In this document: in pieces, positions 1 through 64,000 of the stretch
How positions within the stretch are numbered: position 1 is the stretch's first letter
How the letters are laid out: each line of letters begins with the position of its first letter
Source of the DNA: Melghirimyces profundicolus
GTDB taxonomy: Bacteria; Bacillota; Bacilli; Thermoactinomycetales; DSM-45169
NCBI RefSeq assembly: GCF_003054245.1
Contig: NZ_QBKR01000006.1
Coordinates: 62,001 to 126,000, forward strand
Direction of reading: 5' to 3'
Length of the DNA: 64,000 nt
Notes under the pieces: model-generated
What the model saw: only the letters and a program-made list of their open reading frames with translations
The model's database searches: none
What the model was told of the DNA's origin: nothing
Made by a program: the position numbers and the translations under genes

Positions 1-66
1 CTGTTTGGGCTTATCGGCTCCAAACCTGCTGCCTGCTCCGGCAGCCAAAATGATGCCGACATTCAT
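1..66 (-). CDS. ispD: 2-C-methyl-D-erythritol 4-phosphate cytidylyltransferase, N-terminus (partial)
   Basis: Only the first 22 codons are inside the window. They read as a short beta strand followed by AAGAGSRFGADKPKQ, which fits the nucleotide-binding signature of IspD (AAGxGxR...PKQ), the CTP-dependent third enzyme of the MEP isoprenoid pathway. The ATG is preceded by a GGGGGA ribosome binding site about eight bases upstream. Other sugar-nucleotide transferases share AAGxGxR, but the trailing PKQ favours IspD. The body of the gene lies outside the window, so the call rests on this motif alone. Confidence 0.7.
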   Translation of the reverse strand, partial: MNVGIILAAGAGSRFGADKPKQ

Positions 67-745
67 TAAAATCATCCCCCTTTGATCCAGCCTTGCACTT
101 AACACTTCCCGGATCAGATTATTGATGCATTGCGCAATTTTTTATTTCCCGGGACACATATCGGCCCTCTGAAGGAAAATACTCAATGCATTTCAGGTAT
201 GAATGGACCTTCTTTCCCCAGCGGCCGGACGGAATCCGGCATTCGTTCAGCATATTTATGGAAGGAGCTTCATCTTTGTTATTCGTAACTTGAAACGGTT
301 TTCTGTCCAAAATGAGAAAAACGGCGGTGTTCATCCGGTGAGCGCTTCCATTCTCAAAAAAATAGCTTGTCCTTCCCTTTGGCGACGGTGTGGTCGGCCG
401 CTTGCCTCCTGATGCTGTTGACGGGGCTGAGCGCAGGCCGCAACAAACAGATCAACCCACCGGAGACCGAAACGGAGTAAGTCCTCCCGTTCAGCTTCCG
501 TCACAAACCCGAAGTTATTATCGTTCCTGTGCGTTACTTGAATATATACACTTCGCTGAATCTTTCCGTTAAAATACCAAAATCCCCTGATTTCCAGTTA
601 AAATCAGGGGATTTAAGATAATATCGGTGGATTTTTATTGTTACTGATCCTCTCCGCCCCCGCCCATACTGCACCAAGCCCGTTGATACAGCCCGGTCAA
701 GGGACTTTCATGGGATCAAAAACGGTTCGCTCTTTTATCTTTGAC
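67..745. other. Intergenic stretch with one possible degenerate small membrane ORF
   Basis: No convincing complete gene. On the plus strand, 361-480 reads as a hydrophobic segment (WSAACLLMLLTGLSAG) followed by a short polar tail and a TAA, in frame back to a stop at 313. It has no ATG. A GTG at 339 with a plausible frame would join it if the seven-A run at 355-361 had one more A, so this may be a frameshifted small membrane protein. I could not recognise it. The rest appears non-coding apart from the terminator at 580-614. Confidence 0.3.
580..614 (-). terminator. Rho-independent terminator after the amino-acid ABC operon
   Basis: A 14-bp perfect stem (AAATCCCCTGATTT and its complement) with a seven-base loop. 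Read on the minus strand it follows the stop of the ABC ATPase gene and is followed by a T-rich stretch. Confidence 0.7.
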
Positions 746-1471
746 TCACAGTATTTTATTCAGGAACAACCGGGTCCGCTCATGGGCCGGGTTGGTAAAC
801 AATTGAGCGGGTGTGTTTTCTTCCACGAATTTTCCCTGATCCATGAAGATGACCCGGTCCGCCACTTCCCTGGCAAACCCCATCTCGTGGGTCACCACCA
901 CCATGGTCATCCCCTCTTTGGCCAAATCTTTCATGACCGCAAGTACTTCCCCCACCAGTTCCGGATCCAGCGCGGAAGTGGGTTCGTCAAACAACATGAC
1001 TTTCGGGTTCATGGCCAGGGCTCTGGCGATGGCCACCCGCTGTTTCTGGCCACCGGACAGTTTGTCCGGGTAGACATCGGCTTTCTCTTGCAACCCCACT
1101 TTTTCCAGCAGTTGCAACGCCTTTTCCCCGGCCTGTTCTTTGGATTCCTTTCGCACTTTCATCGGAGCCAGTGTCAGGTTTTCCATGACCGTGCGGTGGG
1201 GAAAGAGGTTGAATTGCTGAAAGACCATCCCCACCTCTGTACGTACATGATTGAGATCCGTTTGGGGGTCGGTCAGATCGTTTCCATTGACAATCACGTT
1301 TCCCCGGGTGATCTCTTCCAGAAGGTTGAGACACCGCAAAAAGGTGCTTTTTCCGGAGCCGGATGGGCCGATGACACAGGCCACTTCCCTTTCTTCGATG
1401 GTGCAGTTGATCTCCTTTAAGACTTCGAGGGACCCGAACGACTTATGCAGATTCCGCACTTGGATGATCAC
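746..1471 (-). CDS. Polar amino-acid ABC transporter, ATPase subunit
   Basis: A 241-residue ATPase that powers uptake of a polar amino acid at the inner face of the membrane. Visible motifs are Walker [10 protein letters not shown] near residue 34, the ABC signature [15 protein letters not shown] near 139, Walker [13 protein letters not shown] and the switch histidine in VVTHEMGFA. Length and motifs match the GlnQ/TcyC group. Its ATG overlaps the permease stop in an ATGA arrangement, so the two are translationally coupled, and the order binding protein-permease-ATPase is typical. The substrate (Gln, Cys, Arg or other) cannot be read from sequence. Confidence 0.93.
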
Positions 1472-2136
1472 CGGACATTCAGCCTCCGTTCCATTCTCCT
1501 CAGAACAAAGGTGAGGGACAGGGTAATGGCGAGATAGATGACGCCAACGGCTGTCCAGATTTCAAAGGCGCGGAAATTGTTTGCAACCGCGATTTGTCCC
1601 TGACGGGTGAGTTCCCCCACCCCGATCACAGCTAACAGGGAAGTATCTTTCAGACTGATGATGAATTGGTTGCCCAGAGGGGGGATCATCCGTTTGAAGG
1701 CCTGGGGCCAGACGACATGATAAAAAGTCTGAATCCTGGAGAGCCCCAGAGAACGCCCCGCCTCCACCTGTCCCCGGTCGATCGATTGCACCGAACCACG
1801 CACCACTTCGGCGATATAGGCCCCGGAATTGATGGCGATGGCGGCAATGGAAGCGTTCAAAGACGGGATATCCACCCCCAGAAGCTGGGGGATGGCAAAG
1901 TAAATATACAGCGCCTGGACCATGATCGGTGTCCCCCGGATCACCTCCACATAGCCTGTGGCGATCCCTTTGATCAATTTGTTGTCCGACCCGCGGGCCA
2001 ACCCGGTGAGCACACCGATCACAAACCCGATGATCAGCCCGAAAAACGTGATCACAACCGTCAGTTTTGCTCCCTCAAGCAGGAGAGGAATTGCATCGAT
2101 CGCGTATGTCCAGTCAATATCGAGTCCTTGTGCCAC
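1468..2136 (-). CDS. Polar amino-acid ABC transporter, permease subunit
   Basis: Integral membrane subunit of the His/Glu/Gln/Arg family. The EAA-type coupling loop is visible ([23 protein letters not shown]) in a run of hydrophobic helices. I place the start at a GTG giving [14 protein letters not shown], because GGGGAGG lies seven bases before it. An in-frame TTG 27 bases upstream lacks a ribosome binding site. The product is about 222 residues, normal for the family. It lies between the binding-protein gene and the ATPase gene, whose ATG overlaps its stop. Confidence 0.92.
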
Positions 2137-2187
2137 TCCATCGCCTCCCCGTGCAAAAATCAATTTGAAGACGAGCGGGATTGAACG

Positions 2188-2967
2188 TTACTGTGGAGGT
2201 GCTTCCCCAAACCACTTTTTGTACAGCTTGTCATAGGTGCCGTCTTCCTTCAGTTTGGTCATGGCTTTATCCACTTTGTCCCGCAGTTCGCTCCCTTTCG
2301 GGAAGGCGATGCCGTATTGTTGACCCTGCAGCAGCTTGCCGACGGTCTTCACTTTTCCTTTGCCTTTATTCTGGCTGTAGTAAAGGACATTGGGGGAGTC
2401 GAAAATGACGGCGTCCGCGGCTCCTTTTTCCAGTTCCAGATAGGCCTGGTCGATGTTGGGGAAGGGGACGACTTCTTTCACTCCGTCAATATTTGTTGCA
2501 AAATCATAGCTGGTGGTTCCCTGTTTGGTGGCGATTTTTTTACCCTTGAGATCTTCGAGGCCCTTGATCTCTTTTTCATCTTTCTGAACCAGGATCAACA
2601 ACCCGGCATCATAATAGGGCTGGGAAAAGTCAACCACTTTTTTCCGCTCTTCCTTAATGGTCATCCCCGCGATGGCCATGTCCAGCTTGTTGGTTTGGAG
2701 GGCGGGGATCAATCCGTTGAAGTCCATGGTTTTCAGTTCATATTCAAAGCCCACTTCCTTGGACAAGGCTTTTACCAAATCGATGTCGAATCCGTCATAT
2801 TCATTGGTCTCCTCATTCAGAAACTCAAAGGGAACGAAGCTGGAGTCGGTGCCCACCGTGATTTTCTCTTTCGCCTGATCACCGGAGCTGGATGAACAGG
2901 CAACGGCTGAGAGACTGAGTACCAGAACCAGCGTGGCGATCCCAAGCTTTTGAACGATTTTATTCAT
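2188..2967 (-). CDS. Amino-acid ABC transporter substrate-binding lipoprotein
   Basis: A 259-residue extracellular binding protein (bac_solute-binding family 3). It has a lipoprotein signal with lipobox LSAVAC, so it should be diacylated at Cys24 and tethered to the outer face of the membrane. The core shows the family pattern: ITVGTDSSFVPFEF at the start of the mature part, DGFDIDLVKAL, then GMTIKEERKKVVDFSQPYY. First gene of a three-gene operon; ribosome binding site AAGGAGGG before ATG. The GlnH/TcyA-like group is clear, the ligand is not. Confidence 0.93.
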   Translation of the reverse strand: MNKIVQKLGIATLVLVLSLSAVACSSSSGDQAKEKITVGTDSSFVPFEFLNEETNEYDGFDIDLVKALSKEVGFEYELKTMDFNGLIPALQTNKLDMAIAGMTIKEERKKVVDFSQPYYDAGLLILVQKDEKEIKGLEDLKGKKIATKQGTTSYDFATNIDGVKEVVPFPNIDQAYLELEKGAADAVIFDSPNVLYYSQNKGKGKVKTVGKLLQGQQYGIAFPKGSELRDKVDKAMTKLKEDGTYDKLYKKWFGEAPPQ

Positions 2968-2996
2968 GAGTACCCTCCTTGAGAAAGATACATTTG

Positions 2997-3024
2997 ATTA
3001 TATCAAAAGAGATAATATATTCAA
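2997..3024 (-). promoter_or_regulatory. Sigma-A promoter of the amino-acid ABC operon
   Basis: On the minus strand a TTGAAT -35 box (3024-3019) and a perfect TATAAT -10 box (3002-2997) are separated by 16 bases, about 30 bases ahead of the binding-protein start. The divergent amidase gene begins just beyond. Confidence 0.6.
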
Positions 3025-3052
3025 AATTATCTATGGACAGGAGTGATCCCCA

Positions 3053-3823
3053 TTGAAGGTGGCTGCCGTCCAAATGGCTTCGGTTGCGTCCGATGTGGGA
3101 GCGAATCGAAGAAAAGCAAAAGAGAAAGTTTGCGAAGCGGCTGAAAAGGGAGCGGAGATCATTTGCCTTCCTGAACTATGGAGCACCGGTTATGGACTTT
3201 CCAGAGAGGAGTACGTTTGGTTGGCTGAAACGGTGGACGGTCCCACCGTTGCCGAGTTCCGTTTTTTGGCGGAGAAATTGAAAGTGACCCTGATTTTGCC
3301 GTTTCCTGAGAAGGAGGGAAAGGAGCTTTATATCTCCGCCGCTGTCATCTCCAAGGGCGGAAAAGTGATGGGAGTGCATCGGAAAGCGCTTCTGTGGGGC
3401 AATGAACAAGCGGTGTTCACTCCCGGGGAACCTGTGTACAGGGTCTGGCAAACCAATGGGATCTCTTTCGGGGTATTGATCTGCTATGATGCGGAGTTTC
3501 CCGAGTCTGCCCGCAAGTTGGCTCTGCAGGGTGCCGAACTGATCTTTGTTCCTTCGGTCTGGAGTACAACAGCGGAACACCGGTGGAACATCCAATTGCC
3601 TGCACGGGCTTTGGACAATACCTGTTTTGTGATGGGTGTCAATACAATCGGCGAAAATATCTGCGGCAAAAGCACCTGGATCAATCCCCGGGGGATCATT
3701 CAGGAACAGGCTGCCCGGGACAGGGAGGAAATCATCATCGGAGAATTGGACAGAGAGGGATTGAAAAGTGCCCGGGAACAGATCCCCTATCTGAAAGATT
3801 GCCCCCGCTTCGGAATCCTTTGA
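3053..3823 (+). CDS. Carbon-nitrogen hydrolase (nitrilase superfamily, omega-amidase-like)
   Basis: A 256-residue cytosolic amidase. The Glu-Lys-Cys triad is visible: Glu in CLPELWSTGYG (about residue 42), Lys in HRKALLWGNE (about 112), and Cys in GVLICYDAEFPESAR (about 146). The length fits the single-domain nitrilase fold. Family members hydrolyse small amides such as 2-oxoglutaramate or deaminated glutathione, or release ammonia from carbamoyl compounds; the substrate is not readable. The start is TTG with AGGAGTGAT before it. It is transcribed divergently from an amino-acid importer, which hints at nitrogen salvage but does not prove it. Confidence 0.9.
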   Translation: MKVAAVQMASVASDVGANRRKAKEKVCEAAEKGAEIICLPELWSTGYGLSREEYVWLAETVDGPTVAEFRFLAEKLKVTLILPFPEKEGKELYISAAVISKGGKVMGVHRKALLWGNEQAVFTPGEPVYRVWQTNGISFGVLICYDAEFPESARKLALQGAELIFVPSVWSTTAEHRWNIQLPARALDNTCFVMGVNTIGENICGKSTWINPRGIIQEQAARDREEIIIGELDREGLKSAREQIPYLKDCPRFGIL

Positions 3824-3904
3824 GCCCCCCTCTCCACCGACCTTGCTTACCTTTCGGATGCGGGTTCATCCCGAAAAACGGCCGGGGACGTTGCTTTTAA
3901 GACA

Positions 3905-3933
3905 TTGACAAAATGCCGTCCCGTTGTTTAAAT
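3905..3933 (+). promoter_or_regulatory. Sigma-A-type promoter
   Basis: TTGACA at 3905-3910 and TTAAAT at 3928-3933 with a 17-base spacer. It is the only strong promoter pattern I see upstream of malate synthase G. Confidence 0.55.
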
Positions 3934-4064
3934 GGTGTGTAACTTATATGATATCTGAATTGTCATATTGTGCTGACGCCCGGCGCCGGATGCTGGAGCA
4001 TCCGGCCTTTGTCGACGAGGTGGTAAGAGACCGTCTGGACGGTCGAGGTAAATAAACGGCTCAA

Positions 4065-4078
4065 TGAAAGCGCTTTTG
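4065..4078 (+). promoter_or_regulatory. cre-like catabolite control site
   Basis: TGAAAGCGCTTTTG matches the CcpA consensus (TGWAANCGNTNWCA) except at the last positions. It lies downstream of the promoter in the malate synthase leader, a place where CcpA would act as a roadblock. Glucose repression of the glyoxylate bypass is the expected role; this is inference. Confidence 0.55.
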
Positions 4079-4463
4079 CCCGGGGTTTGGGAAGTGGGGA
4101 GATGACTGCCCCCAATTTCACGAATGTTATGCTAAAAGGAGCATGGGGTCCGATCCTCCGGAAAACGGAGCCAACTTACGGTTTATCCGGAACGGAATCC
4201 GAAGTGGCAAAGATCCGGAGTGTGACCCGGGGAAAAGAAGCAGGTTCCCGTTGTTTAAAGGTTTGTGCCGAGTCGGGGATTCGATCCCCGATGAAATACG
4301 GGGTCGGGATCGAGAATATCACCGATGAAGAAAAGAAAGCGCAATTGCGGATTTCTCAGCCCCGACAAACTCTTTCCTCAACCCGGCCGGTGTGGCGAAG
4401 GGAAGAAAGAGATGAGCAACGGAAGCGGACAGAAATCTGAACCGACGACAATGGAGGGATTAC

Positions 4464-6662
4464 ATGTCCACAGAACCCAAAAAAGACTATATCCCAATCG
4501 GAACGCTCCAAGTGGCTCCGGAGCTCTACCAGTTTGTCCATTCGGAAGCCCTTCCCGAAAGCGGATTGAGCCGGGAACGGTTCTGGTCTGATTTGGAAAC
4601 CTTAATCGACGACTTGGCACCGGAAAACCGGAAACTGTTGGCCCGACGGGAAGAGCTGCAAAAGAAAATCGATCAATGGCATCGTAAAAACAAAGGCACA
4701 GGGGATCCGGAAAGCTATCCATCCTTTTTGAAAGAGATCGGCTATCTCGAACCGGAAGTGGAAGATTTCCAAATCACCACCGAGGGTGTGGACGACGAAA
4801 TGGCGGTTCAGGCCGGACCCCAGTTGGTCGTTCCCTTAAGCAATGCCCGTTATGCCCTCAATGCCGCCAATGCCCGCTGGCAAAGCCTTTACGACGCCCT
4901 GTACGGGACGGATGCCATTCCGGAAGAAGAAGGAGCCGAACGCGGGGAAACGTACAATCCCACCCGCGGGGAGAAAGTGATCGCCTATGCCAGGAAGTTT
5001 CTCGATCAGGCGGCACCCCTGAAAGAAGCCTCCCATCAAGAAGCGGTACGCTATGCGATCACCGACGGCCGCTTGTCGGTCACGCTGAACAACGGAGAAA
5101 CCACCGGCCTCCAAGATGAGTCCAGGCTGGCGGGTTATCAGGGATCCCCGGACAAGCCTTCGGCGATCCTTTTGAAAAACAACGGGTTGCACGTGGAAAT
5201 CCAGATCGACCCCGGCCACCCCATCGGAAAAACGGATGCCGCCGGGGTGAAAGACATCCACCTCGAAGCGGCGGTGACGACCATCATGGATTGCGAGGAC
5301 TCCGTCGCTGCCGTCGATGCGGAAGACAAAGTGTTGGTGTACCGTAACTGGCTGGGCCTGATCAAAGGAAATCTGTCCGCCTCTTTCCAAAAAGGCGGTC
5401 AAACCGTCACCCGGACACTCAACCCGGACCGAACGTATACCTCCCCCGACGGAGCGGAAATAACGCTGCCCGGGCGGTCCCTGATGCTGATCCGCAACGT
5501 GGGTCACTTGATGACCTCGAACGCGGTTCTCGACCGGGACGGACGGGAGGTTCCGGAAGGAATTTTGGACGGAGTGATCACCAGCCTCATCGCCAAACAC
5601 GACCTCCTGGGCAACGGCCGATATCAAAACTCTTCCAAAGGATCCGTCTACATCGTCAAACCGAAAATGCACGGTTCGGAGGAAGTGGCGTTTGCCGATA
5701 AACTGCTGGACCGTGTTGAAGACATGCTCGACCTCAAACGGAATACGTTGAAAATCGGAGTGATGGACGAGGAACGCCGGACCACCTTGAACCTGAAAGC
5801 CTGCATCCGTCAGGTGAAAGATCGCATCGTGTTCATCAATACCGGGTTTTTGGACCGGACCGGCGATGAGATCCACACGTCCATGGAAGCCGGACCGATG
5901 ATCCGCAAGAATGGCATGAAAACCTCCCATTGGCTGCAGGGCTATGAAAAATCCAACGTGGATATCGGTCTGGCCAGCGGATTCCGGGGCCGCGCCCAGA
6001 TCGGCAAAGGAATGTGGCCCATGCCGGACCGGATGGCGGATATGTTGGAACAAAAGACGGGGCAATTGAAAGCGGGCGCCAACACCGCATGGGTACCGTC
6101 CCCCACGGCAGCCGCCCTGCACGCGCTCCATTATCACCAAGTCGACGTGAACCGGGTTCAAGAATCATTGGCCAAAAATTCCAAAGAGATCCGGGATCAG
6201 CTCCTGGAGATCCCCGTGGCCGAATCCCCCCACTGGAGCCCGGAAGAGATCCAGCAAGAACTGGACAACAACGCTCAAGGGATCCTGGGTTATGTGGTTC
6301 GCTGGGTGGAGCAGGGAGTGGGTTGCTCCAAAGTGCCCGATATTAACAACGTGGGGCTGATGGAGGATCGGGCCACGCTGCGTATTTCCAGCCAACACAT
6401 GGCGAACTGGCTGTACCATGGCATCTGCACGAAAGAACAGGTGCTGGAGACGTTGAAACGCATGGCCAAGGTGGTGGACGGGCAGAACGCCGGCGACCCC
6501 GATTACCGCCCCATGTCGGAGGACCCGGATCATTCTGTCGCCTTCCAGGCTGCCTGCGATCTCGTTTTCAAAGGTCGTGAACAGCCCAACGGCTACACCG
6601 AACCAATCCTTCACCGCCGACGCCTGGAAGCCAAAGCGAAGCGTGTCTCCGGCAAGGCATGA
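4464..6662 (+). CDS. glcB: Malate synthase G
   Basis: A 732-residue cytosolic enzyme that condenses glyoxylate with acetyl-CoA to malate. The length matches isoform G (about 720-730) rather than the 530-residue isoform A. Family blocks are clear: [16 protein letters not shown] in the barrel, NRNVGHLMT-type segment, [17 protein letters not shown], then [16 protein letters not shown] and [19 protein letters not shown] near the active site. The ATG has GGAGGG before it. No isocitrate lyase gene is nearby, so the glyoxylate source (bypass or glycolate oxidation) is unknown. A cre-like box in the leader suggests carbon catabolite control. Confidence 0.96.
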
Positions 6663-6668
6663 TGATGT

Positions 6669-6704
6669 CGGCCACCCGGAAAATTCCCGGGCGGCCTTTT
6701 TTTA
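6669..6704 (+). terminator. Rho-independent terminator of glcB
   Basis: GGCC-A-CCCGG stem paired with CCGGG-C-GGCC, followed directly by eight T residues. Confidence 0.85.
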
Positions 6705-6800
6705 TTCGTATCCGCTCATCGCTTGATTTTTCCCGGCATAAAGGTCATAATATTTTTATAATTCTCATATTTCAGACCTATATACAAGGAGTTGAACATT

Positions 6801-7049
6801 GTGGGACCTCCCCCTTCAAGGCCAATGATTGCAGATTTGAGTGTTTCTGAGGTTCAATCCTTGTTGCGTTCCAAGACTCCGCAACAGATCGTATTTGAAG
6901 ATGAAGAAGGAGTGAAAACGTTGTCCGGAGTGACGTTCGTCCACCTCAACCCACAAATGGGGTATCTGCTGGTGGAAGATCCATCCGAACCTTGTTTCCG
7001 TTTATTACCCTTTTGTTGTATTCAAGAAATCCATCCCATCGAAAGGTAA
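6801..7049 (+). CDS. Small protein of unknown function
   Basis: An 82-residue protein that I do not recognise. I chose the GTG start (MGPPPSRPMIADLSVSEV) because AAGGAG lies nine bases upstream; a TTG three codons earlier overlaps that site. It has a short predicted helix (SVSEVQSLLRSK), then a beta-rich pattern with alternating hydrophobics (QIVFEDEEG, VTFVHLN, GYLLVED) and a CC pair near the end. No signal peptide or membrane segment. Its length and layout loosely resemble the 75-residue protein at 10130, but I cannot show homology by eye. It stands alone between a terminator and a convergent operon. Confidence 0.65.
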   Translation: MGPPPSRPMIADLSVSEVQSLLRSKTPQQIVFEDEEGVKTLSGVTFVHLNPQMGYLLVEDPSEPCFRLLPFCCIQEIHPIER

Positions 7050-7130
7050 GGTTAGGATGTCTGTTACAAGGTGAAGGCCCAGCAGACCGCCCCTGGACGG
7101 GACGCCAGCCTGAAGAGCCGAAAACCCCGG

Positions 7131-8231
7131 TCAGTGAGGCATCCGAATCACCGGTTTGATCGTGACTCCGCTTTCGGAGTCCCGGATCGCTTCATTGATG
7201 TCATCCAACCCGTAGAATCGAATCAACCGGTCAAAGGGGAATTTCCCCTGCTTATAGAGGGTAATCAATTGCGGGATAAAGATCTGCGGAACGCTGTCTC
7301 CTTCCACAACCCCCGTGATCGTTTTCTCTTGAACCAGGACATCGTTGATATCCAGTTCCACTGTCGTCCCGATCGGCGGGGCTCCGATCACGGCCGCCTT
7401 GCCCATGAAGGTCAAGGATTCGACGGCTTGTTTCAGGACAGACGCCACACCGGTGGTCTCTACGGAGTGATCCACTCCTTTGCCCGTAAGTTCCCGAATC
7501 ACCTTCACCGCGTCTTGATCTTTTCCATTCACCGTATGGTTGGCTCCCAGTTCCTCAGCGAGTCGGAGACGGTTATCATGTATATCGATCGCAATGATCG
7601 GTGTACATCCAATCGCCCGGGCGGCCATCAGTGCACTTAAACCGACCGCGCCGCAGCCAAAACAGGCAAAGCTGGAGCCTGCCTGCGGTTTCAAGGTGTT
7701 CAGTACGGCACCGGCCCCGGTCTGGATGCCGCAACCCAAAGGACCGAGGAGACTCAGATCCACTTCCCGGTCCACTTTCACAACGTTGCGTTCACCAGCT
7801 AACGCATATGTGCCAAAGGAAGATTGTCCGAAAAACGTGGTCAGATATTCTCCGTTCCGGCGAATCCGGCGAGGAGGATTGGGACTGTCCCCGACAAAAT
7901 TCAATTCAAAAAAATTTTCACAAGCATATGGATGACCCGTGAGGCAACTTTTGCAACCTCCGCAATAGGAGAAAGAAAGCACCACGTGATCCCCTTCCGC
8001 CACACTCCTTACTCCGTCACCCACTTTTTTCACCACGCCGGCCCCTTCATGCCCGAGCACCGCCGGCAGGGGCACCGGGTATTCCTGGTCCCGGGCAATC
8101 ATATCGGTATGACAGGTCCCCGAGGCCACAATTTTCACCAATACTTCCCCTTCTTTAGGATCCTCCAATTGCACCTGCTCGACGGAAAAAGGCTTTCCTT
8201 TTTCCGCGGTCACTGCCGCTTTGATTTCCAT
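7131..8231 (-). CDS. Zinc-dependent alcohol dehydrogenase, aryl-alcohol type
   Basis: A 366-residue medium-chain dehydrogenase. Catalytic zinc ligands are seen in SGTCHTDMIAR (Cys) and LGHEGAGVV (His-Glu). The structural zinc cysteines are in CGGCKSCLTGHPYAC. The nucleotide-binding GCGAVGLSAL motif is followed by an acidic residue (IDIHDN), favouring NAD. Sequence style fits aryl-alcohol/benzyl-alcohol dehydrogenases. I start at the ATG giving MEIKAAV, preceded by GGGAGGA; an upstream TTG overlaps that site. It follows the aldehyde dehydrogenase by 25 bases, so the pair probably oxidises an alcohol to an acid. The substrate is inferred only. Confidence 0.9.
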   Translation of the reverse strand: MEIKAAVTAEKGKPFSVEQVQLEDPKEGEVLVKIVASGTCHTDMIARDQEYPVPLPAVLGHEGAGVVKKVGDGVRSVAEGDHVVLSFSYCGGCKSCLTGHPYACENFFELNFVGDSPNPPRRIRRNGEYLTTFFGQSSFGTYALAGERNVVKVDREVDLSLLGPLGCGIQTGAGAVLNTLKPQAGSSFACFGCGAVGLSALMAARAIGCTPIIAIDIHDNRLRLAEELGANHTVNGKDQDAVKVIRELTGKGVDHSVETTGVASVLKQAVESLTFMGKAAVIGAPPIGTTVELDINDVLVQEKTITGVVEGDSVPQIFIPQLITLYKQGKFPFDRLIRFYGLDDINEAIRDSESGVTIKPVIRMPH

Positions 8232-8256
8232 GTCAAAAAATCCTCCCAACTCCTGG

Positions 8257-9723
8257 TTAATCCTCGAAAAACGGATAGGCGCGTTCTTTTTCCTGCACGG
8301 AGATCCATTTTACGGTTGTGAACTCATCCAACGCCCATTCTCCGCCGAACCGACCCAAGCCCGAATCTTTCTCTCCACCAAATGCGATTACCGGTTCGTC
8401 ATTGACTGGCTGGTCATTGACATGGATCATGCCGGTTTCAATTAAATGGGCCACGCGGACCCCGCGTTCAATGGTCCCGGCGTGTACGGAACCGCTCAAT
8501 CCGAAGGAAGTGTCATTGGCCACGCGAACGGCTTCCTCCTCTCCGTCGACGGGAAGCACCGCCGCCACCGGTCCAAACACTTCATTCTTGGCGATGGGCA
8601 TCTCGTTACGCACATCCGCCAGAATCACGGGTTCCATCAGGGCCCCGCGGGTCTCACCTTCCAGAATGGTTCGGGCTCCTTGCCGTTTACTCTCCTGGAT
8701 CATGTTCTGTATTCTCTCCACTTCCGATGGTCGGATCAACGGGCCGATATTCGTCCCCTCCTCCAAGGGATCACCGGCTTTTAATGTGGACACCCGTTCC
8801 TTCAGTTTCTCGAGAAACGGCTCGTATACGTTACGGTCGACGATCATTCGGTTAATCGACATGCAAATTTGTCCTTGATGCATAAACTTGCCGAAAGCCG
8901 CTGCCTTGACCGCCCGGTCGAGATCGGCATCGTCCAGAACGATAAAAACATTGTTTCCGCCCAGCTCCAGCGCCACCCGTTTCAATTTCTCCCCCGCCTT
9001 GGCACCGATGATTCTGCCAACCTTGGTCGATCCGGTAAAAGAAATGATGCCGGGAATCGGGTGGGTCACCATGGGATCCCCGACTTCTTCATCTTTCCCG
9101 ATGATGACATTAAGCAGTCCGGCCGGCAATCCGGCCTCTTCAAAGATCTTTGCAATCAAAATGCCTCCGGTCACCGGCGTCGACCTGGGCGGCTTCACCA
9201 CCACGCTGTTTCCGGAACCTAAAGCGGGGCCGATCGACCGCATCGATAAATAAAGCGGAAAATTCCATGGACTGATCACCCCTACGACTCCCACCGGCTT
9301 TCTGTATATCCTGTTTTCTTTACCCGGAACGATGGACGGCACAATGCTGCCGTTCATTCGAAAGGGAAAGGTGGCTGCTTCTTTCAGAATATTGATGGAA
9401 AAGTCGACTTCCACATTGGCTTTTAACCGGGAGCTTCCTGACTCCATGGCCAGCCACCTGACCAATTCCTCCCGTCGATGTTCCATAATCTGCGCGGCTT
9501 TTTCCAGAATGGCCCTTTTTTCCTGGGGAAGCGTTTTCGCCCACTCTTCCTGCAGGGCTTTGGTGGTTTGGTAGGCCTCATCCACATCCCCTTTGTCTGC
9601 CATCGTAATTTCGGCAATCGTCTCTTGATTGAAGGGATTGGTGACGTTGTATTTTTCCCCTGTGGATCCGTCTCTCCACTGTTTGCCGATGAACAGTCGG
9701 TTTAAATCCGAATATGCAGCCAA
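8257..9723 (-). CDS. Aldehyde dehydrogenase, benzaldehyde-dehydrogenase-like
   Basis: A 488-residue NAD(P)-dependent aldehyde dehydrogenase. Visible are PWNFPL at the cofactor site, FTGSTKVGR, the general base in ALELGGNN, and the catalytic cysteine in GQICMSINR. The GQICM-type active site and the pairing with an aryl-alcohol dehydrogenase fit the benzaldehyde/vanillin dehydrogenase group. Start is TTG with AAGGAGG seven bases upstream; no ATG lies near. First gene of a two-gene operon with the dehydrogenase at 7131-8231. The real substrate is not determined. Confidence 0.9.
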   Translation of the reverse strand: MAAYSDLNRLFIGKQWRDGSTGEKYNVTNPFNQETIAEITMADKGDVDEAYQTTKALQEEWAKTLPQEKRAILEKAAQIMEHRREELVRWLAMESGSSRLKANVEVDFSINILKEAATFPFRMNGSIVPSIVPGKENRIYRKPVGVVGVISPWNFPLYLSMRSIGPALGSGNSVVVKPPRSTPVTGGILIAKIFEEAGLPAGLLNVIIGKDEEVGDPMVTHPIPGIISFTGSTKVGRIIGAKAGEKLKRVALELGGNNVFIVLDDADLDRAVKAAAFGKFMHQGQICMSINRMIVDRNVYEPFLEKLKERVSTLKAGDPLEEGTNIGPLIRPSEVERIQNMIQESKRQGARTILEGETRGALMEPVILADVRNEMPIAKNEVFGPVAAVLPVDGEEEAVRVANDTSFGLSGSVHAGTIERGVRVAHLIETGMIHVNDQPVNDEPVIAFGGEKDSGLGRFGGEWALDEFTTVKWISVQEKERAYPFFED

Positions 9724-10129
9724 CAGCCTGCCTCCTTCTTTTCATTGGTTGGGAACAATCGATGAGTTTTATTCTTTACGATCGGATGTTCAGCTATGCA
9801 ATGGTCGCTCATCATCCAACATCGGTCCCAATCATTTAACAGGCTCCGCTTAGGGAGAGAAGACACCGGATGGAAGTCCGGCATTCAGTTATCTGGGGCG
9901 GAACCGTTACAAAAACGGTTCTCTTCTAAAAGACCTATAAACAGCCTTGACGGGCCCCACAATGTTACACCACACCTTCGTATGCGATTCATAACCGTCG
10001 AGTGTTTTTTCCGGGATCCCGCTTTCGTTCCGGCAGGCGGAAAAAATCCACCACATCTTCCATGAAAAAAGAATGATCGGAGGTTTGGATGGAAATAGTA
10101 AGCCAAAATCGTGTCAGGGGTGAAAGCAC
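9724..10129. other. Intergenic region between divergent transcription units
   Basis: About 400 bases with no convincing gene. A GAACCGTT-ACAAA-AACGGTTC hairpin followed by TCTTCT sits at 9901-9927 and could be a weak plus-strand terminator or an operator. I see no clear promoter for the dehydrogenase operon. Confidence 0.4.
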
Positions 10130-10357
10130 ATGAAAATGGAAGCAGTTCAAGAACGATTGAAGCAATGGGGGGAATTGATTATCACGACGGCCTCCGGGGA
10201 ATTGTATGAGATCCACCTGGGGGATACTTCCTTTGATTCGGAGCAACGAATCATCAGACTGAGCACGCCAAACGGTGATTATCTGATCGATGGGGACTCC
10301 GTGGAAAACATCAAGCAACACTACGGCCACAAGGTGGAGAATCCTGAAGGCCATTAA
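10130..10357 (+). CDS. Small protein of unknown function
   Basis: A 75-residue, soluble, mildly acidic protein starting at ATG with GGGGTGAAA before it. It begins with an amphipathic helix (MKMEAVQERLKQWG) followed by alternating beta-type segments (LIITTASGELYEIHL, QRIIRLSTPNGDYLI) and a short helix near the end. I do not recognise a family. The general plan, helix plus small barrel-like strands, is like that of the protein at 6801. A large hairpin follows the stop. Confidence 0.7.
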   Translation: MKMEAVQERLKQWGELIITTASGELYEIHLGDTSFDSEQRIIRLSTPNGDYLIDGDSVENIKQHYGHKVENPEGH

Positions 10358-10374
10358 ACACATCAAGTGAAAAG

Positions 10375-10414
10375 CCCCTCACGGCACATCGGAAGCACTG
10401 ATGTGCCGGAGGGG
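10375..10414 (+). promoter_or_regulatory. Large hairpin between two small genes
   Basis: CCCCTC-AC-GGCACATC pairs with GATGTGCC-G-GAGGGG around a nine-base loop. There is no T run, so it is not a classical terminator; it may protect mRNA ends or separate the genes. Confidence 0.45.
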
Positions 10415-10513
10415 AATTCAACTGACCGAAAATTTATATTTCTTTATTTCCTTCAAGGAGAATGGCCTTCGGTGACGAAGGATTTATACAGAACAACGAC
10501 CGGAGGTGAAAAT

Positions 10514-10888
10514 ATGCCCCAAAAAGTGTGGATGGCTGCCGGGGTGATGGTATTGGTTTTTGCCATCGTGTTGGCAACAGGATCCCGCGCCGAAGAAAAG
10601 TCCTCCGTAACAACGGCGTCCACGACGGAATCCCCACCATTCGAAGAATCGCAAGATCCAGTTGATCAAGAGGGGAGTCAGACCTTCATCGAAAAATAAC
10701 GGTCCATCGCCAAGAAAAACGCTCAATTGGAAATCGAAATCATCAGCTTAAAAAAGCAAATCGATCACATGAAGGATAACGGTGAAGATCCGGTCAAGAT
10801 CCAGGCTATGGAACGTGAGATGAAAAAGCTGGAGAAAAAGATGATCCCCGGACAATGCGACCTGTGGGGAATCACGGAAGAGTATTAG
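10514..10888 (+). pseudogene. Membrane-anchored coiled-coil protein interrupted by an in-frame TAA
   Basis: From ATG at 10514 (GGAGGTG before it) the frame encodes a signal-anchor (MPQKVWMAAGVMVLVFAIVL), a Ser/Thr/Pro/Glu-rich linker, then TFIEK and a TAA at codon 62 (10697-10699). The same frame continues without further interruption for 62 codons as a Lys/Glu-rich coiled coil (RSIAKKNAQLEIEIISLKKQ, then EREMKKLEKKM) and ends with CDLWGITEEY. This reads as one gene of about 123 residues carrying a nonsense mutation, or less likely a read-through product. Its final TAG overlaps the end of a foldback repeat copy, so the original C-terminus may also be lost. Function unknown. Confidence 0.6.
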
Positions 10889-10993
10889 AAGCGTTGTGAA
10901 AAAGTGCCCCAAAGCCACTCCGGCTGCACTCACAGAGCACAAGTCTCGCCTGGGTCGCTTGCGCTCCCCGGTCTCGCTATGCTGTTCTGCAGA
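10885..10993 (+). repeat. Foldback repeat, copy A (left part only)
   Basis: Begins TTAGAAGCGTTGTGAAAAAG, which matches the complemented right end of the full copy at 47698-48007 and so defines the terminal inverted repeat. It continues through the shared block GCACTCACAGAGCACAAGTC and stops after GCTGTTCTGC. It lies at the 3' end of the coiled-coil gene and supplies its TAG stop. Confidence 0.8.
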
Positions 10994-11072
10994 TCCATGA
11001 GGGGGAGTCCGGGATCAGTTTCAGTTTGATAACGTTTCTGGGGCCAAGCACAGGTTTCAGCGGATCTGCATC

Positions 11073-11100
11073 AAAAAAGCCCCCTCTGCGCAGAGGAGGC
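11073..11100 (-). terminator. Rho-independent terminator of the Gld/DUF4340 operon
   Basis: Read on the minus strand, GCCTCCTCTGCGCAGAGGGGGC forms a strong hairpin (CCTCTG paired with CAGAGG) followed by six T residues, downstream of the DUF4340 gene. Confidence 0.75.
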
Positions 11101-11166
11101 AACAGGCAAGCAGGCGATGATATCGGTTGCCCTGCAAGTCGGAAGCATCATTCACCATGAGAAATC

Positions 11167-12087
11167 CTATTTTTCTTCTTTTTTCTTCTTCACTTCTTTG
11201 ATTGCGTCTTCCACGGAAGAAACGGCCACTGGATAGGCCCATTTTCCTTCTTTTTTCCAGATCCACACTTGATCGTCTTTTCGATTCCCGTAGAAGAGAA
11301 CCTTCTTCCCTTTTTCGGAGGTGAATTCCATTTCCAGTTCAGGATCGCCGTTCTTAAAATCGTCGGCGGGGCGGGCCAGGTTTTCCGCCTTCAGCATGGT
11401 GAGGTCGGTGAAAAGACCGTCCAGTTTGTCCGGATCGTGGGCATCCTTCCCATTTTCCAATTTCCAGTCGTCCTTTTTCTTCTTCGCTTTCAGGGTGCTT
11501 TCTTCCCAACGGACCGAAAACACCTTGATCAGGTCCTCTTGAACCTGAACGACCTCTTTTTTCATCAGATGGAGGGGCTTTTTATCAAGAAACCCGATCT
11601 CCCCCGTCCCGATCCGCAAGATCGGCCCTTTTCCATCCTTCCGAATGTACCGCCCGTCCTCCACCGGAAGCGAATCCCCGACGGCCAACAGGATGTTCTT
11701 CCCGTTTTCCAGCGTGACCCGGTACCTTTTTTGGGGCTGATCCAAGCCGTACTTCCCGGGGGCATCGGGGTGTTTTTGCACCACTTCCACACCCTTCAGT
11801 TCAGTGAAAGACTGAACCCATGACTCGACCATCACGGGATCCACCGGCAGGGGTCGCGGTTCCTTGAACATCCACTTTCCTTCTTCCCGATCGAGTTTCC
11901 AACGGACTTTCCCTTTTTCCTCCATGGCGATGGAGGTGATTTCGCCCGGCTTCAGACCCTTGAACAAGGGGGTTCCCTCTTTTTTTTCGGGCTTTTCCTG
12001 AAAGTAATCCTCACTCGAAGCATATCCCCACAGAGCAAGAAAAACGGCCAGGACCATCAGGGTGGGAAGAATTCGTTTGATATTCAT
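11167..12087 (-). CDS. DUF4340-domain protein of a Gld-type ABC system
   Basis: A 306-residue protein with an N-terminal membrane anchor (MNIKRILPTLMVLAVFLALW) and an extracytoplasmic part. That part carries DUF4340-like repeats: paired segments of the form 'W.l...g.W.l..p...p.d...v...l..l' are visible (VRWKLDREEGKWMF, then DDWKLENGKD). The start is the ATG six bases after GGAGGAG, not the upstream in-frame codon. Its ATG overlaps the stop of the GldG-like gene (ATGA). Always-linked partners in other genomes are GldA/GldF/GldG homologues; the exported substrate is unknown. Confidence 0.85.
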   Translation of the reverse strand: MNIKRILPTLMVLAVFLALWGYASSEDYFQEKPEKKEGTPLFKGLKPGEITSIAMEEKGKVRWKLDREEGKWMFKEPRPLPVDPVMVESWVQSFTELKGVEVVQKHPDAPGKYGLDQPQKRYRVTLENGKNILLAVGDSLPVEDGRYIRKDGKGPILRIGTGEIGFLDKKPLHLMKKEVVQVQEDLIKVFSVRWEESTLKAKKKKDDWKLENGKDAHDPDKLDGLFTDLTMLKAENLARPADDFKNGDPELEMEFTSEKGKKVLFYGNRKDDQVWIWKKEGKWAYPVAVSSVEDAIKEVKKKKEEK

Positions 12088-13445
12088 GCACGGCTCCTCC
12101 TCCACCAGATCGTCAAACCGCTGATCAAAAACAGAAGGGGCAACACGACGACCGTTCCGAAGAAAATGGTGCGCGCTTCACCGGCGGACACATAAACCTG
12201 CTTCACTTTTTTCTCCACGGGCCGGATCGTCACATGTTTCGCATCACCGTTCAGCCATCCGATGGAGTTCAGGATCAGATCGCGGTTTCCCTGTGCCTGG
12301 AAGGTATTCCCCGACAGCATGGCAGCGCTCCCGAAGACCACGGCCCGTCCGTGTTTTTTCTCCTCTTCCTGGATGGCCGCTCCCAACGTGAGCGGTCCTT
12401 TATGGTCTTTCTTGTCCGGTTCGGTTGTCAGATCACCGGATTCCCAATCCGTCTCCCCGAAAGATGGACCCGAGGTTTCCAGGAGTTTTTGAACCCCTTC
12501 CTCACTTTTCACCTTGAAGCTGGTGGCGCGGGGCATCACCGCGACCATGTTGCGTTCCTTCAGCTCCGAAGTGATCTTGTGCCCGTTGTATTCCGGGATG
12601 GGGGTCAAGGGATCCCCGTAGTAGGCCCGTTCCGGATCGATCACCACGTCGTTTCCGAGACGAACGCCCAAGTTTTTCAACACATTGGGGATTTGTTTCC
12701 AGTCCTCCATCCCCTCGGCGGGTTCAAAGGCGGCGAAAAATTTCCCGCCATCCTTGATGAACGATTGGATCATCTCCGCTTCCTTTTTGGGCAAATCCGA
12801 TGTCGGCCCGGCCATCAAAAGGATGTCGGCATCATCGGGGATGCCGTTTTCCTCCGCCAGGTTCAGTTCCTTCACCTGGTTCCCTTCCCCTTCCAGGGAA
12901 TCCCGTAAGCCGTTCAGCTTGTCCGAAGGGAGTTCCCCGTGTCCTTGCAGGATGTACACCACGGGCTTTTCATGGGCGGTCAGGTTGAGAATGGCCTGCG
13001 TGAATGCCTCTTCCCCTTTAAATCCGTATGACCCTCCCTGGGTTCCGGGGACAAACAGGTCCATCGGCTCCACTTTTTCCTCTTTGTTCCCTTTTACGAA
13101 AATGACGGTATTCATCCCGGTTACTCCGTATTTTTTGGCCACGGAAGGTTTTTTCACGGGATCGACCATCGTCACCTTCAACCGATCCGTCTCCTTCTGG
13201 TAGGCGCGAAGGAGACGTTCGACCTGTTTCCCCGCATCGGACTGATCGGTAAAGGCGTAAACCTGGACTTCTTCATCCAACCCGTTTAAGGCCTGTTCCG
13301 TTTGCTCAGACAGCGAGTGGATGGCGTCCTCGGTCCAATCCCACCGCCAGGGCAAGGTATCTGCCGCCAGCACCGTCAACACAAAAATTCCGATCAAGGC
13401 TGCAATCAATACACCCGAATTGAGACTTCGCCAACCGAACTTCAT
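12084..13445 (-). CDS. GldG-like ABC-associated protein
   Basis: A 453-residue membrane protein with an N-terminal helix (LIAALIGIFVLTVLAADTLP), a long extracytoplasmic domain and a C-terminal helix (VVVLPLLFLISGLTIWWRR) ending in an arginine-rich tail. The middle shows the GldG/IFT52-like pattern YILQGHGELPS and ILLMAGPTSDLPKKE. The start is at the ATG with AGGAGGT six bases upstream. It follows the permease by 11 bases and overlaps DUF4340 by four. In flavobacteria this set serves gliding; here it is probably a general exporter or envelope-stress device. Confidence 0.87.
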   Translation of the reverse strand: MKFGWRSLNSGVLIAALIGIFVLTVLAADTLPWRWDWTEDAIHSLSEQTEQALNGLDEEVQVYAFTDQSDAGKQVERLLRAYQKETDRLKVTMVDPVKKPSVAKKYGVTGMNTVIFVKGNKEEKVEPMDLFVPGTQGGSYGFKGEEAFTQAILNLTAHEKPVVYILQGHGELPSDKLNGLRDSLEGEGNQVKELNLAEENGIPDDADILLMAGPTSDLPKKEAEMIQSFIKDGGKFFAAFEPAEGMEDWKQIPNVLKNLGVRLGNDVVIDPERAYYGDPLTPIPEYNGHKITSELKERNMVAVMPRATSFKVKSEEGVQKLLETSGPSFGETDWESGDLTTEPDKKDHKGPLTLGAAIQEEEKKHGRAVVFGSAAMLSGNTFQAQGNRDLILNSIGWLNGDAKHVTIRPVEKKVKQVYVSAGEARTIFFGTVVVLPLLFLISGLTIWWRRSRA

Positions 13446-13456
13446 TTTTTGACCTC

Positions 13457-14167
13457 CTATCTCCAACGCCGTTTTTCAAGAGATTGGACACTCAGCCCCA
13501 AAAACAGGAGGACAAAGACCAAATAATAGAGAACGTGGGACACATCCACGATCCCCTGTTCAAAATCATTCAGATGGAAGATCGGGGAGAATTTTTGAAA
13601 CAGCTCCCGGGATCCCCCATACAGGGCGTCACTCACACTTTCGATCAGCCAGAAGGCCAGGAGGATGGCAAAAGAGGTGATGCCGGCCACCATCTGGGAA
13701 GCACTCAGACTGGAGGCGAAAACGCCCACCGCCATCATGGCAGACGCCAGCAAAAACACACCCAGGTACGCGGCCGACAGTTTCCCCCAGTCCACCGACC
13801 CGTAAGAGAACAGAATGAAAGGGTAGATGAGGCTTACGGCCAGGAGGAACACCACCACCGTCACCGAAGCCAAATATTTCCCCGCCACCAATTGAAAGAC
13901 ATTGATCGGGGAAGTGAATAGTAATTCATCGGTCCCCTGTCGGAATTCTTCGGATAACAGGCGCATGGTCAACATGGGGGTGACAAACAGAAACAACAGG
14001 GACATGGGGTTGTACACCATGCTTTCCTCCACCCTCTGGGCCCCCAGAAAGGCGGTGGAAAAAAGGTATCCCAGGACGAGAAAGAAAAAGGCAAATGCCA
14101 CATAAGACGTGGGGGAGAAGAGATAAAGCTGCAATTCCTTCCGGAACAGCGACCAAATCTTACGCAT
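13457..14167 (-). CDS. ABC transporter permease, GldF/ABC-2 type
   Basis: A 236-residue membrane protein with six predicted hydrophobic segments (for example LYLFSPTSYVAFAFFFLVLG near the N-terminus and a final VLYYLVFVLLFLGL). Conserved features of the ABC-2/GldF group include MRLLSEEFRQGTDELLFTSP after helix two. It overlaps the ATPase gene upstream by eight bases and belongs to the four-gene minus-strand operon. Confidence 0.9.
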   Translation of the reverse strand: MRKIWSLFRKELQLYLFSPTSYVAFAFFFLVLGYLFSTAFLGAQRVEESMVYNPMSLLFLFVTPMLTMRLLSEEFRQGTDELLFTSPINVFQLVAGKYLASVTVVVFLLAVSLIYPFILFSYGSVDWGKLSAAYLGVFLLASAMMAVGVFASSLSASQMVAGITSFAILLAFWLIESVSDALYGGSRELFQKFSPIFHLNDFEQGIVDVSHVLYYLVFVLLFLGLSVQSLEKRRWR

Positions 14168-15116
14168 CGGCTTGAGATCCTCCTTCCGAGGTGGTCAACT
14201 TGAGGAAGACATCCTCCAAAGACAGATCACGCCGCTGCATTTCCAGGATCGGCATCTTTTCCTCGGCCAGCGTGTAAAAAATTCGTTCGCGAAGATCGGT
14301 CTCATTCTGCACCGTCACCAGAAGTTTGACCCGTTCTTTCGATGGGCTGTCCGTCACGTCCACTCTTTTCACCCCGGAAATGGACAGCAATTTCTCCTGT
14401 ACCGCCTCCGGCTTCCCTTTCACTTCGAGGGAGAGGGTGGACCCTTGTTCCAGACGTCGGGCCAGCCGTTCCGGACGGTCATCCTCCACCAGGCGTCCGC
14501 GATCGATGATCAAGACCCTTTTGCAAATCATCTCCACCTCGGGAAGAATATGCGTACTGAGCAAAACCGTGTGCTTTTCTCCCAGCTCGCGGATCAGCTC
14601 ACGAATCTCGGTAATCTGCTTGGGATCCAACCCTGTCGTCGGCTCATCGAGGATCAACAGATCGGGACGATGCAAAATCGCCTGGGCCAGCCCCAGCCGT
14701 TGTTTGTAACCCTTGGACAAACGGCGGATCAGTTGACGCTCTCTCCCGGTGATCCCGGTCCGTTCCAGCACATCGGCAATGCGATGCTTCTGCTCCCGAA
14801 CCGGCACCTCCCGCAAATCGGCGACAAACCGAAGGTAATCTTCGACCGTCATTTCCGGATACAAGGGGGGACTCTCGGGCAAATACCCGATTTGGGTCTT
14901 GGTCTTGGATGAATGCTCCGTCATTAACTGCCCGTCTACCCGCACCTCCCCCTCCGTGGGTGAGAGATAACCGGTAATCATACGCATGGTTGTCGTTTTT
15001 CCGGCTCCGTTGGGACCGAGAAAGCCGACGATCTCTCCGCGATCCACGGAGAATCGGATATTCTCGATCCCCCCTCTTCCGGGATAACGTTTCGAGAGAT
15101 TCCGGACTTCCAGCAA
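14160..15116 (-). CDS. ABC transporter ATPase, GldA/ABC-2 type
   Basis: A 318-residue ATPase. Walker A is GPNGAGKTTT near residue 35, signature LSKGYKQRLGLAQA, Walker B LLILDEPTTGLDP, then the H-loop STHILPEVE. A C-terminal region of about 95 residues is typical of ABC-2 exporters. TTG start, seven bases after GGAGGG. First gene of the operon ATPase-permease-GldG-like-DUF4340, all overlapping or nearly so. Confidence 0.92.
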   Translation of the reverse strand: MLEVRNLSKRYPGRGGIENIRFSVDRGEIVGFLGPNGAGKTTTMRMITGYLSPTEGEVRVDGQLMTEHSSKTKTQIGYLPESPPLYPEMTVEDYLRFVADLREVPVREQKHRIADVLERTGITGRERQLIRRLSKGYKQRLGLAQAILHRPDLLILDEPTTGLDPKQITEIRELIRELGEKHTVLLSTHILPEVEMICKRVLIIDRGRLVEDDRPERLARRLEQGSTLSLEVKGKPEAVQEKLLSISGVKRVDVTDSPSKERVKLLVTVQNETDLRERIFYTLAEEKMPILEMQRRDLSLEDVFLKLTTSEGGSQADA

Positions 15117-15246
15117 ATTTTCTCCCTCCGTTTCGATGCGCCAACGCGAAATAATACCGGATCTCCAATGGGAATCAGAGAAAACGGTATCGGTTACTGT
15201 TTACCAAACATTTCAGTATCTATCAAGTGAATCAAAAACGAATGCT

Positions 15247-15274
15247 GAAAAAAAACAGCCTGTCAATGGCTGTT
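15247..15274 (-). terminator. Rho-independent terminator (minus strand)
   Basis: AACAGCC and GGCTGTT pair around a seven-base loop and are followed on the minus strand by eight T residues. It insulates the Gld operon from the M14 peptidase gene upstream. Confidence 0.7.
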
Positions 15275-15325
15275 GACTGTACAAAAATATATGTCCAATA
15301 AATTGGAGGTATCTTGAATAAGCGG

Positions 15326-15381
15326 GCGGCGGCATTTGCCCGAAGCCGCTCCGGTTGCACTCACAGAGCACAAGTCTCGCC
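15326..15381 (+). repeat. Foldback repeat, copy B (internal fragment)
   Basis: Contains the block from GCGGCGGCATTT through CACAGAGCACAAGTCTCGCC of the repeat; both ends are missing. Just before it, GGAGGT-N3-TTG-AAT-AAG looks like an orphan translation start, possibly of a gene replaced by the repeat. Confidence 0.65.
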
Positions 15382-15424
15382 AGCAAAACGCTGCCATCTT
15401 TCTTCCACCTTATCAGATCAAAAC

Positions 15425-15453
15425 CAGAAGATGGGGCCCCTGCCCATCTTCTG
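15425..15453 (-). terminator. Terminator of the M14 carboxypeptidase gene
   Basis: An 11-bp perfect stem (CAGAAGATGGG with its complement) around a seven-base loop, followed by GTTTTG on the minus strand, just after the peptidase stop. Confidence 0.6.
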
Positions 15454-15474
15454 CTTTTCCCCTCTTGTTCTCTT

Positions 15475-16488
15475 TTACTCGGAACCATCAATATATTCGC
15501 CCCGTTCCGGGATGGCGTCAGCCCGGGACGGATCGACTTCCTTCAAGGTCTCCTCCGCGACTGACTCCAGCACGGAGAACATGGAGGCATAAGCGGTCCG
15601 AATGAGCATCCCACTGCTCTTTTGGCCGATGCCCCCTCTCAGTTCCACCAACACGCTGCCGCTTCCCAGAAGACCATAAGCATTTCGGGCAATTGCCTGG
15701 TAATTCCCTCCGGGATACTGACTCACATTGGCAAATCCGTAATGCTCCAAGGTATCGTAGATCAGGACGCTGGTCTGTTTGGACAGTTTGATTGCATCCC
15801 GGGAGACATCCGGATGACTGGGCCAGAAAACGGAGGTTTTGATCATCTTCCCGTCCTCATCCACATAAGTTCCCTGATGGTGATAGTCCACCACGAGATC
15901 CGGTTGGTACTTGTCATAGGCCCGACGGATGGCTGCCGATTCCGGTACGGGGTTCTCCCCGGGGGAAAGGGCAGGATCGTGATATCGGTTAATGTCATAC
16001 CCCTTCCCGGCCGATCCGTATTCCGGGTTGGCGTCCGGGTCATAGTTATAACGCCAAAAACGCTCCGTTCCGTCAGGGTTGGCACGGACAATCACAGAGA
16101 GCGTGACTTCCTGCCGGATTTTCTCGATGTCGGGATGATTGCTGGAACTCAGTCGATCCAGCATTTGGAGGGCCGCTTCCGTGGTCAGAGGTTCGTTTCC
16201 ATGCTGTTGAGTTATATACATCACCTTTTTACTGCCGGAACCCACCTTGGCCAGGTAGATGTCCCGTTGTTCGTTGCTTTTACCTATCGTTTCCAATTCG
16301 AGATTCCCGTGGGAATTCTGCTCGATCTGTTGCAATCTCTTCACCAATTCCTCATAGTTGTGAAGCCTCTCCAGCTTCATGTTCTGGGTGTCCTTCAGCC
16401 ACGGGCCGTTGGGGACGGAAGAAGGGCCGGCATAAACCGGTGCCGCCATCAGCAGCAAGGCCAAAAGCAACAGAAGGGTTTTCTTCAT
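15475..16488 (-). CDS. Secreted M14-family zinc carboxypeptidase
   Basis: A 337-residue precursor with a clear signal peptide (MKKTLLLLLALLLMAAPVYA). I start at this ATG, which has GGAGG eight bases upstream, rather than 31 codons earlier. Zinc ligands are seen in QQHGNEPLTTE (HxxE) and VDYHHQGT; the substrate-carboxylate region is NPDGTERFWRYN, and the catalytic Glu is in VLVELRGGIG. Likely trims peptides or cell-wall material outside the cell. It is divergent from a second, larger M14 protein at 16739. Confidence 0.9.
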   Translation of the reverse strand: MKKTLLLLLALLLMAAPVYAGPSSVPNGPWLKDTQNMKLERLHNYEELVKRLQQIEQNSHGNLELETIGKSNEQRDIYLAKVGSGSKKVMYITQQHGNEPLTTEAALQMLDRLSSSNHPDIEKIRQEVTLSVIVRANPDGTERFWRYNYDPDANPEYGSAGKGYDINRYHDPALSPGENPVPESAAIRRAYDKYQPDLVVDYHHQGTYVDEDGKMIKTSVFWPSHPDVSRDAIKLSKQTSVLIYDTLEHYGFANVSQYPGGNYQAIARNAYGLLGSGSVLVELRGGIGQKSSGMLIRTAYASMFSVLESVAEETLKEVDPSRADAIPERGEYIDGSE

Positions 16489-16738
16489 TCCATACACCTC
16501 CGGAAAGGGGAGTTTTCTTTTTTGTACATTCGTAAAAATCGAATCAAAGTCCTTCCGATTTCGAAATATTTTTTGGTTCAATCATTTTTTGGGGTACGCT
16601 GTTCCCCTTGGTGCTCCCCCATCCAAACCATCCCTTTACGGCATGAAAAATTTCGAATGATAAAGGATTTTCAACGAATCAGAGAGAAAAAGAGAAGAGT
16701 CCAGCCCCATAAAAAAAAGAAAAGGAGGTATCGGTTCA

Positions 16739-19090
16739 TTGCGTCCATCTCGATGGAAATGGGCACTGATCCTTTTGCTCACCTTGACCGCGCTTGCCCC
16801 GATGGGAGTTTGGTCTCATCATGCGGACGGGGAAGCGGACCGGAGTTTGTTCAACAGCGAACACTACGATTTCGTAAAATATTCCCGTTTTGATGAGATC
16901 CTGAAGGATCTCAAGCAGAACCCGCGGGTCACCGTCCGGCAGCAGGGAACCTCAGCCGGGGGGCACCCGATGTATGTGGTGACGGTGTCCGAACCGGGGG
17001 CTGAAAAAAATTTTGCCCGCTATCAAAGAATTCGGAAGCAAATGCTCAACAACCACCTGAAGGCCGACGCATGGAAGGAACAGAACACCGAATTCAAAGT
17101 CCCCATCATGATCAACGGTTCGATTCACGGAACGGAGTTCGTGGGAAGCGACGCCGTGCTCAAACTGTTGGACCGCTTTGCCAACGGGGAGGATGACACC
17201 ACCCGCACCATCCTGAAGGAAAGCGTGCTGGTGTTCAACCTGATCGCCAACCCCGACGGCCGGATCTCCGCCACCCGGTTCAACGCCGAAGGCTTTGACC
17301 TGAACCGGGATTTCATCACCCAGTCCCAGCCGGAGACCCAACAGATGGTCGATTTGATCACCCGTTGGCACCCCCTTGTCCTCCTCGACCTGCACGGATA
17401 CGTGAAATTCGGCGGAAAGACGAAACCGGGTCTGATGGAGCCCTGCACCCCGCCGCACAATCCGAACTACGAATACGACCTGTTTTCGAAGTGGGCACTC
17501 GACCAGGCCGAAGCGATGGAAGGGGAAGTGGTGAAAAACCGGTCCCTGTACGAATCCGATCTGTACCGGAACATGACCGGCACGTACATCCCGGCCCGGG
17601 ACGACACGGCCGGATGGGACGACTATCCCCCCATCTTCACCCCGATGTACGCGATGTATCACGGGTCCTACGCCTATACCCTGGAAGCGCCGACCAACGA
17701 TTGGGACGGGGTCCGTTGGCACGTGGATGCGGTGATGGGAGCGCTCAAATTCACCGTCCAAAACAAGAATGAGATGCTGGAAGACCAGTTGGAGATGTTC
17801 CGCCGGGGAATCCGTTTTAACCACCCCCATCACCCGGAAGAGTTCTTTCCCCAGGCCTACATCCTCCCGGTGGACCCGGAAAACCCCGGTGCCACCCGTC
17901 GGGCCGTCAACCATCTGATCGATAACGACATCCGGGTGGAAAAAGCCCGGACCGGTTTTTCCGCAGGCGGAGTCGACTATCCTTCCGGCACCTATATCGT
18001 GCCGATGGATCAGGCCAAAGCGGGGTTGGCCAACACCATGTTATGGGAAGGGGAAGACATCTCGGAAAAGACCCCCGCCATGTACGACATATCCGCATGG
18101 AGCTTGCCGCAACTTTGGGGATTCCAGGCCGACCCCATCAATGCGGAGCTGGATGTGACAACCACGCCGGTGAAACGGGCGGAAAACACCGGTTCCCTCC
18201 AGGGCAACGGACCGTATCGGATTCCCAACCAATCCGTGGAAGCCGTAACGATGGTGAACCGACTGTTGCAGGAAGGCGTGGCTGTTTACCGGGATCGACA
18301 GGGAGACTTCTATGTGAGAGATTCCGGTCCAAAAGTCCTCCGGGCGGTCCGGGAGTCCGGCCTGACTTTGAACACCGCGGAACTTCCGAAAGAAACCGAG
18401 CCGGTGGAAAGTATGAATGTGGCCATCCTGAAAGACGGCGGAACGGACAAGTCCCAGTCCCACGCCGGGACCCGTCATGCGTTGGAGCGGATGGGTTTTC
18501 GGGTGACGGAGTTACACCCCCGCACGGTGGCGGAAAAAGGCTTGGAGGGATATGACGTGTTCGTATACGCCGGCACCTCCAAGCTGATTCGCTGGGATCT
18601 CAGTAAAGCCAACCGGGAATTCGGACTGGAGAATGAAGAACAATACCGGCGGTTGAAAGAACAGCTTCATGCCTTTGTCCAAGCGGGCGGAACCTACGTA
18701 GCCGTCGGATCCGCCGCGTCGGAAGCGACGGTAACACTGGAACTGAGCCAAGTGAAAGTCCAAACGGGGGGCTCCAACAGCAACGGCATCGTCCAGGTCG
18801 ACAATGCGGACCACCCCCTCACGGCCGGTTATGAAGAAGAGGATCTCGGTTTTGTCTATCGACCGGGCTGGTATACCGACACCGACAGCGTTACCGTGGC
18901 CGCCTCCTACGGAAACGGGAACGACTTCTTCCAATCCGGCCACTGGAGAGGGCGGAACGAGGCACAGGGGAAACCGGTCATCGTCCGGGAAAAGAATCAC
19001 CCTGTGGTACTGATCGGATTGGAACCCGCTTTCCGCGGTCATACCGCTTATCTGTACCGTTATCTGTCCAACGCGATCTGGAGCGGTTGA
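16739..19090 (+). CDS. Large secreted M14-family metallopeptidase with C-terminal extension
   Basis: A 783-residue precursor. The N-terminus has an uncleaved or cleavable signal (WALILLLTLTALAPMGVWS). The M14 domain spans roughly residues 40-370: HxxE in NGSIHGTEFVGSD, NPDGRISATRFN, the third zinc ligand in LDLHGYVKFGG, and a Glu in AYTLEAPTNDW. The C-terminal half (about 400 residues) holds repeated GYDVFVYAGTS/YVAVGSAAS-type segments resembling a class I glutaminase-like fold, as in other large M14 peptidases of this kind. TTG start with AAAGGAGGT nine bases upstream. Followed by a strong terminator. Confidence 0.87.
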   Translation: MRPSRWKWALILLLTLTALAPMGVWSHHADGEADRSLFNSEHYDFVKYSRFDEILKDLKQNPRVTVRQQGTSAGGHPMYVVTVSEPGAEKNFARYQRIRKQMLNNHLKADAWKEQNTEFKVPIMINGSIHGTEFVGSDAVLKLLDRFANGEDDTTRTILKESVLVFNLIANPDGRISATRFNAEGFDLNRDFITQSQPETQQMVDLITRWHPLVLLDLHGYVKFGGKTKPGLMEPCTPPHNPNYEYDLFSKWALDQAEAMEGEVVKNRSLYESDLYRNMTGTYIPARDDTAGWDDYPPIFTPMYAMYHGSYAYTLEAPTNDWDGVRWHVDAVMGALKFTVQNKNEMLEDQLEMFRRGIRFNHPHHPEEFFPQAYILPVDPENPGATRRAVNHLIDNDIRVEKARTGFSAGGVDYPSGTYIVPMDQAKAGLANTMLWEGEDISEKTPAMYDISAWSLPQLWGFQADPINAELDVTTTPVKRAENTGSLQGNGPYRIPNQSVEAVTMVNRLLQEGVAVYRDRQGDFYVRDSGPKVLRAVRESGLTLNTAELPKETEPVESMNVAILKDGGTDKSQSHAGTRHALERMGFRVTELHPRTVAEKGLEGYDVFVYAGTSKLIRWDLSKANREFGLENEEQYRRLKEQLHAFVQAGGTYVAVGSAASEATVTLELSQVKVQTGGSNSNGIVQVDNADHPLTAGYEEEDLGFVYRPGWYTDTDSVTVAASYGNGNDFFQSGHWRGRNEAQGKPVIVREKNHPVVLIGLEPAFRGHTAYLYRYLSNAIWSG

Positions 19091-19127
19091 GTTCGCTGGA
19101 CACAGCCGGGGATTCTGTGATGAAAGC

Positions 19128-19175
19128 GGAGAAGCCCAACCTCGAAGGTTGGGCTTCTCCCGCTGTTGTTTTAAT
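19128..19175 (+). terminator. Rho-independent terminator
   Basis: A 15-bp perfect stem (GGAGAAGCCCAACCT) with a CGA loop, ending in a T-rich stretch, downstream of the large M14 gene. Confidence 0.8.
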
Positions 19176-19263
19176 CAGGGTGAAGAATCGGAAGTGATGA
19201 ATCAAAACGTACTGAACCTCGATAAAGAGGAGCCGTCGATCATTGGAGATTCCATCATCAGAC

Positions 19264-19337
19264 TTATTTACACCATTCGTTAACCACTTCATCGATGACG
19301 TTCAGTCCTTCCTCCAGCTGTCCGTCGTATTCTTTCT
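19264..19337 (-). pseudogene. C-terminal fragment of an unidentified protein
   Basis: In one minus-strand frame this reads VEKEYDGQLEEGLNVIDEVV and ends NEWCK-stop. The pattern resembles the C-terminal helix of sugar-binding proteins. It begins inside the end of the frameshifted permease gene and has no start of its own. Probably the tail of a deleted downstream gene. Confidence 0.35.
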
Positions 19338-20188
19338 CTACCGCTTGACAGCTCCTTGCATCCCGTAGATGAAATAGCGCTGCATCAAAAGATAGAACAT
19401 AATCACGGGGTCACAGAAATCATGGCCCCGGCGGCGAGCGCTTTAACATCCGTACCGAAGATCCCGGCCAAGTATGCCAAACCAAGGGAAAGCGGATATA
19501 ACTCCGGAGATTTGAGAACCACCAAAGGCCAGATGAAGGAGTTCCATACCGAAATAAATGAAAAGACTCCCAAAGCGGCCATCGTCGGTGCGGTCAGGGG
19601 AAGCATAATGTTCCACCACAGCCGGAAGGGGCCGCACCCGTCGATAATGGCCGCTTCTTCCATTTCTTTCGGAATGGTCAAGTAGGCCTGGCGCATTAAA
19701 AAGACGGAAAAGGCACCGATCAACCCGGGAACGATGATTCCCAAGTAGGAATCCGTCATACCGAGGGTTTTTACGATCAAAAACCGCGGAATCAGAATCA
19801 CTTCGTCCGGAATAAACATGGTGGCTATAATCGCATAGAAAATGAAGTTTCGACCGAAAAACTTCATCCGCGCCAGAGGATAAGCGGTAATAGCAGCCAG
19901 GAACAGATGGGTTGGAACCATCACGGCAACCAGAAAAAACGAATTAAACAAATATCGGGGGAAGGGGATATCATTCCATGCCTGATCGAAATTGTCCCAT
20001 ACCGGTGGGTGCGGCACCAGTTCCGGCGGAAATCCAAAGGCGGCCTGAGCATCCGATTTAAATGCCGTGGACAATAGCAAGATAAAGGGTCCGATGAACA
20101 AGCAGGCCATTAACATTAATAACAGATACATGGCGATCGTTTTCAACCAGCGCCGATAGCGAACCGGCGGAGTTTTTCTGCGGTTCAT
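19338..20188 (-). pseudogene. Sugar ABC transporter permease (MalG type), frameshifted near the C-terminus
   Basis: ATG at 20188 (GGAGGGG upstream) opens a typical 280-residue MalG-type permease. It has an N-terminal helix (TIAMYLLLMLMACLFIGPFI), and the EAA loop reads PKEMEEAAIIDGCGPFRLWW. The frame ends early at AAGAMISVTP. In another frame the next bases give the usual family ending (VIMFYLLMQRYFIYGMQGAVKR, stop at 19338). One base lost in the C run near 19410 explains this. The lesion removes the last helix, so function is doubtful. Its start overlaps the upstream frame by ATGA. Confidence 0.75.
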
Positions 20189-21245
20189 TGGATGGCTTCC
20201 CCTCCTTTGGTCAAACGATAGTGGATCGCTGAAAGAACCACCATAATCAGCCAAAGCACCATACCCATCGCCGTCGCGTAGCCCATATCCAGACGGGTGA
20301 AAGCTTCTTCATAGACGTAGTATGTCAGGTTGATCGTGCTGTTCAGAGGACCGCCGTCCGTCATCATATAGATGCTGGCGAAGACCTGCATGGCCCCCAT
20401 GCTGGACAGGATCAGACAGACGGCAATGAAGGGACGTAACAGAGGGACAATGACGTTCCAGACAATCCGGATGCGGCCGGCACCATCGATTCGCGCGGCT
20501 TCAATCAGCTCCTGGGGAACGGACTGCGGGATCCCGAGGTTGTCGAGAACCAGATCCTCCATGGATTCAATCATAATTTTGCGGGCTTGATCTCCCTTCG
20601 TTTTCACTTGAAAATCCGTAAAGAAAGGATCCTTCATCGTCTCGACAGTGGAAGGAAAGATCGGCACTTTTTTGCAGAATTCCAACTGATTTTCCGGATT
20701 GGTCACAAACAGGGCTAAATCGGCCGCTTCCTTCGGGTGCTCGCTTCCTTTGGGAACCACAAAGGTTTGAATCCCTTTGATGGGGTTGACGCCCCCCTCA
20801 TACTGCACGGCCGGAATGACTTTCACCTCTTTGTAGACGTCGGGGGCATTTTTTTCATAGTCGGTCAGATGAAAAGCGCCCACCATCGTCGAAATGGCAA
20901 TCTGTTCATTTTTCATGTTCTGGGGCAGCTCCCGCTCCTCTTTGCCGATCACACCGGTTGCAATGGCTCCGTTTTTGTAACCCTCCACATATTGCTGGAC
21001 GAATTCCACATGTTTCGGTGAATTGAACACCGCTTTTGTTTTGTCTTTATTCAAAACGGGAAGATCTGCGGCTACAAACGCCATGATGTTGGGGAAAGCG
21101 TTCATTCCATAGACATTCGGCAGTTTGTCATGGATGGTTTTTCCATGTTGCAGTGCTTCTTCGAAGGTCTTGGGGGGGGTGATCGGGATTCAAACCGGCT
21201 TTTTTATACAGTTTCGAATTCACCATGCCAATATAGGGTCCCTGC
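20185..21245 (-). pseudogene. Chimeric remnant: sugar-binding protein fused in frame to MalF-type permease
   Basis: The open frame from 21105 encodes about 190 residues of an extracellular sugar-binding protein (for example VNPIKGIQTFVVPKGSEHPK and FVTNPENQLEFCKKVPIF). It then passes without a stop into the C-terminal 115 residues of a MalF-type permease, with the EAA motif ELIEAARIDGAGRIRIVW. A deletion therefore fused the two genes. Upstream of 21105, the binding-protein frame continues as NSKLYKKAGLNPDHPPKTFE only if one G is removed from the eight-G run at 21172-21179. Before about 21245 the coding pattern is lost, so signal peptide and N-terminus are missing. Confidence 0.8.
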
Positions 21246-21479
21246 AGCCAGGGCTGTCAGCAACTTTTGACCGATATCCTGACCGAGAAGGATAGGGAAA
21301 TCAACCACCGACTCCCCTCTGATAAAACCCTGACGGTACTGACTTCAGGAACGTTTTCCGGTTGTAATCAAGTTTTATGTAAGAAAATTCTAAAATTTTA
21401 TTCCCGAAAAGAGTACCCTATGACACGAAAGATCGAACATCTGAACACCTCTATTCAACAGCAGAGACGATCCTTTTAA

Positions 21480-21500
21480 TTAGTCATACTTTAGGACTAT
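21480..21500. promoter_or_regulatory. Candidate ROK-repressor operator (importer side)
   Basis: TTAGTC-N9-GACTAT. It differs by one base from the perfect inverted repeat at 29118-29138, and the nine-base centre differs at one position. It lies upstream (minus strand) of the ruined sugar importer and just downstream of the ROK gene. Confidence 0.65.
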
Positions 21501-21540
21501 TAAGAGATAATCCAAATATATCATCAAACTCCTTTTTTTG

Positions 21541-22695
21541 TCAATTTACGAAAATCTGTTCGTTTTCATACTCCAAAATGACTGCTTGTGCCGCACCGCT
21601 GAGAATGGCATGGGGGGTGTACACAAACCGGATCTCTACCTGATGAAAGGAATAACTCAATGTTTTCCGGCAGGTTTCGTCGATGATCGCTTGCTGGAAG
21701 TCTGAGCTTCGATCCAGGGGGCTGTCAATAATAATTTGTCGGGGATTGAACAAATGGATCACGGAGGGAAGCACCTGTCCCAGGTCATAACCGAGCCTGC
21801 ACATCACCTCCTTCACCCGGTCCCGGTTCTCAGGCTCATCCAGAAACCGGCGAAGTTCCTTTGGTCCGCTGAACTTCCGTTTCGCCCTTTCCGCCATCAC
21901 CTGAAGGATGGCCGGTACACCCACCAGGGTTTCCAGGCATCCCTTTTTTCCACATCGGCAGACAGGCCCGTTTTCCCGGACCGACAAATGGCCGATTTCA
22001 CCCGCGGTCCAACTGGAACCATGGAACACCCCGGATTCATGAATGTAGGCGCCCCCCACCCCCTCCCCCAAACGGATGTAAAACAGATCGGATGAAGCGG
22101 GTTGAGCCGGTTGCAACCAAGCCAATGAAGCGGCTTTTACATTGTTGAGCACATAGACCGGCAGAGCCAAGCAAGATTCGATCGTCTTTTTCACTTCCGT
22201 TCGATCCCACCCCAAGTGAGCCGAGTAATGAACCACACCGGCGACGGGGTCGACCAAACCCGGGATTCCAATTCCGATTCCCAAGAGCGTCGGGTATTGG
22301 CGATGAAGGGAGCGGCACAAACGTTTGATTTCCTCCAGGCACGTGTCGGGGTTCTCACCGTGGAGCGCCATTTCTCCCGTTTCCAAAACGTTGGAGGCAT
22401 AATCCATCACCCGATATTGCGCGGTCTTCTTTCCGATGAGAATCCCGGCTGCGGTCATGGATTGGGAATCGATGGTCAACCGAATTCGGGGACGACCCAC
22501 ATTCCCCGCCTCCACCGTCCCCGTTTCCCTGACTATTCCGGATTGAATATAACGGTCGATAATCAAAGAAACCGTGTTTTTACTGACACCCAGCGCCTTG
22601 GCAATTTGCTGACGGGAACTTCCCGGATGTTGTCTCAAATATTTCAACACTCGTTTTTCGTTTTGTGTCCGAAGTAGGGAGGTTCCTTTTTTCAT
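21541..22695 (-). CDS. ROK-family transcriptional repressor (NagC/XylR type)
   Basis: A 384-residue regulator. Residues 1-75 form a winged helix (RQQIAKALGVSKNTVSLIID, then GRPRIRLTID). The ROK sugar-binding domain follows, with GIGIGIPGLVDP, VLNNVKAASLA in place of the usual DNDAN-type segment, GEGVGGAYI, the zinc motif GEIGHLSV...CRCGKKGCLE and an ATP-site-like C-terminus. It probably senses an amino sugar or its phosphate. Matching inverted repeats at 21480 and 29118 flank its gene cluster and are its likely operators. A repeat fragment (copy C) lies just upstream; the ribosome binding site is weak. Confidence 0.9.
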   Translation of the reverse strand: MKKGTSLLRTQNEKRVLKYLRQHPGSSRQQIAKALGVSKNTVSLIIDRYIQSGIVRETGTVEAGNVGRPRIRLTIDSQSMTAAGILIGKKTAQYRVMDYASNVLETGEMALHGENPDTCLEEIKRLCRSLHRQYPTLLGIGIGIPGLVDPVAGVVHYSAHLGWDRTEVKKTIESCLALPVYVLNNVKAASLAWLQPAQPASSDLFYIRLGEGVGGAYIHESGVFHGSSWTAGEIGHLSVRENGPVCRCGKKGCLETLVGVPAILQVMAERAKRKFSGPKELRRFLDEPENRDRVKEVMCRLGYDLGQVLPSVIHLFNPRQIIIDSPLDRSSDFQQAIIDETCRKTLSYSFHQVEIRFVYTPHAILSGAAQAVILEYENEQIFVN

Positions 22696-22719
22696 GATGC
22701 GCGTCCCGTCCTTTTCCCC

Positions 22720-22769
22720 TGGTAGTATTGTGAAAAAGGGATCGGCGGCATTTACCCGAAGCCGATCCG
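22720..22769 (+). repeat. Foldback repeat, copy C (left end only)
   Basis: AGTATTGTGAAAAAGG through TTTACCCGAAGCCG, then the similarity stops abruptly in glycoside-hydrolase coding sequence. The hydrolase frame runs into it on the other strand. Confidence 0.7.
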
Positions 22770-24781
22770 TGTTCCACGACGAGAATATCGTAAATCGAAA
22801 GCTCCGGTAACTCCGTGATCACTTCCCCATTGGCTTCTTGAAAGGGAAGCGTCCGTTGTAGTGCGGAACTCCAAATTCGTGTGGCCTGAAACCCGGGAAT
22901 TCTCAGCCGGATCGGCAACATTCTTAACGGAAGCACCGAACCGATCGGCCGGGTCATCGAGCCGGTATAGTTAATGAGATGCAACATCCACCGGTTCTTC
23001 TTTTTGCGCAATGAAAGGTGCAGAGATTCCGCTTCCGTCTCAACGATCACCCAATCTTCGCACAATTCCCGGACGGCGTTCGTCATTAAGGTTCGATACT
23101 CCGGCAATGCATAACATTCATAAAATTTCCCGACGTTTCCGGTAAGATAAATCGCCTCTCCCGCTCCGTGTCGATTGCGCAGGATAAAGGGAAAGTCCGT
23201 CGCATCCGGCAGTTCTTCATAGCGGGATTCCTGTTTTCTCCGATACCGCATCACGGTATGAACACCCGGGGAGGGTTTTCCCCTCACACTCAACGAAGGG
23301 GCGGGGATCAAAGATTGATCCATTCCCTTCAATAACGGATCTCCCCATTCCGTCTCCATATGATCAAAGCGGCTGGGCAGAATGCCCACCACTTCTTTCA
23401 ACCCCAGCACGTCCGCCAATAAAGGCTGAGGCCGACGGGTCCCTTCTTCATCATAGAAGGCCGTGTCGAAAGAAGCAATCAGTTTACCTCCCCGGCGAAC
23501 ATACGCCTCCAAATGACCGGCTTCCTCTTCCGACATGCAACTGCTCTCCGGCAAGATGACCAGATCGTACCTTTGAAAGCTTCCATCCCCAATGGATGCC
23601 TCGTCAATGACATCGAACAGGATGCGGCTTCGGGAGAGGGCGTCATACCACCCCATGAAGGATCCCCGGGCATCTCCTTGCTGCCATTCTGTCAAACGGT
23701 CCTCACCCCGGGTGAAATCCGTCTCTTCCGAAGTGGATTGGTAATGGTTCGCCGTTGAATCCGACCAAAGCAATGCCACCCGTGCAGCGGACCGCGTTCC
23801 CGTCAGATCCTCCTCATTTTGTTCCAGAAACTGATTGACGGCTTTCACCGTGTTCATCCGTGCATCGGTATTGTTGTCCTGATAAATGCCGTACCAGGTA
23901 TTGGCTCCGTGAGCGACGGCCATCGCATGTGCAATCCAGGTTTCCGCCCCCGTCAGAAGATAGCGGGACCAAGGAGCCAAACGCCCGGCAATGGCGACAC
24001 AGTATGGTTTCCCCTAGGACTGGGTTTCCAGCAGCTGAGCCGTCGCTGCCGGCTTCCACGCTCCGTCTCAGATCTCCGCTTAAAAACCCGCCTTCCGCCA
24101 ACAGCATATCCTGGTGTTTCACCGTCAGGCGGTTGTCCCGACTGCAGTATTGGGTCGGGGTCAATTGAGGGCTGTTCATGTAAATCATCGTACCGGGACG
24201 CTCCGCCTTCAACCACTGGTTGCAGTCTTTCATAAACCGCGCAATCGATTCTTTTTTAAACCGGAACCAATCCCTGTTCTGATCCGAGTCCCGTTCTCGG
24301 GACACCGGGTAGCCGTATTCCTGTCGAAACGCCGTTTTGCAGGCTTCACAAAAGCAACCGTCCGGCCGGAATAAGGGACCGTCCAGAAAAATGCCCTTGA
24401 TGGGAAAGCGGGCGAGGGTCCGAATGGTTCCAAAGGCGTATTTCCGGAAAGAAGAGTTTACACAGGAATACCCGCCCGCTCCGTATGCACTCGGAAGCAC
24501 TTCTCCCCCTTCCCCCCGTTGCAACCATTGCGGATACCGGCGGCTTAACCCGGGAGATAACCAATGGACGTTGAAATAAACGATCGGGTGGATTCCCGCG
24601 GCATTGTGAGCGCGGCAAATCGGGGTAAGAAGATCGGAACGCGCTTCCACCGCATACTCCGATTGATAGAAAGTAATCCCAGATTCACCCAGACTGATAT
24701 CGTGTACCTCCACGTGTTCCGCATTAAACCAATAAAGTCCACGATTCTCAACAAACATTGCGCCCAAAACGGGGTTTTCAT
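22770..24781 (-). pseudogene. Glycoside hydrolase with beta-galactosidase-type trimerisation domain, multiply disrupted
   Basis: Combined frames describe a protein of about 660 residues. The first part is a TIM-barrel-like domain (GIFLDGPLFRPDGCFCEAC). The second is a GATase-like trimerisation domain as in family 42 (YDLVILPESSCMSEEEAGHL, then YVRRGGKLIASF). I see three lesions. After the ATG at 24781 (AAGGAGGTGT upstream) one C is missing near 24772. A frameshift lies near 24050. In the corrected frame a TAG sits near 24016 (ETQS-stop-GKPYCVAIAG). The 3' end runs into repeat copy C, and copy E lies just upstream of the start. It sits in the amino-sugar operon and is probably inactive. Confidence 0.72.
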
Positions 24782-24815
24782 CCCCACACCTCCTTCTGTT
24801 TACGGAAACCCCAGA

Positions 24816-25006
24816 AGTATTGTGAAAAAGTGAGCGGCGGCATTTACCCGAAGCCGCTCCGGCTGCACTCACAGAGCACAAGTCTCGCCTGGGTCGCTTC
24901 TCTCCCCGGTCTCGCTATGCTGTCCTGCAGGGATGCAGGCACTGTCCGCTCCGAATCTTCCTGCTGCGGGCAGGGGCAAACGCCTGCGGATGCAACACAG
25001 AGAAGC
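24816..25006 (+). repeat. Foldback repeat, copy E (left two thirds)
   Basis: AGTATTGTGAAAAAGTGAGC through GGATGCAACACAGAGAAGC. It lies between the stop of the SIS gene and the start of the disrupted glycoside hydrolase, inside what was one operon. The right arm with its terminal repeat is missing. Confidence 0.85.
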
Positions 25007-25009
25007 AGC

Positions 25010-25768
25010 TTACAAATTCTTGATTCGACCCTTGAATCGCTGAATGAATCGGGCATTGGCTTCATCCCCTCCCGGGGCGTTGCCGCTCGTCCAAATGGGG
25101 GGATGGAGTCCTTCTTTCACCAGAATCTCCACGGTTGCGGCAACCATGGCATTTAAACAAAAGGCATTGGCAAAGGTGGACATGGCCGCCACACGCTGGT
25201 TCAATCCTTCAATCTCGACCGCGGCGTCCCCCACCTCCACTTTCGAGTCCACCACGATATCCACCAACTCATGTAAATTTTTCTTTGAAGGGTGACGGGC
25301 AGGATGGTGATCGGGAGTGGAGGAGGCATGTTGCACCGAGGTGACGCCGATCGTTTGGACTCCCAATCGTTTCGCTTCCATCGCGGCATCTATGGCTGCC
25401 GAGTTAATGCCATAAGCATTGATGAGGATCAACAAATCGCCCTTTTGCAATCCATGGTCTTGGATGACGATTTTTCCGTATCCCGGGGTTCGCTCAATGG
25501 CCATGGAGCGAAGGGCCCCGTTATTCAGGAGGGTTCCTTCGTCCAAAATGGCGCTGATGTGCATCAATCCCCCGGCTCGAAAAAAAATCTCCTGAGGCCC
25601 CAAGTTGGAGTGGCCCCCGGGTCCATAAGCATACACAATCCGATCCTGTTTGATCTGATCGGCGATGGCCCGAGCCGCTTTCCGGATCGATTCCTCCTCC
25701 TCATCATGCAGCCAGCGCAAATGAGCCACCACTTTGTTCCAATATTGAGTGATCACCGAAGTCCTCAT
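25010..25768 (-). CDS. SIS-domain sugar isomerase-like protein
   Basis: A 252-residue protein with a single SIS domain: an N-terminal helical stretch, then RIVYAYGPGGHSNLGPQEIF, the phosphosugar-type loop KGDLLILINAYGINSAAIDA, and GVQTIGVTSVQHAS. Such proteins bind or isomerise phosphorylated amino sugars. I start at MRTSVITQYWNK because its ATG overlaps the stop of the NagA-like gene (ATGA); upstream codons are that gene's coding sequence in another frame. Last intact gene of the amino-sugar operon; its stop directly abuts repeat copy E. Confidence 0.85.
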   Translation of the reverse strand: MRTSVITQYWNKVVAHLRWLHDEEEESIRKAARAIADQIKQDRIVYAYGPGGHSNLGPQEIFFRAGGLMHISAILDEGTLLNNGALRSMAIERTPGYGKIVIQDHGLQKGDLLILINAYGINSAAIDAAMEAKRLGVQTIGVTSVQHASSTPDHHPARHPSKKNLHELVDIVVDSKVEVGDAAVEIEGLNQRVAAMSTFANAFCLNAMVAATVEILVKEGLHPPIWTSGNAPGGDEANARFIQRFKGRIKNL

Positions 25769-26940
25769 GAACCGTCCCCCTTCACGTTTCTTGCATGATA
25801 GACACAATCCCCGTGTTTGTAGGTTTTCAGCAGATGAAGGGCCGACTTTTTCCGCTGAAAGAGGAGAAAGTCGGCCGGTGCGCCCTCCGCCAACCCCTCC
25901 CGACCCGGCAGATTGGCTGCCCGGGAGGGGCGAGTGGAGGCCATTTCCCATGCTTCGGACAACGGACACCATCCCGTATTCTTCAAGTGCTCCACTCCCC
26001 ACTTCAGCGTCTGTGCGGATCCGGCGAGCAGATTCGGGTTTTCCGCCAGATGCAGCTTCCCCTCCGGGGTCAATACCACCTTCCCGCCGATATGCGTGGT
26101 ATACTCCCCGGGCTCCATCCCGCAAAAGGAAACCGAATCGCTCACCAACAGGGCCTTTTCCCCTTTCACCCGCAGAATCACTTTCAGTACCGACTCCGGC
26201 AAGTGAAATCCATCCGCGATCATACAGGACCATAAATCCTCCTGGGCCAACTGTTCCCACAGGTAATTGGGATGACGGGGCAGCAACAGATGAGCACCGT
26301 TGCCCAAGTGGGTCGACATGGAGGCTCCGGCATTCACCGCTTCCCGAATCTGTTCAGGGGTCGCGGCCGTGTGGCCGATGGAGACGATCACCCCCTGTGC
26401 TGCACACCTTTGGATAAATTCACCGGCTCCCGGCCATTCCGGGGATAACGTCACCACCTTGATTCTTCCCCCGGCCGCCTCCTGCCATCGTTGAAACAGC
26501 GACCAGTCCGGTCCTTTCACATACTCCCGGTGATGCGCCCCCCTGGGACCCTCTTCCGGTGAAATAAAAGGCCCCTCCAAATGAATGCCGGCAATGCACC
26601 GATCCATCCCCTTCTCCTTGTCACACACGGCGGAAATGACGCCGACGGCACGCTCGATCGCTTCGTTGCTGTTCGTGATGATCGTCGGAAAATAAGACGT
26701 CACCCCTTCTTTCCAAAGACCCCGGGTCACATGGCGCACATGCTCTTCCTCCATCGGCCATGCGTTGAGATCATAACCGCCGTATCCGTTCACTTGTAAA
26801 TCAACCAGGCCCGGTGCAAGATAAGGCAGGTCGTCTCCGATCCCGTCCGAAAGCTCCTGGATTTCCTCGATGTTTCCACGATGCCATTTGAGACGGATCG
26901 GTCTACCCGTCCGGTAATGGATGCCTATGCATTCTTTCAT
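25765..26940 (-). CDS. nagA: N-acetylglucosamine-6-phosphate deacetylase-like amidohydrolase
   Basis: A 391-residue amidohydrolase. Metal and substrate residues are visible: LAPGLVDLQVNGYGGYD, IHLEGPFISPEEGPRGAH, the histidine in VSIGHTAATPEQI, THLGNGAH, IADGFHLP and the catalytic Asp in LLVSDSVSFCG. Canonical NagA proteins read THLFNAM at the fifth block, so this is a divergent subgroup, and its acyl group or sugar may differ. Start at ATG 26940 overlaps the NagB-like stop (ATGA) and fits the family length. It sits with a ceramidase-like gene, a NagB-like gene and a SIS gene. Confidence 0.85.
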   Translation of the reverse strand: MKECIGIHYRTGRPIRLKWHRGNIEEIQELSDGIGDDLPYLAPGLVDLQVNGYGGYDLNAWPMEEEHVRHVTRGLWKEGVTSYFPTIITNSNEAIERAVGVISAVCDKEKGMDRCIAGIHLEGPFISPEEGPRGAHHREYVKGPDWSLFQRWQEAAGGRIKVVTLSPEWPGAGEFIQRCAAQGVIVSIGHTAATPEQIREAVNAGASMSTHLGNGAHLLLPRHPNYLWEQLAQEDLWSCMIADGFHLPESVLKVILRVKGEKALLVSDSVSFCGMEPGEYTTHIGGKVVLTPEGKLHLAENPNLLAGSAQTLKWGVEHLKNTGWCPLSEAWEMASTRPSRAANLPGREGLAEGAPADFLLFQRKKSALHLLKTYKHGDCVYHARNVKGDGS

Positions 26941-27698
26941 CGTTTGACAACTCCATACGCATCGGAATCGACATATAAAACGGCATGGGGATGGCGGCGC
27001 AGGGCCGAAGCGGGACAGGCCGTGGTGATCGGACCGAATAGGGCGGACCGAACCGCTTCCCTTTTGGATGGACCGGGGACCCCCCCATATACAAAGCGTC
27101 CCGACATCAAGGCGGGAATCGTAAGTGTGAGGGCATGAGAAGGAACCGCGTCGATTTCGGGAAAACAACCGTCGTTGACCTGTTGTTGACGACAGCGCTC
27201 ATCCAACTCGACGGGTTTGATGATGTCCGGGTCATGAAAATCGGCAACCGGCGGATCATTAAATCCAAGATGCCCGTTCTCACCGATCCCCAGACAAACG
27301 AGATCGATCGGAGCTTGACGGATTAACGCCGCGTATCGCTCGCATTCTTTCGCAACGGAACGGGTGGGGGCCATGAAATGCACTCGTCCCGGGCGAACGG
27401 CCGAAAAAAGGTGCTCCTCCAGATATCGGCTGAACCGTTGTGGCGCCTCTTCCGGCAAACCGAGGTATTCATCCATGTGGAAGGCCGTGATCCGGGACCA
27501 GTCGATGTCGGGCTCCCGGCCCAGGTGATCCAAGAACTCGTTTTGGGACGGTGCGGAAGCAAAGATCATACGCACCCGATCCTGCTTTGACAACAACTCC
27601 TTTATTTTTTGGGCCACCTCCCGCCCGGCAGCCTCTCCCATCGCTTTTCGATCAGCATAGATACAGACCTCTAATTGATCCACCTTCCTGGTTTGCAT
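26937..27698 (-). CDS. nagB: Glucosamine-6-phosphate deaminase-like protein
   Basis: A 253-residue sugar-phosphate isomerase/deaminase. Visible are FHMDEYLGL (catalytic Asp) and GIGENGHLGFNDP around the ring-opening His. The final acidic residue is Asp where standard NagB has Glu, followed by VADFHDPDIIKPVELDERC, which is unlike common NagB. It is therefore a distinct NagB-like subgroup. I use ATG 27698 (MQTRKVDQ), close behind a GGAG; a TTG at 27713 is an alternative. The product is probably a ketose-6-phosphate plus ammonia. Confidence 0.83.
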   Translation of the reverse strand: MQTRKVDQLEVCIYADRKAMGEAAGREVAQKIKELLSKQDRVRMIFASAPSQNEFLDHLGREPDIDWSRITAFHMDEYLGLPEEAPQRFSRYLEEHLFSAVRPGRVHFMAPTRSVAKECERYAALIRQAPIDLVCLGIGENGHLGFNDPPVADFHDPDIIKPVELDERCRQQQVNDGCFPEIDAVPSHALTLTIPALMSGRFVYGGVPGPSKREAVRSALFGPITTACPASALRRHPHAVLYVDSDAYGVVKR

Positions 27699-27709
27699 CG
27701 GCTCCGGAA

Positions 27710-29017
27710 TCAATGTCCTCCCCCCTGTCCCCCATCGATCCATTTCAAAAGAGCTTCCTCGATCCTCTCTTCCAACAATTGCGAAAAAGAGGCAGGCAAC
27801 CCGAAGTAGAACGTGGATTCTTCCGCTTCATATCCCCCTTCTTCCGTTTGGGCTGCCGTTGGAATATATCCGATCATCCCGTTGCTGTATGGGACGGGGA
27901 GCACCCTCCCCTGAAACCGTTCTTTGATCATGAGGCCGTACTCCACTACCACTTCGCCATTCATCGCAAGCAATGAAAACCCCTCGGCCATTTCCATATG
28001 GGTCAACTCGAATGGAAGATGCGGGCGAATCCGCTCCGGGTGAGCCAAGAGATGCCGGCTCCACTCTCCTTCCATCCCTGGACGGCGGCTTTTCTCCTTT
28101 AATTCCTCCAGAGACGGCAACCTTCCGAACGGAAGGTTCAGTCGCAAGGTCCGACTCCGTAACGGCACCGGGGACAACTCCTTCATGGGTTGAGCGAACA
28201 CCTTCATCACTTCCTCCGCCAGCGCTTGCCCCAGACTGTCGACGTCTTGCACCGTTCCTCGATGGAAGGTACCGTCTCGGAACAAGGCCGGACGGATATC
28301 CCCGCAGCATCCTTGTAAGAAGGCCGCCACCACTCCATCCCCGACCCGTTCTTCAATCTCATTCATCGCTGCCCCGGGAAATTCAGACGAAACCACATTC
28401 TCATCCGTCGTGGTGGGGTGGCATGTATAGTGAATTAACAGGGCTTTCGGTTTTCCACCTTCGGTACAGAAACGAATCACATTGACCTCCGGATCGGCCG
28501 GTCCTTCCGGATGAGGAACCATCCTTACTTTCCCATCGACGAGTTTCCGCCGATGAATCCCGATTCCACACTCTCCGAACCCCCGGTAAATGCAGACGGC
28601 TTCCATTTCCCCAAAAGCTTCTTCAATCCCGTCAAAGATCTTTTCTTCCAAGTGAGAAAGGGTAGCGGGGTGGAATTCTCCCAGCGACGGCGTAAACCCA
28701 TCGCTGGTTTGGGGGCTGCAATGGGTGTGTGTCGCGTGGAGAATCTGGGAAGATTCAGGAATCTTCCATTGTTGCGACAAGCGCTTCCGCAATCGCTGCA
28801 CATGCTTCGTATCCCACCAAATGAGATCAGCTGACAGGAGGAGTCCCCTTTCCGTCCGTCGATCCAGCGACCGGTATTCAAAAGCCAGGATCCGTGCCTG
28901 CAACGGGTGGGCCACCCCTTGAAAACTCCCTCTCCTCTCTTGAAAGCCCGCTAACGGAACAGGTTGTTCCGGGGTAATATCCACCTTGACGGCCCCCAAA
29001 GATAAATGCGGTTTCAT
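27710..29017 (-). CDS. Neutral/alkaline ceramidase-like hydrolase
   Basis: A 435-residue protein related to the N-terminal domain of neutral/alkaline non-lysosomal ceramidases, which are zinc amidases. Visible are LGAVKVDITPEQPVPLAGF at the N-terminus, ATHTHCSPQTSDGFTP (zinc histidine region), YTCHPTTTDENVVSSEFPGA and FLQGCCGDIRP. It lacks a signal peptide, so it is probably cytosolic. Standing first in an operon with NagB-, NagA- and SIS-like genes, it more likely cleaves an amide or ester on a sugar conjugate than ceramide; this is inference. Its ATG overlaps the stop of a 30-codon ORF. Confidence 0.8.
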   Translation of the reverse strand: MKPHLSLGAVKVDITPEQPVPLAGFQERRGSFQGVAHPLQARILAFEYRSLDRRTERGLLLSADLIWWDTKHVQRLRKRLSQQWKIPESSQILHATHTHCSPQTSDGFTPSLGEFHPATLSHLEEKIFDGIEEAFGEMEAVCIYRGFGECGIGIHRRKLVDGKVRMVPHPEGPADPEVNVIRFCTEGGKPKALLIHYTCHPTTTDENVVSSEFPGAAMNEIEERVGDGVVAAFLQGCCGDIRPALFRDGTFHRGTVQDVDSLGQALAEEVMKVFAQPMKELSPVPLRSRTLRLNLPFGRLPSLEELKEKSRRPGMEGEWSRHLLAHPERIRPHLPFELTHMEMAEGFSLLAMNGEVVVEYGLMIKERFQGRVLPVPYSNGMIGYIPTAAQTEEGGYEAEESTFYFGLPASFSQLLEERIEEALLKWIDGGQGGGH

Positions 29018-29106
29018 TTGACCGACGCCCCCTTTCCCGGCCGACTCGCTCCATCGTGTGGATACAGAAAATCAAAGGCGAGACCACCCCAATCTGCCGT
29101 CTCCAT
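29014..29106 (-). CDS. 30-residue leader ORF or gene remnant
   Basis: ATG 29106 has a strong GAGGAG site six bases upstream. The frame reads METADWGGLAFDFLYPHDGA and ends after 30 codons at a TGA that overlaps the ATG of the ceramidase-like gene. It follows directly after the candidate operator at 29118. It could be a translational-coupling leader peptide or the joined ends of a gene that lost its middle, a pattern seen repeatedly nearby. I do not recognise the sequence. Confidence 0.5.
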   Translation of the reverse strand: METADWGGLAFDFLYPHDGASRPGKGASVK

Positions 29107-29117
29107 TTCGCTCCTCA

Positions 29118-29162
29118 TTAGTCATAGTTTAGGACTAATTTTGTTCCGTTTACTTTATCATA
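29118..29162 (-). promoter_or_regulatory. Promoter and ROK-type operator of the amino-sugar operon
   Basis: A TATGAT -10 box lies on the minus strand at 29162-29157. About twenty bases downstream is a perfect inverted repeat TTAGTC-N9-GACTAA (29118-29138). This placement fits a repressor roadblock. A near-identical site occurs at 21480-21500. I find no strong -35 box. Confidence 0.7.
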
Positions 29163-29199
29163 CGTCGCAATAAATAGTTAAATTTAAATCTTCAAATAA

Positions 29200-29513
29200 T
29201 AAATCCCCCAAATGGGGAAAAGGGCGGCTCCTTGAAAAAGGGCTTCTCAGTCGAAATCTTCCGGTGTGGCTTCCGCCATGGCGGAAGTTTCGCGGTCGTA
29301 AATGACCTGTGCGGGACGGAGGGACTGACCCACGGCATCCCTATTTTCCGGCAATCGGGGGACATAAACCGAACAAGACAGGGAGACGGCGACATTGGCT
29401 TCCACTCCACCGTAAACGAGGTCAAAGTTCTCCGCCTGGACGATTCTCTTTGCCCCTGGAGGAGACAACCGAAGCATGATCTCGCCCAATATCACGACGG
29501 CCCCCTCAGACAT
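29200..29513 (-). pseudogene. kdgK: 2-keto-3-deoxygluconate kinase remnant
   Basis: ATG 29513 (GGGAGG upstream) opens the PfkB-type N-terminus of KDG kinase (VVILGEIMLRLSPPG, FDLVYGGVEANVAVSL). After that, short family segments (LPENRDAVGQSLR, VIYDRETSAMAEATPEDFD) are joined with pieces missing, so at least two internal deletions occurred. A TGA stands where DFDW is expected. The frame then continues as EALFQGAALF before similarity ends in AT-rich sequence. Only about 100 of more than 300 residues remain. Last gene of a ruined hexuronate operon; its start overlaps the eda stop by eight bases. Confidence 0.75.
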
Positions 29514-30136
29514 CTCCGACTTCCTCCCGATCCGTCTTCACTCTCGCCATTAATTCCCGCGCCCTTCGCTCCACTTCCTCGAAATCCCCATTTTCAGCCG
29601 GGCGGATCAGTTCTCCCCCGATCCCGACCGCCACCTCCACTCTGTAACCAATCGGTGACGTTATTGAGGTTTACGCCCCCGGTCGGTATAAATTCCGCTT
29701 GTGGTAACGGTCCCTTTAAGGATTTCAGGAATGCCGGACCGAAGGCGTTTCCGGGAAACAACTTCAGGATGGAGAACCCCATCCCAACGCCTCCACCATC
29801 TCTTTCACGGTCATGCATCCGGGGAGATAAGGCACTTGATAACGATGGCACATCCGGGCCAGGGTCTCCTCCGGATGAGGACTCACCACGAAGGAAGCCC
29901 CGCGCCGTTTCAGCATCCAACACCGTCCCGGCGCCGATCAGGGCTTCGGGAAACCGCCGACGAAGGTTGCCGATGACCCGTTCCGCTTCCGGCACGGTGA
30001 AAGTCACTTCCAAATTCCGGATTCCCCCGCGATAACAGGCAGCTGCCGCGGCTTCCGCCTGTTCCGGGGTCTCTCCCCGAATGACGGCCACCACCCGCTC
30101 CTTGACCAGTTGACTGAGTACCCTCCATTGCTTCAT
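29506..30136 (-). pseudogene. eda: KDPG/KDG aldolase with several frameshifts
   Basis: The first 76 residues are intact (MKQWRVLSQLVKERVVAVIR, then GGIRNLEVTF, IGAGTVLDAETAR). After that the expected sequence (GASFVVSPHPEETLARMCHR, then YLPGCMTVKEMVEALG) is in another frame. LKLFPGNAFGPAFLKSL, with the family Lys, and FIPTGGVN return to the first frame, and the C-terminus (VAVGIGGELIRPAENGDFEE) is in a third. At least three lesions, including a small deletion after AETAR. ATG has AGGAGGG upstream. This enzyme would split KDPG to pyruvate and glyceraldehyde 3-phosphate. Confidence 0.85.
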
Positions 30137-30153
30137 CGGTATCCCTCCTGATT

Positions 30154-30980
30154 CTAGACCCCGGAGTATGCGGAGAATCCGCCGTCGACCGGAACCACGA
30201 TCCCGGTGACAAATCCGGAGGCTTTTTCATCCACCATCCACAACAAGGTGCCGATCAGTTCATCCGGCTGGCCGAACCGGTTCATCGGGGTTTGACCCAG
30301 GATTTTGTTGGCCCGTTCATTATAGGTGCCGTCATCCCGCAGTAACAGCGGCTGATTTTGTTCCGTTAAGAAAAAGCCGGGAGCGATGGCATTGACCCGA
30401 ATGCCTGACCGGGAAAAATGGACGGCCAGCCACTGGGTGAAATTGCTTACCGCTGCCTTGGCCCCGCTGTATGCCGGGATCTTGGTCAAGGGGGTGTATG
30501 CGTTCATGGAAGAAATGTTGATGATCACGCCTTTCCCTGTCCGTACCATGGACTCCCCAAAAATTTGGGTGGGAAGCAACGTACCGAGGAAATTCAAGTT
30601 AAAAACCGAAGCGACGGCCTCGGGATCCAGATTGAAGAACGTCACCCGTTCCCGTTCTTCAGCTTCACCGGGTTGATGGTACTCGAGGGTGGTCGTGGCG
30701 TCGGGACGGTTTCCACCGGCTCCGTTAACGAGAATGCGGCACGGACCCCATTCCCTCTCAATGGTGTCCCGGGCCGCCCGCAACTCTCCCGATTTCAGGA
30801 CATTCGCCGCCACGCCCATGGCGGTCCCGCCCAAGTCCTTGATCGACCGGACCACCTGATCCAACTTTTCCCGGTTACGTCCGATGACAGCCACGGACGC
30901 CCCGCATACGGCCAACGCCTGACAGAAGGCTCGCCCCAGCACGCGCTCCCACCGGTCACGATGGCCAAATGTTTCAGTGT
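30154..30980 (-). pseudogene. SDR-family mannonate oxidoreductase-like gene, fused and frameshifted at its start
   Basis: From GTG 30942 the frame encodes a nearly complete short-chain dehydrogenase (NAGGNRPDATTTLEY, catalytic Ser in NISSMN, YSGAKAAVSNF with Tyr-Lys, C-terminal GIVVPVDGGFSAYSG). The style matches fructuronate reductases of the YjmF kind. The Rossmann start LAIVTGGSA lies in a different frame directly upstream and is joined to the start of uxuA, so the native start is gone. Translation from 30942 would lack the cofactor-binding glycine loop. Confidence 0.78.
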
Positions 30981-31242
30981 CGTTTTATAGTTCTGAATAT
31001 ACCGATCCCGGCTGGGTTTCCCCAGCTTGATATCCTCATGTACCGGCACACTCTCGATGACTTCCAACGATAGACCGGCTCGCTCGACTGCTTCCTTCAG
31101 CGCCAGAATCTGATCCAACGGCCAGGCTTCCCCGACCGGGATCTCATAGATGCTGGTGACAATTCCGGTCATACCGGGGATTTGACGAATGAATTCCAGA
31201 CGGACGGGGTCATCCGCTCCGAACCAACGAAAAGTTAATTTC
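30981..31242 (-). pseudogene. uxuA: Mannonate dehydratase, N-terminal fragment
   Basis: ATG 31242 (GGGGGAGGG upstream) opens the conserved UxuA N-terminus: [14 protein letters not shown], then [20 protein letters not shown] and [14 protein letters not shown]. After [15 protein letters not shown] the sequence passes in frame into the start of the SDR gene (LAIVTGGSA), so about three quarters of uxuA is deleted. It sits between the uxaC and SDR remnants as in working hexuronate operons. Confidence 0.82.
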
Positions 31243-31467
31243 ATTGCGTTCCCTCCCCCACCAAGTGCAAAGTAACGTTTGGCCTTGATGTAACAAATTC
31301 CTTTGGACCATGGGTCCAAGGAGTTCCATATCCCAGGCCAACTGCTGATCCGTTCACAAAGAATGCGGTGAAAGGATGCATGACGAGGGTATGACATGAA
31401 ACTGCGGGAATCCGTCCGTTCCCACAAACCGGCGCAATAATCCCATCGTTGCCAGGTCGGTCATCTG
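31243..31467 (-). pseudogene. uxaC: Uronate isomerase, C-terminal fragment
   Basis: Two frames together give the conserved C-terminus of Uxa[17 protein letters not shown] in one, then [20 protein letters not shown] and [10 protein letters not shown] in another. The stop may be the TGA overlapping the uxuA ATG. The rest of the gene is absent; repeat copy F begins at its broken edge. Established role of the intact enzyme: isomerisation of glucuronate or galacturonate. Confidence 0.75.
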
Positions 31468-31647
31468 CCGCCGCTCCGGGTGCACTCACCGAGCACAAGT
31501 CTCGCCTGGGTCGCTTTGCTCCCGGTCGCGCTATGCTGTCCTGCAGAGATGGTTGCACCGCTCCGCTGGACAGGACAGCAAAGTCGCTATTTTGGGTAAA
31601 CGCTTCCCCTTTTCTCGAAACGAACATGAAATCACAACGCTTTAGAG
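31468..31647 (+). repeat. Foldback repeat, copy F (left terminal region and centre missing)
   Basis: Shares the GCACTC...GAGCACAAGTCTCGCC block, then jumps from GATGGTTGCAC to the right arm GGACAGCAAAGTCGCTATTT, so the apex is deleted. It ends with CACAACGCTTTAGAG, the complemented terminal repeat. It replaces the upstream part of uxaC. Confidence 0.8.
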
Positions 31648-31887
31648 CCATCAACCGTTTCCAAAGCCTCTCCTGATTCCACCATCGCCCCAATCACCTG
31701 CTCCCCTTTTCAGAATCATGATGAGTTTGGGTCGGTTGTACAAATTATGCCCTCTTCTTACGGGAGGCTTTTCTCATGGATCCCGTGGTTTTTGGATCAT
31801 CGCCCGGGCCATCCCGAACCGATGGAAGGAATCGCTCGTTTCCAACTATACTGAGCATCCGGGCAAGCTCCGGAACGGCGAAGGCCG
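31648..31887 (-). other. Non-coding or fragmentary coding sequence upstream of copy F
   Basis: No intact gene. On the minus strand, 31648-31760 reads NLYNRPKLIMIL and, after a frame change, KGEQVIGAMVESGEALETVD, which looks like the broken C-terminus of an unidentified protein. The rest shows no recognisable feature. Confidence 0.35.
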
Positions 31888-32028
31888 TTACGCGTCTCCC
31901 CTGCTTCGATCCTCTATACAGCTTTCACAGATGTGAAGGATTTCCTCCTTGATTCGATCCTCGGCGGATAATTCGTGATCCGAAGGAGTTTCGGTCCGGC
32001 CGCAAACCTCACATATAAACGGAGCCAT
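31888..32028 (-). CDS. 46-residue zinc-ribbon-like protein
   Basis: ATG 32028 lies behind GGGGAGGTGG. The product begins MAPFICEVCGRTETPSDHEL and ends LHICESCIEDRSRGDA. Two CxxC pairs (CEVC and CESC) about 30 residues apart suggest a single zinc ribbon. It is the last small gene after HMA-like, DUF1641 and formate dehydrogenase genes in the same orientation, so it may belong to that operon. Function unknown. Confidence 0.7.
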   Translation of the reverse strand: MAPFICEVCGRTETPSDHELSAEDRIKEEILHICESCIEDRSRGDA

Positions 32029-32070
32029 GGATTTCCACCTCCCCTGCCTTTTTTAGCTCCCTGATCCTCC

Positions 32071-32310
32071 TTACACCTTTTTTTCTTCCTCTGTCCCGTC
32101 CTCCGTAAAAATCTCAAACCCTTGATCGAGGAGGGCCTGTTGGAAATCGGCAAAGGAAGCCGCGTGTTCATCGTATGAAACGGTGGCCTCTCCCCGGTTC
32201 AGGCTGACGTCCACCTTTCTCACTCCCCAAACCTCGTGCAACGCATGGCTTACTTTATCGGTGTCGTTCGGATCGACCATCCCCTGAACGCGGATCGTTT
32301 TGGTGACCAT
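32071..32310 (-). CDS. HMA-fold small protein lacking the CxxC motif
   Basis: A 79-residue protein with the pattern of heavy-metal-associated domains: TKTIRVQGM at the first strand, helix NDTDKVSHALHEVWGVRKVD, then VSLNRGEATVSYDE and a second helix. The metal-binding MxCxxC loop is replaced by GMVDPND, so copper-type binding through two cysteines is not possible. ATG has GGGAGGG upstream. It lies between DUF1641 and a zinc-ribbon gene, downstream of formate dehydrogenase. It may be a structural or protein-interaction module. Confidence 0.8.
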   Translation of the reverse strand: MVTKTIRVQGMVDPNDTDKVSHALHEVWGVRKVDVSLNRGEATVSYDEHAASFADFQQALLDQGFEIFTEDGTEEEKKV

Positions 32311-32345
32311 CCCATTCCCTCCCAGCCGAAGTGATCATAAAGCGG

Positions 32346-32831
32346 TTATGGTTTTGGCCGAACCGCTTCGCCCATCCCTTGAACAAAACCGGTCAGCATG
32401 CTGAATGACGAACGGACATCGGGATCACGGATGGTTTTGACCAGATCCCAGAAACCGGTTCGTTCGTTTTCTTGCACGGCTTGGTTGGCTCGCCGAATGC
32501 CGTTCCCTGTGGCTTTTAACACGGTTTGAATCTCTTCGGGGTCAAGCCGGCTTAAAAATTCCACCCCCCCGATCGCGTTTTTAATCATCCGGTGAGTATC
32601 CGGCCGATTGAATTGGTTGATGGCGATTGCACCGACTTCATGCCGGTTTTCCAATAACCCCCGCAGTATATCCAATACCCCCGCCCGGTGGAGTTCGCTT
32701 AAGATATCCAATGCCGCCAACAGCGCCTCTTTATGCTCGGTCACAACATTCAACAGTTGATCCAGCGTCTGGGCCCGTTCCTGGCTGGCATCATGGCGAT
32801 GTTTTTCAATGTGTGTGATGGCTTTTGCCAT
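32346..32831 (-). CDS. DUF1641-domain protein, formate dehydrogenase partner
   Basis: A 161-residue, mainly helical protein with DUF1641 features: LLAALDILSELHRAGVLDIL, then ...LTGFVQGMGEAV near the C-terminus. ATG 32831 (AAGGAGGGG upstream) starts one base after the fdhA stop, so translation is coupled. In Bacillus the same pair occurs (yrhE-yrhD type). Its exact role with the dehydrogenase is not established. Confidence 0.88.
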   Translation of the reverse strand: MAKAITHIEKHRHDASQERAQTLDQLLNVVTEHKEALLAALDILSELHRAGVLDILRGLLENRHEVGAIAINQFNRPDTHRMIKNAIGGVEFLSRLDPEEIQTVLKATGNGIRRANQAVQENERTGFWDLVKTIRDPDVRSSFSMLTGFVQGMGEAVRPKP

Positions 32832-32832
32832 G

Positions 32833-35790
32833 TTAACCCCCTCCTTCACCTTCATCGATGGTTTCGATCACGGGTTCGTAGTCGGGACGCTGCCACTTCT
32901 CCTCCACTTTGACGCCGAGTTGCGGCACCCGGTTTCCAAAGCGGTGGTTGGCCCGCGGCAACGGTGATTCCCCTTCCGGTTCAAGCACCTCCATCTTTAC
33001 ATGCATCTCCTTAAAGTTGGGGGTGTGTGTCACCTTGTCGTGGTAACTGCTGGTTAATCGGTTAACCGCCTTCTCTTCCTCCGTGGAATTCATCGGGAGA
33101 TACAATTCATTCCCTTTCACGTGGTCCGTCACCAGCACCCGAACCTTGACGGTCCCATAGGGAGAATTAAGCCGAACCAGTGCGCCGTCTTTGATTCCGC
33201 GTTCCTCGGCCAGTTGATGAGAAACCTCCAGCCAAGGGTTCGGAACTTTATGAGTGATCCCTCTCGATTTGTAGGTCATATTCCCTTCGTGGAAGTGTTC
33301 CAACAAGCGTCCGTTATTCAGGTGAAGATCGTATTCTTCCCCCGGATCATAAGGCGGGGTCCAATCGACAGGAACCAAACGGGCCCTTCCATCCTTGAAC
33401 CTGAACCGGTCCGTGTACAAAACGGGGGTGTCCTGACCGTCGGCGTTCACCGGCCACAGCAGGCTGTTCCATCCTTCCAGGCGTTTGTAGCTGACGCCGG
33501 CAAAAACAGGGGCTAAGCCGGATGCTTCATCCATAATGTCACTCGGATGGTGATAGTTCCAGTTCGCACCCAGGCGGTTGGCTATCAATTGAATAATCTC
33601 CCAATCCGGTTTGGAATCGCCGAGGGGTTCAAATACCCGGTAGAAACGCTGGATCCTCCGCTCGGTATTGGTGAATGTTCCTTCTTTCTCCAGACTGGGC
33701 GCTGCCGGAAGAACCACATCTGCAAATTGGGCGGTCTTGGAGAAAAAAATATCCTGTACGACAAAGAAATCCAACTTCTCAAAGGCAGCATGGACATGGT
33801 TGATATTCGAATCGACCAGTCCCATCTCTTCGCCGAACAGATACATCCCTTTGATTTTTCCGTCATGGATCGCTTCGACAATTTGGTGGTTGTTTAAACC
33901 CGGTTGTTTCGGCAGGGAGACTCCCCAGGCCTTCTCATAGCGAGCGCGCACCTTGTCATCCTGAACCGGTTCGTACCCCGGGAACCAGGCCGGCATCGTC
34001 CCGAAATCGCTGGCCCCTTGAACGTTGTTATGTCCCCGGAGGGGATAAGCTCCGGTGTTGGGACGGCCGTAGTTACCGGTAACCAATAATAAGTTGGAAA
34101 TACTGGTGCTGGTCTCTGTTCCCCCCATATGTTGTGTTACCCCCATCGCCCACAGGATGCAGACGTTTTCTGCTTCATGGATCAGGGTGGCCACACGGAT
34201 GAGTTCCTCCCGGCTGATCCCGGTCACGTCTTCCGCATCCGCCAAGGTGAATTTTTCGAGGGACTCAATGTATTCGTCCACACCGTTCACTCGGTTGTTC
34301 AAAAATTCCTGATCCGCCCATCCCCGGTCCACAATGTACTTGGTGACCGCCGAGATCCAAACCAGGTCGGTCCCCGGATTGGGATGAAGGTGCAGGTCCG
34401 CCCGCTGGGCCAACTCGTTTTCCCGCAAGTCGGCGACGATCAGCTTCTGACCATGGAGTTTGTGGGCCCGTTTCACCCGGGTGGCCAAAACGGGATGGGA
34501 TTCGGCGGGGTTGGCTCCGACTACGATGACCAAATCGGCACCGGCGATATCCCGGATGGTTCCCGCGTCCCCCCCGATGCCGACCGTCCGCATCAGACCG
34601 GCAGTCGCCGGAGACTGGCAATAGCGCGAACAGTTGTCGACATTGTTGGTACCCATAACGGCCCGCGCAAACTTTTGAAACACGTAATTTTCTTCGTTGC
34701 TGCATTTGGAAGAGGCGATGTAACCGAGGGCGTCCGGACCGTGGGTCCTTTTCATCCCCTTCAAATTTTCAGCGACGAGATCCAGGGCTTCGTCCCAAGT
34801 GGCTTCCACAAACCGGTCTCCCTTGCGGATTAACGGCTTGGTCAGACGCTCTTCACTGTTGACGAAATCCCATCCCCATTTGCCTTTCACGCAGGTGGAA
34901 ACACCGTTGACCGGGGCTTCGACCTGTGGCTCCACTTTGAGAATCTCGCGTCCTTTGCTCCAGATCTCAAAGCTGCACCCGACACCGCAATAGGTGCAGA
35001 CCGTTTTGGTCCGTTTGATCCGGGACTTTCGCATGCTCTCCTCCATTTCCGATATGGCGAAAATCTCTTTGTACCCCGGTTCCACTTCCTTCGTCAGGTC
35101 GATCATCGGTTCCAGGATGTTTGCCGGTATCCCGGTCAGATACCCCGCTTCCCCGAGCATCGACTTTTCCATCAGAGCGTTGCAGGGGCAAACGGATACG
35201 CAATGACCGCAGGAAACGCAGGACGACTGGTCGATGGGGACATCGTCGTCCCAGATCACGCGGGGTACTTCACGGTTCCAGTCGATGGTGAGGGTTTCAT
35301 TGACCTGCAGATCTTGGCACGCCTCGACACACCGGCCGCAGAGGATGCACTGGTCCGGCTCGTAACGGTAAAAGGGATGCGAGTTATCCGGCGGATCCGG
35401 CTTGGGTTGAAAATCGTATTTTTGGTGGTCCAACTGCAAATAGGCTGCCGTATTGTGGACCTCGCAGTTCCCATTGTTATTGTCACAGACCGTGCAGTAA
35501 AGTTCGTGGTTTTTCAAAATACGGGACATCGCTTCATACTGCGCTTCCTTCACCCGGTCGGTCAAGGTTTCGACCCGCATATCGGGTTGGGCCTCCGTGG
35601 CACAGGCCCGTCGAAGCTCCCCGTTGACGTCCACCAAACACGTATCGCACGTTTGCAATCCACCCAATTGGGGATGATAGCAAATGCTCGGGATGTAGAT
35701 ATCCCCGGGTTCAGCGGCTTCCAGAATGGTTTGACCCTCTTTGAGCGGGTATGTCTGATTGTTGATTCGAATAAAACGATCGTTTCCCAT
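32833..35790 (-). CDS. Formate dehydrogenase, alpha subunit (molybdenum/tungsten, Cys type)
   Basis: A 985-residue enzyme that oxidises formate to CO2. Domain order: a 2Fe-2S ferredoxin domain (CYHPQLGGLQTCDTC), a His-Cys FeS segment (HELYCTVCDNNNGNC), two 4Fe-4S clusters (CILCGRCVEAC and CVSCGHCVSVC), the catalytic 4Fe-4S site (CTYCGVGCSFE), and the bis-MGD domains. The metal ligand is Cys in NCSRYCQSPATAG, where some homologues carry selenocysteine. The N-terminal extension with FeS relays is typical of soluble Firmicutes enzymes. It starts an operon with DUF1641, HMA-like and zinc-ribbon genes. Confidence 0.95.
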   Translation of the reverse strand: MGNDRFIRINNQTYPLKEGQTILEAAEPGDIYIPSICYHPQLGGLQTCDTCLVDVNGELRRACATEAQPDMRVETLTDRVKEAQYEAMSRILKNHELYCTVCDNNNGNCEVHNTAAYLQLDHQKYDFQPKPDPPDNSHPFYRYEPDQCILCGRCVEACQDLQVNETLTIDWNREVPRVIWDDDVPIDQSSCVSCGHCVSVCPCNALMEKSMLGEAGYLTGIPANILEPMIDLTKEVEPGYKEIFAISEMEESMRKSRIKRTKTVCTYCGVGCSFEIWSKGREILKVEPQVEAPVNGVSTCVKGKWGWDFVNSEERLTKPLIRKGDRFVEATWDEALDLVAENLKGMKRTHGPDALGYIASSKCSNEENYVFQKFARAVMGTNNVDNCSRYCQSPATAGLMRTVGIGGDAGTIRDIAGADLVIVVGANPAESHPVLATRVKRAHKLHGQKLIVADLRENELAQRADLHLHPNPGTDLVWISAVTKYIVDRGWADQEFLNNRVNGVDEYIESLEKFTLADAEDVTGISREELIRVATLIHEAENVCILWAMGVTQHMGGTETSTSISNLLLVTGNYGRPNTGAYPLRGHNNVQGASDFGTMPAWFPGYEPVQDDKVRARYEKAWGVSLPKQPGLNNHQIVEAIHDGKIKGMYLFGEEMGLVDSNINHVHAAFEKLDFFVVQDIFFSKTAQFADVVLPAAPSLEKEGTFTNTERRIQRFYRVFEPLGDSKPDWEIIQLIANRLGANWNYHHPSDIMDEASGLAPVFAGVSYKRLEGWNSLLWPVNADGQDTPVLYTDRFRFKDGRARLVPVDWTPPYDPGEEYDLHLNNGRLLEHFHEGNMTYKSRGITHKVPNPWLEVSHQLAEERGIKDGALVRLNSPYGTVKVRVLVTDHVKGNELYLPMNSTEEEKAVNRLTSSYHDKVTHTPNFKEMHVKMEVLEPEGESPLPRANHRFGNRVPQLGVKVEEKWQRPDYEPVIETIDEGEGGG

Positions 35791-35980
35791 CTTCTTCCCC
35801 CCGTTTAAAACAGCGGTTTATTCTTTATTTGGGGTCTCCTTATTCTGGTAAAGATATACCCTCCTTTGTGTACCGCCAAAGGAATCCGGGCACGATCCCG
35901 GGTGGAACATAAAAATGCGGAACTCAAACGAGTCTGAGAAATGATATGGAAAACCTAGAAATAATAAGGGTGGGACGGCA

Positions 35981-37099
35981 ATGAAAATTCACCAGGTGGA
36001 TACATACCCCTTGTTTTTTCGATTGAAAGAGCCATACGGTGACGCCAACGGGTACAAATTCTACCGGAGCGCCTTTTGGTTCCGGATCCGAACCCAATCC
36101 GGGATCGAGGGATGGGGGGAATGTGTCGATTGGCTGCCCGTACTGGAAAAAGGATTCCAGGAGCGGGTCATCCCCTTTTTACTGGGGCAACCGAGTACGA
36201 AGCGGTTGCAGTTGGTTTCCACCATTAAAAAGTGGCATCCCCGCATTGCGGCAGGTGTCAGCATGGCACTGACGGAGATCGCGGCCAAAAAAGCGGGTAT
36301 GTCCGTCTGTGACCTGTGGGGAGGAAAACGATGGCCCAAAGTCCCGGTCTACGCCTCTTTCCAATCTTACACGGATCGGCCGGACTGGGCCGGCCATTCC
36401 TTGCGGATGGTGGAACAGGCGGTCGCTGACGGTTTTCGGCAACTCAAAGTGAAAGTCGGTGGAAAGTCCTTGCGGGAAGATCAGCAGCATATTTCATCCT
36501 TGAAGGCGATGCTGGGAGGACAGGCTCAGGCGGCAGTGGACGCCAACCAGAGCTATGATGTGGCAACTGCGCTGAGATGGAACCGGCTGTTCGAAAGCGG
36601 GGGTGATTGGCTCTGGTTTGAGGAACCCATTCCGCTGGACCGTGCCGACTCATACCGGCTTCTCCGGTCCCGTTGCCCGATCCCCGTTGCCGGGGGAGAA
36701 AATCTCCCGGGACCCAAGCAGTTCCTCCCCCTGCTGCAGGAGAATGCGGTCGATATCATGCAACCGGATGTCATGCATGTGAACGGCGTGGACGACTTCC
36801 GCGACACCCTGCAGTTGGCCCGCCACTTCGGGCTGCGGGTTTCCCCCCATGCCTTTGACGGGATTTTGTCCCGCTGCTATGCCCTGTTGGCCCAAAGCTG
36901 TCTCTCCTCCTGGAGCAAGATGGACGGGGAAGAGATTGAGCCGGTGGAATGGGATGCAATGGAGAATCCCTTCACCTCGCTCCTTCCGATTCGACCGTCG
37001 GGCGGTTCCGTCACAATCCCCGAGGGGGTCGGAATCGGGATGGAACCGGACCCGCAGCTTTTGGAAGCTTATCGTTGGGATGGTTCCAGCTATGGATAA
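35981..37099 (+). CDS. Enolase-superfamily (mandelate racemase/muconate lactonising) enzyme
   Basis: A 372-residue enzyme. The N-terminal capping domain ends near residue 120. The barrel carries QLKVKVGG (acid-base lysines near 165), AAVDANQSYD (first metal ligand), WFEEPIPL (second), GGENLPG (third) and VSPHAFDG (histidine base). The KxK plus His-Asp set fits the mandelate racemase subgroup, acting on sugar acids, muconates or similar carboxylates; the substrate cannot be named. ATG behind GGGTGGGA; divergent from formate dehydrogenase. Confidence 0.9.
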   Translation: MKIHQVDTYPLFFRLKEPYGDANGYKFYRSAFWFRIRTQSGIEGWGECVDWLPVLEKGFQERVIPFLLGQPSTKRLQLVSTIKKWHPRIAAGVSMALTEIAAKKAGMSVCDLWGGKRWPKVPVYASFQSYTDRPDWAGHSLRMVEQAVADGFRQLKVKVGGKSLREDQQHISSLKAMLGGQAQAAVDANQSYDVATALRWNRLFESGGDWLWFEEPIPLDRADSYRLLRSRCPIPVAGGENLPGPKQFLPLLQENAVDIMQPDVMHVNGVDDFRDTLQLARHFGLRVSPHAFDGILSRCYALLAQSCLSSWSKMDGEEIEPVEWDAMENPFTSLLPIRPSGGSVTIPEGVGIGMEPDPQLLEAYRWDGSSYG

Positions 37100-37189
37100 A
37101 AAACTTCCGGCTCTTGAGGTTGCTTCCGTTTTCCACGGGGATTCAGGTTACGCCTGTGTACGATCAAAACGGCACGGATCCCTGAAGAA

Positions 37190-37419
37190 TAAGAAAAGAG
37201 GTCCTCCGGAGGAAGGATCTCTCTTTTCACGTTCCTTATCGGACGACGGAATGACGACGAGACGAACCGCCTCTCGCCGATCCAGTCGGTCAAACCCCAT
37301 GTTGATCTCTTCCGGAGCCAAGGTGTCCGTCAACAACCGATCCGCGGGAAGCCCCGTCCAGGAATACAGCGAGGAGGCCCCATCTCATACAATACCGCAA
37401 GCACGCGTTTTCTGATCAA
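37190..37419 (-). pseudogene. Zinc alcohol dehydrogenase with its middle deleted
   Basis: TTG 37419 opens IRKRVLAVLYEMGPPR, a typical N-terminus of class III-like zinc dehydrogenases. After about 20 codons the frame changes to LPADRLLTDTLAPEEINMGF and REAVRLVVIP, the usual C-terminus. Roughly 300 codons between them are gone. It is a third zinc/iron alcohol dehydrogenase locus in this window. Confidence 0.65.
37193..37229 (+). terminator. Candidate terminator of the enolase-superfamily gene
   Basis: GAAAAGAG pairs with CTCTTTTC around an inner TCCTCCGGAGGA palindrome. The T run is short, so the call is moderate. Confidence 0.45.
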
Positions 37420-37542
37420 GGCACCACTTCTTTTCGGAGTTGGTCAACGCCTCCTCCATTGACTGGAAGGAGACGAAGAATCCGACCGGGGCGCCGCGGG
37501 ACAGGCCCGGGGAACCGGGACCGCCGTTTCGACCCCATCCCC

Positions 37543-38868
37543 TTAAGAAGAGACCGTCTCTCTTCCGGACACCGTCGTCCCGGGTTTCTCCTCCAGGACG
37601 TCTCCTTGGAAGGTTTCCGAGGCAAGGTAGACGGAAACGAACGTCAGGATCGCCATAGCAGCCATATACAAGGCGACGGCCCACGGATCCCCGCCCGTCC
37701 AAGCGAGCAGCGTGGTCGCGATCAGCGGTGAGAGACCGCCCGCAAAGACGGATGCCAGCTGATAACCGATCGAAACACCGCTGTAGCGGACACGCGTCCC
37801 GAAGAGTTCCGAGAAGAAAGCCGCCTGAGGCCCGTACATCGCGGCGTGTCCGATCGCCATCGACAAGACGATGCCCAGCCAAATCAGGATGGTATGCTTC
37901 GTATCGACCATCCAAAAGAAGGGAAAGGCGAACAGCGCCGAGAATGCCGCGCCGCCCATGTAGACAGGACGCCGGCCAATGCGGTCGGAGAGGGCGGCAA
38001 AAGCGGGAATGGTGAAAAACTCGACTGCGGTGGCGATCAACACCCCGTTGAGGATCATGCTTCGCGGGAGTCCCAGCTGCTCCGTCGCATATGAGAGCAC
38101 GAACACACTGAAGATATAGAAGGAACCGTTTTCGGCAAAGCGTGCTCCCATCGCCAGCAGAACCTGTTTCGGATAGGTGCGGAGCACTTCCAAGATCGGA
38201 AGCCGAGATTCCGACTTCGACTCCTTCACCTTTTCAAACGCAGGGGTTTCCATTACGCGCAAGCGGATGAACATCCCCACTCCGATCAAGACAATGCTGA
38301 ATAAGAAGGGGACGCGCCATCCCCAGGTCATAAACTGCTCCTTGGGCAGCGCCGAAAAGATGGCGAAAATGGCCGTGGACAGAAGCAGCCCTCCCGGCAC
38401 ACCCATCTGGGTCCAACTGCCGTAAAAGCCGCGTTTTCCTTTTGGAGCGTGTTCCACGGCGATCAGCGCAGCTCCGCCCCATTCGCCTCCAACGCCGACC
38501 CCTTGCAGTAGACGTAAGACGACCAGAAGGATGGGGGCCCAAATCCCAATTGATTCGTAAGTGGGCAACAAACCGATCAGGAACGTGGCGATACCCATGA
38601 TCGACAGGGTGAGGATGAGCATAGACTTGCGCCCAATCTTGTCGCCGTAGTTCCCGAAGATGATCCCGCCGACCGGCCGGGCGACAAAACCGAGAGCAAA
38701 GGTTCCGAAGGACTGAAGCGTCCCGATCAAAGGCTCTGATTCCGGGAAAAACAACTGCGGGAAAATCAAAGCGGCGGCCGTTCCGTACAAGAAGAAATCA
38801 TACCATTCGATCGCCGTCCCGATGAAACTGGAGAAAGCAGCTTTGAACACCTGATTTTTTTGGGCCAT
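37543..38868 (-). CDS. MFS transporter, metabolite:H+ symporter family
   Basis: A 441-residue, 12-helix symporter. Family signatures: SSFIGTAIEWYDFFLYGTAA in helix 1, RPVGGIIFGNYGDKIGRKSM between helices 2 and 3, RLLQGVGVGGEWGGA in helix 4, and SDRIGRRPVYMGG at the repeat in the second half. This family imports organic acids such as citrate, alpha-ketoglutarate, shikimate or benzoates. I use the ATG at 38868 with GGGGTG upstream. It follows the iron alcohol dehydrogenase and is probably under the same sigma-54 promoter. Confidence 0.9.
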   Translation of the reverse strand: MAQKNQVFKAAFSSFIGTAIEWYDFFLYGTAAALIFPQLFFPESEPLIGTLQSFGTFALGFVARPVGGIIFGNYGDKIGRKSMLILTLSIMGIATFLIGLLPTYESIGIWAPILLVVLRLLQGVGVGGEWGGAALIAVEHAPKGKRGFYGSWTQMGVPGGLLLSTAIFAIFSALPKEQFMTWGWRVPFLFSIVLIGVGMFIRLRVMETPAFEKVKESKSESRLPILEVLRTYPKQVLLAMGARFAENGSFYIFSVFVLSYATEQLGLPRSMILNGVLIATAVEFFTIPAFAALSDRIGRRPVYMGGAAFSALFAFPFFWMVDTKHTILIWLGIVLSMAIGHAAMYGPQAAFFSELFGTRVRYSGVSIGYQLASVFAGGLSPLIATTLLAWTGGDPWAVALYMAAMAILTFVSVYLASETFQGDVLEEKPGTTVSGRETVSS

Positions 38869-39077
38869 CACAAATCACCCCCCGTGGATTTTCAAATCGT
38901 CTGATAGAGATCCTCCATAAGTCTGAACCAGCAGGTCATCACCACCTTTCTCCGGGTGAAAATTCAAGCCCCTTTTCCCGTTGGCAGGAATCCGGTCTCC
39001 ACCGACGCAGCTTGAGAAGGGTGATCGTTGTCTCAGCCCTGCTCAATATCAGTTGCAGTTTTATAAATATTTCGTTT

Positions 39078-40274
39078 TTAATGGGTACACTCCATATTGG
39101 AAAAAGAGTAATCGTAGCAGTAACGGTAAAGCTCGACGATCTCCCCGTGTGTCGGAATGCGGGGATTCATTTCAGGACTGCCGCTGTCGAGAGCATCGGC
39201 AGCCATTTTATCCAACGCATTCTCCAATTTCTCCCGCTTGATACCCCACGCCTTCATATTGGGGATGTCCAGAGCTGAACAGAGCCCTTTGATCTTGGAG
39301 ATCGCTCCTTCCGCCGCCTCTTCGTCAGAACGCCCTTCCAGACACCTGTCGATAATACGGCCGATAACGGCCAGCCGCGGCACGCATGCCGGTCGGGTGA
39401 ATTCCAGTACCGCCGGAAGCAGCATCGCGTTGGACACCCCGTGGGGGACATGGAAAAGAGCACCGATCGGTCGGGACATCCCGTGCACCAGACAGACGGA
39501 GGCGTTGGAGAAAGCCACCCCCGCCTGCATCGCGGCCAACGCCATGTTCTCCCGGGCGTCGAGATTCTCCCTGTTTTCATAAGCTTTGCGGATGTTTGGA
39601 ACGATTCGTTCCACGGCAGAAAGAGCCAGCGTGTCCGTCAACGGATGAGAACGGCGGGAGATGTAAGCCTCGACGGCGTGACACAGCGCATCCAACCCCG
39701 TCGCGGCCGTCACTTTCGGTGGGCAGGAGACGGTGAGCACCGGATCGACGATGGCGACGGCCGGAACGAATGCGGGATGCTTGATCATCATTTTTACATC
39801 GTCTTTCGTGTTGGTGATCACCGTCACACTGGTGACTTCCGAACCCGTCCCCGCTGTGGTCGGGACGGCGATCAGCGGGATCGGATCCCGTTCGATCCGT
39901 TTTTTGCCCCCTGTGTAATCACCGATGTACCCGCCGTTGGCGGCCACGACCGCCACCGCTTTGGCGGTGTCGAGACAGCTGCCGCCGCCGAGGGCGACGA
40001 TCACATCGCACTGTTCCTCCTGAAGGCGTTTCAGCGCTTCCCCGACGTATCGATCCGTCGGTTCCGAATGGATGTCGAGATACGAGACGTGGGAGACCCC
40101 GGCTCGATCCAGGTATTGCCGGCAACGGGCGACATGTCCGTTCCGTTCCATGACCCGGTCACTGATCAAAAGCGCTTTTTTGCCGAGGCAGACCGCCTGC
40201 TCCCCGACCTTCGCGAAGGAACCGCGTCCGTAAAACACGGCAGGCGGCATACGTAACTCGGCCGATCCCTTCAT
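39078..40274 (-). CDS. Iron-containing alcohol dehydrogenase
   Basis: A 398-residue group III dehydrogenase. The NAD-binding site is ALGGGSCLDTAK and the second glycine-rich block is PTTAGTGSEVT. Iron ligands are the Asp of TGLDALCHAVEAY, the following His, and two histidines in VHGMSRPIGALFHVPHG. It probably oxidises or reduces a small alcohol or hydroxyacid. A canonical sigma-54 promoter lies 46 bases upstream, and an activator gene precedes it, so expression should be inducer-dependent. Confidence 0.93.
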   Translation of the reverse strand: MKGSAELRMPPAVFYGRGSFAKVGEQAVCLGKKALLISDRVMERNGHVARCRQYLDRAGVSHVSYLDIHSEPTDRYVGEALKRLQEEQCDVIVALGGGSCLDTAKAVAVVAANGGYIGDYTGGKKRIERDPIPLIAVPTTAGTGSEVTSVTVITNTKDDVKMMIKHPAFVPAVAIVDPVLTVSCPPKVTAATGLDALCHAVEAYISRRSHPLTDTLALSAVERIVPNIRKAYENRENLDARENMALAAMQAGVAFSNASVCLVHGMSRPIGALFHVPHGVSNAMLLPAVLEFTRPACVPRLAVIGRIIDRCLEGRSDEEAAEGAISKIKGLCSALDIPNMKAWGIKREKLENALDKMAADALDSGSPEMNPRIPTHGEIVELYRYCYDYSFSNMECTH

Positions 40275-40319
40275 GCCTCATCCCCCCTGGTCGTCATTTT
40301 TCGCGCTGCCAGTATACAG

Positions 40320-40336
40320 AGCAAAAACCGTACCAA
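40320..40336 (-). promoter_or_regulatory. Sigma-54 promoter of the iron-dehydrogenase/MFS operon
   Basis: On the minus strand TTGGTACGGTTTTTGCT carries the -24 GG and -12 GC with exactly ten bases between them. Confidence 0.8.
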
Positions 40337-40416
40337 GGATTTGCACGGAACGGGTCCCAAAAATGCGAAGGATTTGTCTTTTATATTCGACATGCGTCGG
40401 ATCTAAGTCGGGTATG

Positions 40417-40434
40417 TGTCTGGTTATCCAGACA
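40417..40434. promoter_or_regulatory. Candidate enhancer site for the CBS-PAS activator
   Basis: TGTCTGG-TTAT-CCAGACA, a perfect seven-base inverted repeat, lies about 80 bases upstream of the sigma-54 promoter and next to the activator's stop codon. Placement and symmetry fit an upstream activating sequence. Confidence 0.55.
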
Positions 40435-40440
40435 TACGCT

Positions 40441-42288
40441 TCAATCGAGCCCGTATTTTTTCAACTTTTCGTACAGTGTCGAGCGATGGATCCCCAGTTG
40501 CCGCGCCGCTGCCGCTTTGTTCCCTCCGACCTCGGCGAGGGTCCGCAAGATGGATGCCCGTTCCCGTTCCATGGCAACCCGCTTCACTTTGGTCAACAGG
40601 TCGGAGCCGTCGTCCACAAGGTCCATCGGGGAAGGCGGTGCCGCTTGATCGGGCCGGGAAGCGTTCCCCCCTCCCCAAAAGTTCGGAGGCAGGTCCTGCG
40701 GACGGATCTCTTCCCCTTCCGCCATGCAAACCAGCCTTTCTACGGTATTGGCCAGTTCCCTTACATTTCCCGGCCAGTCGTAATCCATCAGGACGGTCAT
40801 CGTCTCCCGAGCCAGCTGCTTCGGCGGCAGGTTGTAGCGTTGGCAAAACCTCTGCAGGTGGCGAGACAACAAGAAGGGTATATCCTTTTTCCGTTCCCGC
40901 AACGGCGGAATGTAAAGATGAATGATGTTAAGCCGGTAATATAGATCCTTGCGGAACCGCCCCTGCTTGAACAGTTGTTCCAAATCCTGATTGGTCGCCG
41001 CGATGATCCGCACATCGACACGGTGTTTGGAGACGCCGCCCACCCGCTCCACTTCCCGATCCTGCAGGACCCGCAGGATTTTCGCCTGCATCGGCAGGGG
41101 CATGTCGCCGATCTCGTCCAAAAAGAGCGTGCCTTTGTGCGCCAGTTCGAACTTGCCCGGTTTTCCGCCTTTTCGTGCTCCGGTGAACGCTCCCCCTTCA
41201 TAGCCGAACAATTCCGCTTCCAGAAGGTGTTCCGGTATGGCGGCGCAATTGATGCTGACAAAAGGCCCGTCGGCAAAGGGGCTGGCATGGTGGATGGCTT
41301 TGGCGAACATCTCTTTACCCGTCCCGCTCTCCCCGGTGATCAGCACAGTCGCGGGCACGGCCGCCGCCCGGCGAGCCATCCTTTTGACGGAAGCCATTTC
41401 TTCGCTCTGCCCGATAATCTGCTCGAAGGTGCCCTCCTCGCGCCGACCACCCGGCTGAGGCACGAATCCCGCTTTCTCATTCACCTGCCGCGACAACTCC
41501 TGCTTCCGCTCGAGAATCCTGTAAAGCTCGGTCACCCCCTCAAAGATGAGCATGCCCACCGCGCCGACGATTTCTCCTTCTTTCCAGATCGGGATGCGGT
41601 GAACGACCATGTCCTGGCCTTGGATGCGTTGAATGTACCCGATTTCCGGGATGCCGGTCTTGACAACAATGTGCAGCCGCGTGTTCTCGATCACCTTCGT
41701 CACATGCTTTCCAAGCACATCCCCCCGCTTTTTTCCTAAAAAACGGCTGTAGGCATCGTTGAATTCGCGGATAATCCCCTTCGCGTCGCAGACAACGACC
41801 CCTTCATAAGCGCTTTCGAGAACCGCGCTCAATGTTTCGGCGGTGTATTCCGTCTTCCGTAGCCGGACCAGGTTGTGGGAGTAAGCCTGAAGAATGTGGG
41901 CCCGGGTCAACATGCCGACGAGAACTCCCCGACTATCAACGACGGGCAGGGGGCTGACTTTCAACCGAAAAGCTTCGGTGATCGACCGGTCGGCACCGAT
42001 CATGTCCACCGGGCGGCGCATCACTTGTCCGACAGCGGAATCAGGGGAAACTCCCCGAACATAGCACCTCGTCAAATCGGATTGGGTGATCAGACCGACG
42101 ACATGCCGGTCCGCGTCCACGACGGGCAAGCCGTCGATCCCGCAAGCAACCAAAATTTCGGCCGCTTCCCGCAGGGACTCCTCCGGCGTGACCGCGTGCG
42201 GGGCGTCAGTCATCCAGGCACCGACCCGCTCTTCAGCACTCCCCTTCTCCTGAACCGTTTTCACTTGCTCCATAAAACCACGGGACAT
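40441..42288 (-). CDS. Sigma-54-dependent activator with tandem CBS and PAS domains
   Basis: A 615-residue enhancer-binding protein. Two CBS motifs span about residues 20-140 (IDGLPVVDADRHVVGLITQS, then SPLPVVDSRGVLVGML), followed by a PAS domain (SAVLESAYEGVVVCDAKGII). The AAA+ domain has Walker A GESGTGKE and the sigma-54 contact loop GGAFTGA, with VRIIAATNQDL. A Fis-type helix-turn-helix ends the protein (NKAAAARQLGIHRSTLYEKL). CBS pairs usually sense adenine nucleotides. I use the ATG behind GGGGGGTGAG. It probably controls the adjacent iron dehydrogenase/MFS operon. Confidence 0.92.
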   Translation of the reverse strand: MSRGFMEQVKTVQEKGSAEERVGAWMTDAPHAVTPEESLREAAEILVACGIDGLPVVDADRHVVGLITQSDLTRCYVRGVSPDSAVGQVMRRPVDMIGADRSITEAFRLKVSPLPVVDSRGVLVGMLTRAHILQAYSHNLVRLRKTEYTAETLSAVLESAYEGVVVCDAKGIIREFNDAYSRFLGKKRGDVLGKHVTKVIENTRLHIVVKTGIPEIGYIQRIQGQDMVVHRIPIWKEGEIVGAVGMLIFEGVTELYRILERKQELSRQVNEKAGFVPQPGGRREEGTFEQIIGQSEEMASVKRMARRAAAVPATVLITGESGTGKEMFAKAIHHASPFADGPFVSINCAAIPEHLLEAELFGYEGGAFTGARKGGKPGKFELAHKGTLFLDEIGDMPLPMQAKILRVLQDREVERVGGVSKHRVDVRIIAATNQDLEQLFKQGRFRKDLYYRLNIIHLYIPPLRERKKDIPFLLSRHLQRFCQRYNLPPKQLARETMTVLMDYDWPGNVRELANTVERLVCMAEGEEIRPQDLPPNFWGGGNASRPDQAAPPSPMDLVDDGSDLLTKVKRVAMERERASILRTLAEVGGNKAAAARQLGIHRSTLYEKLKKYGLD

Positions 42289-42581
42289 GCTTCTCACCCC
42301 CCTGACGTCCCTGCAGTTTGATAAACAGGCTTCGACAACAAATGTTCACAACCCTTTTCCAAAAAAGCGCTCCTGAAAAAGATCGACCGGAGACCTTGCC
42401 TTATAAATATAAATGCTGGTTCGGTCCGGCGGAAACGGAGCGGACAGTGATTCTTCATTGGGAGGGCAAAAGGCGCGAAGACGGAAACCACGTGACAAAT
42501 CTGCTCCGGACTGTTCATAATCAGACACACCCACTACGAATTCGGTAAAGCCGATGCGCCCGTGAAAATCACGTCTTCTGT

Positions 42582-42615
42582 AAAAAAAGATCCCCCCTCC
42601 ATCAGGAAGGGGATT
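42582..42615 (-). terminator. Terminator of the acetoin-type dehydrogenase operon
   Basis: On the minus strand AATCCCCTTCC and GGAGGGGGGAT form an imperfect hairpin followed by seven T residues, just downstream of the E2 gene. Confidence 0.75.
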
Positions 42616-42627
42616 GCCACCATTCCA

Positions 42628-43731
42628 TTATGACAGGGGCTTCAACGACTCGGGGTCACCGAGTAATCCGATTACATGCTGCAGGAACCGGGCTGCCGGC
42701 GCACCGTCCACCACCCGGTGATCAAAGGTGAGGCTCAGGGGTAACCGCAGCCTTTCCACCACCTCGCCATCGTGGAGTTCCAGTTTGGGCTCGGCTTTTC
42801 CCACCCCCAGAATTCCGGATTCCGGAGGGTTGAGAATGGGGGTGAAAAACTGGATCCCGTAACCGCCCAGGTTGCTGACGGTGAAGGTTCCGCCCATCAT
42901 CTCCTCCTGGGACAACCGTCCCTCCCGGGCATTGTGGGAAAGCCGGTCCACTTCTTCCTGCAGCTCTTTCGGAGAACGTGCATCGGCTTCCCTCACCACG
43001 GGCACCCATAACCCCTCACCGGTATCCACAGCCACGCCCAGGTGAACCTGCCCATGTTGCACGACGCCGTCCCCCGTCCAGGTGGCGTTCATGTCCGGAT
43101 GATGTTTCAGGGCATCGGCCACCGCAAGCAGAACCCAGGTGTTAAGAGAGATCTCCGGCTCTGATTTACGGATTTGCTGGAGTGATGTGATGTCGGCCCA
43201 GGCGGTTTCGGTGAGTTGGGCGGATTCCCGCAGGCTTTTCATCATCCTGTTCGCAATGGTCCGCCGGATTCCGGTGAAGCGAACGGTCTCCGATCGATCA
43301 GCCTGCACCGCCTTTCGCACATCTTCCTCGGTCGGCCTTCCCCCCGGACCCGTTCCCTTGATGTCGGTCAGATCGACACCCAACTCCTTCGCCAACTTGC
43401 GAACCCGGGGGGAAGCCGCCACAAAAGGTTTGGGAGCCGGTGTCTCCACCGTGGCGCCAACTTCTTGTACCGCGTCGCCCGTGGACTCTGAGGCATCAGA
43501 AACGTCTTCTATCAGCGCCACCACTTCCCCCACCGACACCACGTCTCCCCGGTCCTTCAGGATCCGACTCACCCGTCCACTCGCCGGTGATTCCACCTCA
43601 AACTCCGTTTTTTCCGTCTGGATTTCCAACAACACTTCCCCGGCTTCAATGGGGTCCCCTTCCCTTTTGTGCCAAAAGACGACGACACTGTCCAACCCTT
43701 CATCTGTCGTTTTGGGAACTTTTACTTCCAA
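42628..43731 (-). CDS. acoC: Dihydrolipoamide acyltransferase E2 (acetoin-type)
   Basis: A 367-residue E2. Lipoyl domain residues 1-78 with the lipoylated Lys in QTEKTEFEV, a short acidic/Ala-Pro linker, a peripheral subunit-binding domain (ASPRVRKLAKELGVDL), then the catalytic domain ending in TFDHRVVDGAPAARFL with the active His and Asp. It transfers the acyl group from E1 to CoA. The start appears to be TTG. It follows E1 alpha and beta; no E3 gene is adjacent, so E3 must come from another locus. The substrate (acetoin or another 2-oxo compound) is inferred from the AcoR-like regulator. Confidence 0.88.
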   Translation of the reverse strand: MEVKVPKTTDEGLDSVVVFWHKREGDPIEAGEVLLEIQTEKTEFEVESPASGRVSRILKDRGDVVSVGEVVALIEDVSDASESTGDAVQEVGATVETPAPKPFVAASPRVRKLAKELGVDLTDIKGTGPGGRPTEEDVRKAVQADRSETVRFTGIRRTIANRMMKSLRESAQLTETAWADITSLQQIRKSEPEISLNTWVLLAVADALKHHPDMNATWTGDGVVQHGQVHLGVAVDTGEGLWVPVVREADARSPKELQEEVDRLSHNAREGRLSQEEMMGGTFTVSNLGGYGIQFFTPILNPPESGILGVGKAEPKLELHDGEVVERLRLPLSLTFDHRVVDGAPAARFLQHVIGLLGDPESLKPLS

Positions 43732-43754
43732 TCTCCATCATCCCTTATGTCTGT

Positions 43755-44777
43755 TTAGACTTCCTTCATCATGGTTTGAACGGCTTTTTCAATCGACTCC
43801 ACCCCGGGGATCACACGGTTTTCCAGCGGGCGACTGTAGGGAATGGGAACATCCGGGACCGCCAGCCGCCGGACGGGTGATTCCAGATCATAAAGGGCCT
43901 CTTCCGCCACCGTGGCCGCGATTTCCGACGTCATCCCACAGGACCGGTAATCCTCGTCCACCACCAACAGGCGATGGGTCTTTTTCACCGACCGGATGAT
44001 GGTCTCCCGGTCCAGGGGGACGAGAGAGCGCAAGTCGATCACTTCGGCTTCGATCCCGTCTTTTGCCAACCGGTCGGCGGCCTCCAAGGCATGATGCGTC
44101 ATCATCTGGATGCCTACGATCGTGAGGTCCCGTCCTTCGCGAACCACTTTCGCCTTACCGAGGGGGACGGTGTAGGGATCTTCAGGCACCACTCCCTGGG
44201 AGGCGTCAATCGGCGTCATCCAACCCAGCCCTTGCAGGGATTTGTGAAACATGAAGACCACCGGGTTGTCATCTTGGATCGCGGAAATCATCATCCCCTT
44301 GATATCGTACGGAGTGGACGGCGCCACCACCTTCATGCCCGGCAGGTGGGCAAAGGTGGCGTAGAGCGTCTGCGAATGCTGTGCGGCATCGTTATACCCG
44401 CCGCCCACGGCGGTCATCAGCACCATCGGAACCTTGACGGCACCGCCGGACATATAATGAATCTTTGCCATGTGGTTGTAAATCTGATCCATGCAGACCC
44501 CGAAGAAATCGACGAACATTAATTCCGCAATGGGGCGCATCCCTTCTGTTGCAGCACCGATGGCAGCCCCGATGAACCCGGTTTCTGAAATGGGGGTGTC
44601 CATGACCCGTTCCGCCCCGAAACGATCCAGCAATTTTTCTGCGGAACCGAAGATCCCGCCGTACTTGCCCACATCCTCCCCCAGCAAGAAAACACGGGAA
44701 TCCCGCTCCATCTCCTGAGCAATGGCTTCGGAAAGCGCCTTGTTCCCGGTCAGTACGCGGTCTTTCGTGGTTACCAT
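43755..44777 (-). CDS. acoB: TPP-dependent dehydrogenase E1 beta subunit (acetoin-type)
   Basis: A 340-residue E1 beta. Visible are LGEDVGKYGGIFG near the N-terminus, DTPISETGFIGAAIGAA, EVIDLRSLVPLD and VDEDYRSCGMTSEI. It forms the heterotetramer with the upstream alpha subunit. The ATG is eight bases after AGGAGGG; a TTG two codons earlier is less likely. Confidence 0.92.
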   Translation of the reverse strand: MVTTKDRVLTGNKALSEAIAQEMERDSRVFLLGEDVGKYGGIFGSAEKLLDRFGAERVMDTPISETGFIGAAIGAATEGMRPIAELMFVDFFGVCMDQIYNHMAKIHYMSGGAVKVPMVLMTAVGGGYNDAAQHSQTLYATFAHLPGMKVVAPSTPYDIKGMMISAIQDDNPVVFMFHKSLQGLGWMTPIDASQGVVPEDPYTVPLGKAKVVREGRDLTIVGIQMMTHHALEAADRLAKDGIEAEVIDLRSLVPLDRETIIRSVKKTHRLLVVDEDYRSCGMTSEIAATVAEEALYDLESPVRRLAVPDVPIPYSRPLENRVIPGVESIEKAVQTMMKEV

Positions 44778-44792
44778 GTGCAAACCCTCCTG

Positions 44793-45797
44793 TTATTGAA
44801 TCGACGGAGCAAAAACATCCTCCAAGGCGGCTTCCGCGTCGGGATACTCGCTGTCCCGTGCAAAATCGTAAGCCTGATCCACTGCTTGCCGGACCCGGGT
44901 CTCCATCGTATCGAGGACGTTGGATTGCACCCCCTGATTCAGAAGATGCTGTCTCAGCCGCATAATCGGATCCTTTTCCTTCAACCCGGCAACTTCATCC
45001 TTTTCCCGGTAGAGCTCCGGATCCCCTTGGAAATGACCCAACAGACGATAGGTCTCGATCTCAATCAGACAAGGGCCTTTCCCTTTCCGGGCCCGGTCAA
45101 CCGCTTCCTCCGACACCCGGTACATTTCCAGCGGATCGTTCTCTTCCACGTGATATCCCGGGATATCGTAGGCGCTTCCGCGAACGGCGTTGCTTTTGAC
45201 AGCAGTGGAGACCTCTTTTGGCACCGAAATACCATAGCGATTGTCCTCAATCACAAGGATCAGCGGTAATTTCCACAGTGCCGCCAGGTTCAACGCTTCA
45301 TGAAACGCTCCCGAATTGGCTGCCCCTTCCCCGGCAAATGCCACCGCCACTTGATTTTGCTTTTTCATTTTACAGGCCAAGGCGGCACCGGCCGCCTGGG
45401 GGATCCCTGCTCCCACGATCCCGCTGCAGGAAAACTTGACACCGGGATCAAAGAGGTGCATGTGCCCTCCTTTTCCTTTACCCAATCCGGAGACTTTACC
45501 GAAGATTTCCGCCGTCATCCGATCCAGATGAACCCCTTTGGCAATCGCAATATGATGGGGACGATGAGGGGCGGTGACCGTGTCCTCCGGGGTCAGGTGG
45601 GCACATATTCCCACTGCCGCCGGTTCCTGTCCCGAAGCCAGATGCATCTCTCCGGGAACCGTTCCGGCACCGATATTGAACACCGGAGTTTTCCCTTCCG
45701 TGTACACCTGGACCATGGTCTCTTCGTAATGGCGGATCTTGACCATGGTTTCATACATCCACTTTTGCCTTTCCAAAGGTACCGAATGCTCTGACAT
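44793..45797 (-). CDS. acoA: TPP-dependent dehydrogenase E1 alpha subunit (acetoin-type)
   Basis: A 334-residue E1 alpha. The TPP motif is present (GEGAANSGAFHEALNLAALW through EDNRYGIS), as are GGHMHLFDP and the phosphorylation-loop-like segment. I start at MSEHSVPLERQ, behind AAAGGAGGG; an ORF extension of 26 codons upstream crosses the sigma-54 promoter. First gene of a three-gene operon (alpha, beta, E2). Confidence 0.92.
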   Translation of the reverse strand: MSEHSVPLERQKWMYETMVKIRHYEETMVQVYTEGKTPVFNIGAGTVPGEMHLASGQEPAAVGICAHLTPEDTVTAPHRPHHIAIAKGVHLDRMTAEIFGKVSGLGKGKGGHMHLFDPGVKFSCSGIVGAGIPQAAGAALACKMKKQNQVAVAFAGEGAANSGAFHEALNLAALWKLPLILVIEDNRYGISVPKEVSTAVKSNAVRGSAYDIPGYHVEENDPLEMYRVSEEAVDRARKGKGPCLIEIETYRLLGHFQGDPELYREKDEVAGLKEKDPIMRLRQHLLNQGVQSNVLDTMETRVRQAVDQAYDFARDSEYPDAEAALEDVFAPSIQ

Positions 45798-45835
45798 CTG
45801 ACGCCCTCCTTTGAAATGGGTCATTCCCCTCTCAA

Positions 45836-45852
45836 AGCAAAAAGAATGCCAA
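45836..45852 (-). promoter_or_regulatory. Sigma-54 promoter of the acoABC-like operon
   Basis: TTGGCATTCTTTTTGCT on the minus strand, with GG and GC ten bases apart, about 40 bases before the E1 alpha start and directly downstream of an AcoR-like activator gene. Confidence 0.82.
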
Positions 45853-45879
45853 TTGGATGGACGGGTGATTTCCACCTCT

Positions 45880-47436
45880 TCACTGTTTCACAGTGTCGCG
45901 GAAACTTGTCTCACTCTGTTTCATCCACCGGTACAATGTGCTCCGGGATACCCCCAACAACCGGGCGGCCTTCGAAATGTTACCCGAGGATTCCTTTAAA
46001 GCTCTTTTCACCGCCTGGGTCCGGCTCCGTTCGGTTTCCACCGTTTTTCTCAGCTCTCCCTTGGAAAGGATCCGCCGGACCTCCTCCTCTTGGATCGTTT
46101 CATGTTTGCTGAACAGGCTGCTGGACAGCAACACGTTTTTCAACTCCCGGATATTACCGGGCCAACCGTATCGTTGAAGCACTCGAAAAGCCGCCGTCGA
46201 AAGCGGACGGGGAAGGTCCAGCTCCTTCGACAGATGGTCCACCAGTGCCGGCAGATCTTCCAAACGCTCCCGCAAAGGCGGCAGCTCAATCGGAAGCACA
46301 TACAGCCGATAGAACAGATCTTCGCGAAATTTCCCTTCCCGGATCCGTTCGGGCAAGCTCCGATGGGTCGCCGTGATCACACGGGCATCAATATGAATTT
46401 CCCGACTGCTCCCGAGAGGGCGGATCGTCTTTTCCTGAAGGAACCGGAGAAGAGCCACCTGCATTCTTTCGTTCATCTCGCCGACTTCATCCAAAAACAC
46501 GGTGCCGCGGTGGGCCAGACGCAGTTTCCCCGGGTTTCCTTTGGGTTGCGCCCCGGTAAAAGCACCCGGGGCATATCCAAACAGTTCGCTCTCCAGCAAC
46601 TGGGGGGATAGAGCCCCGCAATTCAGTGCCACGAAAGGCTCCCGGGCCCGGGTGCTCCGGTCATGGATATAGCGGGCCAAAAGCTCTTTCCCCGTCCCGC
46701 TCTCTCCTGTCAGACATACAGGATGATCGACGAGGGCAGCCTGTTCCGCCATTTCAATCGTCTGCTGGAAGGCGCGGCTGTTCCCGATCACTCCCTGAAA
46801 ACCGGCCACCGTGCCGGGTTCGATTCTCTGGATGCGCTCCTCCAGCGACATAGCCATGGTGGATACGATCGTCAACAAATAGGGATGGGCCTGTTCCAGC
46901 GGGCCGGAGACATTGAGCACACACAGCACGTTGCCCGTTTTGGTTCTGACTGGTGCAGCGGCACAGCACCAGGGGTGGGTAGCAACCGTATAATGCTGAT
47001 ATCCCTCCACATAAACAGGCTGCCGGGTCTCCAGAGCCGTCCCGATCGCATTGGTTCCCACATCTCTCTCAGACCACCGCGCCCCCGGTACAAAACGGAT
47101 CTTTTCGGCAGCTGCCTTTGTTGCGGGGTGACCATCCCCGGCCAAAAGGTGACCTTCTTCATCGGTCAACAAAACAATCATCCGATGTTGATGCAAAAGT
47201 TGTTGCAACTGTTTCACATATTTTTCGGCTTCCTCCCACATCCAGGACAAATGTTCCCTTCTCTCAAACAGCTCTCCTTTGGTCAGAAGCACATTCCCCC
47301 GGTCCCGGTGGGGATCGATGGCATATTCTTTACTGCGGATCCACGATTCCCGGATAACCTTCTCGATCCGGTTTTCGTCCAGGGTCCCTTCCCTGACAAA
47401 ACGCTTCCATATGTTCATGGGCAAGGAAATCGTCAC
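45880..47436 (-). CDS. acoR: AcoR-like sigma-54-dependent activator with GAF domain
   Basis: A 518-residue enhancer-binding protein. The N-terminus carries the AcoR/DhaR pattern (VIRESWIRSKEYAIDP) and a GAF domain with ERDVGTNAIGTALET. The AAA+ core has GESGTGKE, GAFTGA and RVITATHRSLPERI. A C-terminal Fis-type helix-turn-helix follows (SGNISKAARLLGVSRSTLYR). I choose the GTG start behind GGAGGGGAGG; the longer in-frame extension upstream has no ribosome binding site. A palindrome CACTGTTTCACAGTG at its 3' end (45881-45895) is a candidate binding site for the adjacent promoter. Confidence 0.9.
   Translation of the reverse strand: MTISLPMNIWKRFVREGTLDENRIEKVIRESWIRSKEYAIDPHRDRGNVLLTKGELFERREHLSWMWEEAEKYVKQLQQLLHQHRMIVLLTDEEGHLLAGDGHPATKAAAEKIRFVPGARWSERDVGTNAIGTALETRQPVYVEGYQHYTVATHPWCCAAAPVRTKTGNVLCVLNVSGPLEQAHPYLLTIVSTMAMSLEERIQRIEPGTVAGFQGVIGNSRAFQQTIEMAEQAALVDHPVCLTGESGTGKELLARYIHDRSTRAREPFVALNCGALSPQLLESELFGYAPGAFTGAQPKGNPGKLRLAHRGTVFLDEVGEMNERMQVALLRFLQEKTIRPLGSSREIHIDARVITATHRSLPERIREGKFREDLFYRLYVLPIELPPLRERLEDLPALVDHLSKELDLPRPLSTAAFRVLQRYGWPGNIRELKNVLLSSSLFSKHETIQEEEVRRILSKGELRKTVETERSRTQAVKRALKESSGNISKAARLLGVSRSTLYRWMKQSETSFRDTVKQ
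45881..45895. promoter_or_regulatory. Candidate upstream activating sequence for acoABC
   Basis: CACTGTTTCACAGTG, a five-base inverted repeat with five-base centre, some 30 bases upstream of the -24 element. A second CTGTTTCA lies near 45917. It overlaps the end of the activator gene. Confidence 0.4.
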
Positions 47437-47697
47437 GAATGGACCTCCCCTCCATATTTTTTGGCAATTTCGATTTTTATTCCTGAAAAATCTTTGTTCC
47501 GTGATGATAAAAGGTTTGGTTTTTTTCATGGGGTTTTTCACCATCGAAAACCAGGTGCTTGCCTTTTTTCCATGCACTTTCACACAAACAAAAGACGATC
47601 CCTTATTTACCCAAGAATTATCCTGGAGCCAAGATTGGAGAGGTCAACAAGCAAAGACTCATTCCTTCTTAATGGTAAGAAAAAAATAAAAAAACCC

Positions 47698-48007
47698 TTA
47701 GTATTGTGAAAAAGTGAACGGCGGCATTTACCCGAAGCCGCTCCGGCTGCACTCACAGAGCACAAGTCTCGCCTGGGGTCGCTTCACTCCCCGGTCTCGC
47801 TATGCTGTCCTGCAGAGATGGTTGCACTGTCCGCTCCGAATCATCCTGCTGCGGGCAGGGGCAAAACGCCTTCGGATGCAACACAGGGAAGCTTTTGCCC
47901 CTGAACGCCCTTGCAAGCTGATTCTCCGCTGGGCAGGACAGCAAAGTCGCTATTTCGGGTAAACGCTTCCCTTCTTCTGAGCCTAACCATAAATACAACG
48001 CTTCTAA
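47698..48007 (+). mobile_element. Full-length foldback repeat, copy G (MITE-like, about 310 bp)
   Basis: The most complete copy. Its ends are inverted: TTAGTATTGTG at the left, ACAACGCTTCTAA at the right. Nested inside are three more inverted pairs: TTTACCCGAA (47727) with TTCGGGTAAA (47954), GCTGTCCTGC (47804) with GCAGGACAGC (47933), and TCCGAA (47835) with TTCGGA (47871). At the apex is CCTGC-TGCGG-GCAGG (47845-47859). AGGGGCAAAA (47858) could pair instead with TTTTGCCCCT (47893). No open reading frame with a known protein is present, so it would be non-autonomous. It lies between acoR and an NCS1 permease gene. Confidence 0.8.
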
Positions 48008-48080
48008 TGTCTCTTCATTTAATTGGGTGATTTCCCGACCATTAAACTCGTGGCCACCCCGATTCATGCAAGTGATAGGA

Positions 48081-49427
48081 CTATCCGGCCGAAACATGAT
48101 CTCTGGACTTCTCTGGATGAATCCAATGTCGGGGTGTAAATGCGTCAGGCTGTAGACGGGCTTTTAGTCGCATTCCACAGTAGTAAGCCAACCCGGTAAC
48201 CAGAAGGGACAACACGCTGGGGATGCCAAATGGCTTAACATATTGTGTGTAATAGCCCACTATCGTCCCCAATATCAAAGCGAGAGAGGCCACTCCGTTC
48301 CATCCCTTCAAGTCCACCCAGTCCTGTCGGCGAAGCCAGAAGAAATCGACGAACATGACACCTGCTATCGCCGGATACACCAACGCCGTCATATATAAGA
48401 AATCCATAAAGTAATTTAAAAAACCGGCCAACGCCACGAGGATGGCGGCAATGGTTCCCCCGAATGTGAGCCAGGCACGCCCCTTACCGGAGTTCACATT
48501 GAAAAGATTGGACAGAGCCAGTCCCATGCTGTAGTTATTGACCAGCTGACTGGTCCAGGTCGCCAGCCACAGGATCAAAAAGCCCCAGAAGGAAAAACCC
48601 AATTGCTGCATCACTTTCACGATATCCGCATCCCCCACACCCACGGACATCATGGCACCCACCCAGAACAGCGGAAGGCCCACCCCTACGATTCCAATGG
48701 GAATGAGTAACTGATCCTTGATTTTCGGGCGACTGTAACGGGTGTAATCCGATGCAATCACCCATTGTGAAACATTGACACCAATGATCAGACTGATGGC
48801 TGCCAACCACGTCATCTTCGGTTCCGGTGACCAGGTGACAATCTTTTCCCATCCTGTGTTCTGCAAAGCAAAAATGATCCCGCTGATAATCAAGACAAGC
48901 CCGGCGGGCACCGCCAGATAATCCGTCCACTTCATGGTGGAATAACCGATAATGGACGGCAGCGCAAAAAGCAACCCGGTGATGACTGTAATTACCGCCC
49001 ATGCAACCCACTGCTTTTCATAATCAATGCCGATCATGACTGAGATCGCATTGGCTGCAACCGCCGTTTGAACCGCCCACCACCCCATGGAAATCAGAAA
49101 GATGGTCAACCCGATAATCCACCGTGCCTGTGTCGCACCAAATCCGGAACGTGCGATCACGGAGGAGGACCGACCGGACTTGGCCCCCATATAACCTTGA
49201 ATGCTGTTTCCCACCCATTGCACCATCAAAGCCACGGCCAGCAATCCCAAAATTTGTATCATTCCGAAACTGCCCGCCAATGTGGCTCCCACCATCAGAA
49301 CGGGAATGGTAAATTCCAATCCGCCAAAAATGATAGCCGGCGTCACCCAGGATTGCCGTTGGGACTCTGTTACTTCAGCCAGGGCCTCATCGTTCCGGAC
49401 TGCCTGTCCCAGGTTTTGTTTTTCCAT
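48081..49427 (-). CDS. NCS1-family nucleobase/hydantoin permease (CodB-like)
   Basis: A 448-residue, 12-helix transporter. It has the N-terminal amphipathic segment, then VTPAIIFGGLEFTIPVLMVG in helix 1, GAKSGRSSSVIARSGFGATQ in the loop after helix 2, and NVSQWVIASDYTRYSRPK around helix 6. Family members take up cytosine, purines, allantoin or hydantoins. It follows the HyuB gene by 60 bases on the same strand, so hydantoin-like or lactam substrates are plausible. Confidence 0.9.
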   Translation of the reverse strand: MEKQNLGQAVRNDEALAEVTESQRQSWVTPAIIFGGLEFTIPVLMVGATLAGSFGMIQILGLLAVALMVQWVGNSIQGYMGAKSGRSSSVIARSGFGATQARWIIGLTIFLISMGWWAVQTAVAANAISVMIGIDYEKQWVAWAVITVITGLLFALPSIIGYSTMKWTDYLAVPAGLVLIISGIIFALQNTGWEKIVTWSPEPKMTWLAAISLIIGVNVSQWVIASDYTRYSRPKIKDQLLIPIGIVGVGLPLFWVGAMMSVGVGDADIVKVMQQLGFSFWGFLILWLATWTSQLVNNYSMGLALSNLFNVNSGKGRAWLTFGGTIAAILVALAGFLNYFMDFLYMTALVYPAIAGVMFVDFFWLRRQDWVDLKGWNGVASLALILGTIVGYYTQYVKPFGIPSVLSLLVTGLAYYCGMRLKARLQPDAFTPRHWIHPEKSRDHVSAG

Positions 49428-49487
49428 TCTTTTTCAACCCTTCCGGATATGGATAGCCCCATCATCAAGATGATGGGGATTTTTTAC

Positions 49488-51233
49488 TCACTTCTGTCGT
49501 TTTTCGCGCTCCGGGGTAAACCCGATGATGTCATAATGAACGGGATCGACCCGAACACCATAGTCTGCCTCGGCCTGTTCCACTGTGATCCAACCATTGC
49601 GGACATCCTGGGCTACTTTTTCGGGATCGCGTTGGAACGGATCCCCATACCCCCCTCCGGTGGCGGTGATCAGCCGAACCACATCCCCCTTGTTTAATGG
49701 ATGGCGGGCATATTTACCGAAGGGACCTTCCACCGTTCCATCCGTTTTCACGATTTCGAACCCGTTTTCCGAACCCTCTTTGCCGCCATGGGCTCCCCAG
49801 GGAAGGTATTTATGTCGGCCGAAGGTTCCGGTGAATGTCTGCCCGTCGGTCAGTGCTCGGTAGGAACGAATGACACCTGATCCGCCCCGATACTCCCCGG
49901 CTCCCGCTCCATCGGCACGGAAACTGTATTCGTCCACCATCACGCCGTAACGGGTTTCCGCCACTTCCACCGGGACATTATAGGTCTCTCCGTCCCCGAT
50001 ACAGAACTGCCCGTTTTCTCCGTCTTTTCCTTGTGCCGCTCCCCAGCCGCCCACCAGGGGCTCAACAATCAGGAAGGGTTCGTCAGTGTCCGGATGCTGA
50101 CCCGCCAATACCACTCCGCAGACAGACAACAGATGCCCGGCGGTTAAACGGTGCGGAACTACCGGGGCCAGCGCTTTCCAGATGAGATCACAACCATACA
50201 GCATGGTTTCCCAATAGGTCGAGACGGCAGCGGGGCGTTCGGCGCTGAAGATCGAACGGGGGTCGGTGATCACCTTCAGAGGACGGAATACCCCGTCATT
50301 GACATCCTGCGAGGGGTTGGTCACTGCCAGGAAGATGGCACGGACAGCCGATAACAGCCCGGTATAGGAACAATTAACCGGCCCCAGGACTTGCGGATGG
50401 CTCCCCCTGAAATCGCAAATAAACTCCTCATCGGTGATGGTCACTTTGACCTGAACCTTGAAAGGACCGCTTCCCAATCCGTCGTCATCGATGTAGTCCA
50501 CCGCGTCAAACGTACCCTTGGGCAGCTGCCGTAACTGTTGTCGGGAGATCTCTTCCCCATGATTTAACAAATGCTCAATGGAAGCTTTGACGACATCGAT
50601 CCCATACTGCTCACACAACTCAGTAAACCGTCTTTCTCCCGTTTTCAGTGCGGCCACCTGCGCCCACATATCTCCCAATGAACTTTCCGGAAAACGAACG
50701 TTGACACGGATGAGATCCACCAAGGCCTGATTGAGAACACCGGCTTCATACAGCTTCACACAGGGAAATTGCAACCCTTCCTGGTAGATCTCGGTCGAAT
50801 CCGTCGTCCAGGAACCCGGATCCTTCCCTCCCACTTCGGTCCAGTGGGCTTTATTCACCGAAAAGGCCACCAGTTCCCCTTGATAAAAGATCGGCATCAG
50901 GAGCCCGACATCGGAAAGGTGGGAACCCCCTCCCCCATAGGGATCATTCATGATCAGGATATCCCCCGGCTCCAATTGATCCGGCCCGAACTTGTCCAGC
51001 GCATCCTTCACCATCGATGACAGCATCCCGATAAACCCGGTAACGCCATTTCCCTGGGTCAACAGCTGACCTTTTGCGTCGGTGAGGCCGCTGGCATAGT
51101 CGAGCACCTCATAAATAATGGGGCTCATCGATGTACGGGCCAAGGCGTAAAACATTTCATCTCCAATGGCCAACAGCGAATCTTTCACAATTTCAAGCGT
51201 AAACGGGTTAACGGAGATACGGGTTTTATTCAT
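49488..51233 (-). CDS. hyuB: Hydantoinase B/oxoprolinase-family subunit
   Basis: A 581-residue subunit. The family start is visible (NPFTLEIVKDSLLAIGDEMF), then DYASGLTDAKGQLLTQGNG, ILIMNDPYGGGGSHLSDV with metal-type residues, DFRGSHPQVLGPVNCSYTG and PGGWGAAQGKDGENG-like segments. With HyuA it forms an ATP-dependent ring-opening amidohydrolase for N-methylhydantoin, 5-oxoproline or caprolactam-type substrates. The ATG lies behind GGGAGTGTGAGA, five bases after the HyuA stop. Confidence 0.93.
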   Translation of the reverse strand: MNKTRISVNPFTLEIVKDSLLAIGDEMFYALARTSMSPIIYEVLDYASGLTDAKGQLLTQGNGVTGFIGMLSSMVKDALDKFGPDQLEPGDILIMNDPYGGGGSHLSDVGLLMPIFYQGELVAFSVNKAHWTEVGGKDPGSWTTDSTEIYQEGLQFPCVKLYEAGVLNQALVDLIRVNVRFPESSLGDMWAQVAALKTGERRFTELCEQYGIDVVKASIEHLLNHGEEISRQQLRQLPKGTFDAVDYIDDDGLGSGPFKVQVKVTITDEEFICDFRGSHPQVLGPVNCSYTGLLSAVRAIFLAVTNPSQDVNDGVFRPLKVITDPRSIFSAERPAAVSTYWETMLYGCDLIWKALAPVVPHRLTAGHLLSVCGVVLAGQHPDTDEPFLIVEPLVGGWGAAQGKDGENGQFCIGDGETYNVPVEVAETRYGVMVDEYSFRADGAGAGEYRGGSGVIRSYRALTDGQTFTGTFGRHKYLPWGAHGGKEGSENGFEIVKTDGTVEGPFGKYARHPLNKGDVVRLITATGGGYGDPFQRDPEKVAQDVRNGWITVEQAEADYGVRVDPVHYDIIGFTPEREKRQK

Positions 51234-51238
51234 GATTC

Positions 51239-53287
51239 TCACACTCCCGTTTCAATAATGAGGTTACCAAACGCATCCACAGTCAGCTTTTGTTCGGGAT
51301 AAAGGACACAAGTTGCTGTCTTTTCTTCAATGATGGCTGGACCTACCACTTCCATCTCCGGCTCCATCTGAATCCGATCATAAACGGGGACCTCCAGCCA
51401 GCCTTCTTCTTCATACAACACCTGTCTTTTTTCCTTTAAGGCTTCTTCCACGTCCACGTCTTTTCCGGTCCTTTCCAAAGGAGGAAGAGCCGGTTTCCGG
51501 ACCTTGCCAAAGGCTGTGAGGTGCATGTTGACGATTTCCGTTTCCGCTTCTTCCAAACGGAAGGTATAGTGTTGTTCATGGGCTTCGTGAAACCGACGGA
51601 TGATCTCCTGAAGATGGTCAGCAGTCAGACGCCCTTCGGGAATCGGAACCTTAACCGTATGCTCCTGCCCCAGATACCGCATATCGAGGAAACGTTCAAA
51701 ATGAACCCGATCCTCGGCAATCCCTTCGGTTTCAAATTGCTCGACCGCCTGCTGTTCCATTTGGTTCCAATCCTCGTTAAAAGAGGTCAAATCCAATTGA
51801 TTAAGGCGGTGAATGTAGGTCTGAATATAGTCGTGACGAAGATCCGACATCAACATCCCCCATGCGGCAAACACTGATGAAGCAACCGGGACAATCACTT
51901 TTTTCACACCCAGGGCTTTCGCCAGTGCCGTCGCATGGAGAGGACCGCCGCCACCAAAAGCAACCAGCGCGAATTTCCGGGGATCGTACCCTTTCCGCAC
52001 GGAGATCAGCTTCAACGCGTTCAGCATGTTGGAATTCGCGATTCGGAGAATACCCAAAGCCGCATCCTCTGCCGTCATCGAAAACGGACGTCCGATTTTT
52101 TCTTCCAAGATGGTTTTGACGGCTTCCATGTTAACGGGGTAATCAAAATTTTCCGGGGACAGGCGTCCCGTCACCAGGTTGGCATCCGTGGTTGTCGGCT
52201 CCGTCCCCCCTTGTCCATAAGCGATGGGACCCGGAACGGCACCGGCAGATTTCGGCCCCACCTTTAACGATCCGGCCTCATCCAGCCAGGCAATGGAACC
52301 GCCTCCATTTCCAATCTCCACAATATCGACAACGGGGGTTTTAATCGGATATCCGGCCGAGCGATCGGTCCGCTCAATGTGATAATCGGTGGTGATCCTT
52401 ACTTCCCCCTCGTCGATCAGGGAGCATTTGGCCGTCGTTCCCCCAACATCAAACGCGATCAGGTTTTTCTCCCCGATGAGTTCTCCCAAAATCGCCGTCC
52501 CGTACACCCCCGCAACCGGACCGGACTCCACCATGTGGATCGGAGTTTTTTTGGATTGCGTAAACGTGGTAGTCCCCCCGTTGGATTGCATGATGTAGGT
52601 CTGAGCGTCAGCTCCCGCTTCCTCCAACCCCTTTTCCAGCTGGTTAATATAACGGGCAGCCACCGGCTTTACATACGCATTCAGTACAGCCGTGTTGGTC
52701 CGTTCATACTCTCGCCATTCCTTTGTGATTTCATGGGAGGCGGTGACTGCGACCTCCGGCCAATACTCCCGGATAAAATGAACAGCCGATTGTTCATGAG
52801 AGGGGTTGGTGTAAGCATGAAGGAAACAAATCGCGACCCCTTCCACCCCCTGCTCCTTGAAATCATCCAGATGTCTCTTCAATTGATCCAAATCCAGGGG
52901 CGTCAGGACTTCCCCCTTATAGTTCAGGCGTTCATCCACTTCACGCCGAAGGTAACGCGGAACAAACGGAGCCGGCTTTTGATATCGCACGTTAAACAGG
53001 TCCGGACGATTCCCCCGGGCAATCTCCAGAACATCCCGAAAGCCCCGGGTCGTAATCAGACCGGTCTTAACCCCGGTCCGCTCGGTTAAAGCATTGATGA
53101 CCACGGTTGTTCCGTGAATAAATACGTCCATTTCTTCAACCGGACGTTCCAGACCGTTCAGAAGGTTTAAAACACCTTTTTCAAAATGGGGAGGGGTCGT
53201 ATCTCCTTTGGCAATGGTGGTACGCCCCTTTTCATCCACCAGCACAAGATCCGTAAAGGTTCCACCGATATCTGTTGCTACACGCAT
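51239..53287 (-). CDS. hyuA: Hydantoinase A/oxoprolinase-family ATPase subunit
   Basis: A 682-residue acetate/sugar-kinase-like ATPase subunit. The phosphate-1 loop is TDIGGTFTDLVLVDEKG, followed by IHGTTVVINALTERTG, the phosphate-2 motif FDVGGTTAKCSLID, GNGGGSIAWLD and the adenosine motif VAFGGGGPLHATALAKALG. It pairs with HyuB downstream. Both follow an XRE-cupin regulator gene. The substrate is not determined; no carbamoylase or D-hydantoinase gene is present here. Confidence 0.94.
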   Translation of the reverse strand: MRVATDIGGTFTDLVLVDEKGRTTIAKGDTTPPHFEKGVLNLLNGLERPVEEMDVFIHGTTVVINALTERTGVKTGLITTRGFRDVLEIARGNRPDLFNVRYQKPAPFVPRYLRREVDERLNYKGEVLTPLDLDQLKRHLDDFKEQGVEGVAICFLHAYTNPSHEQSAVHFIREYWPEVAVTASHEITKEWREYERTNTAVLNAYVKPVAARYINQLEKGLEEAGADAQTYIMQSNGGTTTFTQSKKTPIHMVESGPVAGVYGTAILGELIGEKNLIAFDVGGTTAKCSLIDEGEVRITTDYHIERTDRSAGYPIKTPVVDIVEIGNGGGSIAWLDEAGSLKVGPKSAGAVPGPIAYGQGGTEPTTTDANLVTGRLSPENFDYPVNMEAVKTILEEKIGRPFSMTAEDAALGILRIANSNMLNALKLISVRKGYDPRKFALVAFGGGGPLHATALAKALGVKKVIVPVASSVFAAWGMLMSDLRHDYIQTYIHRLNQLDLTSFNEDWNQMEQQAVEQFETEGIAEDRVHFERFLDMRYLGQEHTVKVPIPEGRLTADHLQEIIRRFHEAHEQHYTFRLEEAETEIVNMHLTAFGKVRKPALPPLERTGKDVDVEEALKEKRQVLYEEEGWLEVPVYDRIQMEPEMEVVGPAIIEEKTATCVLYPEQKLTVDAFGNLIIETGV

Positions 53288-53311
53288 TTCGATCTCCTCC
53301 CTTGATCAAAC

Positions 53312-53863
53312 TTAAAAAATCACGGGTGTAAGAACACACAGGATTTGTGCACGCTGGTTCAATGGATTCATCCAGTAATGCTGCAGGCGGGATGGATAAT
53401 GGATGGCTTCCCCCTTTTTCAGGAGATACTCCTCCCCCTCCACATAGACCTTCACTTCTCCCTCCAATACAAAAAAGAACTCTTCTCCGGGGTGGCTGAA
53501 AACTGTTTCCTGAACCTGCAACGGGTCTAAAGTAACCAACATCGGCTCCAACCGCCGTTCCGCAAACTCACCGGATAAGCGGACGTATTCCGCGATGGAT
53601 CCCTCAATTCGAAACGGTTGGTAATCCTCTTTTTTCACGGTATAACGTTGGTTTCCGCTGTCCTGAAAAAAGTGGCTGATATGAACCCCTAAGCCGTCGG
53701 AAATCTTTTTCAGCGAAGTAATCGCCAGCGAGGAACTGCCCCGTTCGACTTGGGAGAGAAAACTGACGGATAAACCGGTACGTTCACTCAGATGTTTCAA
53801 GGTAATTTGTTTTTGTAGTCTGATCCGTTTGATTTCGCTGTAAATTCTGTCCATCAACATCCC
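53312..53863 (-). CDS. XRE-family regulator with C-terminal cupin domain
   Basis: A 183-residue regulator. The helix-turn-helix is KHLSERTGLSVSFLSQVERG, followed by SSLAITSLKKISDGLGV. The cupin domain spans the C-terminal half (HPGEEFFFVLEGEVKVYVEG, then GEAIHYPSRLQHYWMN). Such proteins sense small metabolites. I use the ATG giving MLMDRIYSEI; the ribosome binding site AGGTGA is eight to eleven bases away, and a second ATG two codons on is possible. It lies 24 bases before hyuA and probably controls it. Confidence 0.88.
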   Translation of the reverse strand, partial: GMLMDRIYSEIKRIRLQKQITLKHLSERTGLSVSFLSQVERGSSSLAITSLKKISDGLGVHISHFFQDSGNQRYTVKKEDYQPFRIEGSIAEYVRLSGEFAERRLEPMLVTLDPLQVQETVFSHPGEEFFFVLEGEVKVYVEGEEYLLKKGEAIHYPSRLQHYWMNPLNQRAQILCVLTPVIF

Positions 53864-54079
53864 ATGTATCACCTGCTAATAAGAGATCAGATATATTTGT
53901 TAATTTCGATATAGGTGTACAAAATTCCTCCTTCACTGTAATAAGTAAAAAAAAAACGCACCTCTGACCATGTGGCAAAAGGTACGGTTTTCCAATTATT
54001 AGACACACCCTAATACTGCTTTGAGTCTTGAAGGATGAATCCTCGGATTTGTCGAAAGATGTCTCCGAGGTGGTAGATC

Positions 54080-54348
54080 ATGGATTCCAAACGCATTCCA
54101 AAAGCGATTCGTCAACCCGTCCCGGAACTGATGGAATTCCTGAAGCCCTATCGTGAAGTTTTTAGCCGGGAGGAACCCCGACAAACCCTTGAACGTTATA
54201 TCACCGGTCTTCTGAGTGATCTTCCGCGTAAAAACGGTCAGACGATCGGCGAATATTTGGAAGGAATCAGCTACCATCGGATCTATCAATTTTTGGTTAC
54301 CAACCGTTGGGATGAGCAGAGGCTGGAAAGCATCCGAATCCGGCAACT
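54080..54348 (+). pseudogene. IS701-like transposase, N-terminal fragment
   Basis: Starts at ATG behind GAGGTGG. The product reads FSREEPRQTLERYITGLLSD and GEYLEGISYHRIYQFLVTNR, the N-terminal helical part of IS701-type DDE transposases. Similarity ends near 54348, where sequence from a different transposase on the other strand begins. Only about 90 of roughly 400 residues remain. Confidence 0.6.
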
Positions 54349-54579
54349 TACTCATAGCCCAGTTCATACCGGAACTTCAAGTACATCAAGCGAAGGTAGG
54401 TCTCAACGGGAACCGTTGGACGACCCTTTTGAGTATGGAAACACTCGAGAAAAGGTTGTAAAAAACGCTCATCGTCCAGTAGATTGATCCACTTGCTCCA
54501 ACTCCGGAGGCAAGGAACGAAGCGGCTCAGGTAAGATCGAATCCCAGAGGGTTCCTTGGGTTTGATGAAGTTTTAACAT
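54349..54579 (-). pseudogene. Second transposase fragment (ISNCY/IS1182-like), frameshifted
   Basis: From ATG 54579 on the minus strand: MLKLHQTQGTLWDSILPEPL, then after one extra T near 54485 the frame changes to LLDDERFLQPFLECFHTQKG and GRPTVPVETYLRLMYLKFRY. The last is a strong transposase N-terminal motif. It is cut at GYE where the IS701 fragment begins, so one IS inserted into or recombined with another. Confidence 0.6.
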
Positions 54580-55575
54580 TTTCCGCTCACCCCAAAAAAG
54601 GATTTTGAGGGGCGGATGGTGAAAACATCAACCAAGGAATTCAACGCCCCTCGTTGTGTGAATCGTTGGTTTGGTCACTTACGATTTCCACAAGAGCGGT
54701 TGAATTCCTTTTCTATTGGCTACGTTTTTCAGGGGGAACTAACTAAGAACTGCAGATCCACCACTTGCAATGCTTCAATCGTGAACAGTAAAACAATTAA
54801 AATTTGGGTGATTCGTTTAACAATCTGAGAAAGTGTTACCGATTCCGCCGTTTGTAGTGCGGTTAACCCCAAATAGTTAAATACTGAATTAAAACCCAAC
54901 CGTTCAACACGGCAAACGATGGCGAACTGGATGAGCTACGGTGCAGAGCGTTGGTTGATGCCGATGGCAGTGAACGGTCGATAAATCCATTTGTAGTCGG
55001 GAGAAAAAACTAACTGTTTGCGAATACACCACGGGGAGCTTCTGCCAGGCTAGGTGGGGCCTATTTGACGTTTATCAACCAGTGACATGCGTATTGGTAG
55101 TTCTTGCGATTATATCCAAGCGATGATAGAACTGGATCATTTATTCTAGCCACGGTTCATAACATACTGTTACTAACGTCTCTTAATGTCCGGAAATAGA
55201 CGGTGTATGTTGTCCGGAAATTGCCAGCTAAGTTGACCAAATCGGGAAGTACAGCCCCGCCATACTTCCCGCTCATTCTAAACCGCAGAAATCATTCGGT
55301 ATCCTGCAAGCATTCTCCAACCACCCTAAGAGATTTTCGCTTCCACGTCTCAATGGGTCCAAGCCCTTTCATTCCTCCTTCGTTACACCTATCTAAGGGG
55401 TGAAGGTCTGTCTTTCTAACGGAACAGGTTGCATCTTCAGATTTATGGAATTTAAGATAGTCATATGGTGATCATTCCGGAAAAGGGGGCAAGAGGAACC
55501 GAACGAAGCTAAGAACGATCACTCTCAACAAAGTCGCTCCGCGATGAAACACTTTCGGTACGCATTATTTGTACC
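54580..55575. other. Mobile-element debris, including an IS66-like fragment
   Basis: No intact gene. GGAATTCAACGCCC near 54641 and GCGGTTGAATTCC near 54697 are inverted relative to each other and may be IS ends. A short plus-strand frame near 54710 (FLFYWLRFSGGTN-stop) looks like a DDE transposase C-terminus. At 54904-54960 RQTMANWMSYGAERWLMPM matches the IS66 transposase pattern. From 55000 to 55575 I see nothing recognisable. Confidence 0.4.
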
Positions 55576-56583
55576 CTATCCCGCGTAAATGTCGAGTTTT
55601 TTGAGAAATGCACTCCTTCTCCGTTCATGTGCGAGAACTTTTGGGAAATCGCGCTCAATTTGCAATTTATCCTTAGGGCTCTTTTCATCGTAATGCTCAA
55701 CGAGTTTGCACATTCCTCTCGGAAAGCGAAGCAATATTTTTAGCAGCCTATAATCTGATCGGTTTAATTTGTAAACCTTCTGGTAACCATCCAAGATTGA
55801 TTGGGCGATATCAAAATTCCAGTTATGGTCTTTGCAGGAATTGAAGATAAGCCTGTAAAGATCGTATATACGCAAATCCAGCCGCATCGTTTCAAAGTCG
55901 ATCAAATACATGCCTTTTCTAGTGCGAATAATATTGGTCGGACCGCAGTCCCCATGACATAAGGTGGCCTTCGTTTTCCGGCAAATCGACTTATAATTGC
56001 TGTTTCTTAATGTACGGATAGAAGCTCTAGCCATTTGTAAAATTTCGCTGCCGTGTTTCTGCAGCAAGTGGTCGAGCGGACTGTGAAATCCGTTTCTTTT
56101 CGCTTTGTGAATGACTTTTCGCAGCGTATTTTGTTCTTCCCGAAGATAGGAAGGCCATTTCCCCATCATGTTTTGCCTACCTGATTTTGTAATCTTTATT
56201 TTTTTGCCGGCTTGATGAAATTTGGCCAGTAGGGTTCCGCAAGCTCTCATTTGCATGTTTGAATTAGGTGAAGGCCAAGCCCCTCTCAGCCAAGGAATAA
56301 GAACGAAGGGGGGGCTTTCGCGCTGCCATTTGACAAAAAGGCGTTTTCCCGATCTTTCGCGTGGATTCCGCCACCCGATCCGGATAGAACTTTTTCGCTG
56401 CATTTGCTGTAACGTTTTGTCGATCCAACGCAGCTGGACAGGGGGATAGGCCATTCGTTTTAAACAGTACTCGTGTCCTTTGGAAGTAACTATGCGATAG
56501 ACCCCATTTTGAACGATCTCCATTCGTTTTACTTGAATTCCAAATTTACTGGAAAGCTGTCTGACTTCCTGATTAGGGATCAT
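55576..56583 (-). CDS. cotS: CotS-family spore coat protein (kinase-like fold)
   Basis: A 335-residue protein of the aminoglycoside-phosphotransferase-like CotS/YsxE family. The catalytic loop is LCHGDCGPTNII near residue 217 and the metal-binding Asp is in LIDFETMRLD. It is very basic, as coat-associated kinases are. ATG 56583 follows AAAGGAGG at a longish spacing. It lies 30 bases after a GT4 glycosyltransferase gene, the cotSA-cotS order known from Bacillus. Expression in the mother cell during sporulation is expected from the family; I did not find a sigma-K promoter. Confidence 0.83.
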   Translation of the reverse strand: MIPNQEVRQLSSKFGIQVKRMEIVQNGVYRIVTSKGHEYCLKRMAYPPVQLRWIDKTLQQMQRKSSIRIGWRNPRERSGKRLFVKWQRESPPFVLIPWLRGAWPSPNSNMQMRACGTLLAKFHQAGKKIKITKSGRQNMMGKWPSYLREEQNTLRKVIHKAKRNGFHSPLDHLLQKHGSEILQMARASIRTLRNSNYKSICRKTKATLCHGDCGPTNIIRTRKGMYLIDFETMRLDLRIYDLYRLIFNSCKDHNWNFDIAQSILDGYQKVYKLNRSDYRLLKILLRFPRGMCKLVEHYDEKSPKDKLQIERDFPKVLAHERRRSAFLKKLDIYAG

Positions 56584-56612
56584 AAGAGTGTTCTTGCCTC
56601 CTTTAAGCACTC

Positions 56613-57734
56613 CTAGATTTGTTGAAATTGTTTTTTATATCGTTCGGCAGCATGGGGCCATTGAAATCGGGAAGCTAACTTTCGACCAGTAGCGACCCGT
56701 TGGTCGGTGACCTTTTTGTGGTTCCACATATTTTTGATGGACTTGGCAATTACGGAGCCGTTTACTTTCGGAATCGTTTGAGCTACCTTGCTGTTTACAA
56801 ATTCGGCAAGCCCTCCGGCTCGAGTCGAAACCAACGGAATCCCATTGGCTAGCGCTTCAAGCGCAACTAAACCGAAAGACTCTTGGAGACTGGGCATGAT
56901 TACTGCACCGTGGGAAGCATACATTTTTTGCACCTGCGCCTGATTGCAATACCCAATCCAGCGAATTTCAGGCGATATTCCAAGCTTTTTACTTTGTGCT
57001 TTCAAGTGTCTTGTATATCCTTTCGGACCGGTTCCAACCAGGTCCAGCTTGACTTTTTTGCCTTCGCGTTTCAACAACGAGATAGCTTTTAGAAGCTGCT
57101 CTATTCCTTTCAACGGGACAATCCGCCCAACGAATAGAAGATGGTGGCGGGGACCTCGGGCCTTGGACTTTCGTAAGACAATACCGTGCTTGATGACAAC
57201 TGTTTTGTTAGAGCAAAAAGGGTACAGCTTCTTCAGCTTAGTAAACTGTGAGCGGCTTGGAACAACGATTTTATTCGCCGTTTTGAGCAGCTGTTCCTGA
57301 TACATGAGCATCTTCCGTTTTTTATTAGTTATAGGCCCTGTTTCCATTTCTACTAGAGAATGACATGTATAAATAACCGGAATACGATGTCTCGCTTGAA
57401 AGTATTTCGCCAAATTCATAAATTGCAAGCTGTGAATGTGGATGCCATCCGGTTTGCGGTATCCTTGTTTATTTAGCCATCGTTCTACAGCGGCAGGTAT
57501 ATATTGCCTGGATTTCGATGAATAGTAGGCGGCTCTCGAGGGGAATCGTACGATTTGCAGTCTCTTTTTTTTCGTAAGCGTGATTAGGGAATGCTTGCTC
57601 TGGCTCAGCACAGTGGTATGCACACCGCCGCGTGCATATGCTTTGGTCAAATTCGTCGCCACTGTTCCTAATCCCCCGGTAATATGTGGCTCATACTCGC
57701 TAGTGAGTATCCAAAGCCGTCTTGGTTTGCTCAG
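56613..57734 (-). CDS. cotSA: GT4 glycosyltransferase, CotSA-like, apparently with a CTG start
   Basis: A GT-B glycosyltransferase. The C-terminal domain has LLFVGRIVPLKGIEQLL and the ESFGLVALEALANG donor-binding motif. The usual family N-terminus (RLWILTSEYEPHITGGLGTV) is present in frame but lies upstream of every standard start codon. The first standard start is a GTG at 57662, which would delete the glycine-rich acceptor loop. A CTG at 57734 has GGAGGG seven bases before it and would give a 373-residue protein. Either a non-canonical start is used or the original ATG has mutated. It is followed by cotS. Confidence 0.78.
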   Translation of the reverse strand: MSKPRRLWILTSEYEPHITGGLGTVATNLTKAYARGGVHTTVLSQSKHSLITLTKKKRLQIVRFPSRAAYYSSKSRQYIPAAVERWLNKQGYRKPDGIHIHSLQFMNLAKYFQARHRIPVIYTCHSLVEMETGPITNKKRKMLMYQEQLLKTANKIVVPSRSQFTKLKKLYPFCSNKTVVIKHGIVLRKSKARGPRHHLLFVGRIVPLKGIEQLLKAISLLKREGKKVKLDLVGTGPKGYTRHLKAQSKKLGISPEIRWIGYCNQAQVQKMYASHGAVIMPSLQESFGLVALEALANGIPLVSTRAGGLAEFVNSKVAQTIPKVNGSVIAKSIKNMWNHKKVTDQRVATGRKLASRFQWPHAAERYKKQFQQI

Positions 57735-58076
57735 GATTATTCCCTCCAGACCAGTTTCTTTTATTCGGCCATTCGACTTCAGTGGGAGTGCTGAACGTAT
57801 AACGCTACTCCGGTAATCCCATTCCTTCGCCGACTATGATCTTTTCGGCTGAAGGCATCTATTACCTATCCCACTACCCTCATTTATCTTCCTCCTCCGA
57901 AAATTTCTTCAAAACATGATATGCGAATCATCTCCCGTGAGTATAAGCAAAAGCGGAAGCATTTTAATAAACTTATTCATGCCCGATTCACAACAGGACC
58001 ATATCCCGATCGAAACCTAAAAGGAAGCGTTTGAAATTCGCTTCAGAATAGGTTCGCTTCGAATCTTCCAATCACA
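57735..58076. other. Intergenic region upstream of the coat-protein genes
   Basis: No gene recognised. Several short frames on the minus strand have no ribosome binding site. The region probably contains the cotSA promoter, which I could not pick out. Confidence 0.3.
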
Positions 58077-58251
58077 ATGAATTACACACGAATATCGGGG
58101 GACCACTACATTTGACGATGGTCATGTTCACCATTTTTCTGGCGTTACTGGATCACCCAAAGAGCCGGGTGGGGACGCCATTGAACAAGCTGCCATTTCG
58201 CAAATCATTGCCGAGTTAGAGGACGTGTATTCCCAGTACATGTCGATCTAG
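58077..58251 (+). pseudogene. YmaF-like remnant
   Basis: Without a start codon, a frame reads HEYRGTTTFDDGHVHHFSGV and TGSPKEPGGD, the His-rich repeat style of YmaF-family proteins, and continues as a short helix to a TAG. The N-terminus is missing. It may be joined to an unrelated tail. Confidence 0.4.
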
Positions 58252-58304
58252 TTCTTCGCCGCGACCTCGATTACATTCGTTGCTGCCGATTTTGCGAAAC
58301 ACTC

Positions 58305-58526
58305 ATGGCTGAGAGCATCCAGGCATTGGGCACCGGCTCGTGCGTCCTGGTGACGGATTACGGGCAGGCGCATAATCTACCCCCGGTGCAGGCGTTGGGA
58401 GAGTTCATACAGCAGATGATAGACAACGGTATCCAGAAGAATGAAATCGAACGAATGGTCTCGATTAATCCGAGAGATGCTCGACATCTCTTGATGAAAC
58501 GGAAGGTAGTACTAAAAGGATGGTGA
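58305..58526 (+). pseudogene. C-terminal fragment of a DUF6282/amidohydrolase-like protein
   Basis: The frame reads AESIQALGTGSCVLVTDYGQ, then ALGEFIQQMIDNGIQKNEIE and a NPRDAR-type ending, resembling the C-terminal end of PHP/amidohydrolase-like proteins. There is no ribosome binding site and the N-terminal two thirds are absent. The TGA stop lies inside repeat copy H, so the repeat defines the present 3' end. Confidence 0.45.
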
Positions 58527-58729
58527 AAAAGTGAGCGGCAGCATTTCCCCGAAGCCGCTCCGGATGCACTCACAGAGCACAAGTCTCGCCTTGGGGTCGC
58601 TTACTCCCCGGTCTCGCTATGCACTCACAGAGCACAAGTCTCGCCTGGGGGTCGCTTACTCCCCGGTCTCGCTATGCTGTCCTGCAGGGATGGTTGCACG
58701 GTCCGCTCCGAATCTTCCTGCGGCGGGGC
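58521..58729 (+). repeat. Foldback repeat, copy H, with an internal 55-bp tandem duplication
   Basis: Begins GGTGAAAAAGTGAGCGGC and carries the GCACTCACAGAGCACAAGTC block twice. Units 58564-58618 and 58619-58673 differ at few positions. The right arm is missing after CCTGCGGCGGGG. It lies against a truncated gene. Confidence 0.8.
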
Positions 58730-58739
58730 TGATGGCCGT

Positions 58740-59000
58740 CTGACGATGATAGATGGTGCTTTTGCTCAGTCCTCGGGACTTTGGCTCCATCATAATTTCG
58801 GTGATTTCTTCCTGCCTTAGATGGAGACCGCAAAAAACTTCCCGAAGTGACGGAAGGCGTGTCGATAGGATCCAGGGTATTGCGGTGTTTTCCATGTTCG
58901 GTAAAGCGTTCAATTGGGTCCAATGGGTGATTTTCCTCCTGTTTCTTTCTGATGTAGACTATTATTAAAACAGTAAATGAGAAAAGTATGAAAGCAGCGG
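58740..59000 (-). other. Possible small gene in two frames
   Basis: On the minus strand a TTG behind AGGAGGAAAA opens DPIERFTEHGKHRN. After a frame change near 58870 the sequence LPSLREVFCGLHLRQEEITE and GLSKSTIYHRQTAI looks protein-like. It ends near repeat copy H. I do not recognise a family; it may be another broken gene. Confidence 0.3.
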
Positions 59001-59058
59001 GGAACGCAAAGAGTCCTGTTTTTTGTCCTTCAACAAGACCGTCCTGAGGGGTGAGACC

Positions 59059-59223
59059 GTGAAGGAAGAGAAACGCCGGATAAAGACTGTCTTGGAATCG
59101 TTTCATCATGTAGGAATCTACTTTACCGAAAAGGAAAAGACCCTGTTGGAAGCTTATTTGAAAGGCGAAATTTCGGAAGATGAATTTGACCGTCAAGTAG
59201 AACGACACGAATGCGAGTTTTAG
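59059..59223 (+). CDS. 54-residue acidic protein, VbhA-antitoxin-like helix pattern
   Basis: GTG start behind GAGGGGTGAG. The product is highly charged and helical; the centre FTEKEKTLLEAYLKGEISED resembles short antitoxin-like domains (VbhA type). No toxin gene with a Fic motif is adjacent, so this remains a family hint only. It may simply be a small regulator preceding the hydrolase gene. Confidence 0.6.
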   Translation: MKEEKRRIKTVLESFHHVGIYFTEKEKTLLEAYLKGEISEDEFDRQVERHECEF

Positions 59224-59295
59224 AGTAGATCAACTGAACCACCGAGAGGTCACGTTGGCCTTACATATTTTTCATGAGTGAAGGTGGAGAAGAAC

Positions 59296-60135
59296 ATGGA
59301 GGTATACACTGAGTACAGAAAGGCGAAAGGTTTCGATATCTTTGTAAAAAGGCTGGGTTCAGGAGAACCCATTGTTTTTCTGCATGGGGGACCAGGTGAC
59401 GAACATCGCTATTTTTTGCCTCATGTAACCCCATTGGCCAATGATTTTACTCTTATCTTCTATGATCAGCGGGGTTGCGGTCAATCAGCAGCACCCCATT
59501 CCACTGCATTCAATATGAAGGATGAGATGGAAGCGCTGGAGGAACTTCGCGAATCCCTCGGCATGCAAAAGATGAACCTTTTGGGTCAATCCTGGGGAAC
59601 CATACTGGGTTTATTTTATGCTGTTCATTACCCGGAGCATGTCAGTCGACTCATGCTGGTTTCTTACATCGGCCTCAAAGGTGCAGATTTAAAACGTTTC
59701 GGAGAATTGCTTGCCGATCGGATGACAGAGAAAGAGAACGAAGAATTGAATAATCTGGAAAATAACACCTATCACTTGACACCCGAAGAGCGACAAAAGA
59801 AATTGACCGATCTGGTCTTTCCCTATTACCTATATAACCGGGAGAATTTGAAACGGATCACTCCCACCCGGATTAACCACAAGGTGAATAAGCAAATATG
59901 CGATGATATCCTGGCAAACTATGATGTGGAGGATCTCTTGTACAAGTTGGATTCAATTCCCGTCATGATCATTCAGGGGGCTAAGGATCTGATTACTCCC
60001 GATATTTGCCAGGAAACGTTAAAAAAAGTACCTCACGCCAAAATGGAAATATTCCATCAATCAGGACATTGGCCATTTTTAGAGGAACCGGAGAAGTTCA
60101 TTTCCGTCACGAAGCCGTTTTTTAATCATACCTAA
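59296..60135 (+). CDS. Alpha/beta hydrolase, proline iminopeptidase-like
   Basis: A 279-residue cytosolic hydrolase. HGGPGDEHRYF forms the oxyanion region and YDQRGCGQS the following strand-turn. The nucleophile is Ser in GQSWGT, Asp in GAKDLITPD and His in QSGHWPFLEEP. The HGGPG and GQSWG pair is typical of prolyl aminopeptidases, which free N-terminal proline. I prefer the ATG at 59296, six bases after GGAG, over the GTG six codons earlier. Confidence 0.9.
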   Translation: MEVYTEYRKAKGFDIFVKRLGSGEPIVFLHGGPGDEHRYFLPHVTPLANDFTLIFYDQRGCGQSAAPHSTAFNMKDEMEALEELRESLGMQKMNLLGQSWGTILGLFYAVHYPEHVSRLMLVSYIGLKGADLKRFGELLADRMTEKENEELNNLENNTYHLTPEERQKKLTDLVFPYYLYNRENLKRITPTRINHKVNKQICDDILANYDVEDLLYKLDSIPVMIIQGAKDLITPDICQETLKKVPHAKMEIFHQSGHWPFLEEPEKFISVTKPFFNHT

Positions 60136-60241
60136 CTCCCCGGGTTCATTATTTTGTTACAGGAATGCTTAGTGTCCACTGTTTATTAATTGCTGGCGGG
60201 ACCCCAATAGAGTAAACCAAGATCAGAGAAGGAGGATGGAG

Positions 60242-60481
60242 ATGGCTGATTTGAGAGAGCGACTGCAACGCCCGGTCTTGTTTTCATGGAATGCGCAAGG
60301 AATCACCCGAATTGCCGACCTTGCCTACGCGGAACGGGAAGAAGGGCCTTTGTTAATGGATTAGGGCGATTGCATCAATCCGAAGGACGTGATCCCGGTT
60401 CATCGTATAGTTTTACGACGGTACAGGGAGCCGGTTAATTTGTGTCTAAGTTGTGTCTGGCGGATCTTTATTTGAACCCGT
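60242..60481 (+). pseudogene. Small gene interrupted by TAG, unidentified
   Basis: ATG 60242 has a strong AAGGAGG six bases upstream. It encodes 40 residues (ADLRERLQRPVLFSWNAQGI, then GPLLMD) up to TAG at 60362-60364. The same frame continues with GDCINPKDVIPVHRIVLRRY before another stop. The segment IPVHRI recalls small RNA-repair-associated or DUF504-type domains, but this is too short to call. It may be a nonsense-mutated gene. Confidence 0.4.
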
Positions 60482-60536
60482 ATATCTGTAACCATTCTCC
60501 CGCTGTTCCCGCGGGAAAAATCCCTTCGTTATCAAA

Positions 60537-60572
60537 AATGAAGCGTTCCACGGAGGAACGCTTCATTTTATT
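60537..60572. terminator. Bidirectional terminator
   Basis: AATGAAGCGTTCC and its complement form a 13-bp stem with a four-base loop, with T-rich sequence on both sides. It ends the carboxymuconolactone-decarboxylase-like gene on the minus strand. Confidence 0.8.
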
Positions 60573-60587
60573 GCCGGGAATCGTTTG

Positions 60588-61244
60588 TCATTCTTCCCCG
60601 TAAGCCTGAATCATCAGGGCCATGTGTGCCCAGGCCCCGCCGGAGCGCAAATAGGCGGTGACGAGAATGGCTTCCGCCAGTTCGGCATCACTGGCACCAG
60701 CCTTGCGAGCGGCCTTGGAGTGTATATCGATGCAGTAGGGACACTCCGTCGTATGAGCAACGGCGACGGCGATCAGCTCCTTCAGTTTGACGGACAGCTT
60801 CCCTTCAGCGGTAGCGGTCTGAAAAAAGCGCATCATGGCGTCGAAGGGTTCGGGTGCGTGTTGCCTCAGCTTTTTCATGTGCTCCATGCTGGAACGGCGG
60901 TAGAGGGCGTCGTCGGCCGCCTCATCGAGAGCGTTGTGCATGTTGGCACTGTGGGCAAAGGCACCCCCCGCCTCGATGGAGGCGGTCACATAGACGGCTT
61001 CCGCCAACTCCTCCAGGCTGGCTCCTGCTTTTTTAGCCCCCTTGGTGTGAGAATCGATGCAAAAGGGACATTCCGTCGAGTGGGCAACGGCGACGGCGAT
61101 CAGTTCCTTTTCCTTGACGGAGAGGACGCCGTCCTTCATGACCGCTTCAGCGAAACCCTGATGCGCCTTATGTACGTCGGGGACCAGGTCTCCCAGCTTC
61201 TTCAGGTGTCGAATATGGACTTTGTCATACAGGTTGGAACCCAT
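60588..61244 (-). CDS. Carboxymuconolactone decarboxylase-family protein, tandem AhpD-like domains
   Basis: A 218-residue protein made of two AhpD/CMD domains in tandem. The redox motifs are CPFCIDSH in the first and CPYCIDIH in the second, each preceded by KEKELIAVAVAHSTE-like or KLKELIAVAVAHTTE. It is likely a peroxidase-associated disulfide reductase or stress protein. I start at MGSNLYDKV, with AAGGAGG upstream. It lies 150 bases after an acyl-CoA synthetase gene on the same strand. Confidence 0.9.
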   Translation of the reverse strand: MGSNLYDKVHIRHLKKLGDLVPDVHKAHQGFAEAVMKDGVLSVKEKELIAVAVAHSTECPFCIDSHTKGAKKAGASLEELAEAVYVTASIEAGGAFAHSANMHNALDEAADDALYRRSSMEHMKKLRQHAPEPFDAMMRFFQTATAEGKLSVKLKELIAVAVAHTTECPYCIDIHSKAARKAGASDAELAEAILVTAYLRSGGAWAHMALMIQAYGEE

Positions 61245-61391
61245 TCTTGTACCTCCTTGTTTGTGCATCCATCCATCGTAGTCATACCCGTTGAGGAGGT
61301 GTTTGACACCCCTTTCTCGACAGGGCTTCCCGTGGGTGACGGGTGAAACGGCAATGGGCTTTGATGGGATTTCAAAAACCGGGCACCGCTT

Positions 61392-62951
61392 TCAAACTTT
61401 CGGTTGTGCCCCCAAGCTCCGGTAGATGTCCCGCAGGCGGTATTTCGTGATTTTCCCGGATGGAGTACGGGGAAGTTCACCGACAAATACCACATACCTC
61501 GGCTTTTTGTACCCCGCCAATCGCGATTTGCAGTAATCGAGAACCTCCTGTTCGTTCAGATCCGAGTCGGGCTGTGGAACAATGACGGCACACACCGCTT
61601 CAATGTATCGGGGGTCAGGCACTCCGATGATCGCTACGTCACGAACCTCAGGATGCTGGATCAACACGTTTTCCAACTCAGCCGGGTAGATATTCTCTCC
61701 GCCACTGCGGATCATGTCTTTTTTGCGACCGGCAATCATGAGATAACCGTCCTCATCGATGCGCCCCAAATCTCCGGTGCGACACCACCCATCGACGAAG
61801 GTCTCCTGGGTGGCTTCCGGTTTGCGCCAGTATTCCCGGGCGACAACGGGACTTTTGATCCAGATTTCGCCCACCTCTCCTTTCCCCGGGGATCGGCCGT
61901 CATCAATCTTGATTTCGGTGAGTGGCATGGGCTTGCCCACCGTGTGCCCCTTGTGGTAAACATCTTCGGAATCCAGACATGCGGCGATCGGAGTGCCTTC
62001 GGTCAATCCGTAAACCTGAATCAACCCCACGTGGGGAAACTGCTCATGCAACCGTTCAATCGCCCACGGCAAGACCGGGTCGCCTCCGGAAATGATGGCT
62101 TTCAGGTGTTCCAGTTTATAGGTGTCCAGGTCCGGAAGATTCAACAGGTCATATATCATAAAGGGGAACAAGAAGACGTGGGTCACCCGGTTTTGCTCTG
62201 CAACATTCAAAATGCGCCGAATATCGAAGCCGCCGCTTTGGGTGATCATCACCTTTGCCCCAACCAGCAGGCCCGGTAATGCCAAGTCTTCCAAAGCGCC
62301 GACGTGGTACAGGGGACCCGTCGTCATACAGACATCGGAAGGCTGCAGTTTCCACTTCATGGCCTGGATCGCAGCAAACCAAAGGGTGTTGTCGTGGGTC
62401 CACAGGGCACCTTTGGGTCTCCCGGTCGTGCCTGATGTGTACATCAGCATCACAGGGTCGCTCCCTGACAGCCGGGGTGGATCGGACAGAACAGGCTCAT
62501 CGTGCTCCAAGGTATCCCAGGGAAGGCACCATGCTGGAATGTCATCTTCCCGCGCGAGGCAAACATAGTGTTTGACAGGAACAGAATCCCGGATGGAAGT
62601 CAACCGCTCCAAGAATGCCCTTTCGAAACAGAGGGTTTGGGTGTCCGAATCCTGCAAAGCATACTCAAGTTCTTCGCTTGACAGTCGGAAATTCAATCGG
62701 ACGGCAATGGCACCGAGCTTCGCAGCTGCAAAATAAACGGCCCAGTACTCGAGGCAGTTGTACAACAGAATCCCGACCCGGTCCCCTTTGCCAACCCCCA
62801 GTTTCCGCAAGGCGTTTGCGTAAGAATCGGATAGCGTGTGAAGTTGCTCATAGGTCCACGAGGGGCCGTTTTCCAACTGAACGGCCGTTTTCCCTCCGTC
62901 GACACCTCGTGTATCCTGGACGGTTCTCCTAAGCAGAAATGCGACATCCAT
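61392..62951 (-). CDS. Acyl-CoA synthetase (AMP-forming)
   Basis: A 519-residue ANL-superfamily ligase that activates a carboxylic acid with ATP and CoA. The P-loop is MYTSGTTGRPKGALWTH, then YGLTEGTP (motif A5), GWCRTGDLG (A7) and the catalytic Lys in RTPSGKITKYRLR. It belongs to the fatty/aryl-acid group; chain length cannot be read. ATG follows GAGGGG. It is convergent in order with the CMD gene and divergent from a second synthetase at 63311. Confidence 0.93.
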   Translation of the reverse strand: MDVAFLLRRTVQDTRGVDGGKTAVQLENGPSWTYEQLHTLSDSYANALRKLGVGKGDRVGILLYNCLEYWAVYFAAAKLGAIAVRLNFRLSSEELEYALQDSDTQTLCFERAFLERLTSIRDSVPVKHYVCLAREDDIPAWCLPWDTLEHDEPVLSDPPRLSGSDPVMLMYTSGTTGRPKGALWTHDNTLWFAAIQAMKWKLQPSDVCMTTGPLYHVGALEDLALPGLLVGAKVMITQSGGFDIRRILNVAEQNRVTHVFLFPFMIYDLLNLPDLDTYKLEHLKAIISGGDPVLPWAIERLHEQFPHVGLIQVYGLTEGTPIAACLDSEDVYHKGHTVGKPMPLTEIKIDDGRSPGKGEVGEIWIKSPVVAREYWRKPEATQETFVDGWCRTGDLGRIDEDGYLMIAGRKKDMIRSGGENIYPAELENVLIQHPEVRDVAIIGVPDPRYIEAVCAVIVPQPDSDLNEQEVLDYCKSRLAGYKKPRYVVFVGELPRTPSGKITKYRLRDIYRSLGAQPKV

Positions 62952-63122
62952 GGAGTTCCCCTCTTTCGTAAAGAGATACGCTTGAGCAGGACTTGTGGCG
63001 GGCCTCAGTCCGTTGCTTTGATTTTTCCGAAGATTCCGGACTGTAAGTCAGTTGATGTATCCATTCAAACAGATGCGTAATATACTCATTACAGGAAAAA
63101 CCGCAATATTCCTTCTTCGGCC

Positions 63123-63189
63123 AGTCGTTATTTCGCGGGTAAACGCTTCCCTTCTCTCCTGAGCCTGACAATCAATCACAATACTCTAA
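63123..63189 (+). repeat. Foldback repeat, copy I (right end only)
   Basis: From CAGTCGTTATTTCGCGGGTAAACGC to CACAATACTCTAA, the complement of the left terminus of copy G. The left arm and apex are absent. It lies between the two synthetase genes. Confidence 0.75.
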
Positions 63190-63235
63190 TGCCGGTGACC
63201 CCTTGATTATTTATAATGATGTAATTAACCTAATA

Positions 63236-63250
63236 TTGAAAGCGTTTACG
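63236..63250 (+). promoter_or_regulatory. cre-like catabolite control site
   Basis: TTGAAAGCGTTTACG matches the CcpA consensus with one mismatch, 60 bases before the second acyl-CoA synthetase. A TATAAT lies at 63212-63217, without a clear -35 box. Confidence 0.55.
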
Positions 63251-63310
63251 GGATTCTGAACCGACCAACTGGGGAAAACACCTTTCATGACAACAGAATG
63301 GGGGAGAAAG

Positions 63311-64000
63311 ATGATTACTCCTTTGACGCCGCTGGACTGGTACCGACGTGCCCTTAAATATTATCCGGATAAGACAGCTGTGGTGGATGAAGAAAAGCGA
63401 TTCACTTATCGGGAATTCGAGAAACGGGTCAATCGCCTTTCAAACGCCCTTTGTCAAGCCGGGATCAAAAACCGGGATCATGTAGCCGTGATGCTTCCCA
63501 ATACCCATCCGATGTTGGAAAGCTTTTACGCCATTACCCAATTGGGAGCCGTCATTGTTCCTGTCAACTATCGGCTGACCGACCAAGATGTTGCCTATAT
63601 TCTGAACCACAGTGACAGTAAATTCCTGATTGTAGATGAGGAGTTTGCTGATAAGGTCCCCCGCGAATGGCCCCCCGCGTTGGAAAAAGTGATTGTCGTC
63701 TCCAATCAAGAAAACCCATCCTCTTTCCTTTCGGGGGTCGATTACGAAGAATTTTTGGCCGGTGCCAGTGATCAACCGATACAGGCGGAAATCGACGAAA
63801 ACCAGATACTCAGCCTGAATTACACCAGCGGCACGACGTCCCGCCCCAAGGGTGTGATGCTAACCCATCGAAACAACTATATCAATGCGGCGAATTTCTT
63901 GTACCACTTGCGTGTAAAGAATGAAGACCGTTACCTGCACACATTACCGATGTTTCATGTTAATGGATGGGGCGGTGTCTGGGCCATCACGGCGGCGGGG
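63311..64000 (+). CDS. Acyl-CoA synthetase (AMP-forming), N-terminal part (cut by window end)
   Basis: ATG follows GGGGGAGAAAG. The 230 codons present cover the N-terminal half of an ANL ligase: EKRFTYREFEKRVNRLSNAL, VPVNYRLTDQDVAYIL, and the P-loop LNYTSGTTSRPKGVMLTH followed by PMFHVNGWGG. The FHVNGW pattern fits long- or medium-chain fatty acyl-CoA synthetases. A cre-like box upstream suggests glucose repression, consistent with fatty-acid use. Confidence 0.92.
   Translation, partial: MITPLTPLDWYRRALKYYPDKTAVVDEEKRFTYREFEKRVNRLSNALCQAGIKNRDHVAVMLPNTHPMLESFYAITQLGAVIVPVNYRLTDQDVAYILNHSDSKFLIVDEEFADKVPREWPPALEKVIVVSNQENPSSFLSGVDYEEFLAGASDQPIQAEIDENQILSLNYTSGTTSRPKGVMLTHRNNYINAANFLYHLRVKNEDRYLHTLPMFHVNGWGGVWAITAAG

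Follow-up and report, generated by a model that had tools for sequence, protein, structure and literature searches.

How a foldback repeat came to be scattered over a 64,000-nucleotide stretch of the Melghirimyces profundicolus genome (hereafter the window), in every case in the same orientation, is the question raised by the sequence at 47698-48007. Our analysis indicates that the repeat very probably belongs to a MITE family moved in trans by a DDE transposase of the IS1182 family. Searched with a profile of the family, the window yielded eight copies and no more, each of them on the plus strand, in agreement with the count given in an earlier note on this DNA, and the 310-bp full copy reported there is real (Table 1). 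Within C1-C8 of the draft assembly (1.6 Mb; 67 contigs in all), the profile identified 131 copies, almost always located in intergenic regions. A first look with the full copy yielded 317 candidates, and genome-wide the core of the internal repeat unit matched 380 times at ≤3 mismatches versus 0 times for a reversed control, suggesting a copy number of roughly 300. Matches to the consensus were found in all 10 genomes searched from the bacterial family, which we take to be Thermoactinomycetaceae; these include a sister species of the same genus (putative Melghirimyces thermohalophilus) and the sister-genus genomes G005 (putative Kroppenstedtia guangzhouensis) and G009 (putative Paludifilum halophilum).

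Table 1. Coordinates of the element, its parts and its copies in the window, and of the sites lacking the element
Feature	Position	Strand	Remark
Left target-site copy	47698..47701	+	TTAG
Left arm	47702..47750	+	Outer foldback arm plus terminal inverted repeat damaged by loss of AAG
Inner minisatellite unit	47751..47805	+	55 bp, single in the full copy
Foldback body B1	47803..47952	+	Nested stems 47803-47813/47933-47943, 47838-47849/47913-47924 and 47851-47866/47893-47908
Right arm	47953..48003	+	With right terminal inverted repeat (..ACAACGCTT)
Right target-site copy	48004..48007	+	CTAA, now differing from the left TTAG
Outer inverted pair	47716-47736/47954-47974
Nested inverted pair	47800-47813/47933-47946		Body
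Nested inverted pair	47838-47849/47913-47924		Body
Nested inverted pair	47851-47866/47893-47908		Body
Competing stem	47885-47900/47957-47972
Profile-called copy starts (approximate)	10884, 15304, 22718, 24811, 31470, 47699, 58512, 63123	+
Partial copy	10884..10993	+	Left arm, unit and beginning of body
Partial copy	15304..15383	+	Left arm and piece of unit
Partial copy	22718..22770	+	Left arm only
Partial copy	24811..25006	+	Left arm, unit and half of body
Copy with internal deletion	31470..31645	+	Unit and right arm
Partial copy	58512..58765	+	Unit present twice in tandem; part of body
Partial copy	63123..63189	+	Right arm only
Site without element, M. profundicolus	C1 near 35460		Compared with sister-species locus L035
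Site without element, M. profundicolus	C5 near 75410		Compared with sister-species locus L033

The consensus order of parts is a 4-bp target copy, AAGCGTTGTGA, the left arm, a variable number of units, the foldback body, the right arm, TCACAACGCTT and the second target copy. Terminal inverted repeats thus enclose about 310 bp devoid of a transposase gene, as in a MITE, and no listed open reading frame of at least 120 amino acids spans the full copy. The nested inverted pairs and the competing inner stem described in the earlier note are all present. The ends, which that note gave as TTAG...GTTGTG, are in fact AAGCGTTGTGA..TCACAACGCTT, flanked by a 4-bp target duplication; TTAG looks like part of the terminal repeat because the left end of the full copy has lost AAG. 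Elsewhere in the window, two adjacent genes on the minus strand (49488-53287) resemble caprolactamase beta and alpha subunit models of the hydantoinase/acetophenone-carboxylase kind, below the cut-off; beside them lie an NCS1-type permease at 48081-49427 and, at 45880-47583, a sigma-54 activator. A 145-bp stretch unrelated to the MITE occurs as two direct copies (60653-60797 and 60980-61124; 74% identical, 327 bp apart).

With the ends placed at AAGCG, a position picked after part of the data had been inspected, the flanking 4 bp were identical in 18 of 50 copies versus 3.2 expected from shuffles (p=2e-4), and the same test showed no comparable enrichment at widths of 2, 3, 5, 6 or 8. The target consensus is C-T-A/G-G (CTAG-like), and an exact duplication has been kept in only 36% of the testable copies. 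An initial choice of GAAGC ends and a 2-bp duplication (22 of 49 versus 12) gave way to the 4-bp reading once the pairs CTAA/CTAA, CTAT/CTAT, CTTG/CTTG and CGAG/CGAG had been seen. Two orthologous intergenic regions carry the element in the sister species and lack it in M. profundicolus; the element at L033 has another end type, and just one of these comparisons therefore concerns AAGCGTTGTGA-type ends. A further sister-species element (L031) was discarded as an unclean comparison, with other DNA at that place in M. profundicolus. High copy number combined with element-free orthologous sites is the pattern of a MITE.

Two decayed IS1182-family insertion sequences with a AAGCGTTGTGA-type end were found in sister genera, with matches to the transposase models NF033551 (E 3e-43, short of the curated threshold), PF05598 and PF01609. 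In G009, a frameshifted IS1182-family transposase gene lies behind a MITE-type left end, and in G005, the transposase is situated between CTAG plus AAGCGTTGTGAAA and TTTTTCACAATT plus CTAG, in a copy with one in-frame stop and one end 2 bp short. The left end of the IS1182-family element runs on as GTGAAAAAGTCATTCAT, nearly matching the MITEs of G004. The MITE hence shares both ends with the decayed G005 copy and the left end with the decayed G009 copy. Consistent with the 4-bp duplications, ISPse1 of Paracoccus, a member of the IS1182 family, also generates duplications of this length (PMC3281130). At E 1e-60, M. profundicolus itself showed no match. It has two distantly related IS1182 members (34-39% identity), no MITE ends were found at their examined loci, and C1-C8 (1.6 Mb) contained no full insertion sequence between matching ends. 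An intact parent in the same genome is not strictly required of a MITE; the assembly is a draft, and the parent may have been lost. IS1182-type transposition appears to be the best-supported mechanism, and the assignment is strong but indirect, since both parent candidates are damaged and no intact copy with these ends was present among 42 genomes of the order (E 1e-60). The proposal of the earlier note that the repeat could be a MITE is backed by the target duplications, the orthologous sites without the element and the insertion sequence sharing its ends.

The internal unit is 53-55 bp long and is repeated in tandem from 0 to at least 7 times per element. Detected arrays comprised one (25 arrays), two (18), three (5), four (5), five (1), six (3) or seven (1) units, and several contigs terminate inside such arrays. 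Local tandem duplication fits these arrays, because units within one array are more alike (96% identity) than units of different arrays (90%). The boundaries are nearly always an ACYC.. start and a ..CTATGC end, usually following TGC. The unit was found in 9 of the 10 family genomes, and outside the family it left no more than weak traces. A tandem arrangement unlike that of the 54-bp unit was observed at locus L135 of G006, where a B1 element is repeated about 226 bp apart.

Across the family, at least four foldback elements of different construction harbor the unit, and precise unit-free versions exist in four backgrounds from three genera: ends 1 with body B1 in M. profundicolus, ends 3 with B1 and ends 1 with body B2 in G004, and elements with AGGGYSTGTCTG ends in G003. 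In G004, AAGCGTTGTGA-type ends and the unit enclose the different foldback body B2, and B1 is also found between different ends; in G003, the unit lies inside elements whose ends are, for example, TAGGGYSTGTCTG or TAGTGCCCCTTC. This composition shows that ends, unit and body have been exchanged as modules between different MITEs of the family. At G004 loci L121-L126 and G005 locus L134, ends like CAGGCGTGTTGATTA surround B1, and G003 loci L130-L132 and L192-L200 hold further foldback types with TAGGGYSTGTCTG/TAGTGCCCCTTC ends, CTAG-like sites and the unit in the loop. The distribution of the unit would be accounted for if each element type had acquired it once and had then transposed in the ordinary way. 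That the 53-55-bp unit is a very small module in its own right, mobile or exchanged site-specifically and stacking head to tail, is unlikely; if it were, it would rank among the smallest DNA cassettes known to spread independently, carried along in the loops of MITEs.

The conservation of the fold bears on whether the element acts as RNA. Among 19 bodies from six genomes, 80.7% of the cells in the three body helices were paired, versus 35-43% when the sequences were slid, and 30 cells were doubly changed versus 14 in shuffles. Helix 1 exhibited U-A to C-G in 6 sequences and G-C to A-U in 7, and helix 2 exhibited A-U to U-A in 7. The pairing of the body has thus been kept by compensatory changes, although these changes probably reflect few events in related genomes. 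RNAalifold returned only 7 pairs on the 19-sequence alignment, probably due to blurring by degenerate copies, and the explicit structure was counted instead. Pairing that persists from one genus to another, helices 1 and 2 showing compensatory changes, in copies that are nearly all intergenic, might be expected of a transcribed regulator or attenuator that spread by duplication and whose pairing is kept since the RNA works. However, no Rfam match exceeded the gathering score in the 64-kb window, the full copy has no terminator-like site and a promoter-like site at chance level only, and its single-sequence fold (-107 kcal/mol) reached a z of only -2.2. Moreover, G004 has swapped the body for an unrelated foldback with ends and unit unchanged, and the target duplications and element-free sites show transposition. 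The structured RNA envisaged in the earlier note is therefore very improbable, even though the pairing itself is conserved, and DNA hairpins or arm-to-arm correction could account for the pairing equally well.

The earlier note also considered a replication-polarised element. Its strand bias is real, but the single orientation seen in the window does not extend to the genome, where unit cores lie 178 forward and 202 reverse. With the leading strand of M. profundicolus inferred from local GC skew and gene strand only, 96 of 131 copies over 1.6 Mb (73%, not 100%) were lagging-sense (p=9e-8). Gene direction alone is insufficient for this bias because it persists at convergent and divergent sites (29 lagging-sense versus 9). 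In the complete genome of G004 (origin near 0 by rRNA genes; skew vanishing near 1.82 Mb), the sign is opposite, with 61 of 88 unit loci leading-sense (p=4e-4). G003 was weakly leading (55 of 89, p=0.03) in a count that mixes element types. In sampled G004 stretches, B2 bodies with AAGCGTTGTGA-type ends were 34 leading and 19 lagging, and other B2 bodies 21 and 21; the B1 bodies of G004, of which 12 of 26 were leading, were not biased toward either strand. No single fixed geometry at the fork accounts for such a reversal between elements whose arms are nearly alike. Replication-linked orientation is known for bacterial transposons, and single-strand HUH families recapitulate the direction of replication (PMC5371812), so that a hairpin-rich, 73% lagging-sense element could be taken for one of the IS200/IS605 or REPIN/RAYT kind entering the lagging-strand template. 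This is scarcely credible: these elements make no target duplication, whereas ours has terminal inverted repeats with 4-bp duplications, which are not products of the HUH mechanism; the matching ends belong to a DDE-type element, and the G004 bias is reversed. A possibility to be taken seriously, though not the one we would expect, concerns the bias only and is compatible with a MITE: selection rather than insertion, with the hairpin or transcript of one orientation disturbing replication or neighboring transcription. The differing sign in genomes sharing ends but not body and the position of codirectional copies, mostly nearer the 3′ end of the upstream gene (53 of 83), are consistent with selection, whereas the M. 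profundicolus bias argues against it, being present also where neighboring genes converge or diverge and in short copies that lack a body.

Collectively, our data favor a MITE mobilized by an IS1182-family transposase. The enzyme would recognize the AAGCGTTGTGA ends, its identity being suggested by the decayed insertion sequences of sister genera, and insertion would occur at CTAG-like 4-bp targets that are then duplicated, the duplication itself being observed. Unit arrays would grow and shrink in place through tandem duplication or slippage, as the higher identity within arrays suggests, and the foldback body would be held in a pairable state, as its compensatory changes indicate. The observed strand bias may stem from insertion linked to replication or from the two orientations surviving unequally, and ends, unit and body have been swapped between different MITEs of the bacterial family, as their composition shows. 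This supplies a mechanism for about 300 unexplained repeats of one genome and for related repeats in ten family genomes, and provides a clear case of modular MITEs trading ends, bodies and a common minisatellite. Opposite biases in two genera with nearly the same ends make the origin of the bias, by insertion or selection, directly testable.

For the element itself, the earlier statement that no named family matches was borne out by the collections that we searched. Those of phages, plasmids and viruses contained no match, and we found no literature on IS1182-derived MITEs of this design or on Melghirimyces repeats. The mechanism, an IS1182-type MITE, is ordinary; the shared minisatellite module and a strand bias of changing sign are unusual. 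Compared with IS1182-family insertion sequences such as ISPse1, the element has the ends of the decayed G005 copy and 4-bp duplications, but it is a MITE of about 310 bp without transposase and adds a foldback body and a minisatellite. REP/REPIN elements, moved by RAYT, are likewise high-copy dispersed intergenic palindromes, whereas the long inverted ends and 4-bp duplications of the M. profundicolus element fit a DDE transposase. The BrickBuilt and 464/PgRS MITEs of Porphyromonas gingivalis, with units of 23 or 41 nt and similar ends around unrelated repeats (PMC4596501), are also intergenic many-copy MITEs with an internal tandem minisatellite; the Melghirimyces-family case differs in that one repeat unit resides inside MITEs with unrelated ends.
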